NCBI GenBank assembly: GCA_007692605.1
Contig: REBS01000107.1
Location: forward strand, 1-37,425
DNA: 37,425 bases
Reading direction: 5' to 3'
Source of the DNA: Gemmatimonadales bacterium
GTDB taxonomy: Bacteria > Gemmatimonadota > Gemmatimonadetes > Longimicrobiales > Gaopeijiaceae
Below are positions 1-37,425 of the stretch, piece after piece. How positions within the stretch are numbered: the stretch's first letter is position 1; every line of letters begins with the position of its first letter. The translations under genes and the position numbers were made by a program. The notes beneath the pieces are model-generated. The model was not told where the DNA came from, searched no databases, and saw only the letters and a list, made by a program, of their open reading frames with translations.

Positions 1-1154
1 CCCGGCAGCTCGGCGGGGGTGATGGCGCCGTCCTCTTCGACGAGCACCATGGCGCGCTCCAGGACATTCTCGAGCTCCCGCACATTCCCCGGCCAGGGAT
101 ACCGGGCCAGGCACTCCAGGGCCTCGGGGGTGATCGCGGGCGCCTCCATCCCCATCCGCTGCGCGTGGCGTTCGAGAAGGAGCCGCGTCAGCATCGGCAG
201 ATCCTCGGGCCGTTCCCTCAACGAAGGCAGGCTCAGCGTCACGACGGCGAGCCTGAAGTAGAGATCTTCGCGAAATCCCCCCTCGACGCTGGCCTCCTTT
301 AGGTTCCGGTTCGACGCCGCGATCACCCGCACGTCGACGTCATGGTTCGCCGACTCCCCCACCCGACGGATCTCTCCCTCCTGAAGGGCGCGCAGGAGCT
401 TGACCTGCAGCGACTCGGGCAGATCCCCCACCTCGTCCAGGAAGAGCGTGCCCCCGTGCGCGGCGTCGAACAGCCCCTCGCGATCGCGGTCGGCGCCCGA
501 GAAGGCTCCCTTCACGTGCCCGAAGAACTCCGACTCCAGAAGGTTCTCGGGGATCGCCCCGCAGTTGACCGCCACAAAGGCCTCCCCGGATCGCGAGGAC
601 TCTTCGTGGATCAGACGCGCCACCAGCTCCTTTCCCGTTCCCGTGTCTCCCTGGATCAGGACCGAGGTCGGATGCCGGGCGACCTTGCGCGCCATGTCCA
701 CCACCCGCGTCATGGCGGGGGCCTCGGCCACGATCCCCCCGTAGCGCCGCTGGACCGCCACCTCTTCACGCAGCCTTCCGACCTCGCGCCTCAGGTCCTC
801 GCGCTCCTCGGCCTTCTTCAGGGTGAGGAGGACCTCTTCGGCACCGAAGGGCTTGTGGAGGTAGTCGTAGGCGCCGCGCTTCATGGCGTCCATCGCCAGG
901 TTCATGCTTCCGTAGGCGCTCATGACGAGCACGGTGGCCGTGCCCCCCTCACCCTTGTAGCGCTCCACGAACTCGAGTCCGTCCATACCGGGCATGCGCA
1001 CATCGGTCAGGATGAAGTCCGGAGAGGCCTCCCTGGCCATGCGGAGCCCGGTCTCGGCATCCGACGCGAGGATCACCTCGTAGCCACCGTCATCCAGGAT
1101 GAGCGAGAGGGTCTTGCGGAGCCCCGCATCGTCGTCGACCACCAGAACCTTCAT
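1..1154 (-). CDS. NtrC-family sigma-54-dependent response regulator (3' end cut by window)
   Basis: This is a receiver domain joined to a sigma-54-interacting AAA+ domain. The start and about 384 codons are visible; the C-terminal DNA-binding part lies outside the window. The receiver has the acidic cluster VVDDD near residue 5, phospho-acceptor D51 (ILTDVRMPG) and a YLHKPF lysine near 101. The AAA+ domain has Walker A GDTGTGKE at 169-176 and a LFLDEVGD Walker B. The sigma-54 contact loop reads GAFSGA (216-221) where the family normally has GAFTGA, a conservative Thr-to-Ser change. Its ATG overlaps the stop of the upstream kinase gene as ATGA, so the pair is translationally coupled and almost certainly a cognate two-component system. 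The target is unknown; the nearest plausible ones are the pilin genes upstream. Class is certain, the specific role is not. Confidence 0.93.
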   Translation of the reverse strand, partial: MKVLVVDDDAGLRKTLSLILDDGGYEVILASDAETGLRMAREASPDFILTDVRMPGMDGLEFVERYKGEGGTATVLVMSAYGSMNLAMDAMKRGAYDYLHKPFGAEEVLLTLKKAEEREDLRREVGRLREEVAVQRRYGGIVAEAPAMTRVVDMARKVARHPTSVLIQGDTGTGKELVARLIHEESSRSGEAFVAVNCGAIPENLLESEFFGHVKGAFSGADRDREGLFDAAHGGTLFLDEVGDLPESLQVKLLRALQEGEIRRVGESANHDVDVRVIAASNRNLKEASVEGGFREDLYFRLAVVTLSLPSLRERPEDLPMLTRLLLERHAQRMGMEAPAITPEALECLARYPWPGNVRELENVLERAMVLVEEDGAITPAELP

Positions 1155-2464
1155 CGTGCCTCCATGGTTTCGGTTTCGGCGTGGGCGGGGGCCGAGGTCC
1201 CTTCGGGTTCGATTCCGGGCAGATGCACCTCGAAGCGTGCGCCCCCATCCTCGCGGTTCGAGGCCTTGATGTCACCGCCGAGCTCCCCGACCATGCGGGC
1301 GACCAGCGCCAGCCCCATCCCGGTCCCCTCCCCCACATCCCGCGTGGTGAAGAAGGGATCGAAGATCCTGGGGAGGTCTTCATCGGCGATCCCCGGGCCG
1401 CGGTCCACGACCTCGATCACCACGGTACGGGGGCCCGCATCGATCGGAGGGGGCGCCTTGACCTTCAGGAGCTGGGCGAGCCGGCGGCGATGCGTGTAGT
1501 CCACCTGGGGAGGATCATCGGTACGCCGCTTGGGCATCGGGACCTCGTGGTCCGAGGCACTTCCGACCCGCATGCGCAGCTCGATGTCGATCGAGCCCGA
1601 CGCCCGCGACGCCAGCACGGCGTTTTCGACCAGGTTGGTGACGATGCGCTCGAGGAGCCGTGGGTGCACCCGAACCCGGGGGAGGTCGTCGGGGGCGGCA
1701 TACCGGAGGTCGTCTTCGGCGACGCCGAGGCGCCCGGCCGTCTCCCGGACGAACCCCTCGACCACCAGGGCCGGATCAATGAGCGGCTGCTGGCCCGCGG
1801 CCTCCTCGGTCCGTCCGAAGGCCAGGATGTGACGGATGATCGCGTCGATGCGCTCGACCTCGCCGCGTGCGTCTTCGAGAATGGTCTCGACCTCCTTGCC
1901 CGTCTCCACGCGCCGCTCGACGATGTCCAGGTAGCCCCGGACCGCCGCCAGGGGGTTGCCGATCTCGTGGGCGACCCCGGCGGCGAGGGTGCCGACCGAG
2001 GCGAGGCGGGCGGCGCGGACGAGCTCCTGGGTGGCGGCCGTCAGGTCTCGGTTGGTCTCCTCGAGGGAGACGACGTTGGCGGCCAGCGCGTCCTTTTCCT
2101 CGATCAGGTGCGAGGCGAGGGTGTTCACACTGGTCACGATCCGGTCGAGCTCGGTCAGCTTCTGCGAGGGGATGCGGTGCTCGAGGTCGCCCCGGGCGAT
2201 CCGCTCCGCATGTCCGACGATCTGCTCCACCGGCTTGACCACGGTGCGCCGGAGCGCGGTGCGCAGGAAGAGGAAGAGGATCACGAGCTCGGCCAGCACG
2301 ATCAGCGTCAGCGCGATGAGCGCCCGGAAGGTCGACTCCACCACCGGCAGCAGCGCCGCCGCCGCCAGCACCGCCACCAGCACCGCCGCCACGAAGAGCA
2401 GCGAGGTCGATACGACGAGCTCACGCCGAATCGAGGTGGAGGCGCGCGAAGCGGATGGAGTCAT
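1151..2464 (-). CDS. Membrane sensor histidine kinase (HAMP, HisKA, HATPase_c)
   Basis: This is the presumed partner kinase of the sigma-54 regulator it overlaps by 4 bases. With the ATG at 2464 it is 437 residues. Two transmembrane helices (about 15-38 and 47-70) are separated by fewer than ten residues, so there is no real periplasmic sensor domain. A HAMP linker follows (about 70-125), then the H box GVAHEIGNPL with phospho-acceptor His at about 166. The ATPase domain shows the N box (IVTNLVENAV), the G1 box DRGPGIAD and the G2 box GTGMGLAL. A charged, proline-rich stretch of about 43 residues (302-345) is inserted between the N and G1 boxes and is longer than usual. The reading frame extends upstream to 2611, but that extension is low-complexity. 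No strong Shine-Dalgarno sequence is seen at 2464, so the start is moderately sure. The 219 bases up to the pilin gene show no clear promoter. Confidence 0.92.
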   Translation of the reverse strand: MTPSASRASTSIRRELVVSTSLLFVAAVLVAVLAAAALLPVVESTFRALIALTLIVLAELVILFLFLRTALRRTVVKPVEQIVGHAERIARGDLEHRIPSQKLTELDRIVTSVNTLASHLIEEKDALAANVVSLEETNRDLTAATQELVRAARLASVGTLAAGVAHEIGNPLAAVRGYLDIVERRVETGKEVETILEDARGEVERIDAIIRHILAFGRTEEAAGQQPLIDPALVVEGFVRETAGRLGVAEDDLRYAAPDDLPRVRVHPRLLERIVTNLVENAVLASRASGSIDIELRMRVGSASDHEVPMPKRRTDDPPQVDYTHRRRLAQLLKVKAPPPIDAGPRTVVIEVVDRGPGIADEDLPRIFDPFFTTRDVGEGTGMGLALVARMVGELGGDIKASNREDGGARFEVHLPGIEPEGTSAPAHAETETMEAR

Positions 2465-2683
2465 GGGGGACGATCCCGGATGTGACGAGGAGCCCGACAA
2501 CGCGGACTCAGGCGGACGAAGGGGCGCCGAACCGGGAGGAATGTTGGCACGCCAAGGGGTCGCGGCGCAACCGGAGGAGCCGCGATCCGGCGCTCTCCAT
2601 CGAAAGCGCACACAGCCCCTGTGACAGCATCGAGCAAATCCGCGGCCCGGGAGACGGACACGGAAAGACGAAAACGAGGGGCG

Positions 2684-3148
2684 CTACCGGGAGCAGCTCA
2701 CTACGCCCGGGACTTCAGCAGGCTCGCCATCCGATGGGTCCGCCGAGCCGTAGTAGATCCCGCAGGTCATGGCAGGGAAAAACGAATGGCTTGCTTGAGC
2801 TGCCCATCCTTCGTTGCTTGCCGCGGTGATCGTGAGGTCGACGCCTCGGGAAGGCCGAACGTCCAGCTCTTCGAGACTGTTGCTGTACCCGGTGTCGTCA
2901 CTCCAGTAGATCTCCTGCGACGTCCACAGGTTCCGCAAGTCCGAGATGGCTGCCGACCTGAAGGCATGCGCCCGCGACTCCATGTAGCGGGGAATCGCGA
3001 TCATCGCCAGGATGCCGATGATCAGCACAACGATTAGGAGTTCGACCAGAGTGAAGCCCGCCCGAACCGTGGGCCTGGGACGACGGGTGCTCGTGCCACG
3101 CCGTCCCAGACGGTCTGAGTTTCGATACCAGCAACCTGAGAAATACAT
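2684..3148 (-). CDS. Type IV pilin-like protein, second copy (probably minor pilin)
   Basis: A 154-residue protein with a prepilin signature: a basic leader of about 30 residues, Gly followed by FTLVELLIVVLIIGILAMIA, with the conserved Glu five residues after the cleavage point. It should be processed by PilD prepilin peptidase at G/F and assembled through the hydrophobic helix. The leader is longer than the 6-10 residues usual for type IVa pilins. The start is supported by AAGAGG a few bases upstream. The C-terminal half is globular, with two cysteines about 22 residues apart (TCGIYYG and GVVSC) that could form the classic C-terminal disulphide loop. The upstream pilin has the same pattern, so the two look like paralogues. 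A strong terminator lies between them, which suggests lower expression of this copy. It could also be a type II secretion pseudopilin, but the PilSR context favours pili. Confidence 0.9.
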   Translation of the reverse strand: MYFSGCWYRNSDRLGRRGTSTRRPRPTVRAGFTLVELLIVVLIIGILAMIAIPRYMESRAHAFRSAAISDLRNLWTSQEIYWSDDTGYSNSLEELDVRPSRGVDLTITAASNEGWAAQASHSFFPAMTCGIYYGSADPSDGEPAEVPGVVSCSR

Positions 3149-3170
3149 GGGAACCTCTTGAGATGGAAAA

Positions 3171-3201
3171 GGGCCCGCGGAGAAGGATTCTCCGCGGGCC
3201 C
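3171..3201 (-). terminator. Perfect 14-bp hairpin terminator between the two pilin genes
   Basis: The arms 3171-3184 (GGGCCCGCGGAGAA) and 3188-3201 are exact reverse complements around a 3-base loop. On the minus strand the stem is followed by TTTTCC, a short U-tract. It lies 31 bases past the stop of the first pilin and about 22 bases before the ATG of the second. It therefore looks like an intrinsic terminator or partial attenuator ending most transcripts after the first pilin. Confidence 0.88.
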
Positions 3202-3232
3202 ATCCAGCTTATTTCCGGAACCTTGTCAGCTA

Positions 3233-3652
3233 CTACGCTTCTTCCGTGGCCCCGCAAACGATCACTCCCGAAGCGACCGTGGCGTCGAGCGGATTGTCTG
3301 CTTCACCGATTGCGATCGCACACTGGTTCTCATCATCGGGCATACCGGCGTGCTCAACCGTCGCGAACCAGCCGCTCTGGTTTCCATCCCCGGCCACCAC
3401 CGACACGCCACTGCTGGTGGCGAAAAGGGCATCAGTCACAAGTGCGGACGGAACTGCATACGTGTATTCGTTTGCCGGATCCGCATAGAACTGCTCCTGG
3501 ATGGTCTGCAGGTTGCGCAGGTCCGACTGCATCGACGAGACGAACGCGCGCTCACGGGTCTGGCTGAAGCGCGGAATCGCGATGGCGGCGAGGATGCCGA
3601 TGATCACGACCACGATCAGCAGCTCGATGAGGGTGAATCCTTTCTTGTTCAT
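3233..3652 (-). CDS. pilA: Type IV pilin (probable major pilin, PilA-like)
   Basis: A 139-residue prepilin with a short classic leader: MNKKG followed by FTLIELLIVVVIIGILAAIA and the conserved Glu at mature position 5. This start was chosen over the longer frame beginning at 3685 because it gives a canonical leader and has AGGAG seven bases upstream. The N-terminal helix runs on into a globular domain ending with a cysteine pair (NQCAIAIG and GVIVCG), likely a disulphide loop. Pilins polymerise into envelope-spanning filaments for twitching, adhesion or DNA uptake; none of the assembly genes (pilB, pilT, pilC, pilQ) is in the window. A sigma-54-type promoter about 72 bases upstream and the nearby PilS-PilR-like pair fit the known PilSR-RpoN control of pilA in Pseudomonas and Myxococcus. 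The gene symbol rests on these features, not on alignment. Confidence 0.9.
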   Translation of the reverse strand: MNKKGFTLIELLIVVVIIGILAAIAIPRFSQTRERAFVSSMQSDLRNLQTIQEQFYADPANEYTYAVPSALVTDALFATSSGVSVVAGDGNQSGWFATVEHAGMPDDENQCAIAIGEADNPLDATVASGVIVCGATEEA

Positions 3653-3723
3653 TTTGTAGCTCCTGACGGAGTGGTTGGAGATCACGAGCGCCTTTCGCCC
3701 GCTTCGACCGGCAAGAAGAAGTG

Positions 3724-3738
3724 GCAGGGGCTGTGCCG
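3724..3738 (-). promoter_or_regulatory. Candidate sigma-54 (-24/-12) promoter of the first pilin gene
   Basis: On the minus strand the sequence reads CGGCAC AGCCC CTGC. Compared with the consensus TGGCAC-N5-TTGC it differs at one base in each element, and the invariant GG and GC are separated by exactly 10 bases. It lies 72 bases upstream of the pilin ATG, giving a leader of about 60 bases. Two sigma-54 activator genes are close by, which raises the prior. No UAS for the activator was identified. Confidence 0.6.
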
Positions 3739-3821
3739 TTCGGGGTCGGGAGCGGGAAAACCCTTGTGCGCCAATGATTTCCAGCTACCCGTTACCCACC
3801 CGTGGCCATCCACCCCCACCG

Positions 3822-3861
3822 CCTTCATCTTGGATTCTGCAAGCGCCTTGCAGGATGAAGG
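3822..3861 (-). other. Two-tier inverted repeat between glycosyltransferase and pilin genes
   Basis: The inner arms CTGCAAG (3837-3843) and CTTGCAG (3847-3853) pair across a 3-base loop. The outer arms CCTTCATC (3822-3829) and GATGAAGG (3854-3861) extend the stem, leaving a 7-base one-sided bulge. It begins about 40 bases after the glycosyltransferase stop on the minus strand. No U-tract follows, so it may be a weak or Rho-assisted terminator, a 3'-end stabiliser or a protein site upstream of the sigma-54 promoter. Confidence 0.45.
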
Positions 3862-3903
3862 ATCGGGCGGGGCGTGACCATGGCACATGGGGCCTGCCCT
3901 GTT

Positions 3904-4845
3904 CTACCGGTCCCACTCCGCGACCTCGGGCCGCTCCCACCGCTCGGCCTTTGGCGAAAACCAGTTCGTCCGCACGATGTGCCAGAAGGCCGCCACCCCG
4001 TCCCGCCACCCGATCTTCTTGCCCTCGTCGTACGATCGCCCCCGGTAGCTGATCGGGAGCTCGTAGATGCGGGCCCCCGCCTGACTGAGCCGTGCCGTGA
4101 TCTCGGGTTCGATCCCGAACCGGTCGCGGGTCAGCGGAAGGGTCTCGAGCAGGTCCCGACGAATCAGCTTGTAGCAGGTCTCCATGTCGGTCAGGTTCAG
4201 ATCGGTGAAGACGTTGCTCATCAGGGTCAGCACCCGGTTGCCCACCGAGTGCCAGAACAGGTGCACCCGGTGCGCCCCACCCCCCAGGAAGCGGGAGCCG
4301 TAGACGGCGTCGGCCCACCCCGCCAGGATTGGCTCCAGGAGCATGGGAAGCTCCCATGGGTCGTACTCGAGATCGGCGTCCTGGATTGCTACCACGTGCC
4401 CCCGGGCGGCCTCGAATCCGGTCCGGAGCGCCGCCCCCTTCCCCTGGTTCCGCTCCTGGAAGATCAGCGTCTCGATCAGTCCCTCTTCTTCGAGCGACCG
4501 GAGCAGGGGCCGCGTCCCGTCGCCGGAGCCATCGTCCACGACCACCACGTCGAGGGCCAGGGGAAGCGCCCGGACGCGCCGGAGCACCGACTCGACCGTG
4601 GCCTCCTCGTTGTAGGTGGGGATCACGACGGAGAGGATCACGCGGTCCCAGGCGAGGGGCGCCCCCGGGGGAGGCATGGGCCGACCACTCGGCGCCATGG
4701 GCCAGGCGCCCCCGGTGAACGTCCGGACCTCGCCGGTGGCCGGCTCTCTGCCAGCCCTCGCCCGACCGGCCGGGCGATCCTCCCCGGCCGGCGGCTCCTT
4801 CCCCCCGGCCGGATGATCCGTCCTCCCCGCCGCCCCGCCCGACAT
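3904..4845 (-). CDS. Family 2 glycosyltransferase (polyprenol-phosphate mannose synthase-like)
   Basis: A GT-A fold transferase that probably moves a sugar from a nucleotide donor to a polyprenyl phosphate or envelope acceptor. The GT2 core starts with VVIPTYNEE. It has VVVVDDGSGDGT and the metal-binding region QDADLEYDP, then YGSRF and METCYKL, all typical of DPM1/GtrB-like enzymes. No C-terminal membrane helices are visible, so it resembles soluble DPM1 more than GtrB. The first 65 or so residues are disordered, rich in PAGG/PAGR, and encoded by repeated CCGGCCGG. The true start may lie inside this region. The ATG at 4845 overlaps the upstream stop (TGATG), and a GTG at 4848 is an alternative. 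Position between pilR-like and pilin genes invites a role in pilin or surface glycosylation, but nothing in the sequence proves that. Confidence 0.88.
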   Translation of the reverse strand: MSGGAAGRTDHPAGGKEPPAGEDRPAGRARAGREPATGEVRTFTGGAWPMAPSGRPMPPPGAPLAWDRVILSVVIPTYNEEATVESVLRRVRALPLALDVVVVDDGSGDGTRPLLRSLEEEGLIETLIFQERNQGKGAALRTGFEAARGHVVAIQDADLEYDPWELPMLLEPILAGWADAVYGSRFLGGGAHRVHLFWHSVGNRVLTLMSNVFTDLNLTDMETCYKLIRRDLLETLPLTRDRFGIEPEITARLSQAGARIYELPISYRGRSYDEGKKIGWRDGVAAFWHIVRTNWFSPKAERWERPEVAEWDR

Positions 4846-6245
4846 CACTCCCCGATGCCGTACTTCGAGATCTTGCGGTAGAGGGTCGAGGGGTCGATCC
4901 CGAGCACCTCGGCCGCCCGGCTCTTGTTGCCACCCTCGGCTTCGAGCACCCAGGCGATGTAGGCCCGTTCGATCACCTCCATCGGAGGATTGGGGGGAGC
5001 GTCCTCACTCACCAGCTGCGGGGTGGGCTCTTCGACGACGCGGTCGGGCAGATGCTCCACCCCGATCGTCTCCTTCTTGCCACTCAGGATCGCCGCCCGC
5101 TCGAGGGCATTCTCGAGTTCCCGCACGTTGCCCGGCCACGGGTGCGCGGCGAGCGCCTCCATCGCCTCCTCGCCGATCCGCTTCGGCTCGCCACCCTTGG
5201 CGGCCATCTTCTCGAGGAAGTAGTCCGCCAGGAGCGGAATGTCCTCCTTGCGGTCACGAAGCGGAGGCAGATGCAGCGCGATCACGTTCAGCCGGTAGTA
5301 CAGGTCGGTACGAAACTCCCCCTTCCGGATCTGTTCTTCCAGGTCCCGGTTGGTCGCCGCCAGGATCCGCACGTCGATCGGCTCCGATTCGGTCGAGCCC
5401 ACCGGGGTGATCTCGCGCTCCTGGATGGCGCGCAGGAGCTTCACCTGGGTCTTGGCGGCCATCTCGCCGACCTCGTCCAGGAAGAAGGTCCCCCCGGCGG
5501 CGGCCGACAGGAGCCCTCGCTTGTCCTTGACGGCCCCGGTGAACGACCCCTTCACATGCCCGAAGAGCTCGCTCTCGAGCAGGCTTTCGGGGAGTGCCCC
5601 ACAGTTGATCGAGAAGAAGGGCCCGTCGCTTCGATCCGAGAGGGCGTGAAGGTAGCGCGCCATCACCTCCTTTCCGGTCCCGCTCTCCCCGGAGATCAGG
5701 ATCGTCGAGTCGGTCGGGGCCACGGTGCGCACGAGCTTCAGGGCCTCCTGGAAGGCCTTGGCCTGCCCCACGGGCGTGAAGCCGTTCACACTCCCCTGGC
5801 GCCTGATCTCCTTCTTGAGCTCCCGGTTCTCGGCCTTGAGCTGCCTCGACTCGGCCGCCCGCTTGCAGATCGCCAGGAGCTCGTCGTTCGAGAAGGGCTT
5901 CTGCAGGTAGTAGTACGCCCCCTCGTTCACGGCGCGCATCGCGGTCTGAAGAGATGCCTGTGCGGTCATGAGAATGACCTGGATCTCGGGGTCCACTTCG
6001 CGGGCGCGCGCGAGAACCTCCAGCCCCGTCGCCCCCGGCATGCGGATATCGGAGAGGAGGATGTCCGGCCGCACCTCCTCGATCGCCTCCAGCCCCTTGC
6101 GGCCCCCGAGCGCCGTGTGCACATCGTAGCCGGCGCCGCGAAAGAGGACCTCGAGCGACTCCACGATCCCCATCTCGTCGTCCACGACGAGCACCTTCAC
6201 CTTGCCCTGATCCCCATTGGCCGCCACGCTCCCCCCTCGGTTCAT
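4845..6245 (-). CDS. pilR: PilR-like sigma-54-dependent transcriptional activator
   Basis: A full-length NtrC-class regulator of about 466 residues: receiver domain with D66 (LLSDIRMPG) and the YLQKPF lysine, then an AAA+ domain. The AAA+ domain has Walker A GESGTGKE (186-193), a sigma-54 contact loop GSFTGA (233-238) and Walker B FFLDEVGE. A C-terminal Fis-type helix-turn-helix follows (NKSRAAEVLGIDPSTLYRKI). It should bind upstream of sigma-54 promoters and open them by ATP hydrolysis once phosphorylated by the kinase encoded 36 bases upstream. A six-helix PilS-type kinase and pilins in the same run support the PilR assignment over other NtrC relatives. The first ATG (6245) lacks a clear Shine-Dalgarno; a GTG at 6227 preceded by GAGGGGGG is a good alternative start. 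Confidence 0.88.
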   Translation of the reverse strand: MNRGGSVAANGDQGKVKVLVVDDEMGIVESLEVLFRGAGYDVHTALGGRKGLEAIEEVRPDILLSDIRMPGATGLEVLARAREVDPEIQVILMTAQASLQTAMRAVNEGAYYYLQKPFSNDELLAICKRAAESRQLKAENRELKKEIRRQGSVNGFTPVGQAKAFQEALKLVRTVAPTDSTILISGESGTGKEVMARYLHALSDRSDGPFFSINCGALPESLLESELFGHVKGSFTGAVKDKRGLLSAAAGGTFFLDEVGEMAAKTQVKLLRAIQEREITPVGSTESEPIDVRILAATNRDLEEQIRKGEFRTDLYYRLNVIALHLPPLRDRKEDIPLLADYFLEKMAAKGGEPKRIGEEAMEALAAHPWPGNVRELENALERAAILSGKKETIGVEHLPDRVVEEPTPQLVSEDAPPNPPMEVIERAYIAWVLEAEGGNKSRAAEVLGIDPSTLYRKISKYGIGE

Positions 6246-6281
6246 TGCCGTTGGTCATGTTTCTCTGTTCACCTGCCCCGC

Positions 6282-8015
6282 CTACCGCTCCCGTCCTGCC
6301 TCCAGTGCCGCGGGCGCCCCACTCTCGCGCGTCGGGAACCCCGAAGGAAGGTAGATCTGAAAGTCCGCCCCCCCTCCGTCGGGCACCTCGACCAGGATGA
6401 CACCCCGATGCGCCTCGACCGTGCGGTAGACCACCGCCAGGCCCAGTCCGGTCCCTCCGTCACGGGTCGTGAAGAAGGGGTCGAAGATGCGATTGACCTC
6501 GTCGGGATCGATCCCGGGGCCCTGGTCGCGGATCGAGAGCAGGATCGGGTTCTTGATCTCGACATCTTCGGGGAGAGGTGTACCGGGCACCCCCTCGAGC
6601 CGGAGCGTCACGGTGCCACCGGCCGGACTGTGCTGGACCGCATTCAGCAGCAGGTTGAAGAGCGCACGGTGGATCAGGTCGGGATCCACCGTGGCCAGAA
6701 TCTCCTGATCGGGCAACTCGCTGTGAATCCGAACCTCTCCACCCTCGGTCGCCGGGTGCTGGCCGACAAGGGCCACACAGTCCCTGGCCAACTCATTGAT
6801 CGAGACCTCTTCGACCCGGTCGACCCGGACGCGCGAGAAGTCCAGGAAGTCCGAAAGCAGCCGGCTCAGCCGGTCCGACTCCCGCACCACCATCCTCGTC
6901 AGCGCTTCCCTGTCCTGCTGCGTCAGGTTCGGCGAGGTGAACTGCTCGACCGCACTTCGAATCGACGACAGGGGGTTCTTGATCTCGTGCGCCATCGCCG
7001 CCGAGAGTTCTGCGACCGCCTCCAGCCGCTCGGTCCGCCGGTTCAGGATCGCCATCCGCTCCAGATCGGTGATGTCCTGGAAGATCGCGGTCACCGAGCG
7101 GGGCTCGTCGGGCTCGTCACGCACGAAGATCGAGACCCCAAAGACGAGCTCCTCTCCGTCCCGCACGGCGTCGGCCCGGAGCCGGTAGAGCGAGATGCCC
7201 TTGGTCAGTGCCTCTCCGAGCTTGGCGGCCAGCGCCGGAGCGCGGTTCCGGAGGGCCTCGACCGCCGACGCCCCTTCCCATTCCGCAATGTCGATCCCGA
7301 GGAGGGCTTCCCCGGCGGGATTCATGTACAGGAGCCGCCCCTTCTCATCGACGGTCACCACCCCGGTGCTGATCGAGGCCAGGATCTCCGAGGTGTCGAG
7401 GCGAAGCCGGCGGAGCTCCGACTGCATTTCCCCCAGCGCCGTACCGGTCCTGCGCAGCCGATCTCCCAGGATCCCCGTGAGGATCGCCACCAGGGTGAAC
7501 AGCACGATCTGCAGCCAGACCGCCCCGGTGAGGGTATCGGCGTGCAACCAGACGATCACCGAGAAGTACAGGATCGACGCGAGCGCCGAGATCAGCACAC
7601 CCCCGGCAATCGGGAGCAGGAGTGCCCCTTCCGAGATCACCAGGATGTAGAGCCAGGCGAACGTGCTTTCGCCGCCGCCCGTGATGTGCACCACCGCCGT
7701 GACGAGGAGCGCGTCGAAGGCCACCTGGGCGGCGTGGAAGTTCCGCCCGGGTTCGCGGTCCAGGAATTCGGTGTACCATGCAGACCCCGCGGTCACGAAG
7801 AGCGCGACGAGGAAGGCGACGGTCGAAAGGAAGGTCTGCTCTGGCTGCGCCTCTCCCCAGACGACCAGCGCGCCGAGCAGAATTCCGAGGGTGAGGACCA
7901 GTCGGCCCAGATAGATCCAGCGCAGGATGTTGCGGGGAGTGAAGCCCGCGACCCGTTCTCGCGGCTCGCGCGCAGCCCATCGGCGCACCGGGGACCCGTC
8001 CTCCGGCCTGCTCAC
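6282..8015 (-). CDS. pilS: PilS-like membrane sensor histidine kinase with PAS domain
   Basis: A 577-residue kinase starting with GTG at 8015, overlapping the upstream stop by four bases (GTGA). About five to six hydrophobic helices fill residues 30-185 with short loops, the architecture of PilS, which senses within the membrane. In Pseudomonas PilS the signal includes the pilin subunit itself. A PAS domain follows (about 205-315: ILASISTGVVTVD, MNPAGEALLG, IFQDITDLERM). Next come the H box AMAHEIKNPLSS with His at about 343, the N box LFNLLLNAVQHSP, the G1 box DQGPGIDPDE and the G2 box GGTGLGLAV. All catalytic boxes are intact. The PilR-like regulator follows after 36 bases. Specific PilS identity is inferred from the membrane topology, PAS domain and linkage to pilins. 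Confidence 0.88.
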   Translation of the reverse strand: MSRPEDGSPVRRWAAREPRERVAGFTPRNILRWIYLGRLVLTLGILLGALVVWGEAQPEQTFLSTVAFLVALFVTAGSAWYTEFLDREPGRNFHAAQVAFDALLVTAVVHITGGGESTFAWLYILVISEGALLLPIAGGVLISALASILYFSVIVWLHADTLTGAVWLQIVLFTLVAILTGILGDRLRRTGTALGEMQSELRRLRLDTSEILASISTGVVTVDEKGRLLYMNPAGEALLGIDIAEWEGASAVEALRNRAPALAAKLGEALTKGISLYRLRADAVRDGEELVFGVSIFVRDEPDEPRSVTAIFQDITDLERMAILNRRTERLEAVAELSAAMAHEIKNPLSSIRSAVEQFTSPNLTQQDREALTRMVVRESDRLSRLLSDFLDFSRVRVDRVEEVSINELARDCVALVGQHPATEGGEVRIHSELPDQEILATVDPDLIHRALFNLLLNAVQHSPAGGTVTLRLEGVPGTPLPEDVEIKNPILLSIRDQGPGIDPDEVNRIFDPFFTTRDGGTGLGLAVVYRTVEAHRGVILVEVPDGGGADFQIYLPSGFPTRESGAPAALEAGRER

Positions 8016-8644
8016 TCCGATCGGATCCCGAGTCCCAGCCCGCCCGACCCAGCCGGCCCGAGCTGCCCAGCTCCGGGTCGAGGCGTACGGTAAGCATTCA
8101 ACTCGATCACCAGATCGCGGATCCTGCGGATCTGCCGCTCGACCACCTGAAGCGATTCCTCCTGCTCGGAACCCGGCTCTACATCAAGCAAGGTAAGCTG
8201 GACCTCGGCGAGTGCCGCAGTCAGAGGGTTGTTGATGTCATGCCGAACCGTGGCGAGGTCTGCCATCGCATGGCGAAACGAAAGGTACCCGGCGGCCGAT
8301 CCCCCTGCCGCCAGACGCTCCGAAACGCGAGCCGGGGACTCCGGCCATCCCGGACTCAGGGGGATCATCCGGACGTCCGAGGCATGCGAGGCCTGCAGCC
8401 CAGTCACAAGCAGAGGAGACCAGGCGGCGAGAGAGTGGGAGAGTCGAATCAGCAGGTCCCGAAGGGCATCGCCATCGACATCGTCGGAGATCAGGATCCA
8501 GCCGGGTGCGTGGTCAGAACCGGGGAAGGCATGCAGATCCCGGATGGGAACCGGGGCCCCCATTGGCTCCGGCAACGTCAGCCCCTCCACCCCGCCCGAC
8601 CTCAGCAGCGCCGAACCCGCCAGGTACAGGGGCCCGTTCGTCAT
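8012..8644 (-). CDS. DHp/HisKA-only protein lacking a kinase ATPase domain
   Basis: A 210-residue soluble protein. The C-terminal half holds a recognisable dimerisation/phospho-acceptor helix pair. An H box RHDINNPLTAAL has His at about 135 and is followed by a second helix ending near residue 190 (QIRRIRDLVIELNAY). No HATPase_c domain (N, G1 or G2 box) follows, and the protein ends in a short Gly/Pro-rich tail, so it cannot autophosphorylate by itself. The first 125 residues have no motif I can name. It overlaps the upstream gene by ATGA and the PilS-like gene by GTGA, so it is made together with both. It could act as a phosphotransfer intermediate (in the manner of Spo0B), as a dimerisation partner of PilS, or be a degraded kinase. 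The retained H box and intact overlaps argue against simple decay. Confidence 0.75.
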   Translation of the reverse strand: MTNGPLYLAGSALLRSGGVEGLTLPEPMGAPVPIRDLHAFPGSDHAPGWILISDDVDGDALRDLLIRLSHSLAAWSPLLVTGLQASHASDVRMIPLSPGWPESPARVSERLAAGGSAAGYLSFRHAMADLATVRHDINNPLTAALAEVQLTLLDVEPGSEQEESLQVVERQIRRIRDLVIELNAYRTPRPGAGQLGPAGSGGLGLGIRSE

Positions 8645-10110
8645 CGGCCCGAGGGAACCTCGAGGACCTGACCGGGATGGATACTCCCGGACCGAAGTCC
8701 ATTCGCGTCTCGGAGCGCGTCGACCGTGACGCCGTGAAGGTTCGCAATCACCCAGAGCGATTCGCCCCTCCGAACCTCATGCTGCACGATTCCGCCATTC
8801 TGCTCGCCCACCCCTGCCGTGAGCCCACTCGGGGACGAACTCCCGCCGGAGGGAATCGTGAGTTCCTGCCCCACCACGATTCTCGTTCCGGTGAGACCGT
8901 TTTCCCGCCGCAGATCGAGCTCCGAGACGCCATAGGACCGCGCGATCGCCCAGATGGATTCCCCACGGGCCACTTGGTGGACACGGGTGCGGGGCGACGC
9001 ATCGACACCGCTCGCTGCCCCGGGGCCGTCCACGTCGTCAGAGGAATCCGACGAACCGTCGAGCGTTGCCGATGTCCGGTCACCCGATTCCACCTCGCCG
9101 GTACCCGGCACCCCCTGCTCGGTCGTCGGCTCCGCGGTCGTGGACGCCTCCGCAGTCGATGACGCCTCCGCGACCCGAGTTGCGGGCTGCTGAGTCGGAG
9201 TCGCCGAAGGCACCGTCTGATACACGGGAATCCGAAGCACCTGACCGACATTGATCCGACTCCCCTGGATCCCGTTCTCGGCCTGAATGCGGGCGAGTGC
9301 CGCCCCATAGCGGCTCGCGATCAGGGTAAGCGTTTCCCCTCCCCGAACCGTATGGCGCACCCATTCGACCTCGACCGCAGGTCCTGCGTCGAGTTCCTCG
9401 ACGATGCGGTCGTTTCCGGTGATCTCAGCCACGTACTGAATGTAGGGGGTCGGATAGACGGCCAGGTGGTAATGGGGCGGGTTCCGTTCGTAGATCGCCT
9501 CGATCACACCCCGCCCTTCAAGCGAAAGGAGGGTGGACTCGAGCCAGCTCCGACAAGTGGCGCTCCCACTGCGGCGGAGGTCGACCGCCATCCCCGTGGG
9601 GTGGACCGATCGCGACGAGGCGTTGCGGGGCTGATTCGAGATCGGGCGGGTCAGGCTGGTCACCACCAGCTTCTCGCCGCACGCGGCACGATACTGCTGG
9701 CTCAACCGGTCCAGAAACACCCGAACTTCGGGCCGCGCGTATGGATAGGACACGTTATGGAGATCCAGATCCCGAGTCGGCACGATCGGCACGAGGTACC
9801 CGAGTTCCACGAACCGGGTGACCTCTTCAGGGGTTCTCAGGTAGCTGAAGTTGTGGAGCTGTGCCTGTCGGTTCTGGCGATCCAGTGAGGCCTGGCCTCC
9901 GCGCAGGGTCTGCGCCGCGAGTTCATCGGTCCCCAGCACCGAGGAATTCGGCAGTCCGATGAGGCTCGAGGAAATCACGAGCCCCGCCGCGAGCGCGACG
10001 CGCCCACCCCACGATCCGATCGAGTTCCCGGTCCGCGACCCCCTCCGTACCTCGAACCGGAAAGGGATTCGCGACTCGCTCCGCCGTCTGCAGCCAGAAA
10101 CTTTCCACAT
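8641..10110 (-). CDS. Exported protein with M15-like peptidase domain and three LysM repeats
   Basis: A 489-residue protein probably acting on or binding peptidoglycan. A hydrophobic segment at about 37-54 looks like a signal or anchor after a basic N-terminus of 37 residues, which is long. Residues 75-225 contain SVHPTGMAVDL and PPHYHLAVYP. These match the His-x6-Asp and His-x-His zinc ligands of M15/VanY-type peptidases (H170, D177, H213/H215); I believe this is the DUF5715-type family. LysM repeats lie at about 252-296, 377-421 and 442-487, each with a GE(S/T)L or GESIW start and NVGQ/VVGQ/HPGQ end. The first and second are separated by a Ser/Thr/Glu-rich linker of about 80 residues. GAGGA nine bases upstream supports the ATG. 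It heads the overlapped run leading to pilSR. Whether it is a hydrolase or only a wall-binding protein is not settled. Confidence 0.82.
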   Translation of the reverse strand: MWKVSGCRRRSESRIPFRFEVRRGSRTGNSIGSWGGRVALAAGLVISSSLIGLPNSSVLGTDELAAQTLRGGQASLDRQNRQAQLHNFSYLRTPEEVTRFVELGYLVPIVPTRDLDLHNVSYPYARPEVRVFLDRLSQQYRAACGEKLVVTSLTRPISNQPRNASSRSVHPTGMAVDLRRSGSATCRSWLESTLLSLEGRGVIEAIYERNPPHYHLAVYPTPYIQYVAEITGNDRIVEELDAGPAVEVEWVRHTVRGGETLTLIASRYGAALARIQAENGIQGSRINVGQVLRIPVYQTVPSATPTQQPATRVAEASSTAEASTTAEPTTEQGVPGTGEVESGDRTSATLDGSSDSSDDVDGPGAASGVDASPRTRVHQVARGESIWAIARSYGVSELDLRRENGLTGTRIVVGQELTIPSGGSSSPSGLTAGVGEQNGGIVQHEVRRGESLWVIANLHGVTVDALRDANGLRSGSIHPGQVLEVPSGR

Positions 10111-10161
10111 ACGCCGAAGTCCTCAAGTAAGATCGGAAGGTGAAACTCGGGCCAGACCTGA

Positions 10162-10239
10162 CTGGCCGGACACGCATCTCATTGCTCCGACGCACATCGG
10201 CCTGGCCGGAAGCGAATCCCACTGCCCCGACGCACATCG
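10162..10239. repeat. Two imperfect 38-bp direct repeats with 40-bp period
   Basis: Units 10162-10199 and 10202-10239 share CTGGCCGGA at the left and CCGACGCACATCG at the right, with scattered mismatches between. Each unit can be split into two related halves of about 20 bp (GATGTGCGTCGG-like and GATGCGTGTCCGG-like on the minus strand). Weaker copies continue to about 10320. They lie in the transcribed leader or promoter region of the LysM gene. Confidence 0.6.
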
Positions 10240-10357
10240 AACCGATCGGAACAGCATCCGGGAGACCGGATGCGAACGCGCCCGACCCGATGCGGACCAC
10301 GCCGTCCTGATGCGCGCCGACCAGACCGGGACACGCCCAGATGTCCGCGGAGCTTCA

Positions 10358-10363
10358 ACTATA
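10358..10363 (-). promoter_or_regulatory. Possible -10 element for the LysM-pilSR run
   Basis: On the minus strand TATAGT sits in a less GC-rich stretch about 250 bases upstream of the LysM start. A hexamer with only weak -35 similarity lies 17 bases further up. This is a visual match only. Confidence 0.3.
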
Positions 10364-10525
10364 GCGGATCCCAATAGCGCGCATCACGCATCCTCGAAAG
10401 GGTATCCTCCGCGCGCGAATCCTCAACTCGATGGATAAACATATGATTCCTTCCACGCAAGCCCGGGCTCCGATCGTGTCGGGTGGATCGGCGGGGACAG
10501 TACAAGGTCACGTCCCGCACCCGCG

Positions 10526-11419
10526 TCACCGAACGACCCGGAACTCCCGTTCAATCGGATGAAAGGGGGACTGTACGATCATCCCATCCCCATCGACCAA
10601 CTCGAGTTGGAGCACGTGCTCACCCTCGGGCATACCGAGCAGCAGGTGCGGAGCCCACTCCGACATGAGAAACTGACGCTCCCCATTCACGGTCAACCGG
10701 ACCCGGTACCCACCATCCGAGAGCCGGACGTTCGCAATGAAGTAGTCCACCAGAATCGAATCCGCCATCGCTCCTTCGTACTCACCCTGCGGTCGAGAAT
10801 AGATAAGTGTCGGCCCCCATTCTTCCGGCGCTGGATGTGCCGCGGGCTCCTCCCCGACCACGATCAGTCGCTGTGCCAGGGCCCCCGGAGTCTTCACGGA
10901 CTCGTGCCAGTCCCGACCAGGAAAAGCCCTGAGTACATGGGTTCCCGCGGGAAGGTCCTCGAGGACGACCGGCTCCGACGCATCGTAGATCGCCTGGTAG
11001 GACCGATCGTTCACGATGAAATGAATGTGCTGCCCGTCCGGAGCCCGAGCAATGCCACGCTCATCGCCCTCGGGCGTCGGCACGCCCAACTCATAGCCTG
11101 AGAGCGAGAACCGTACCTCGACCGCCTCACCCTCCGCGAAGCGGGAGCCAGCGTCGGGAGTCGAAAAGCCCATGCGCGCATTGGGGTACGAAGGCCCCAC
11201 ATCGGCAGAACGCACCAACTCGACACCCGCCAGCGGAGAGGAAGGGTCGACCTCTCCGACTACCTCGACGACCTCACTCGGTCCCAGCTGCGGCCCACCC
11301 TCAGCCGCATCCGGTTGCTCCTGCTGATCCCCACATCCCGCCAGGCCCAGCAGCCCAACCGTCAACCAGGCAACCCCGACCCGACCCGACCTGCTCTCCA
11401 TCCAGCACCCGATGCCCAT
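10526..11419 (-). CDS. Predicted lipoprotein of unknown function
   Basis: A 297-residue secreted lipoprotein: a basic start, a hydrophobic core (VAWLTVGLLGLAG) and a lipobox ending at Cys29, followed by an acidic, Gln-rich spacer. The mature part looks all-beta. Segments such as IHFIVNDRSYQAIYD and LPAGTHVLRAFPGRDWHES, and the second half with VNGERQFL and EGEHVLQLEL, look like two related beta-sandwich modules. That suggests a ligand- or surface-binding protein rather than an enzyme; no catalytic motif is seen. GGGGGAGG just before the ATG at 11419 supports that start, although the spacing is short. An alternative ATG at 11401 would give a more standard signal length. It is separated by 415 bases from the LysM gene and is probably transcribed on its own. 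Confidence 0.8.
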   Translation of the reverse strand: MGIGCWMESRSGRVGVAWLTVGLLGLAGCGDQQEQPDAAEGGPQLGPSEVVEVVGEVDPSSPLAGVELVRSADVGPSYPNARMGFSTPDAGSRFAEGEAVEVRFSLSGYELGVPTPEGDERGIARAPDGQHIHFIVNDRSYQAIYDASEPVVLEDLPAGTHVLRAFPGRDWHESVKTPGALAQRLIVVGEEPAAHPAPEEWGPTLIYSRPQGEYEGAMADSILVDYFIANVRLSDGGYRVRLTVNGERQFLMSEWAPHLLLGMPEGEHVLQLELVDGDGMIVQSPFHPIEREFRVVR

Positions 11420-11696
11420 GCGCCTCCCCCATATTGAACGCTAAGTAACGATCGATGACCGGCTTCTCGAGACCCGCTACACGCATTGTGTCGCGACCCC
11501 GAGCGCCCTCGCTCTTATCTCGAGACTGGCAGCAGGGTTCCCTCTACCCGGCAACCCAGGTTTCGGAACACAACCCCATCCTGGTCCCGGAACCCCACCC
11601 GTGGCCCTCGCGGGTTGTCCGAAGGAGGTGTTGGTCGGAGGCGAGTCTGCCCCCAATACCCATGGGCTCGCCCCAGCGGATCCGCTTGGTTCCCGC

Positions 11697-13103
11697 ATGG
11701 ACCTCAGACACCGCTCATTGGATCCCGCTGATCGGGGCCTTCGCATCCCCCCGGGACGAACGCCCTCGATCCCACCCCCCGCATGCTCCACGATCCGACG
11801 GCTCATCGAAGAGGAGCTCCTGGACGAAATGCGCCGATTCCGCTTCCCGCTCGCACAGGGATGGATCTGCCCTCGCTGTCACTCGACCCGGACCATCCGC
11901 TGGGGCCGGTCGGGCTCGCGTCAACGCTATCGATGCAAGGGTTGCCAACGAACCTTCAACGACCTGACGGGGACTCACCTCGCGGGCACGAAGTACCTTC
12001 ATCTATGGCCGGCCTTTGCCTGGTGCATGGCGCTTGCACTTCCGGTTCGAGAAGTCTCGGCGCGCCTCGGGATCAACAAGGACACCGCTCTCCGCTGGAG
12101 GCACCGACTGTCGGAAGCCTACGAGCGGCGGTACTCAGGCCCGATCCGGGACACTGAGGTCGCGATCAGTGCGCACCTGCAGAGGACTTCGGAGAAGGGC
12201 CTGCGTCCGCAGAATCGTGAGCCTCGCAGAGTCAGCCGCTACCCATTTCGTGGGCTTCTCTCCGATCGGGAGCAGGTGGTCGTACTGTTCTTCTCGACCC
12301 GCACTTCAGGACCGACAGGATTCACCGCGATCCGACTTCGCGCCGGGCAGCCGTCATCCTTTCACTGGGAGCTCCTCCTCGACTCCCTCCTGACCGGCAA
12401 GACGGATCTGATCACTCGAACAGGAAAATTCAGCGGCTTGTGCACCTACGCTCGGAGGGCCGGGCACCGAATCATCGACCCAACCAGAAAACCCGGGGTG
12501 CCCCTTACCCCGGGAGTCAAAGGGGCCCCACCGCCGGCGCAACGAGAGGTCGCCCTGGGGATGATCCAGAGCGCCCAGGCTCATCGATCCAGCTGGAGGC
12601 GGTGGATTCCCCGGTTTCATGGCATCGCCACTCGCTACGTGCGTCACTACCTGGCCTGGCATAAGCACCTGGTCGGACTCACCCCGGGTGGGCCCGGCAA
12701 CCCCGTATCCGGCCTCGTTGCGGAAAATCACATCGGGATGGGGCGCTTGGCAGTGGAAATCCTGAAGCCGGCGTTCGCCCCTCCCGGTCCTTCCTGGACG
12801 CCCCCAGCTCCCCCCACCACTCACCCCCTCCTGCCGGGCGCCAACATCTCCCTGGGACATCGTGCGAGGGCTTCGCGGAGGGGTGCGATGTCGGGGGGGC
12901 GCTGGGGACTCCATGCGCTCCTGGAGCCGGAGCGACCGGAGGATGCCCCCCAACCTTTCTCGGGGAGGCCTCCACCTCCATCCAGCCGATCCTGGCCGCG
13001 TCCACCGCGGGCTCTCGGGTTCGGCAGGTGGGAGTTCCGCCTGGAACATCCTTCGCCACCATCCGACCCTTCTCCTTCACAGCAAGACGGGGACGAGCCA
13101 TGA
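11697..13103 (+). CDS. IS1595/ISXO2-like transposase relative with apparently lost catalytic residues
   Basis: The first recognisable part is a zinc ribbon, CPRC followed by CKGC about 19 residues later (11868-11945), then FNDLTGTHLAGTK and a helix-turn-helix (VREVSARLGINKDTALRW). This order matches IS1595-type transposases. A recognisable family C-terminus follows near 12590-12680 (RRWIPRFHGIATRYVRHYLAW). The positions where the family carries its DD(N/E) residues do not match. The DET-like site reads AISAHL (about 12160), the SDG-like site reads TRTG (about 12410), and the Asn before YHSR is replaced by SAQAHRS. It is therefore probably inactive. The last 140 codons are proline-rich and resemble no transposase. 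Third codon positions look less GC-rich than in neighbours. No terminal inverted repeats were found. The start is uncertain (GTG 11601, ATG 11697 or ATG 11829). It may be a domesticated DNA-binding protein or a decaying remnant. Confidence 0.6.
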   Translation: MDLRHRSLDPADRGLRIPPGRTPSIPPPACSTIRRLIEEELLDEMRRFRFPLAQGWICPRCHSTRTIRWGRSGSRQRYRCKGCQRTFNDLTGTHLAGTKYLHLWPAFAWCMALALPVREVSARLGINKDTALRWRHRLSEAYERRYSGPIRDTEVAISAHLQRTSEKGLRPQNREPRRVSRYPFRGLLSDREQVVVLFFSTRTSGPTGFTAIRLRAGQPSSFHWELLLDSLLTGKTDLITRTGKFSGLCTYARRAGHRIIDPTRKPGVPLTPGVKGAPPPAQREVALGMIQSAQAHRSSWRRWIPRFHGIATRYVRHYLAWHKHLVGLTPGGPGNPVSGLVAENHIGMGRLAVEILKPAFAPPGPSWTPPAPPTTHPLLPGANISLGHRARASRRGAMSGGRWGLHALLEPERPEDAPQPFSGRPPPPSSRSWPRPPRALGFGRWEFRLEHPSPPSDPSPSQQDGDEP

Positions 13104-13145
13104 AAGCGGCCCGCCCCCGTCAGACTGGATCGTTCGGATGTTCGG

Positions 13146-13778
13146 TCAGCGGATCCAGCCACCCTTTGCATCGGCGTACTTCGCACCCACCACATCCCAG
13201 TTCACCACGTTCCAGAACGCCTTGAGGTAGTCGGGGCGTCGATTCTGGTAGTTGAGGTAGTACGCGTGCTCCCACACATCGACCCCGAGGATGGGCGTCG
13301 AACCGTTGATGAGGGGCGAATCCTGGTTGGCGGTTGCGGTGACCTTCAGCGATCCGAAGGGATCGACGACAAGCCATCCCCACCCGGAACCAAACTGCCC
13401 GGCTGCGGCAGACGAGAACTGCTCCTTGAACGCATCGAAGGATCCGAACGCCTTGTCGATCGCACCAGCGAGTTCACCGGTCGGCTTGGAGCTCCCCCCG
13501 GGCTTCAGCGTTTCCCAGAAGAGCGCATGGTTGAGGTAGCCGCCACCGTTGTTTCGGACGGCACCCCGAACGGACTCCGGGAGCGCGAGCAGCCCACGCA
13601 GGAGCGCTTCGGCATCGTACTGGTGAAGGTCCTCGTGATCTTCCAGGGCTGCATTGAGCTTGGTCGTATAGCCGTTATGATGCTTGGAGTGATGGATCTC
13701 CATGGTGCGAGCGTCAATGTGGGGCTCAAGGGCGTCGTGCGCGTAGCCGAGATCGGGCAATTGGTGTGGATAGGCCAT
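13146..13778 (-). CDS. sodA: Manganese superoxide dismutase
   Basis: This enzyme dismutates superoxide to oxygen and hydrogen peroxide. With the ATG at 13778 it is 210 residues, the normal family length; GGAGG eight bases upstream fixes this start and rejects a longer frame to 13934. Metal ligands are visible as H29 (MEIHHSKHH), H84 (YLNHALFW), D167 and H171 ([10 protein letters not shown]). Residues that separate Mn from Fe enzymes favour Mn. A Gly (NNGGGY) occupies the place of the Fe-type Gln, and Gln152 in TANQDSPL matches MnSOD Gln146. No signal peptide is seen, so it should be cytoplasmic. It is divergent from the DNA polymerase IV gene across 278 bases. Confidence 0.96.
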
Positions 13779-14056
13779 GAAATGGACCTCCGGGTTGCGG
13801 GTGAAGATGCGGTTGTGGACAGCGGCAGGCATCAGCCAACGCTTCGGCCATCGGCCAAGCGGGTTGATGCCCTTGTTTCCGGGTGTCGAAACGTCTGTGC
13901 GTGGAGGAACCCCTGACTCCGGTGGCCGTTCCATGACCCATCATCCTTCCGACCGAATCGCCGACGCGTCCCGGTGTAGAAGGGGGGAGCACGCCTGGGG
14001 CCTGAACCCTCGCCTCCGGCGCGACACTTCCGAGGTCCGTAGAAGGGAGCCTTTCC

Positions 14057-15340
14057 GTGGATGGTGAAAGAACGAGGGAGGAGCTGAAACGGGGTCACCG
14101 GCGCATCCTTCTTCTCGACTGCGACGCCTTCTTCGTTCAGGTCGCCCAGCTCGAAGACCCGGAGGGGGCGGGTCGGGCGCGCCTGCTTCTGGTTGGAGGC
14201 TCAGCCTCGGGGCGGGGCGTCGTGACCTCCGCCTCCTACGAGGCCCGCACGTTCGGGGTGCACTCGGCCATGCCGATGGCCGAAGCGCTCCGTCTCTGCC
14301 CTGACGCTCTCGTGGTCCCGGTCCCCCGGGGGGCCTGCAGCGAGCGCAGTCGCGCCATCCGGGAGGTCCTCGGATCCCTGTCGCCCGTCGTTCAGGCGGC
14401 ATCGATCGATGAATTCTACCTGGATCTCTCGGGGACCGAGCGACTGCTTCGGTCGGAGTCGCTTGCAGCCACGGCCCGGAGAATCCGTGAGCGGGTCCTC
14501 GACCAGACCGATATTTCGGTCTCGATCGGCGGCGGAACCGGTCGGCTCGTTGCGAAGCTGGCCGCCGGTCGGGCCAAACCGGCGGGCGTCCATATCGTGC
14601 CGCCCGGAGAGGAGGCCAGCTTCCTGACATCCTTCGAACTCTCGCAGATCCCGGGTGTGGGTCCCACCCTGCTCGAAGCCCTCAACAACCGAGGCCTGAA
14701 GAGCGTTCGCGACCTGGTCGGTGTCGAGGAGGCGTGGCTGCGACGATGGTTCGGAGAGGCCCGGGGACGCTGGCTCTGGGAGCGGTCCCGCGGAATCGAT
14801 CCATCGCCGGTGGTGGCAGAAGAGGAACGCAAGTCGATCAGTTCGGAGCGTACGTTCCACACGGATCTGGCGGACCCGGACCTCCTGGAGCGTCATCTAC
14901 TCCAACTCGTCCTTTCCGTCGGAGAGTCCATGCGCGGCAAGGGGCTTTCGGCGCGCACGGTCACCGTGAAGGTCCGGGATGCCGACTTTCGAACACGACA
15001 GTCCTCGCAGACCATCGAGCAGCCACTCGAGTCGGACCGCCTGCTCTTCGAACTGGCCCGGGAGATGGTCCGAACGCTGAGGAAGCGCCGGTCCACCCCT
15101 ACCCGCCTGATCGGGGTCGGCGTCTCCAACTTCGACGCGGCGGGCGGCGCCAGACAGCTCTCGATGCTCGACGAACACCCGGCGGAAGAGTCCGATCGAG
15201 ACCGAACCCTCTCGCGGCTGGGTGATGAACTCCGGGCCCGCTTCGGCCGCGAGGCGCTCCTCCCCGGCCGAATCATTCCCGACCCATCGACCGACCGCAG
15301 GATCGGATCGGACCCCGGCACGAGGGACGAGCAGGACTAG
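14057..15340 (+). CDS. dinB: DNA polymerase IV (Y family, DinB-like)
   Basis: An error-prone translesion polymerase of 427 residues. It starts with GTG, with GGGAG seven bases upstream. Palm motifs are DCDAFFVQVAQ (metal ligand D21, steric-gate Phe26), YEARTFGVHSAMP and SIDEFYLDLSG (D118/E119). A helix-hairpin-helix thumb follows (IPGVGPTLLEALNNRGLKSV), then the little-finger domain. QLSML at 367-371 fits the beta-clamp binding consensus and lies 56 residues from the end, followed by a helical tail with GDELRARFGREALL. All catalytic acids are present. No SOS box was recognised in the 278-base divergent region shared with sodA. Confidence 0.93.
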   Translation: MDGERTREELKRGHRRILLLDCDAFFVQVAQLEDPEGAGRARLLLVGGSASGRGVVTSASYEARTFGVHSAMPMAEALRLCPDALVVPVPRGACSERSRAIREVLGSLSPVVQAASIDEFYLDLSGTERLLRSESLAATARRIRERVLDQTDISVSIGGGTGRLVAKLAAGRAKPAGVHIVPPGEEASFLTSFELSQIPGVGPTLLEALNNRGLKSVRDLVGVEEAWLRRWFGEARGRWLWERSRGIDPSPVVAEEERKSISSERTFHTDLADPDLLERHLLQLVLSVGESMRGKGLSARTVTVKVRDADFRTRQSSQTIEQPLESDRLLFELAREMVRTLRKRRSTPTRLIGVGVSNFDAAGGARQLSMLDEHPAEESDRDRTLSRLGDELRARFGREALLPGRIIPDPSTDRRIGSDPGTRDEQD

Positions 15341-15466
15341 TCGCAGACGCCCACGGCCGTTGGGAGGGCTGCGCAGCGGTGGGGCCCGGACCGCGACGGG
15401 CTGAGAGGCGTGCTGGCCGTGGCGGGGACGGAGGCGTGCTTCCGCCCCCGCCCCCGCGCCCACGGA

Positions 15467-17221
15467 TTACTGACCGCGCTTTTCCTTCTTCTCGGCCACG
15501 ACGCGGCGATGGACCTCGGCGTTCTCTACCCAGGGCCGCCGCTCGAAGTAGGATTCGGTGATCTCGATGACCTTCGGGGTCAGCAGGATCACCGCAATCA
15601 GGTTCGGGATGATCACCAGCCCCAGGAAGATGTCACCGATCGTCCACGCAATGGACAGTGGTACCACCGCCCCCACGAAGTGCATTCCCACGAATACGAT
15701 CTTGTAGGGCAGCACCGCCTTCGGGCCGAACAGGTAGAAGGCACAGCGGTCCCCGTAGTAACTCCAGGCGATCGCCGTCGAAATCGCGAACAGGAGCACC
15801 GTCAGGAGGACGATGTAGTGTCCCCAGTCTCCCGGAAGTCCGCGGCGGAACGCGGCCATGGTCAGGGGAGCGGCGCTTTGTGGCGCGTTCCCGTAAAGCC
15901 TGGAGTAAGTCGTCCCGTCCGCCGCCTCTGCGCGGTTCTGGCCGGGCAGGATCGTTCCGGTGAACAGCTGCGTCTGTCCGGGATCCACCCAGAAGGTATC
16001 GACGGCCACTTCGTGCCAGGCCAACTGGCGGGTTCCCGGCCCGGTCACCGTCGCGACACCGGCCTCGACCTCGATCTGGTCAGGAGCGCTCACGAAGAAC
16101 TGGAAGGAGCCATCATCCTGCTCCAGCACGTAGCTCATGTGCCCACCGGTGAAGGTGAGTTCGGTGGGGAACCGATCGTCCCATGACGCGGTCATGATGA
16201 TCACGAGCGCCGTCATGGTGCAGATCACGATCGTGTCGATGAACGGCTCGAGGAGCGCCACGACACCTTCGGAGACGGGCTCATCGGTCTTTGCCGCGGC
16301 GTGGGCGATGGGTGCCGATCCCTGGCCGGCCTCGTTGGAGAAGAGACCGCGGCGGACGCCCCACATCATGGTGACCAGGAAGGCTCCCACCCCCGCGCCC
16401 GCAACGCCGGCCGACGGATTGAAGGCCTCGCTGAAGATCAGCGCGAAGGAGGGCAGGATCTGGTCGTAGTTCAACAGGATGATGAAGAGCGCCCCGGCCA
16501 CGTAGATCGAGGCCATGGCAGGCGCCAGAATTCCGGTAACCCGTCCGATCCGTGAAATCCCACCCACGATCACCAGCCCCACGATCGAGGCAGTGATCAA
16601 CCCGGTCAGCCACGGAGCGATCCCGAAGGTGTCGCGCATCGTGTCGGCCACGGTGTTCGCCTGCACCCCGTTGCCCGAAAGGAAGGCCGTGAACGCCAGA
16701 AGCGCCGCGAAGAACACCGCCATCGGCTTCCAGCTCTTCCCGAGGCCCCTCTCGATGTAGTACATCGGGCCTCCGGCAACGGTACCTTCCCAGACCGGCG
16801 CATCCGGGTCGCGTTCCTTAACATCGCGGTAATACTGAGCCAGCGTCACTTCGGAGAACTTCGTGGCCATCCCCAGCACCGCGGTCACCCACATCCAGAA
16901 GAGCGCACCGGGGCCTCCCCAGTGAATCGCGATCGCCACCCCGGCGATGTTACCGATCCCGACGGTCGCAGAGAGCGCCGTCGACAGAGCCTGGAAGTGG
17001 GAGACGTCGCCGGGCTCGTCGGGATCGTCGTACCGACCCGTCGCGACCGCGAACCCGTGACCCAGACGCCGAACCTGAATGAAGCCCAGGCGGAGAGTGA
17101 AGTAGACGCCTGCCCCGAGCAGGAAGATGACCACCAGGGGGATGGTCTCCTCACCGATGGGGATCCCGAAGCTCCAGACCGCATACTCGAGAACGTCGAT
17201 GACTGACTGTACAGCCTCCAT
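15467..17221 (-). CDS. Alanine:cation symporter (AGCS family) with a large extracytoplasmic insertion
   Basis: A sodium- or proton-coupled amino acid importer of the inner membrane. About ten to eleven transmembrane helices are seen. AGCS signatures include SATVGIGNIAGVAIAIHWGG, GGPMYYIERGLGK and GLFSNEAGQGSAPIAHAAA. At 584 residues it is over 100 longer than usual (about 450-480). The excess is a polar, beta-rich segment at about 347-451, between FIDTIVICTMTALVIIMTAS and the next helix (HYIVLLTVLLFAIST), where the family normally has a short loop outside the membrane. The cytoplasmic tail is charged and Lys/Arg-rich. GGAAGGG before the ATG supports the start. It stands alone, with no amino-acid metabolism gene next to it. 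Confidence 0.93.
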   Translation of the reverse strand: MEAVQSVIDVLEYAVWSFGIPIGEETIPLVVIFLLGAGVYFTLRLGFIQVRRLGHGFAVATGRYDDPDEPGDVSHFQALSTALSATVGIGNIAGVAIAIHWGGPGALFWMWVTAVLGMATKFSEVTLAQYYRDVKERDPDAPVWEGTVAGGPMYYIERGLGKSWKPMAVFFAALLAFTAFLSGNGVQANTVADTMRDTFGIAPWLTGLITASIVGLVIVGGISRIGRVTGILAPAMASIYVAGALFIILLNYDQILPSFALIFSEAFNPSAGVAGAGVGAFLVTMMWGVRRGLFSNEAGQGSAPIAHAAAKTDEPVSEGVVALLEPFIDTIVICTMTALVIIMTASWDDRFPTELTFTGGHMSYVLEQDDGSFQFFVSAPDQIEVEAGVATVTGPGTRQLAWHEVAVDTFWVDPGQTQLFTGTILPGQNRAEAADGTTYSRLYGNAPQSAAPLTMAAFRRGLPGDWGHYIVLLTVLLFAISTAIAWSYYGDRCAFYLFGPKAVLPYKIVFVGMHFVGAVVPLSIAWTIGDIFLGLVIIPNLIAVILLTPKVIEITESYFERRPWVENAEVHRRVVAEKKEKRGQ

Positions 17222-17457
17222 TGGCCCTTCCGTTGATTGCTGAGTTGGCGTTGATGGTCACGGCTCGGCACGACCCGCGGGTCGGACGCACTCCGGAATC
17301 AAAGACGTGGAAGAATGAGCCCCCGCCGCCCGGGAGGCAAGGCCGGCACCCCGGAACCCCGCCGCGCTCCGAGGGTCGACATCGGGTGACACCCGGAGGC
17401 GAGGGGCGGCCCTAACCCCCTCCCCCGAAACGAGTTCACGCATCACCAGAGAGGACT

Positions 17458-17901
17458 ATGTACGACGTCAGCATCTACCTGGCAGGCGAAATTCATTCCG
17501 ACTGGCGCGACCGCTTCCGTGCCGCCCTCGAGGAGCGAGGGGTGGAGGCCAGCTTTCTGGGCCCCCAGGAAGTGCACGAACGATCCGACGACATCGGCGA
17601 GGCCATTCTGGGGAAACAGCCGGACGACCGCTACCGCGATCTGATGGGCGCAAGCGTCAACACCCTTCGCACCCGGGTGCACATGCGGCACGCCGATCTC
17701 GCAGTGGCCTGTTTCACCGACCAGTATCGACAGTGGAACACCGCCTCGGACGCAGGCGCCGCGATCGCCGCGGGAATCCCGCTGATTCTGGTCCGGCCCG
17801 AAGAGTTCATTCACGCGCTGAAGGAACTGGACGCGCAGGCGGATCTCACCGTCGAAACGCTCGAGCAGGCGGCCGACGCGGTCGCGTACATTTTCGAGTA
17901 G
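17458..17901 (+). CDS. ytoQ: YtoQ family protein
   Basis: A 147-residue soluble protein that follows the Bacillus YtoQ pattern throughout. It has an N-terminal strand ending YLAGEIHSDWR, FLGPQEVHERSDDIGE, GKQPDDRYRD, DLAVACFTDQYRQWNTA with a following DAG, IPLILVRPEEF, and a C-terminal LTVETLEQAADAVAYIFE. The fold resembles nucleoside 2-deoxyribosyltransferases, but the family function is not established. GAGAGGAC directly before the ATG is the likely ribosome site. It is monocistronic and ends before a bidirectional terminator. Confidence 0.9.
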   Translation: MYDVSIYLAGEIHSDWRDRFRAALEERGVEASFLGPQEVHERSDDIGEAILGKQPDDRYRDLMGASVNTLRTRVHMRHADLAVACFTDQYRQWNTASDAGAAIAAGIPLILVRPEEFIHALKELDAQADLTVETLEQAADAVAYIFE

Positions 17902-18014
17902 CCGGGAGGCCGTGCCGCGGCGGGCACCATGCCGCGAAGGGCACACACCAATGGTCGCACTCGACACGAGCCGACCCGATACGGCGCATACGGCACTTGC
18001 GAACCCATACGACA

Positions 18015-18046
18015 AAGGCCCCGGCGGAGAAATCCGCCGGGGCCTT
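18015..18046. terminator. Bidirectional hairpin terminator between ytoQ and the desaturase gene
   Basis: The arms AAGGCCCCGGCGGA (18015-18028) and its exact complement (18033-18046) flank a GAAA tetraloop. The genes on both sides converge on it, and the A/T ends of the stem give short U-runs in either direction. Confidence 0.85.
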
Positions 18047-18104
18047 CATGTTGTGGGGACCTGGCCGGCGAGCGGTATGAGGCTCCCCGTCCGCCCGAAA
18101 CCGG

Positions 18105-19319
18105 TCAGGCGCCCTGAGGCTCCGCGGTTCCCAGCAGTCCGTGCGACAACCGCTCCACGATGATCTCCCGGGCCCGCTCGGCGATGTCGTCGAGCGAGGG
18201 GGAGTTCCGGTAGTGGTCCTCGAGCCTCACCTGCAGGTCCCGCTTGATCTCGTCGATCGAAGGGACGTGCGGCAGGTCCAGCTCCATCAGTTGGGCCACC
18301 GCCTCGTCCTTGCGCTTGGTGGCGCGCTGACGCAGCTCGTCGAGGCTCGGCTTGTGGTTCCAGGCCTCGCGCACCCGCGCCGCGATCGAATCCAGCGGAT
18401 ACGACTCCGCGACATCCTCGGCCATCTTCTCGATGACCTTGCGACCGAGACGCTGCTCGCCGAGCACGACCTCCTTGGGAGGCTCACGAAGATCCCACAC
18501 CAGTCCGAACCACGACATCACCTTCAGCACATAGTAGGAGATGTCGATCTCCCACCAGAAGAATCCCTGCCGGGTCGAGCTCTGGTAGTGGTGGTGGTTG
18601 TTGTGCCACCCCTCACCCAGAGTCAGGATCGCGAGCCACCAGTTGTTCCGGGAATCATCGGCGGTCACGTAACGCTTCTTGCCCACCACGTGAGCGAGCG
18701 AGTTGATCGAGAAGACCCCGTGGTACAGGATCACCGTGCTCAGGATGAAGCCCACGAAGAGCCCCGACCAGCCGGCGATCAGGTAGCAGGCGATCCCCAG
18801 CATCACCGCCGGGAAATACGCGTGCCGGTCCAGGAACCGCAGCTCGGGGTACTTGCTCAGATCCTTGACGGTGTCGTAGTCCGCCTCGTTCTTCTGCGGA
18901 GAGAAGATCCACCCCACATGCGAGAACCAGAACCCGGTGTGCTTGGGCGAATGCACGTCGAGGTGCGTGTCGGAGTGCCGGTGGTGGTGCCGATGGATTG
19001 CGCTCCACCAGAGCACGCCGCGCTGCGCCGACGTCTGACCCAGGAACGCCAGGAAGAACTGGAAGGCCCGGCTCGTCTTGTACGACCGGTGAGAGAAGTA
19101 CCGGTGGAAGCCGGCGGTCAACGCCCACATCCGAATCACGTACAGCGAAATACACAGGATCACCGAGGTGACGGTGAACCCGGTCCAGAACACCCCGAAC
19201 GCCGCCAGATGAACCAGGACGAAAGGGATGGCTGCGGGGTAGACGATATCGTTGTGCTCTTCGTCGTGATGGTGATGGTGCGCATCGGTGTGCGCCGTGG
19301 CCTGAGCCTCCGAACTCAC
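18105..19319 (-). CDS. Membrane fatty-acid desaturase (acyl-CoA delta-9 type) with C-terminal extension
   Basis: An integral di-iron desaturase that would introduce a double bond into saturated acyl chains to adjust membrane fluidity. It starts with GTG, with GGAGA about nine bases upstream. Three histidine boxes are intact: HRYFSH (72-77), HRHHHRHSD (109-117) and WHNNHHHYQ (238-246). Hydrophobic pairs at about 27-65 and 165-205 match the family. The usual enzyme ends near 300; here about 100 charged residues follow. They carry three related motifs: PSLDELRQRA (324), PSIDEIKRDL (353) and PSLDDIAERA (374). The N-terminus carries a natural run of five histidines (14-18) within an acidic stretch. 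The electron donor is not encoded nearby. Confidence 0.92.
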   Translation of the reverse strand: MSSEAQATAHTDAHHHHHDEEHNDIVYPAAIPFVLVHLAAFGVFWTGFTVTSVILCISLYVIRMWALTAGFHRYFSHRSYKTSRAFQFFLAFLGQTSAQRGVLWWSAIHRHHHRHSDTHLDVHSPKHTGFWFSHVGWIFSPQKNEADYDTVKDLSKYPELRFLDRHAYFPAVMLGIACYLIAGWSGLFVGFILSTVILYHGVFSINSLAHVVGKKRYVTADDSRNNWWLAILTLGEGWHNNHHHYQSSTRQGFFWWEIDISYYVLKVMSWFGLVWDLREPPKEVVLGEQRLGRKVIEKMAEDVAESYPLDSIAARVREAWNHKPSLDELRQRATKRKDEAVAQLMELDLPHVPSIDEIKRDLQVRLEDHYRNSPSLDDIAERAREIIVERLSHGLLGTAEPQGA

Positions 19320-19453
19320 GATGAATTCTCCTGATTTCCGGGGAGTTGCTTCGAATGATCATGGGGCGGCGGCAGACCTCGGGTCCGCTGTCGCCCCCCT
19401 CCCGGCCTCATTGCCGGGCAGAGTGCTGCGTGTATCGGCATGCGCCTACCGGC

Positions 19454-19669
19454 CTACTTGTACCGGTAGGTGATCCGTCCCCGCGTGAGATCGTACGGGG
19501 ACATCTCGACCTTCACCCGGTCGCCTTCCAGCACCCGGATGTAGAACTTGCGCATCTTGCCCGACAGGTACGTCAGGATGTTGTGCCCATTCTCGAGCTC
19601 CACCCTGAAATTCGCGTTCGGAAGGACTTCGGTTACCGTTCCTTCCACCTCGATTGCGTCGTTCGCCAC
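19454..19669 (-). CDS. infA: Translation initiation factor IF-1
   Basis: A 71-residue OB-fold protein that binds the ribosomal A site with IF-2 and IF-3 during initiation. The sequence is a near-consensus IF-1: [20 protein letters not shown], then [20 protein letters not shown] and [16 protein letters not shown] at the end. The start is GTG, with CAGGAG seven bases upstream. It stands alone, not in a ribosomal protein cluster, with a less GC-rich region upstream. Confidence 0.98.
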
Positions 19670-19724
19670 AAACTACTCCTGTTTCTCTGCTCTACAAGTC
19701 TCTCGGGGCAGACACCCCGGAGCT

Positions 19725-19800
19725 CTACCTTATACACCTCAGCTTGATAAGTTATCCTAATCGCAAGCGCAAGTACACAACCAGCGGTCACTGTGGACCC
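19725..19800. promoter_or_regulatory. A+T-richer divergent promoter region between infA and the Cys-rich gene
   Basis: This stretch is the most A+T-rich of its neighbourhood. On the minus strand TTGCGC and TATCAA are 17 bases apart, and TATAAG lies further down, either of which could serve infA. On the plus strand TTGATA near 19743 could belong to the small gene. None of the matches is strong. Confidence 0.35.
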
Positions 19801-19815
19801 AGGGAGTCAGCTGAA

Positions 19816-20088
19816 ATGAAGATGTGGATGGTCGTAGCGTTGATCCTCGCGATGGTCGGATTCATGGGGATCGTGGTCTGGTCCACCCTGCAGGGCGCCG
19901 AAGTGGAATGCGTCGTCTGCATGGAGTTCCGGGGCGAGGAAGTCTGCCGTGCCGGCCGAGGCGCAGACGAACTCGAGGCCCGACAGGCCGCGCAGGAGAG
20001 CGTCTGCGGAGGAAACGTCTCGGGCATGGCCGAGATCATCCAGTGCCGCAACGCCCAGCCGCTCAGCACCCAGTGCTCGGCTCCCTGA
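19816..20088 (+). CDS. Small membrane-anchored cysteine-rich protein, unknown function
   Basis: A 90-residue protein with one N-terminal hydrophobic helix (about 4-24) and a short outer domain with six cysteines (C32, C35, C44, C64, C77, C87), two as CVVC. With an uncleaved anchor the cysteine domain would lie on the periplasmic side and could form disulphides or bind a metal. GGGAG nine bases before the ATG at 19816 supports this start over longer upstream frames. Its last 26 bases overlap the 3' end of the phosphatidylserine decarboxylase gene on the other strand. I do not recognise a family. Confidence 0.65.
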   Translation: MKMWMVVALILAMVGFMGIVVWSTLQGAEVECVVCMEFRGEEVCRAGRGADELEARQAAQESVCGGNVSGMAEIIQCRNAQPLSTQCSAP

Positions 20089-20992
20089 CCTCGAGACGCG
20101 GCTCCATGAGGGCCTGACCCATCCGGATCTCCTCTCCGGGTAGGACGTTCGGGGCAAAGGTGCGCTCCCATTCCGGCCCGAAGATCAGGACCACCGTCGA
20201 GCCGAGGTGAAAGGCCGCGAGCTCCTCGCCGCGCTCCAGAGCGATCGGAGGGGAGTAGTCCCGGCGCTCGACCCCGGCCCCGGGCCCCCGTCCGCCACGG
20301 TTCGTGGCCCCATCGGCCCAGGCCGGCTCGAAGGTCGTCGAGATCCGCCCGACGTTGAAGGCCCCCACCGCCACCAGCGCCAGTGGCCCGCCCTCGGCTT
20401 CCATCTGCACCACCAGTCGCTCGTTCGTCACGAACAGTCCGTCTTCGGAGCGTACCGCGGCGTCATTGACCGGGAGCAGTCCCCCGGGCACGCTCACCGC
20501 GCCGGTGACCTCGGCCCCCACCGGAACGTGGATCCGGTGGTAGTGACGGGGACTCAGGTAGATCGTCAGGAATCGGCCTCCCTCCCACCAGAACTCCCCG
20601 CGGTCGCCGCCGTCCAGCCCCGCGAGCAGCTTCATCACGGAGTAGCGCATCCCCTTGGCCTGCAACGCCGAGTCCCCATCGATCGTCCCGATCGCGCCGA
20701 CCACCCCGTCGACCGGGCTTCCGGGGAGCCCCTCGGGCTCGTCCCAGACCCGCGCCCCGGCGCGCAGTCGGCGCACGAAGAACGCTCCGACCGACGGGTA
20801 GCTTTCGGGCGGCGCCTCGGCCTCGTCCACCCGGATCCCCGCCAGCTTCGCGAACCCTCCGATCACCGGAGTCCGAAGCGGCGCGGGGACGGGGATCCCC
20901 GCCAGTCGCCCCGTGATCCGGCTGATCAGTCCCTGGGGCAGCCGGCGAATCAGCCCGAGAATCGCACGCCAGTGCAGCGAAACCCGGTTCAC
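20063..20992 (-). CDS. psd: Phosphatidylserine decarboxylase, E. coli type
   Basis: This enzyme converts phosphatidylserine to phosphatidylethanolamine at the inner membrane. The 309-residue proenzyme has GSPVDGVVGAIG (Asp95), LQAKGMRYS, FLTIYLSPRHYHRIHVP (catalytic His about 152), and the self-cleavage site LGST at 263-266. Cleavage before Ser265 yields the pyruvoyl cofactor and a small alpha subunit of about 45 residues. All triad residues are present. The order and spacing match E. coli Psd rather than the shorter type II enzymes. Its ATG overlaps the stop of the DJ-1/PfpI gene (ATGA). A phosphatidylserine synthase gene is not in the window. Confidence 0.94.
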   Translation of the reverse strand: MNRVSLHWRAILGLIRRLPQGLISRITGRLAGIPVPAPLRTPVIGGFAKLAGIRVDEAEAPPESYPSVGAFFVRRLRAGARVWDEPEGLPGSPVDGVVGAIGTIDGDSALQAKGMRYSVMKLLAGLDGGDRGEFWWEGGRFLTIYLSPRHYHRIHVPVGAEVTGAVSVPGGLLPVNDAAVRSEDGLFVTNERLVVQMEAEGGPLALVAVGAFNVGRISTTFEPAWADGATNRGGRGPGAGVERRDYSPPIALERGEELAAFHLGSTVVLIFGPEWERTFAPNVLPGEEIRMGQALMEPRLEVREPSTGC

Positions 20993-21705
20993 TCGTCTTC
21001 CCCCACCTCGTCATTGGCGTTGAACCGTCCCGTCGAGTACTCCATGTACCGGGCGGTCTCCCGCATCACCTGCGCTCCGAGCATCCGTTCGACCAGATGC
21101 AGCGCCGCGTCGATGCCCGCCGACACCCCGGCCGCGGTGACCACCCGCCCGTTGTCGACCCACCGGGGCCCCTCGACCACCGCCACCTCGGGAACCGCCG
21201 CACGAAGCCGATCGACCGCCCCGTGCCACGTCGTGGCGCCCATATCGTCTTCCAGGAGCCCGGCCGCGGCCAGGACCAGCGCCCCCGTACAGACCGACAG
21301 GACGACCTCGGCCTCACGGCCGACGCGCCCGACCGCACGAATCAGCTCGACATCGGCGATCGCGGTCTCGGACGCTCCGCCCGGAACCACGAGGACCCGG
21401 GGAGGCCTTCCCTCGCCCAGAATCCCCTCGGGCTCGACGGTCAGGAATCCCTGGCTCCGGATGCGTCCGGGCCGTGCCGCCACCGTCCGGACTCGAAACG
21501 CCCGGCCCTCGTCGGCGCAGGCGAAGACCTGCCCCGGGCCCGCAAAGTCGAGGAGCTCGACCCCATCCCACAGGACCACCTGGACCTCGGATGGGGTGCC
21601 GGACGATGGGTCGGGGTGGGCGCCGGACGACGGGTCGGACGATGGGTCGGGTTCGACCCCGGACGACGGGTCGGAGTGCGCGTCAGATGCTGGCGTGGAA
21701 GTCAT
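20989..21705 (-). CDS. DJ-1/PfpI family protein (isonitrile hydratase-like)
   Basis: A class I amidotransferase-fold protein of 238 residues. The fold starts at about residue 41 (VQVVLWDGVELLDFAGPGQVF). It has VLVVPGG and the nucleophile elbow SVCTGALVLAAAGLL with Cys139, followed by ATTWHG at about 157-162, as in isonitrile hydratases and AraC-type GlxA-like domains. No helix-turn-helix follows, so it is not an AraC-type regulator. The first 40 residues are a repetitive DPSSG-rich tail encoded by a tandem repeat, and may or may not be translated; no Shine-Dalgarno precedes the ATG at 21705. It is co-translated with psd through ATGA. Its substrate is unknown. Confidence 0.88.
   Translation of the reverse strand: MTSTPASDAHSDPSSGVEPDPSSDPSSGAHPDPSSGTPSEVQVVLWDGVELLDFAGPGQVFACADEGRAFRVRTVAARPGRIRSQGFLTVEPEGILGEGRPPRVLVVPGGASETAIADVELIRAVGRVGREAEVVLSVCTGALVLAAAGLLEDDMGATTWHGAVDRLRAAVPEVAVVEGPRWVDNGRVVTAAGVSAGIDAALHLVERMLGAQVMRETARYMEYSTGRFNANDEVGEDE
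21599..21674. repeat. Short tandem repeats coding DPSSG in the DJ-1-family gene
   Basis: Four copies of GACGAYGGGTCGG occur here, three of them extended to CCGGACGAYGGGTCGG. Spacers are about 0-10 bases and the frame is kept throughout. Such short repeats can change copy number by slippage. Confidence 0.75.
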
Positions 21706-21902
21706 GGGCGCTCGAGCGGGCAGGAGATCATGGTGCGTGTGAGGTCGGGGGCGCGCGGAGACCGCACCGGGGCGGCCCCCTTAATCTCACCCCGGAGCCC
21801 TCTCGAATCCACCCGTCCCCGAGCCCGTGGATCCATCAGGCCGGGGCTCGGTATCTTCTGAGAGCCAAACTCATCGTCCCCCTCTCGACCCGGCCTGCCT
21901 TC

Positions 21903-23546
21903 ATGCGTCCCACGCTGCCCCACCTCCACGCGCCCGGCAGCGCGCTCCGGACCCTGGGAACCTTACTGATCCTGGTGGCGGTCGCTCTGCCGGCCTGTTC
22001 CCCGGCGACACCGGCCACACACCCGGTACCCGAACGGGCGCAGAGCTTCCAGATCCTGCACACGAACGACTTCCATGGTCGCATCCTCCCTCAGGTCATC
22101 GGAGAGGACACCCTGGGAGGATCGGCGGTTCTGGCCGCCCACTTCGATTCGCTGCGGGCCCAGGTCGACGGCCCCACCTTCCTCCTCTCCGGAGGCGACG
22201 TCATGCAGGGCACGGCAGTCTCCAACCTGAGCTGGGGACGGGCCTCGATCGCGCTCTACAATCACAAGGGGTACGACGCCGCGGCGCTCGGGAACCACGA
22301 GTTCGACTGGGGCCTCGACACCCTCCGGGCGCGGGTCGCCGAAAGCGAGTTCGTCTGGCTTGCCGCCAACATCGTCGAACACCCCGAGGGCACTCGCCCC
22401 GACTGGATCCGCCCCTGGGTGATCCTGGAAGGGGGAGGCCTGCGGGTGGGCGTGGTCGGTGTGGCCCTGGCCATGACCCCCGAGATCGTGATGGCCGGGC
22501 GCACCGAGGGGCTGGAATTCCTGCCGGAGGCGCCCGCAATCGACCAGGCCGTTCGGGAGCTGCGTGCCGAGGGCGTCGACGCGGTGATCGTGACGGGCCA
22601 TGTAGGCGCGATCTGCGAAGAGCCCGGCGAGGCCCCCGAGGAGCTCTCGTCCGGATGCCGAGGCGGTCTGATCGAGATCGTCGAGGCCATGACCGAGCCC
22701 GTCGACCTCTTCGTGGGCGGGCACACCCACCTGCGCAACCTGACCGACGTCGCAGGCGTCCCGATCGTGCAGACGCCCGCCTACTCCGGGGGCATCAGCG
22801 TGACCCGCTTCAACGTGGGGGCGCGGGTCGGGGCCACCACCGAGCCCTCGGACCGACCCACCCTTGTGCACCGCTCGATCCGCGAGCCCTGGGCCCGACT
22901 CGTCGACCCGGATACGGCGGTGGCCCGAATGGTCGAGGAGTGGACGGTCGAGATCCGGCCGATCCTCGAAGAGCCCGTGGCCACTCTCGGCCAACCCTTC
23001 TCGAACGAGGAACGGGCCCCGCGTGAGAACCCGGCCGGTAACCTTCTGGCCGACGCACAGCGCTGGGCCACCGGGGCCGACGTCGGGATCGTGAACAACG
23101 GATCGCTCCGGCGAAGCCTCCCCGAAGGTGAGGTCAGCTACGAGATCCTCTACGAATTCCAGCCCTTCCAGAATGAACTCGTACTCCTGCACATGGATGG
23201 CGCGCTCCTGCGGGATGTCCTCGAGTTCGGCCTCGACGCCGGCGGCAACCCCTGGACGCACATCTCGGGAGTGCAGGTGCGCTACGATCCCGCGGCCGCG
23301 CAGGGGGAACGGATCCGGGAGATCCGACTCGATGACGGGCGCGTCGTCGCTCCCGACGATCGGATTCGACTGGGAACCACGGAGTTTCTGGCCACCGCAG
23401 GCGACGGGTACGAACTCCTCCTCGAGGCCGACATGGAGCGCACCGGAGTGGTCGATGTCGATGGGCTGCGCGACTACCTCGCGACCCTCCCGTCGCCGAT
23501 CCAGCCCCCCGAGCTAGGACGGTGGAACCCCGCGGGCGAGCAGTGA
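21903..23546 (+). CDS. Lipoprotein 5'-nucleotidase / cyclic phosphodiesterase family
   Basis: A 547-residue exported metallophosphoesterase that probably releases phosphate from extracellular nucleotides or related esters. A signal peptide ends in the lipobox LPAC (Cys32). The metallophosphatase domain shows all binuclear-site motifs: HTNDFHGR (53-60), SGGDVMQG, LGNHEFDWG, VTGHVGAI and VGGHTHLRN. The C-terminal 5'-nucleotidase substrate domain begins near residue 360, with NNGSLRRSLPEG and FQPFQNELVLLHMDG. Upstream in-frame sequence to 21474 is the antisense of the DJ-1 gene and is not part of it. No good Shine-Dalgarno is visible at 21903. It diverges from the DJ-1-psd pair across 197 bases. 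Confidence 0.92.
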   Translation: MRPTLPHLHAPGSALRTLGTLLILVAVALPACSPATPATHPVPERAQSFQILHTNDFHGRILPQVIGEDTLGGSAVLAAHFDSLRAQVDGPTFLLSGGDVMQGTAVSNLSWGRASIALYNHKGYDAAALGNHEFDWGLDTLRARVAESEFVWLAANIVEHPEGTRPDWIRPWVILEGGGLRVGVVGVALAMTPEIVMAGRTEGLEFLPEAPAIDQAVRELRAEGVDAVIVTGHVGAICEEPGEAPEELSSGCRGGLIEIVEAMTEPVDLFVGGHTHLRNLTDVAGVPIVQTPAYSGGISVTRFNVGARVGATTEPSDRPTLVHRSIREPWARLVDPDTAVARMVEEWTVEIRPILEEPVATLGQPFSNEERAPRENPAGNLLADAQRWATGADVGIVNNGSLRRSLPEGEVSYEILYEFQPFQNELVLLHMDGALLRDVLEFGLDAGGNPWTHISGVQVRYDPAAAQGERIREIRLDDGRVVAPDDRIRLGTTEFLATAGDGYELLLEADMERTGVVDVDGLRDYLATLPSPIQPPELGRWNPAGEQ

Positions 23547-23611
23547 ACATGTAACCCGGCCGGGTGGCGGCGGGTGAGCGGCTCGGCCAGTCGGCCGGGT
23601 GAGCGGATCCG

Positions 23612-25003
23612 TCAGTCGCCCAGCTCGAGTGGCTCCGCGGCGGACCAGGGGTCCAGGCCGAGGGGGCGGCCGTCCTCGGCCACCTCGATCGGGACCTGAA
23701 GCCGCTCGTCGAGACGCTGACGGAAGCGCTCTAGGGCCTGCGGTTCTCCGTGCACCAGGGAAACGCCCAACGGCGGGATCGGGGCCGAGCGGAGCCAGGC
23801 CTCCAGCTCGTCGCGGTCTCCGTGCCCGGAGAACGCGTCGAACAACTCCACCCGGCAACGCAACTCGAGCCACTGCCCATGCACCCGGATTCGGCGGTCC
23901 CCCTCGAGGAGCCGGCGGCCGCGCGTCCCCTCGGCCTGATACCCCGCCAGGACCAGGGTCGTGGTGGCCTGCTGCCCAAAGGCCTCGAGATGGTGCAGGA
24001 TCCGCCCCCCGGTCAGCATCCCGGCACCCGCCAGGATGATCTTGGGCTCGTTCCGGCGATTCAGCGCGCGGGACTCGTCGGTGGTGGTCACCGGCTGGAC
24101 CGCCTCGAGTGCGGCGGCCAGCTCCTCTCGCGAAGGCCGGAGTTCGTCGGCGTGCTCCAGGTGGACCCCGCTGGCCTCGTTCGCCATGGGGGAATTCAGG
24201 TACATCGGCACATCGGGGATGCCGCCCCGCTCCCTCAACCGGTACAGGGCGAGCGCCAGCGTCTGGGCGCGCCCCACCGCGAAGGTTGGAATCAGGATCG
24301 TGCCGCCGCGCCCGAGACCGGCGTTCACGACCTCGGCCAGCGTCTGGAGGGTCTGGGATCGATCGTGGCTCCGGTCTCCGTACGTACCCTCCAGAACCAC
24401 GCGGTCCGCCTCGGGCCGTTGCGCCGGCGCCGGAAGCAGCAGATCCCCGACCCGGCCCACATCGCCGGAGAAGAGCACGGTGCCCTCATCGTCGGCCAGG
24501 TGCACCGCGGCCGCCCCGAGCAGGTGGCCGACCCGATGCAGCGACACCCGAACGCCCTTCACTTCGCGCGGGGAGTCGAAGTCCAGCCTGCGCAGAAGGG
24601 GGAGGGTGCGTTCAACATCGTCCTGCGTGAACAGGGGCCGGGGGCTCGCATGCCGGGAGTACCCCTTGCGCCCCGCATGGCGGGCATCCTCCTCCTGCAG
24701 ACGAGCGGCGTCGAACAGGAGGATGGGCAGAAGGTCGCGGGTCGGAGGCGACATCCAGATATCGCCCTTGAAGCCCTCGCGGACCAGCACCGGAAGGAAG
24801 CCGGAGTGATCCAGATGCGCGTGGGTCAGGACGATCGCGTCCAGCGCCGAGGGAGGCACCGGAAAGGGTCGCCAGTTGCGCAGACGCAGGGGTTTGACGC
24901 CCTGGAACAGTCCCGCGTCGACAAGCAGTTTCCGACGGCCCGACTGGACGAGGAAGCGGGATCCGGTGACCGTACCGGCCGCTCCGAATGGAGTAATCTT
25001 CAT
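23612..25003 (-). CDS. Metallo-beta-lactamase/beta-CASP protein (YSH1-type RNase family)
   Basis: A 463-residue zinc-dependent nuclease-family protein, probably an RNA exo- or endonuclease. It carries the HAHLDH zinc motif (61-66), further ligands H160 (RVGHLLGA) and D181 (FSGDVGR), and the beta-CASP motifs A (E205 in LEGTYGD), B (H394 in SGHGDRDEL) and C (H418 in VHGEP). The segment GYQAEGTRGRRLLEG is characteristic of the bacterial YSH1-like branch. No KH domain is present, so it is not of the archaeal CPSF type. It stands alone and converges with the 5'-nucleotidase gene across 65 GC-rich bases. The ATG at 25003 fits the fold start (MKITPFGAAGTVTGS), although the Shine-Dalgarno is poorly spaced. 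Confidence 0.92.
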   Translation of the reverse strand: MKITPFGAAGTVTGSRFLVQSGRRKLLVDAGLFQGVKPLRLRNWRPFPVPPSALDAIVLTHAHLDHSGFLPVLVREGFKGDIWMSPPTRDLLPILLFDAARLQEEDARHAGRKGYSRHASPRPLFTQDDVERTLPLLRRLDFDSPREVKGVRVSLHRVGHLLGAAAVHLADDEGTVLFSGDVGRVGDLLLPAPAQRPEADRVVLEGTYGDRSHDRSQTLQTLAEVVNAGLGRGGTILIPTFAVGRAQTLALALYRLRERGGIPDVPMYLNSPMANEASGVHLEHADELRPSREELAAALEAVQPVTTTDESRALNRRNEPKIILAGAGMLTGGRILHHLEAFGQQATTTLVLAGYQAEGTRGRRLLEGDRRIRVHGQWLELRCRVELFDAFSGHGDRDELEAWLRSAPIPPLGVSLVHGEPQALERFRQRLDERLQVPIEVAEDGRPLGLDPWSAAEPLELGD

Positions 25004-25132
25004 GCCTCAAGCTGTCGACCGGACGCGGTGGACACAAGCGATGCGACCGGAGGCCCGCTCCACGCGGCCCCCGCTCCGCCGCCCGTGACGGTCGCACCCG
25101 GGCACCCCCGTGGCCCCCGTCCCCCTCGCGCT

Positions 25133-25138
25133 TATAGA
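25133..25138 (+). promoter_or_regulatory. Possible -10 element of the flavoprotein gene
   Basis: TATAGA interrupts otherwise very GC-rich DNA 17 bases before the proposed ATG at 25155. If real, transcripts would start at about 25145 with a leader of about ten bases. No -35 match was found. Confidence 0.35.
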
Positions 25139-25154
25139 TTGCACATGATCGGAG

Positions 25155-26555
25155 ATGCTTCTGGATCCATTTCGCCCCATGCCTCCTGTGATTCGTTCCT
25201 CCCTCGACTCGGACTCACTCCCTGTCGCCGTCGTCGGCTCCGGGCCCGTGGGACTCACCGCGGCCGCCCACCTGCATGCGCGGGGCCTCCCCTTCATGGT
25301 CCTCGAGGCCGGCCCCGAGCCCGCCTGGGGCATCGCCGGCTGGGGGCATGTCCGGCTGTTCTCTCCCTGGCGCTTTCTGTTCGATCCGGTCGTCCGGGAG
25401 CTTCTGGAAGCCGCCGGGTGGGAGGCTCCCGACGGCGACGAGCTCCCGACCGGAAATGAGCTGCGCCAACGCTACCTCCTGCCCCTGGCCCGGCACCCGG
25501 CGCTCGCCCCGCACATCCGCACCGGAGTTCGCGTCGAATCGATCGTGCGAGCCGGGTCGGCTTCGACCGGGGCAGCTTCGACCGCAGCATCTTCGACCGG
25601 GGCAGTTCGGAGCGGACCCGAGGCTCGAGCTGCCAAGCCCTTCGAAGTGCGTCTCGACAGCATACGCGCCGTGCACGCCCGCGCGGTCCTCGACGCTTCG
25701 GGCACCGTGGGCTCCCCCGCCCCGCTCGGTACCGACGGCACCCCGGCGCCGGGCGAGGCCCAGCTCGGCGCCCGGGCTCACACGGGAATCCCGGTGGACC
25801 CGGGCGCATTTCTCGGGCTTCGCACCCTCGTCGTGGGGTCCGGACACACCGCGATGGGGGCGATCCTGGCCCTCCTGCGCGAGGGGGTCCCCACGGTCGC
25901 CTGGGGAATTCGCGGGGCCGACCCCTATCGCTACCTGGGCGGGGGGGCCAACGACCAGCTTCCGGCGCGCGGCGCGATCGGCACCCGGGTGCGCGAAGCG
26001 ATGGAGGGGGGGCGCGTCCGCGTCCTGGCCGGCCTCGCCATCGAGCGCTTCGAGGTGGATCCGAACGAAGGACCGGTGCAGGTGATCGGTCGATGGGACA
26101 CAGGCCCGCCCTCGCATCGGGAAGACGTGGCCGCCGGGACCGACGGACCGAATCCCGCCAGCGCCCACCGGCTCGAGGTCGACCGGGTGATCGCGGCGAC
26201 CGGGTACCGTCCGAATCCGACGCTCACCGCGGGGCTGAGGCTGGCCCTCGACCCCGTGCTCGAGGCCCCCGTCGAACTCGCCCCGATGATCGACCCCCGC
26301 AAGCATTCCTGCGGAACGGTCCCCCGACACGGGGTCTCGGTCCTCACCCACCCCGACGAGCCGGGCTACTACACGGTGGGCATGAAAAGCTATGGACGTG
26401 CCCCCACCTTCCTGATGAAGACGGGCTACGAGCAGGTGCGCTCGGTGGTGGCCCGGCTGGCGGGCGATGAGGAAGCGGCGACCACGATCCAGATGGAGCT
26501 GCCCTCGACCGGGGTGTGCCGAACCGACTTCGTCGAGTCGGAGCCCTGCTGCTGA
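25155..26555 (+). CDS. FAD/NAD(P)-binding flavoprotein with cysteine-rich C-terminus
   Basis: A 466-residue two-dinucleotide-domain flavoprotein of the flavin monooxygenase/thioredoxin-reductase superfamily. The FAD Rossmann motif is VVGSGPVGLTAA (26-37); the NADPH motif is VVGSGHTAMGA (226-236). The late ATGYRPNPTL motif matches this superfamily. There is no CxxC in the NADPH domain, so it is not a thioredoxin reductase. The extreme C-terminus reads GVCRTDFVESEPCC, ending in adjacent cysteines 465-466, with Cys455 ten residues before. This resembles flavoproteins found beside arsenic genes in actinobacteria (ArsO-like), but no ars gene is present here. An Ala/Ser/Thr-rich insert at about 134-152 is encoded by a 15-bp tandem repeat. 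The start is ATG 25155 or 25179. The substrate is unknown. Confidence 0.82.
   Translation: MLLDPFRPMPPVIRSSLDSDSLPVAVVGSGPVGLTAAAHLHARGLPFMVLEAGPEPAWGIAGWGHVRLFSPWRFLFDPVVRELLEAAGWEAPDGDELPTGNELRQRYLLPLARHPALAPHIRTGVRVESIVRAGSASTGAASTAASSTGAVRSGPEARAAKPFEVRLDSIRAVHARAVLDASGTVGSPAPLGTDGTPAPGEAQLGARAHTGIPVDPGAFLGLRTLVVGSGHTAMGAILALLREGVPTVAWGIRGADPYRYLGGGANDQLPARGAIGTRVREAMEGGRVRVLAGLAIERFEVDPNEGPVQVIGRWDTGPPSHREDVAAGTDGPNPASAHRLEVDRVIAATGYRPNPTLTAGLRLALDPVLEAPVELAPMIDPRKHSCGTVPRHGVSVLTHPDEPGYYTVGMKSYGRAPTFLMKTGYEQVRSVVARLAGDEEAATTIQMELPSTGVCRTDFVESEPCC
25561..25605. repeat. Three 15-bp tandem repeats in the flavoprotein gene
   Basis: CTTCGACCGGGGCAG is repeated three times (the middle copy has three changes), adding an Ala/Ser/Thr-rich linker without breaking the frame. 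Confidence 0.8.
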
Positions 26556-26655
26556 TCGGTTGCGAGGGACCGGGCTTCAAGACCGTCGCACCGTGCTTCC
26601 AGCACGGCCAGAGACGGCGGCACCGGTCCGGAAGTGGGACGCAGGCCCGGCGAAT

Positions 26656-27525
26656 TCAGCGCCCGATCAGAAGGCTCACGGTCACGAAGACCGCGGCGGT
26701 GACCATGCGCCTGAAGCTGAAGGGCTCCTCGCCCTCCTGAGCCGAGGGGTCGATGCTCCACACGATGATGGCCCCGCACCCACTCGTGCTGTACTCGAGG
26801 GGCGTGGCGGACCCGCGATAGATCTCGACCCCCTCGATCTCGTGCGCGCCGATCAGCTCGTCGATCCGGACCTGATGACCCAGGTTGATCCCGTCGATGA
26901 TGACGTCGGGCAGGCAGTTGTTGCGGAAGGTGACGTACGGACGATTCTGCGCTCCGGCGCTCACCATGCTCACCCCCGCGACCGTTCGAAAGACGTCGGT
27001 GACGCGCGTGGTGGAGCGCTGTTCCAGCTCCTGGCGCGTGAAGGTCCGGCCCAACCCCCGCTCCCGGCGCTCGTAAAAGCCGGCGTTCGCCAACCACTGG
27101 CTCCGGACCCCCCGCACCATCACCGGCTCGAGCTCCATGGCTTCGGGCACGAGCTGTATGGAGAGATCCATCGGAGACGCACCCGAGATCTCCACCTCCT
27201 CGGTGAATTCCCGATACCCTAGCGCGGTGATCACCACGCGGTAGCGTGCCGCGGTCAGCGGCTGGGTGCGAAAGCCCCCGGCCGGGTCGGTGAGCAGCTC
27301 GGCATCCGGCGGCTGCGCGGCGGCCACCTCGACGGGGAGATCCTCGAGAATCCGGTAGAACCGAATTCGCGCCTGGGAGACGGGCGCGCCCTGCTGCAGG
27401 TCGACGATCGAACCCACGACCACGATCCCGGACTGCTGCTGCTGTTGAGCGGACAGAGCGTCGGCCGCAACCACTCCGGCCAGCACCAGACCGATCGTCC
27501 ACAGCCCGGCGCCGCGAGACATCAT
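26656..27525 (-). CDS. Barrel-less TonB plug-domain protein with carboxypeptidase-like domain
   Basis: A 289-residue exported protein. A signal peptide ends near DALSAQ. A carboxypeptidase-regulatory-like beta domain follows (SIVDLQQGAPVSQARIRFYR, then YRVVITALGYREF). Next comes a region typical of Gemmatimonadota-type relatives (GFYERRERGLGRTFTRQELE) and a TonB plug domain (VTDVFRTVAGVSM, PDVIIDGINLG, IEGVEIYRG). The 22-strand barrel of a real receptor is absent. The protein instead ends soon after in a hydrophobic stretch (MVTAAVFVTVSLLIG), a possible membrane anchor. Two cysteines (NNCLPD and SGCGAI) may pair. It could be an accessory or decoy partner for TonB receptors, or a binding protein. 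ATG 27525 has GGAG nine bases upstream; ATG 27531 is closer to it. A notable promoter lies upstream. Confidence 0.8.
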   Translation of the reverse strand: MMSRGAGLWTIGLVLAGVVAADALSAQQQQQSGIVVVGSIVDLQQGAPVSQARIRFYRILEDLPVEVAAAQPPDAELLTDPAGGFRTQPLTAARYRVVITALGYREFTEEVEISGASPMDLSIQLVPEAMELEPVMVRGVRSQWLANAGFYERRERGLGRTFTRQELEQRSTTRVTDVFRTVAGVSMVSAGAQNRPYVTFRNNCLPDVIIDGINLGHQVRIDELIGAHEIEGVEIYRGSATPLEYSTSGCGAIIVWSIDPSAQEGEEPFSFRRMVTAAVFVTVSLLIGR

Positions 27526-27614
27526 TCTCATTTTCTCCGGCCTCCCGCCCGAAGCGGCCACCCCGCCAAACCGGTCGATTTCGCACCTGGTCGCCGTACA
27601 TGCACCTGCAGCTA

Positions 27615-27645
27615 TTTAAAACCCTTTCGATTTCGAAAGGTTCAA
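27615..27645 (-). promoter_or_regulatory. Promoter with palindromic 19-bp spacer upstream of the plug-protein gene
   Basis: On the minus strand TTGAAC (27640-27645) and TTTAAA (27615-27620) are 19 bases apart. The spacer holds most of the inverted repeat CCTTTCGA-AA-TCGAAAGG. A 19-bp spacer with a central palindrome is the layout used by MerR-family regulators. The same palindrome followed by GTTTT could alternatively be the intrinsic terminator of the LolA-like gene upstream. Both readings fit its position, about 60-80 bases past that stop. Confidence 0.5.
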
Positions 27646-27700
27646 TCCGGGGAGGCCGGGCCCGACGCCCCGACGAGTTCGGGAGCGCCACCCCCGGAGA

Positions 27701-28630
27701 TCAGCGGGTCACGCGCACATTCCGCATCTCCAGTTCGATCTCCATCACTCCGTCTTCGAGCATCCGGGTGAACTGCTCCATCTGCCCCTGCAGCCCGGCC
27801 AGCATGTCGCCCATCTCTCCCTCGGGCAGGCCCCCGGCGGGGATCGACCCCTGGAGCTGGTCGAGCTGGGCACGGAGCATCGTCCGCTCCTCGTCGGTCA
27901 TGCTGAAGCGCGCCGCATCGGTCTCGACCCGGGTCACGGCCGGGTACCGGTAGCCGGACTCCTCGCGGTAGTCCTCGCTCACCATGATCATCGAGAGCGG
28001 CTCCCGCTCACCCTCGTGCAGCACCTCGCCGACCCATTCCATGCGGAGCATGTCGAAGGTCTCGACATCCAGGTAGAGCCCGCCCTCGCCCTCCAGAAAC
28101 TCCACGGCGGCCTCACCCATCATCTCCGTCGCCATTCCCGAGGGATCGGGATCGGTAAAGGAAAGGTGGTGCGCGGTCCGGCCGTTCAGCTGGACCTCGC
28201 CCACGTAACGATACATCCCGACCAGGTCCTCGATCGGAGTCTCGAAGATCCCCGCGCCCCCGGGGAAGTCGGCCTGCGAGGGATCGATCTCCATGCCCAT
28301 GACGGTGACCGACACCGGGCGCAGGCGAGGGGGCTCGCCGGGATCCTCGACCACCTCCATCCGCATCCGGGCGGGCATCCCCATCTGCAGGACCTCCATC
28401 TCGATCGACTGGATCCCGACCAGGGAGCCGTGATACCGCTCCAGCGCCTCGCCCAGGACCGTGTTCGCCCGGGCCTCGGCGTCGGCCTGCCCCTCGAGCG
28501 CGACGGGCCCGGCCAAAAGGGTGACCAGGAGGGCGAGCAGGGGCAGCATCGCGAGCGGGGGCGTCGACCGTGCGAAGGGGGACGCGGGAGAGGGGGGCGC
28601 TGGAGCCGAACCAGGATGGGTGCGATGCAT
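27701..28630 (-). CDS. Secreted LolA-like/outer-membrane lipoprotein-sorting-type protein
   Basis: A 309-residue exported protein of unknown role. A long, proline-rich N-terminus precedes a signal helix (LPLLALLVTLLAGPVALEGQ). The mature part begins like LolA/LppX-type proteins (RANTVLGEALERYHGSLVGIQSIEMEVL). It continues with predicted beta strands holding many Met and Glu residues (GMYRYVGEVQLNGRTAHHLSF and LYLDVETFDMLRMEW). This half-barrel fold usually binds lipids or lipoproteins. A late acidic helical region includes DQLQGSIPAGGLPEGEMGD. AGAGG six bases before the ATG at 28630 fixes the start; the frame continues open to 29944 but that part is not coding. Fold assignment is by pattern only. 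Confidence 0.78.
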   Translation of the reverse strand: MHRTHPGSAPAPPSPASPFARSTPPLAMLPLLALLVTLLAGPVALEGQADAEARANTVLGEALERYHGSLVGIQSIEMEVLQMGMPARMRMEVVEDPGEPPRLRPVSVTVMGMEIDPSQADFPGGAGIFETPIEDLVGMYRYVGEVQLNGRTAHHLSFTDPDPSGMATEMMGEAAVEFLEGEGGLYLDVETFDMLRMEWVGEVLHEGEREPLSMIMVSEDYREESGYRYPAVTRVETDAARFSMTDEERTMLRAQLDQLQGSIPAGGLPEGEMGDMLAGLQGQMEQFTRMLEDGVMEIELEMRNVRVTR

Positions 28631-28788
28631 GACGACCTCTGAGATCGTGAACAATGATGCCGCTCGAATGGATTCCCCTGCTCTACTCCCCCACGACCCG
28701 AGGGGGTCCATACCGGCCCGGTGCGGACCCGTGAGCGGGGCGCCCGGGTGACCCCGGCGATCGGCGCCACGGGGCGTCGGACGGCCTC

Positions 28789-29640
28789 TCAGCGCCGGAG
28801 CCCTCGTTCGCGCTGCACCACCTCGCCCAGCGAGATGTGCTCGAAGCCCACGCCCCCCTCGCCGGTCATGGCGTAGCGATAGACGGCCGCCTGGTAGATC
28901 CCCTGGATCGAGCTCGCCACCAGCGCGAATAGGATCCAGGCCAGCGCGATCACCACGTAGGTCGGGATGAGCGAGAGGGGGTCGAGCGCCGAGATCCCGG
29001 CCACGAAGCCCACCGAAAGCAGCGCCAGCAGCCCCCCGGCCAGCCCGAACACCAGCCCCATCCCGACCTTGCCGGCCACCTGCTCGCCCCAGCTCTTCTT
29101 CAGGAGCGCCGCACTCTCGTACACGGCTTCGATCGGGCCCACGCTGCGGGTCACGAGGACCGGAACCACCAGGAAGGTGGCCAGGCTCCACCCGATCCCG
29201 AGGGAGCCCCCGAAAAGCCTCCCCAGGATCCCGCTCTTGCGGGCGATCGAGTTCAGGATCACGCCCACCGTGGCCGAGATCGCCGCGTACCCCAGGATCG
29301 GCACCGCATGGTCCGATGCGATCAGGAGCCCGTCGCGCAGCGTCGGCCGACCGCCCCCCAGATGCACCAGCGCCGCCCCCACGAGCGCGGCGTTGAAGTA
29401 GAAGACCACGAAGTACTGGACGAGGTAGTAGAAGAAGGCGAAGACGAAGTGCCACATGGTGTTCTCGGCGAACGCGGAGTCCGGACCGACGAAGAACCAG
29501 AGGGGAAAGACGAAGCTCAGGATCACCCCGATCGAGGCAATCCCCGACAGGAGCGGAAAGAGGAGAAGCGCCCGATCGCGGTTGAGCACCGAGGCGCTGG
29601 CCTTCGCGAGGGCCCAGCTGTTGGACAGGGTGTTCTGCAT
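28789..29640 (-). CDS. Multi-pass membrane protein, DUF6159-like
   Basis: A 283-residue inner-membrane protein with about six hydrophobic segments (about 25-50, 64-90, 113-130, 148-165, 193-215 and 222-245). The start NTLSNSWALAKASASVLNRDRALLLFPLLSG and the later ARKSGILGRLFGGSLGIGWSLATF match the pattern I associate with DUF6159. Its function is unknown. GAGGAG six bases upstream supports the ATG. It is divergent from the M28 peptidase gene across 140 bases, and 158 bases separate it from the LolA-like gene downstream. Confidence 0.82.
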   Translation of the reverse strand: MQNTLSNSWALAKASASVLNRDRALLLFPLLSGIASIGVILSFVFPLWFFVGPDSAFAENTMWHFVFAFFYYLVQYFVVFYFNAALVGAALVHLGGGRPTLRDGLLIASDHAVPILGYAAISATVGVILNSIARKSGILGRLFGGSLGIGWSLATFLVVPVLVTRSVGPIEAVYESAALLKKSWGEQVAGKVGMGLVFGLAGGLLALLSVGFVAGISALDPLSLIPTYVVIALAWILFALVASSIQGIYQAAVYRYAMTGEGGVGFEHISLGEVVQRERGLRR

Positions 29641-29780
29641 GATCGGCTCCTCGGTGCAGGATGGCTCGGCCAGGGGTGGCTCGGTGAAGCGTCCGGGGCC
29701 TCACCCTTCCCTTACGGCCCTCGTTTTCGCAATCTTCAGGCGTCGTATGCGTCTCCCCCGGACACCCATGGAGGACACCC

Positions 29781-31367
29781 GTGACCCCTCGCGACTCCGC
29801 GCACCCACTCCGCCGCGCCCTTCTGCCGGCCTTCTTCCTGGCGGCGATTCTGGCCGTCATGATCCTGATCGTCCCGTCACCGGACGAGGCCCGGAGCGCC
29901 CCGTCGCTGACCGTCGACCCGGATGATCCCGCCTCGATCATCACCGAGGAGACCGTCTACAACCGCCTCTACTTCCTGGCCTCCGACGGGCTGCGGGGGC
30001 GCGACACCCCCAGCCCCGGCCTCGACGCGGCCGCCGCGTGGCTGGTCAGCGAGCACCGCACGATGGGGCTCGAGCCGGCCGGCGAGGACGGCGGATTCTA
30101 CCAGCGGTGGCCCTACCGTCAGATCGCGCCCGATGTCGAGAACGCCACCGTGGCCCTGACCGGTCCTGGCGGGAGCACCCCCGTACTCTTCGGAGAGAAC
30201 GGTTCGCTGCGCGGCGCCTCGGACACGCCCCTCGACGGCGACCTCGTCTTCGTGGGTGATCCCTGGGCCTCGGCCCCCGAGGCCGGCTCGATGGAGGGCC
30301 AGGTCGTGGTCGTGCACCTTCCGGGCGAAATCACCCAGCCCTGGCGGCAGCGTGCAAACCAGGTGGCCAACTGGGCACAGGAGGCCGGGGCTTCGGCCTC
30401 GGTCGTGCTCGTCGATCCCGCCATGGACGCCGGCACCCTCGAGGAGTTCTCGCAGCTCGTGGCGAATCCGACCTGGCGGATGGGGATGGACTACCTGCCG
30501 GCCCAGGTCTTCCTGACCCCCGCCGCGGCGGCGACCGCCGTGCCCGAGATCGACGCGCTCCTCGCCCGGGCCGGCGAGGACGTGCAGGTCCCGATCGAGG
30601 GCGCGCGCCTGGAAGGCTCCCTGCCCCCCGACATCCGGGTGGATGGACGCCCGGCGAACGTGATCGCGATGATCCGGGGAAGCGACCCCGAGCTGCGCGA
30701 CGAGTACGTGGTGCTCTCGGCGCACTACGACCACGTCGGGGTGGGAACCCCGATGAATGGGGACTCGATCTACAACGGCGCCGACGACAACGGCTCCGGC
30801 ACGGTGGCGCTCCTCGAGGCGGCCCGCGCGATCAGCGCGATGCCCGAAGCACCCCGCCGCTCGGTCCTCTTCGTGCACGTGAGCGGCGAAGAGAAGGGGC
30901 TGCTGGGCTCGTCGTGGTTCGTGGACCATCCCACGGTACCCGAAGAGTCGATGATCGCGAACATCAACGCCGACATGGTCGGGGGCGACCATCACCAGGA
31001 CAGCCTGATCGTGATCGGGAAGACCTACTCCACCCTGGGGCCGCTGGTGGACCGGGTGAACGAGGGGCTTCCCGAGCTGAACCTGATCACCTCGGACGAC
31101 CTGTGGCCCGAGCAGCGCTTCTTCTTCCGATCCGACCAGTTCCACTTCATGCGCAAGGAGATCCCCTCGCTCTTCTTCTTCACCGGGGTGCACGACTGCT
31201 ATCACCGCCCCTGTGACACCGTCGACTGGGTGAGCCACGACAAGATCGCGCGCGTCGCCCGACTCCTGACGCACAGCGTGCTCGAGATCGCGAACGCCGA
31301 CGAGCGCCCGGAGTGGGATCCCGCCGGGCTGGCCGAGGTGCGCGAACTGACCGGCGGCGGGCGCTGA
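29781..31367 (+). CDS. Secreted M28-family zinc aminopeptidase
   Basis: A 528-residue exported metallopeptidase that would trim N-terminal residues from peptides outside the cytoplasm. The start is GTG, with GGAGGA five bases upstream. A hydrophobic signal or anchor lies at about 11-32. A PA-like domain is inserted at about 125-280. The two-zinc site is complete: SAHYDHVG (H315), YNGADDNGSGT (Asp335), VSGEEKGLLGS (Glu370/371), NINADMVGG (D398) and CYHRPCDTVDWV (H475). It is a single gene; it converges on addA across 115 bases with no clear terminator. Confidence 0.93.
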   Translation: MTPRDSAHPLRRALLPAFFLAAILAVMILIVPSPDEARSAPSLTVDPDDPASIITEETVYNRLYFLASDGLRGRDTPSPGLDAAAAWLVSEHRTMGLEPAGEDGGFYQRWPYRQIAPDVENATVALTGPGGSTPVLFGENGSLRGASDTPLDGDLVFVGDPWASAPEAGSMEGQVVVVHLPGEITQPWRQRANQVANWAQEAGASASVVLVDPAMDAGTLEEFSQLVANPTWRMGMDYLPAQVFLTPAAAATAVPEIDALLARAGEDVQVPIEGARLEGSLPPDIRVDGRPANVIAMIRGSDPELRDEYVVLSAHYDHVGVGTPMNGDSIYNGADDNGSGTVALLEAARAISAMPEAPRRSVLFVHVSGEEKGLLGSSWFVDHPTVPEESMIANINADMVGGDHHQDSLIVIGKTYSTLGPLVDRVNEGLPELNLITSDDLWPEQRFFFRSDQFHFMRKEIPSLFFFTGVHDCYHRPCDTVDWVSHDKIARVARLLTHSVLEIANADERPEWDPAGLAEVRELTGGGR

Positions 31368-31482
31368 CCGGGGGCCACTGACCGAGCGCCACGGCCGCGC
31401 GCACCGCATGCACTGAGCGCACCGCGGGCCAAGACCGGGCGCCGCCGACCGACGGTTCGTGGTCGCGGGTGGGGGAGCGGGG

Positions 31483-34400
31483 TCAGACCCGCACGCTCTC
31501 TCCCGCGGCCACGAAGACGAGCCAGCCTTCGACGCGGGACTCGGGCACCCCCTCGACCCGGCCCATCGCCCCGCGATACGCCTCGAGCTGAGGGGTGTAG
31601 TGCTCGATTCGCTCGTCGAGCAGTGGGTCCCCCGCACCCCCCACCGCGTCGGTCTTCCAGTCGATCACGACGAGCCGGTCTCCCCCGAGATCGGGAATGC
31701 GAAGCACCCGATCGGCGACCCCCTGCAGGAGCCCGTCGGGACGCCGCACCACGAAAGGCACTTCGCGTTGCACCGTCGTGCCCGCGGGCCATTCGACGGC
31801 CCGCAGGAAGCGGGACACCTCGGGTGCCTCGATCCATTCCAGGAACCGGTCGATCAGGGTATCGACCTCGTCGTAGCCGGGTGCGGTCTCTCGGGCCAGC
31901 TCGCGCAGCCGGTCGCGCCACGGTTCGGCGGCGCCCGCATCGCCGGCGCCCGCATCGGTGTCGCCCGGATCCACCGGGAGCCACTCCACCTCTTCGAGCC
32001 AGCGATGCACCAGGCTGCCTCGATCCAGCGCTCCCCGTGCCGGACGCCGAAGCACCCGGTCGAGGGGAATCCGCGTTCCCCCTTCGAGACCCGACGGGGT
32101 GAGCCGCTCGAGGAGTCGTCGCCGGGGAGAGGGGGCCAGCGTCACCCGCGGGCTCGAGCGGTCCAGGACCGCCGGGCGCGGCTGCCGGAGCGCCTGCAGC
32201 CGTCGGGCTTCTGCTTCGGGCACATCGCTCGTCCACCAGTCGGGATCGCCCCCCTCGGCCCAGATCGCCTCAGGCTCGGCCCGCGCGCCCGGATCGGCCA
32301 GTGCTACCCGGAGCACCCGTGCCCCCGAGAGCGCACTCGAGACCGACTTGCCATCGGGGGGAATCACGACATGCAGCGCGTAACGGGTGCGGGTGATCGC
32401 CACGTAGAGCGCCGAAAGATCGTCGCGCAGCGAGGCCACCGCCGCATCCCGGGTGACCCGCGCAACCTCGGGGGCACGCCCGATCAGTCCGTCGGGCAGC
32501 CTCGGGACCATTCGCTCGACGGGACCCGTGGGGTCCGGGCGATCGGCCAGGAGCGTCGGGCCCCGTCCTTTCCGCCACGAACTCCCGAGCTCGGGGATCA
32601 CCACCACGTCGAACTGCAGCCCCTTCGAGGCGTGGATCGTCATGATCCGGATCGCCCCGCCCCCGGGAAGCTCCCGCCGCGCCCCCTCGACGGCGCGGAC
32701 GAAATCCATGGTTCGAAGGGTCGCACGCTGCTCCCACTCCGCCGCGAACTCGGCGAGCTGGCGCAGCCGGGCCCGGTCCCGCTCGCCCTCGTGCGGCAGC
32801 AGATGGCGGACCCAGCCCCCCACGACGGCCCCGTACCCCTCGTCCAGGAGCCGCTCCCGCAGGCGCGATCCCACCCGCTGAGCCTCGGGCTCCGAGGCCC
32901 AGTCGCTCAACCCGACCCGGTCGCCGAGCGCGGTCTGCCCCACCAGGTAGCGCGACGGCCCGTCCCCGGGATGATCGATCATGCGTAGCAGCGCCAGGAT
33001 CGCGAGCACCGGGGGCGAGTCGGTCAGGGGCACCCCACCCTCGCCGCTGGCCTCGATCCCCCGGGACTTCAGGTGGGCCAGGATCGTGGCCCCCGGCTTC
33101 CTCTGCCGGGTCAGGACCCCGATGGTGGCCCCCGGCAGCGTTCGGTGCAGCTCGGCCACCCGCTCGGCGGTGCGCCGCAGGAGCGCCTCCTTTCCACTTT
33201 CGATCTCATCGTCGTCGCCCGCCTCCTCCTCGTCGGTGCCGGCCGGCGCGACTTCGATCGTCCAGTATCCCGGGCGGTCGGTGAACTGGGCCCGATGCTC
33301 CTCGAAGCCCCCCATCCACTCCGCGACGGCGGCGCCCTCCTCGTCGCGCACGAAGGCGGGATTCTGGGGCAGCGTCCCAAAGACCCGATTGACCAGGTCC
33401 AGGATCACCGGCGAGGAGCGCCAGCTCACGCTCAGCGCGCTGCGCGTCAGCCCGTAGCGCTCCTCCAGCTGTTCCAGGATCCGGGGCTCCCCGCCCCGCC
33501 ACCCGTAGATCGACTGCTTCGGATCGCCCACCAGGTAGACCGCCCGCTCCCCCTCGTAGCCCGAGAGGATCTCGCCGACCAGCGGCTCGAGCGCCCGCCA
33601 CTGGACCACCGAAGTGTCCTGGAACTCGTCGAGGAGCAGGTGCCGCACCTCGCCGTCGAGCCGGTAGTAGAGGGTGAGGGGATCCCGCGTCGCCCCTCCC
33701 TCGATGAGCGAGAAGGCCAGATCCCCGAACTCGTAGCGCCCCTCCTCGCGTCGGAGCCGGAGCACCTCGTGGTGATAGCGCTCCACGAACCGGCCCATCT
33801 CGCGCGCCGCACGATCCAGGAGCGAGAGCTGGTGCTCCTGCACCCGGGCGACGATCCGGTCCAGGACCGCCCCGATCTCGACCGTGATCTCGTGGCCCGA
33901 AAACGCGCCCTCGCCCCCGAGCCGCTTGCCGATCAGCCCGGAGCCCAGCACGGCACTCCCATCCATCGCCCGCAGCCCCGCGCCGATCCGCTCGATGTTC
34001 GAGGACCAGTGGGCGGGCACCTTGCCATTGCCCTTGTTGCGCGGGAGCTCCAGCGCGGGAAGCACGTTCGCCAGCGCTTCCCACTCGGTCGGGTCGGCGG
34101 GAGGGAATCGCGTTGCGGCATCGACGATCCCCCAGGGGTCCTCGATCCCGGGGGCCAGCGACCGGTAGTCCTGGTGGAGCGACGAGAGCTCGTCGAGCAG
34201 CCCCCGATGCACCGCCGACTGCACCCGACCCCGACCGATCGCGCGCAGGATCCCGGCCATCTCGCCGGGTCCCAGGGCCTCGAGAACCCGCTCCACCGCG
34301 CGCACCCGGACCCGCTCCGACTCGACCTCGTCGGCCACCTCCCAGCGGCCCGAGAGCCCGAGTTCCAGGGCGAAGGCGCTCACGGCCCGGTGGAAGAAGG

Positions 34401-34782
34401 CATCGAGCGTATAGACCTGCAGCCGATGGAGTCGCCCGGCGAGCTGGGCCAGGAGCGCCTGACACCCTTCGGGCGTCGCCACCGACTCGGCGCGGCTCCA
34501 CGCGGGGAGCGAAGCCGCGAGCGCCCGGGCCTCGTCCGGATCGAGCGCCCCGTCCGAAAGCCGCTCCAAAACCCGCTCGAGGATCTCGCCCGCGGCCTTC
34601 CGGGTGAAGGTCGACGCCAGGATCTGTTCGGGGGGCACCCCCGAGGCGAGCAGTCCCAGGAGTCGCGACGAGAGCTGGTAGGTCTTGCCGGACCCCGCCG
34701 CCGCAACCACCAGGGCCCGCAGGGCGTCGCCGGCCTCACCGGAGCCGAGCCGGATCGCCTCGCCCTCGTCGTGCCCGCTCAT
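31483..34782 (-). CDS. addA: AddA-type helicase-nuclease subunit
   Basis: The UvrD-like helicase and nuclease subunit of the AddAB enzyme that resects double-strand breaks for RecA loading. It is 1,099 residues. Helicase motifs in order: Walker A AAAGSGKT (27-34), STFTRKAAGEI, LLLDEFQDTS, VGDPKQSIYGWRGG, VSWRSSP, TIHASKGLQFDVVVIPE and LYVAITRTRYALHVV. The C-terminal PD-(D/E)XK nuclease is present (GVADRVLRI, then LVVIDWKTDAV and YTPQLEAYR). A usual Q motif before Walker A is not evident. The ATG overlaps the addB stop (ATGA). The reading frame runs open upstream to 35496, but that is antisense-like sequence inside addB. Confidence 0.95.
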   Translation of the reverse strand: MSGHDEGEAIRLGSGEAGDALRALVVAAAGSGKTYQLSSRLLGLLASGVPPEQILASTFTRKAAGEILERVLERLSDGALDPDEARALAASLPAWSRAESVATPEGCQALLAQLAGRLHRLQVYTLDAFFHRAVSAFALELGLSGRWEVADEVESERVRVRAVERVLEALGPGEMAGILRAIGRGRVQSAVHRGLLDELSSLHQDYRSLAPGIEDPWGIVDAATRFPPADPTEWEALANVLPALELPRNKGNGKVPAHWSSNIERIGAGLRAMDGSAVLGSGLIGKRLGGEGAFSGHEITVEIGAVLDRIVARVQEHQLSLLDRAAREMGRFVERYHHEVLRLRREEGRYEFGDLAFSLIEGGATRDPLTLYYRLDGEVRHLLLDEFQDTSVVQWRALEPLVGEILSGYEGERAVYLVGDPKQSIYGWRGGEPRILEQLEERYGLTRSALSVSWRSSPVILDLVNRVFGTLPQNPAFVRDEEGAAVAEWMGGFEEHRAQFTDRPGYWTIEVAPAGTDEEEAGDDDEIESGKEALLRRTAERVAELHRTLPGATIGVLTRQRKPGATILAHLKSRGIEASGEGGVPLTDSPPVLAILALLRMIDHPGDGPSRYLVGQTALGDRVGLSDWASEPEAQRVGSRLRERLLDEGYGAVVGGWVRHLLPHEGERDRARLRQLAEFAAEWEQRATLRTMDFVRAVEGARRELPGGGAIRIMTIHASKGLQFDVVVIPELGSSWRKGRGPTLLADRPDPTGPVERMVPRLPDGLIGRAPEVARVTRDAAVASLRDDLSALYVAITRTRYALHVVIPPDGKSVSSALSGARVLRVALADPGARAEPEAIWAEGGDPDWWTSDVPEAEARRLQALRQPRPAVLDRSSPRVTLAPSPRRRLLERLTPSGLEGGTRIPLDRVLRRPARGALDRGSLVHRWLEEVEWLPVDPGDTDAGAGDAGAAEPWRDRLRELARETAPGYDEVDTLIDRFLEWIEAPEVSRFLRAVEWPAGTTVQREVPFVVRRPDGLLQGVADRVLRIPDLGGDRLVVIDWKTDAVGGAGDPLLDERIEHYTPQLEAYRGAMGRVEGVPESRVEGWLVFVAAGESVRV

Positions 34783-37425
34783 CGGAGCGCCCCCGGGAGC
34801 ACGCCGGAAAGCCGCAACGTCCCCGCGCCCACCACCGGCCCGAGCGGATCGTCGGGTCGGATCGCGCTGGCCTCGGGATCCCAGCGCACGACCCCGGCCC
34901 GAAGTTCCCGGATCACCCCCCGCGCCACCTCGTCGGCCTCGGCCAGCTCCTCGGGGCCCCACTCGGTGGCGATCTGGACGCCGGTGCTCCCGAGCTCCGA
35001 GGGGACCGAGAAGTACCCCATCTCGACCCGACCCCCGATCTCGAGCGGGAGCGCCCGCGCCAGGTGCCGGTAGAGGGGAAGCTGCAGATCCACCCAGCGC
35101 CGTGCCTCTCCCCTGCCCTTCCGATGCACCTGGTCCGGTGACGTGGCCCGGCTCGAGGTCTTGTAGTCGAGCAGCTGCCACACCCCGTCGACCGGATGCT
35201 CGTCGATCCGATCGATCCGACCCCGCAGGTGGAAGTCGAGCCCGTCGACCGGAAAGGACACACCGGGATCCGGCGGGTACGCTTCGACACTCCGGATCCT
35301 CCATCCCTCGCGGTTTCGGGCCCCCTGCGCCTCGGCCACGGCCCGCAGCCGCTCCCTCAGAAGCTCCACCTGGATCCGGACCGCGGGGAGCGGACGGGCC
35401 CCGAACCATGCCTTCGCCGTCACGTCGAGGACCCCGAGGAGGGCCTCCTCGACTCCCGCCGGCTCCATGCGATCGACCCCTTCGAGGCCGGCCCATCGTT
35501 CGAGCACCGAATGGGTGAAGTTTCCGAAGCCCATGGGATCGAGCTCGCGAGCCGCGTCGCCCCGGGGACGCAACCTGCGGTACCGCTCGAGCCCGAAGGC
35601 GTAGGGGTCCCGCAGGTAGGCCCGGAAGCCCGTGACCGAAAGCGACGTGAGCACGGTTGATGCATGGATCTCGGGCTCGGGGGGAAGCCGGACCGGAGAC
35701 GTCGCTCCGGTGGGCGGACCCACCGGGACTTCGCGCCCACCCTCGTCCCGGTCGCCGGCCTGTCCGTCGTCCTGTCCGTCACCCCCGTGAGCAGCCTGGC
35801 ACTCGGCCGGGCCCGGCCCGGCCCCCGCATCGCCCAGCGCGAGCCGGATTCGGCGGGCCACGATCTCGGGGGCCTCGGCCAGGAGCAGGCGGGAGAGCCG
35901 CAGCGGGTCGCCCGCGGTACCCCGCCGGCCGGCCACCAGAACCACGCGCTCCCGCGACGCCAGGATCGCCCGCATCCGGTACAGGTCGCGAGCCCAGCGG
36001 CGCTCGTTGTCGGTGATGCCGAGTCGGGTGCGCAACCCGTTCGGCAGGAAGGGGTCGGCGGTGACCGCCTCGGGCAGGTGCGGCTCGTTGACCCCGCTGA
36101 CCAGGAGCACGGGGGCGTCATCCAGATGCAGTTCGAGCCAGCCCAGGAGCTCCACGGCCTCGTGGTCGGCCGCCGGGGCGATCGCGCCCTCGCGCAGCCG
36201 GCCCAGGAGAAAGCGCAGAAACTCGGCCCCATCGACCGATCGATCCACCTCGGGGGGGAGGGCTTCGAGCGCCCGCAAAACCCCTTCGAGCGCCTCGACC
36301 GCCGCCAGCAGCTCGCGCTCGCTCGGCACGGTTCGGCGCAGGGGACGCTCGCCCAGCCACTCGAGCAGCAGGGATCGCAGTCGCTCCGGCCAGCGCGACA
36401 GGGCCGCGGTGCGGGCCCCCTCTCCCCCGGAAAACCGCTCGATCCGTGTCTCGAGGCGCTCCAGGAGCGCGTCCACACCCGCGGCAAACCGATCTCCCTC
36501 GCGCTCCCCCCCGATCGGAAGGGAGCTGCGAGTACGAGTGTCGTCGACCAGCACCGCCTGAAGGTGCAGGCTCTGGAAGCGGTCGAGCACGTCGGGGATC
36601 CGGGCCGCGAGCTTCGGATCGTCGGTGGCGAGCCTGCGCTCGACCACGGGGTGCCGGAGCAGCGCCGCGAAGTCCTCGAAGGTCCGGCTGCGCAGCCAGG
36701 CCCCCAGCCCCTCGAGAAGCCGGAAGAGGGCCGTCCGATCCATCGGGCGTCCCGCGGCGACACGGGCATCGAGTCCCGCCGCCCCCATGCGGTCTTCGAG
36801 CAGGGGAACGACGTCGGCGTCGGGCACACCCACCGTGATCTCCTCGGCGCCGAAGCGGCCATCCAGCGCCGCCATTTCCGCCAGGATGGTGTCGGCCTGG
36901 TCGCCCGGGCGGTCCACGACCCGGATCACGCCTTCGGGAATCTCGAGCCGCTCCGACGTCCAACGCTCGGTGCGCAGGCAGCCCATGGCATCGAAATCAT
37001 CGGCCCGGGACTCCGGCGCGTGAATCAGGGCCTGCACCCGGACCGACCGATCCGACACATGCCTCAGGAGCTCCCGCGTCACCCCGGGAAGCTCCGCCAC
37101 CCCGACCAGGATCACCGTTCGCCCCGTCACCCCGCGGGGTACGTCCGAGCGCCCGGCCCGAAACCGATCCAGCGCCCGACGACGGGCCTCTTCACGGTCC
37201 ATCCATCCCAGCCGGCGCAGCTCCCCGAGCGCCCGTTTCCGCACACCCGCCAGCACCTGCCAGCGGGCCTCGTCGCTGAAACCGGGTCCTTCGGCCGTAC
37301 GATCGGCCACCCCCTCGAAGGTCAGCCCCTCGGCCCCGAGCTCCCGGTGAAGGGTCAATATCGTCCCCGCCAGGGCGTCCCACCCCGCGTCGTCGCCGGA
37401 CTCCAGGGGTTCGGGGAGGAGCGCC
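34779..37425 (-). CDS. addB: AddB-type nuclease subunit (5' end outside window)
   Basis: The second subunit of the AddAB helicase-nuclease. Over 880 codons are visible and the frame stays open to the window edge, so the start lies beyond it. An apparent TTG start at 37358 is internal. The inactive helicase-like region has VILVGVAELPG and LLVSGVNEPHLPEAV. The C-terminal nuclease is LRGRIDRIDEHP, then WQLLDYKTSS and LQLPLYRHLARA. The Bacillus-type Fe-S cysteines around the nuclease are missing: the CPF position reads DPYAFGLERYRRL, as in alphaproteobacterial AddB. A disordered Gly/Asp-rich linker (about 35690-35830) separates the domains. It is coupled to addA by ATGA. Confidence 0.93.
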   Translation of the reverse strand, partial: ALLPEPLESGDDAGWDALAGTILTLHRELGAEGLTFEGVADRTAEGPGFSDEARWQVLAGVRKRALGELRRLGWMDREEARRRALDRFRAGRSDVPRGVTGRTVILVGVAELPGVTRELLRHVSDRSVRVQALIHAPESRADDFDAMGCLRTERWTSERLEIPEGVIRVVDRPGDQADTILAEMAALDGRFGAEEITVGVPDADVVPLLEDRMGAAGLDARVAAGRPMDRTALFRLLEGLGAWLRSRTFEDFAALLRHPVVERRLATDDPKLAARIPDVLDRFQSLHLQAVLVDDTRTRSSLPIGGEREGDRFAAGVDALLERLETRIERFSGGEGARTAALSRWPERLRSLLLEWLGERPLRRTVPSERELLAAVEALEGVLRALEALPPEVDRSVDGAEFLRFLLGRLREGAIAPAADHEAVELLGWLELHLDDAPVLLVSGVNEPHLPEAVTADPFLPNGLRTRLGITDNERRWARDLYRMRAILASRERVVLVAGRRGTAGDPLRLSRLLLAEAPEIVARRIRLALGDAGAGPGPAECQAAHGGDGQDDGQAGDRDEGGREVPVGPPTGATSPVRLPPEPEIHASTVLTSLSVTGFRAYLRDPYAFGLERYRRLRPRGDAARELDPMGFGNFTHSVLERWAGLEGVDRMEPAGVEEALLGVLDVTAKAWFGARPLPAVRIQVELLRERLRAVAEAQGARNREGWRIRSVEAYPPDPGVSFPVDGLDFHLRGRIDRIDEHPVDGVWQLLDYKTSSRATSPDQVHRKGRGEARRWVDLQLPLYRHLARALPLEIGGRVEMGYFSVPSELGSTGVQIATEWGPEELAEADEVARGVIRELRAGVVRWDPEASAIRPDDPLGPVVGAGTLRLSGVLPGALR

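Follow-up and report, generated by a model that had tools for sequence, protein, structure and literature searches.

A HisKA protein without an ATPase domain encoded beside pilS in a family of Gemmatimonadota

The locus described here raises the question of what a protein could do that carries the phospho-acceptor domain of a histidine kinase but no ATPase domain, and whose gene lies directly in front of pilS. The window, by which we mean the whole stretch of 37,425 nucleotides analysed, encodes such a protein (P0001) on the reverse strand at 8012..8644, in an ORF of 210 amino acids with an ATG start. Upstream in the same gene run is a gene for a DUF5715 and LysM protein, recognised with Pfam (8641..10110), and this order is kept in most genomes that carry the gene. 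Downstream, and also on the reverse strand, are a complete PilS-type histidine kinase with a GTG start and Pfam matches to 6TM_PilS, PAS, HisKA and HATPase_c (6282..8015), an NtrC-family response regulator of the PilR type with REC, sigma-54 activator and Fis HTH domains (4845..6245), and an ORF that overlaps pilR by four bases and whose translation reads as a family-2 type glycosyltransferase (3904..4848). The first-pass annotation had described four-base overlaps on both sides of the gene, and these were found, bases 8641-8644 being common to it and the LysM gene and bases 8012-8015 to it and pilS. The source genome has three pilT-family genes above the curated cut-off, which makes type IV pili plausible in this organism. 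Elsewhere in the window there is a second two-component pair, consisting of a HisKA/HATPase kinase (1151-2611) and the receiver of a further regulator (825-1148); in several relatives a PilS/PilR-like pair occupies the place that matches 825-2611. The ORF at 11601-13103 reads as a zinc-ribbon transposase-like protein, of the IS1595 type by eye.

A DHp domain with no ATPase domain after it

The DHp/HisKA domain comprises residues 117-189 (8078..8296, reverse strand), as defined by Pfam, an AlphaFold hairpin and invariant residues. Pfam HisKA (PF00512) matches residues 130-182 over profile positions 6-57 of 66 with E=1.8e-9 and a score of 37.9 bits, the curated cut-off being 26.9 bits. It is the sole domain found, and no HATPase match was obtained in Pfam at E<=1, so that the early description of an H box and second helix without an ATPase is upheld. 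The protein ends 21 residues past the DHp, where pilS begins, in a Gly/Pro/Ala-rich tail (residues 190-210; 8015..8077, reverse strand) that is unconserved and absent in most homologues. In one sister gene (L033:7303-7503) the tail is enlarged by a Gly/Ser/Ala-rich repeat that is mostly missing from the window protein. Only fragments of kinase models were matched in NCBIfam, and only a generic kinase-like match was returned by the phage family library. In the source genome a HATPase_c match lies downstream of 28 of the 30 HisKA matches; the two without one are a match on contig C18 that falls below the cut-off and the protein studied here, which exceeds it. With no HATPase_c after the DHp, a complete histidine kinase is ruled out.

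The H box, RHDINNPL, corresponds to residues 134-141 and places His135 at the phospho-acceptor position. Helix 1 bears His135, Asp136 and Asn139, and helix 2 spans approximately residues 160-184. AlphaFold, run on the window protein with one relative, gives a hairpin of 117-154/160-184 with a core pLDDT of 58-85, which is the sole usable part of the model (mean pLDDT 41.7). HisKA was matched by all 20 members of the alignment of the window protein and its homologues (E<=1), and across 25 aligned family members H135, D136, N138, N139, L141, T142, E147, Q149 and Q171 are invariant; the expectation that homologues keep His135 was therefore borne out. The sequence HDINN at 135-139, with Asp136 at H+1 and Asn139 at H+4, is an intact H(E/D)xxN/T motif, by which bifunctional split kinases have been picked out (PMC3591291). 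For kinase activity CrdS requires the H+1 acid, which its phosphatase activity can do without; the latter depends on the H+4 Asn (PMC3510030). By this comparison the retention of both Asp136 and Asn139 is compatible with the acceptance and with the removal of phosphoryl groups; as both residues are widespread among DHps, they show that a function has been kept, not which one.

Selection on the gene was assessed by comparison with a genome of the same genus (G001, the sequence of which is also SLBA01000123, a Gemmatimonadetes MAG). Residues 117-189 differ by 20 synonymous changes and one nonsynonymous change, a dN/dS of 0.013, and the corresponding values are 0.068 for PilS and 0.062 for PilR. 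The DHp is under strong purifying selection and the gene is maintained. A chance ORF is ruled out by this value together with the occurrence of the gene in 26 genomes of the family.

Distribution of the gene and its association with PilS

Of the 121 family genomes searched with a profile built from 20 homologues (E<1e-30), 26, in 18 genera, carry the gene. PilS was found in 54 family genomes, and in a 55th a fragment of PilS lies next to the gene where the contig ends; when this fragment is added, PilS is present in 26/26 carriers. The gene is absent from all 66 genomes that gave no PilS match. The carrier and PilS counts are not independent, the genomes being related. In 24 of the 26 carriers the gene immediately precedes pilS on the same strand, and the recurrence of this arrangement beside an intact PilS rules out a fragment of a broken PilS. 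A literature search on Gemmatimonadetes with PilS found nothing.

The gene had been described as locked between its neighbours and as an unrecognised component of a PilSR relay. It does encode a conserved candidate phospho-acceptor that is tied to the pilS locus and co-varies with PilS, but it is absent from 29 family genomes that have PilS, and in several of these the LysM gene abuts pilS directly. The gene is thus an accessory part; a core PilSR component, which should be present wherever PilS is, is ruled out by these 29 genomes. Mapped on a 41-row PilS tree, the presence of the gene requires 12 changes, at least 10 of which are forced by well-supported branches. Distances for the gene and for PilS are nevertheless correlated (Mantel r 0.79, reached in 0 of 5000 permutations), which fits an old companion of PilS that has been repeatedly lost. 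The gap to pilS, approximate throughout because starts were extrapolated, is -14 to +28 bases in seven members of the window's PilS clade and 38-185 bases in the other PilS clade; one further value in the window's clade, -70 bases, was extrapolated from a start that has diverged. Palindromic stretches lie between the DHp gene and pilS in two loci, GTGTTTCGCAAATTGCGAAACAC at L111 1101-1171 and CTCTCGCTTGCGAGAG at L048 8085-8130, and are possibly operator or terminator elements.

The N-terminal domain, ATPase-less relatives and neighbouring regulators

The protein had been taken to consist of a DHp only. This did not hold, as residues 1-116 (8297..8644, reverse strand) form a faster-evolving domain (dN/dS 0.28 against the same-genus genome) that resembles a degenerate receiver. 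When a profile of this region only was searched against the 851 proteins of the collected loci, true receiver domains were matched at E 1.2e-4 to 7e-4, among them a source-genome receiver (L198) that is unlinked to any DHp. REC-DHp proteins of other Gemmatimonadota families align with the window protein over its full length; in family f6 the receiver before the DHp is intact and above the Pfam cut-off, and another locus (L050) gives a weak Response_reg match below it (E=0.0036). The N-terminus of the window protein itself has no match to Response_reg (PF00072) in Pfam, and the receiver hallmarks are gone: the phospho-Asp column is occupied by Ser53, strand 1 is not followed by an acidic pair, and the Lys region is missing. 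The same region searched as a profile against the PDB gave weak receiver matches with a smaller alignment (E 0.25-0.77) and none with a larger one. Alignment by hhalign with 16 source-genome receivers was collinear but weak (P 0.025 global), and AlphaFold modelled residues 1-116 with very low confidence. The domain is probably a degenerate receiver, an assignment that the PDB searches and the failed model leave short of certain.

In a tree of 69 DHp segments, in which the relatives had been found by likeness to the query and all kinases came from one genome, all 40 ATPase-less DHps (families f1, f2, f6 and f9) are separated by a branch with 98/98 support from the 29 ATPase-bearing DHps of the source genome, PilS included. 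The window DHp is accordingly placed by this tree in one clade with the ATPase-less DHps of three other Gemmatimonadota families, and a copy of the DHp of PilS is ruled out by the distance between the two. The ATPase-less relatives take the form of bare DHps, of REC-DHp proteins with a degenerate or intact receiver, and of REC-DHp proteins with a second receiver-like part. Bare DHps of 72-84 amino acids occur in family f2 (L056:1584-1814, L054:9033-9263, L055:7140-7376, L053:7907-8146, L058:1576-1794 and L060:6089-6343); they are highly conserved (RHDANNPITAALGHVQLLL) and adjoin a gene reading as gcvH; acyl-CoA dehydrogenase-like genes are close by, and none of the adjoining genes is of the two-component type. 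Those of family f6, of 61-66 amino acids (L224:4616-4807, L059:7770-7955, L222:4462-4662 and L226:4585-4785), each follow a conserved hypothetical gene, which encodes 94 amino acids in L059 and L224, and their loci include a gene that reads as rho. Proteins of approximately 350 amino acids with a REC-DHp arrangement, no ATPase and a C-terminal second receiver-like part are encoded at L219:5282-6340, L220:4618-5676 and L218:5031-6080, where the genes overlap an upstream REC-HD-GYP gene by 8 bases. From its sequence, a protein of 363 amino acids in family f3 (L227:3830-4921) appears to be PAS-PAS-DHp; it stops shortly past the DHp and apparently lacks an ATPase as well.

Relatives that have a receiver or receiver-like N-terminus adjoin a gene for a REC-HD-GYP regulator in seven loci. 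In two genomes of family f9 (G266 and G284) this gene follows the DHp gene, and in four f6 genomes the DHp gene follows the REC-HD-GYP gene, the HD-GYP part having been checked by sequence or Pfam for three of them. The seventh is G020, one of the two family carriers in which the gene is away from pilS, where a REC-only gene, the DHp gene and a REC-HD-GYP gene stand in series with 4-base overlaps. In the other such carrier, G037, the DHp gene follows a GAF histidine kinase gene, so that in both the gene is beside two-component genes. The pilSR operon of the source locus contains no second regulator gene. The source genome does encode an orphan REC-HD regulator (L195, on contig C126) that is 33-38% identical over its length to the REC-HD-GYP partners of the relatives, with the GYP motif changed to GYL.

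The helix-1 stretch that follows the phospho-histidine touches the regulator in known complexes (PMC3433190). From H+7 to H+15 it reads TAALAEVQL in the window protein and SSIRSAVEQ in PilS. More similarity would be expected here between proteins with a common regulator, and the difference makes shared binding of PilR doubtful. PilR as sole partner appears less likely on this account, and the partner may be another regulator.

Possible functions and their meaning

As the gene is conserved beside pilS in about half of the PilS-bearing related genomes, its product probably does carry phosphate or act as a phosphatase. The reading we favour, held at about even confidence, is that of an ATPase-less phosphohistidine protein that transfers a phosphoryl group to, or removes it from, a response regulator, forming an optional side branch at the pilSR locus. 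Two copies of the protein would form a four-helix DHp bundle bearing His135, and the receiver-like N-terminal domain would act as a docking or regulatory platform that is no longer phosphorylatable. His135 would receive a phosphoryl group from a partner, either the aspartate of a response regulator or the ATPase domain of a kinase acting in trans, for which PilS would be the obvious candidate, and would hand it on to a second response regulator. Through Asn139 the same DHp could also hydrolyse the phosphoryl group of the regulator. The protein would then couple the PilS-PilR locus to a second output and would not be an obligatory step from PilS to PilR.

It is also conceivable, if unlikely, that the protein is a dedicated PilR-P phosphatase in which the DHp alone hydrolyses and sets the off-rate, His135 being structural or catalytic with no relay. 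The tight gene linkage to pilS and the invariant H+4 Asn are in keeping with this, as the equivalent residue is the phosphatase residue of CrdS and EnvZ has phosphatase activity without its catalytic domain, as cited in the same study (PMC3510030); free CheA3, which is the half of a split kinase that has no ATPase, likewise acts as a phosphatase (PMC3591291). Asp136 is however also invariant here, though CrdS phosphatase activity needs no H+1 acid, the regulator-facing helix is unlike that of PilS, relatives are paired with other regulators, and PilS itself retains an HExxN motif.

Translational coupling to pilS, co-inheritance with PilS and the proposal that many ATPase-less HisKA proteins are split kinases (PMC3591291) could point instead to a hetero-dimer, in which the protein pairs with the DHp of PilS as an inhibitor or a trans-phosphorylated substrate. 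We regard this as quite improbable: PilS is a complete kinase that has a His and an ATPase of its own, the DHp is no copy of that of PilS, the gene is away from pilS in two carriers and minimal relatives adjoin metabolic genes. With the differing helix and the relatives beside other two-component genes also taken into account, the dimer partner suggested by the first-pass annotation has gained no specific support. Similarly doubtful is the view that a different regulator is served, for example the orphan REC-HD protein, and that the position at pilS reflects co-expression only. The REC-HD-GYP neighbours of REC-DHp relatives in f9, f6 and G020, and the likeness of the orphan to them, would favour it, but the confinement of the gene to genomes with PilS and the altered GYP motif of the orphan do not.

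HisKA proteins without HATPase are known more widely, numbering 1556 of 42417 (3.66%) in one survey, 711 of them with the H(E/D)xxN/T motif (PMC3591291). The protein described here shares these features, but belongs to a defined, conserved family tied to pilS and has a probable degenerate receiver in front. In CheA3/CheA4 of Rhodobacter sphaeroides the phospho-acceptor is likewise split from the ATPase and the free acceptor is a phosphatase (PMC3591291); that system is of the CheA type, with a P1 domain and a dedicated ATPase-bearing partner, whereas no ATPase-only gene is adjacent at the source locus and PilS combines HisKA and HATPase_c in one protein. ChpT and PhyT of Alphaproteobacteria are histidine phosphotransferases thought to derive from degraded kinases (PMC3433190; PMC5898713), and ChpT keeps an atypical Bergerat-fold domain, which the window protein lacks, its extra domain being N-terminal and receiver-like. 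A Spo0B-like role had been proposed from the outset, and in mode the comparison with Bacillus subtilis Spo0B may well apply, with a two-helix DHp hairpin expected to dimerise, a phospho-His and no autokinase activity; the order REC / DHp / REC-output in G020 also resembles Spo0F / Spo0B / Spo0A. Spo0B however has a degenerate ATPase domain after the DHp, where the window protein has only its 21-residue Gly/Pro-rich tail. The SPOB_a model does not match the window protein and matches one of 20 alignment members at E=0.25, and the ChpT and HPt models do not match the window protein at E<=1 (HisKA only). Membership of the Spo0B or ChpT families is ruled out by these absent matches and the likeness is one of mode.

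The dimeric His-phosphotransferases Spo0B, ChpT and PhyT are viewed as decayed kinases, and Spo0B and ChpT retain a dead ATPase-like domain. The Gemmatimonadota family has no such domain, and presents a gradation from intact REC-DHp through probable degenerate receiver-DHp to bare DHp of 61-84 residues, each form with fixed gene neighbours. This gradation within one phylum makes the origin of a phosphorelay step from a kinase directly testable, and the bare DHps are small proteins in which transferase activity, phosphatase activity or both can be measured. Tentatively, and with more doubt than belief, it may be proposed that Gemmatimonadota have a phylum-wide set of ATPase-less phosphohistidine modules, which serve as His-phosphotransferases in front of REC-HD-GYP (c-di-GMP) regulators and range from bare DHp proteins of 61 amino acids up to REC-DHp and REC-DHp-REC, and that in one family the pilSR operon captured the module. 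If this is true, that capture joins the control of pili to a second phospho-output.
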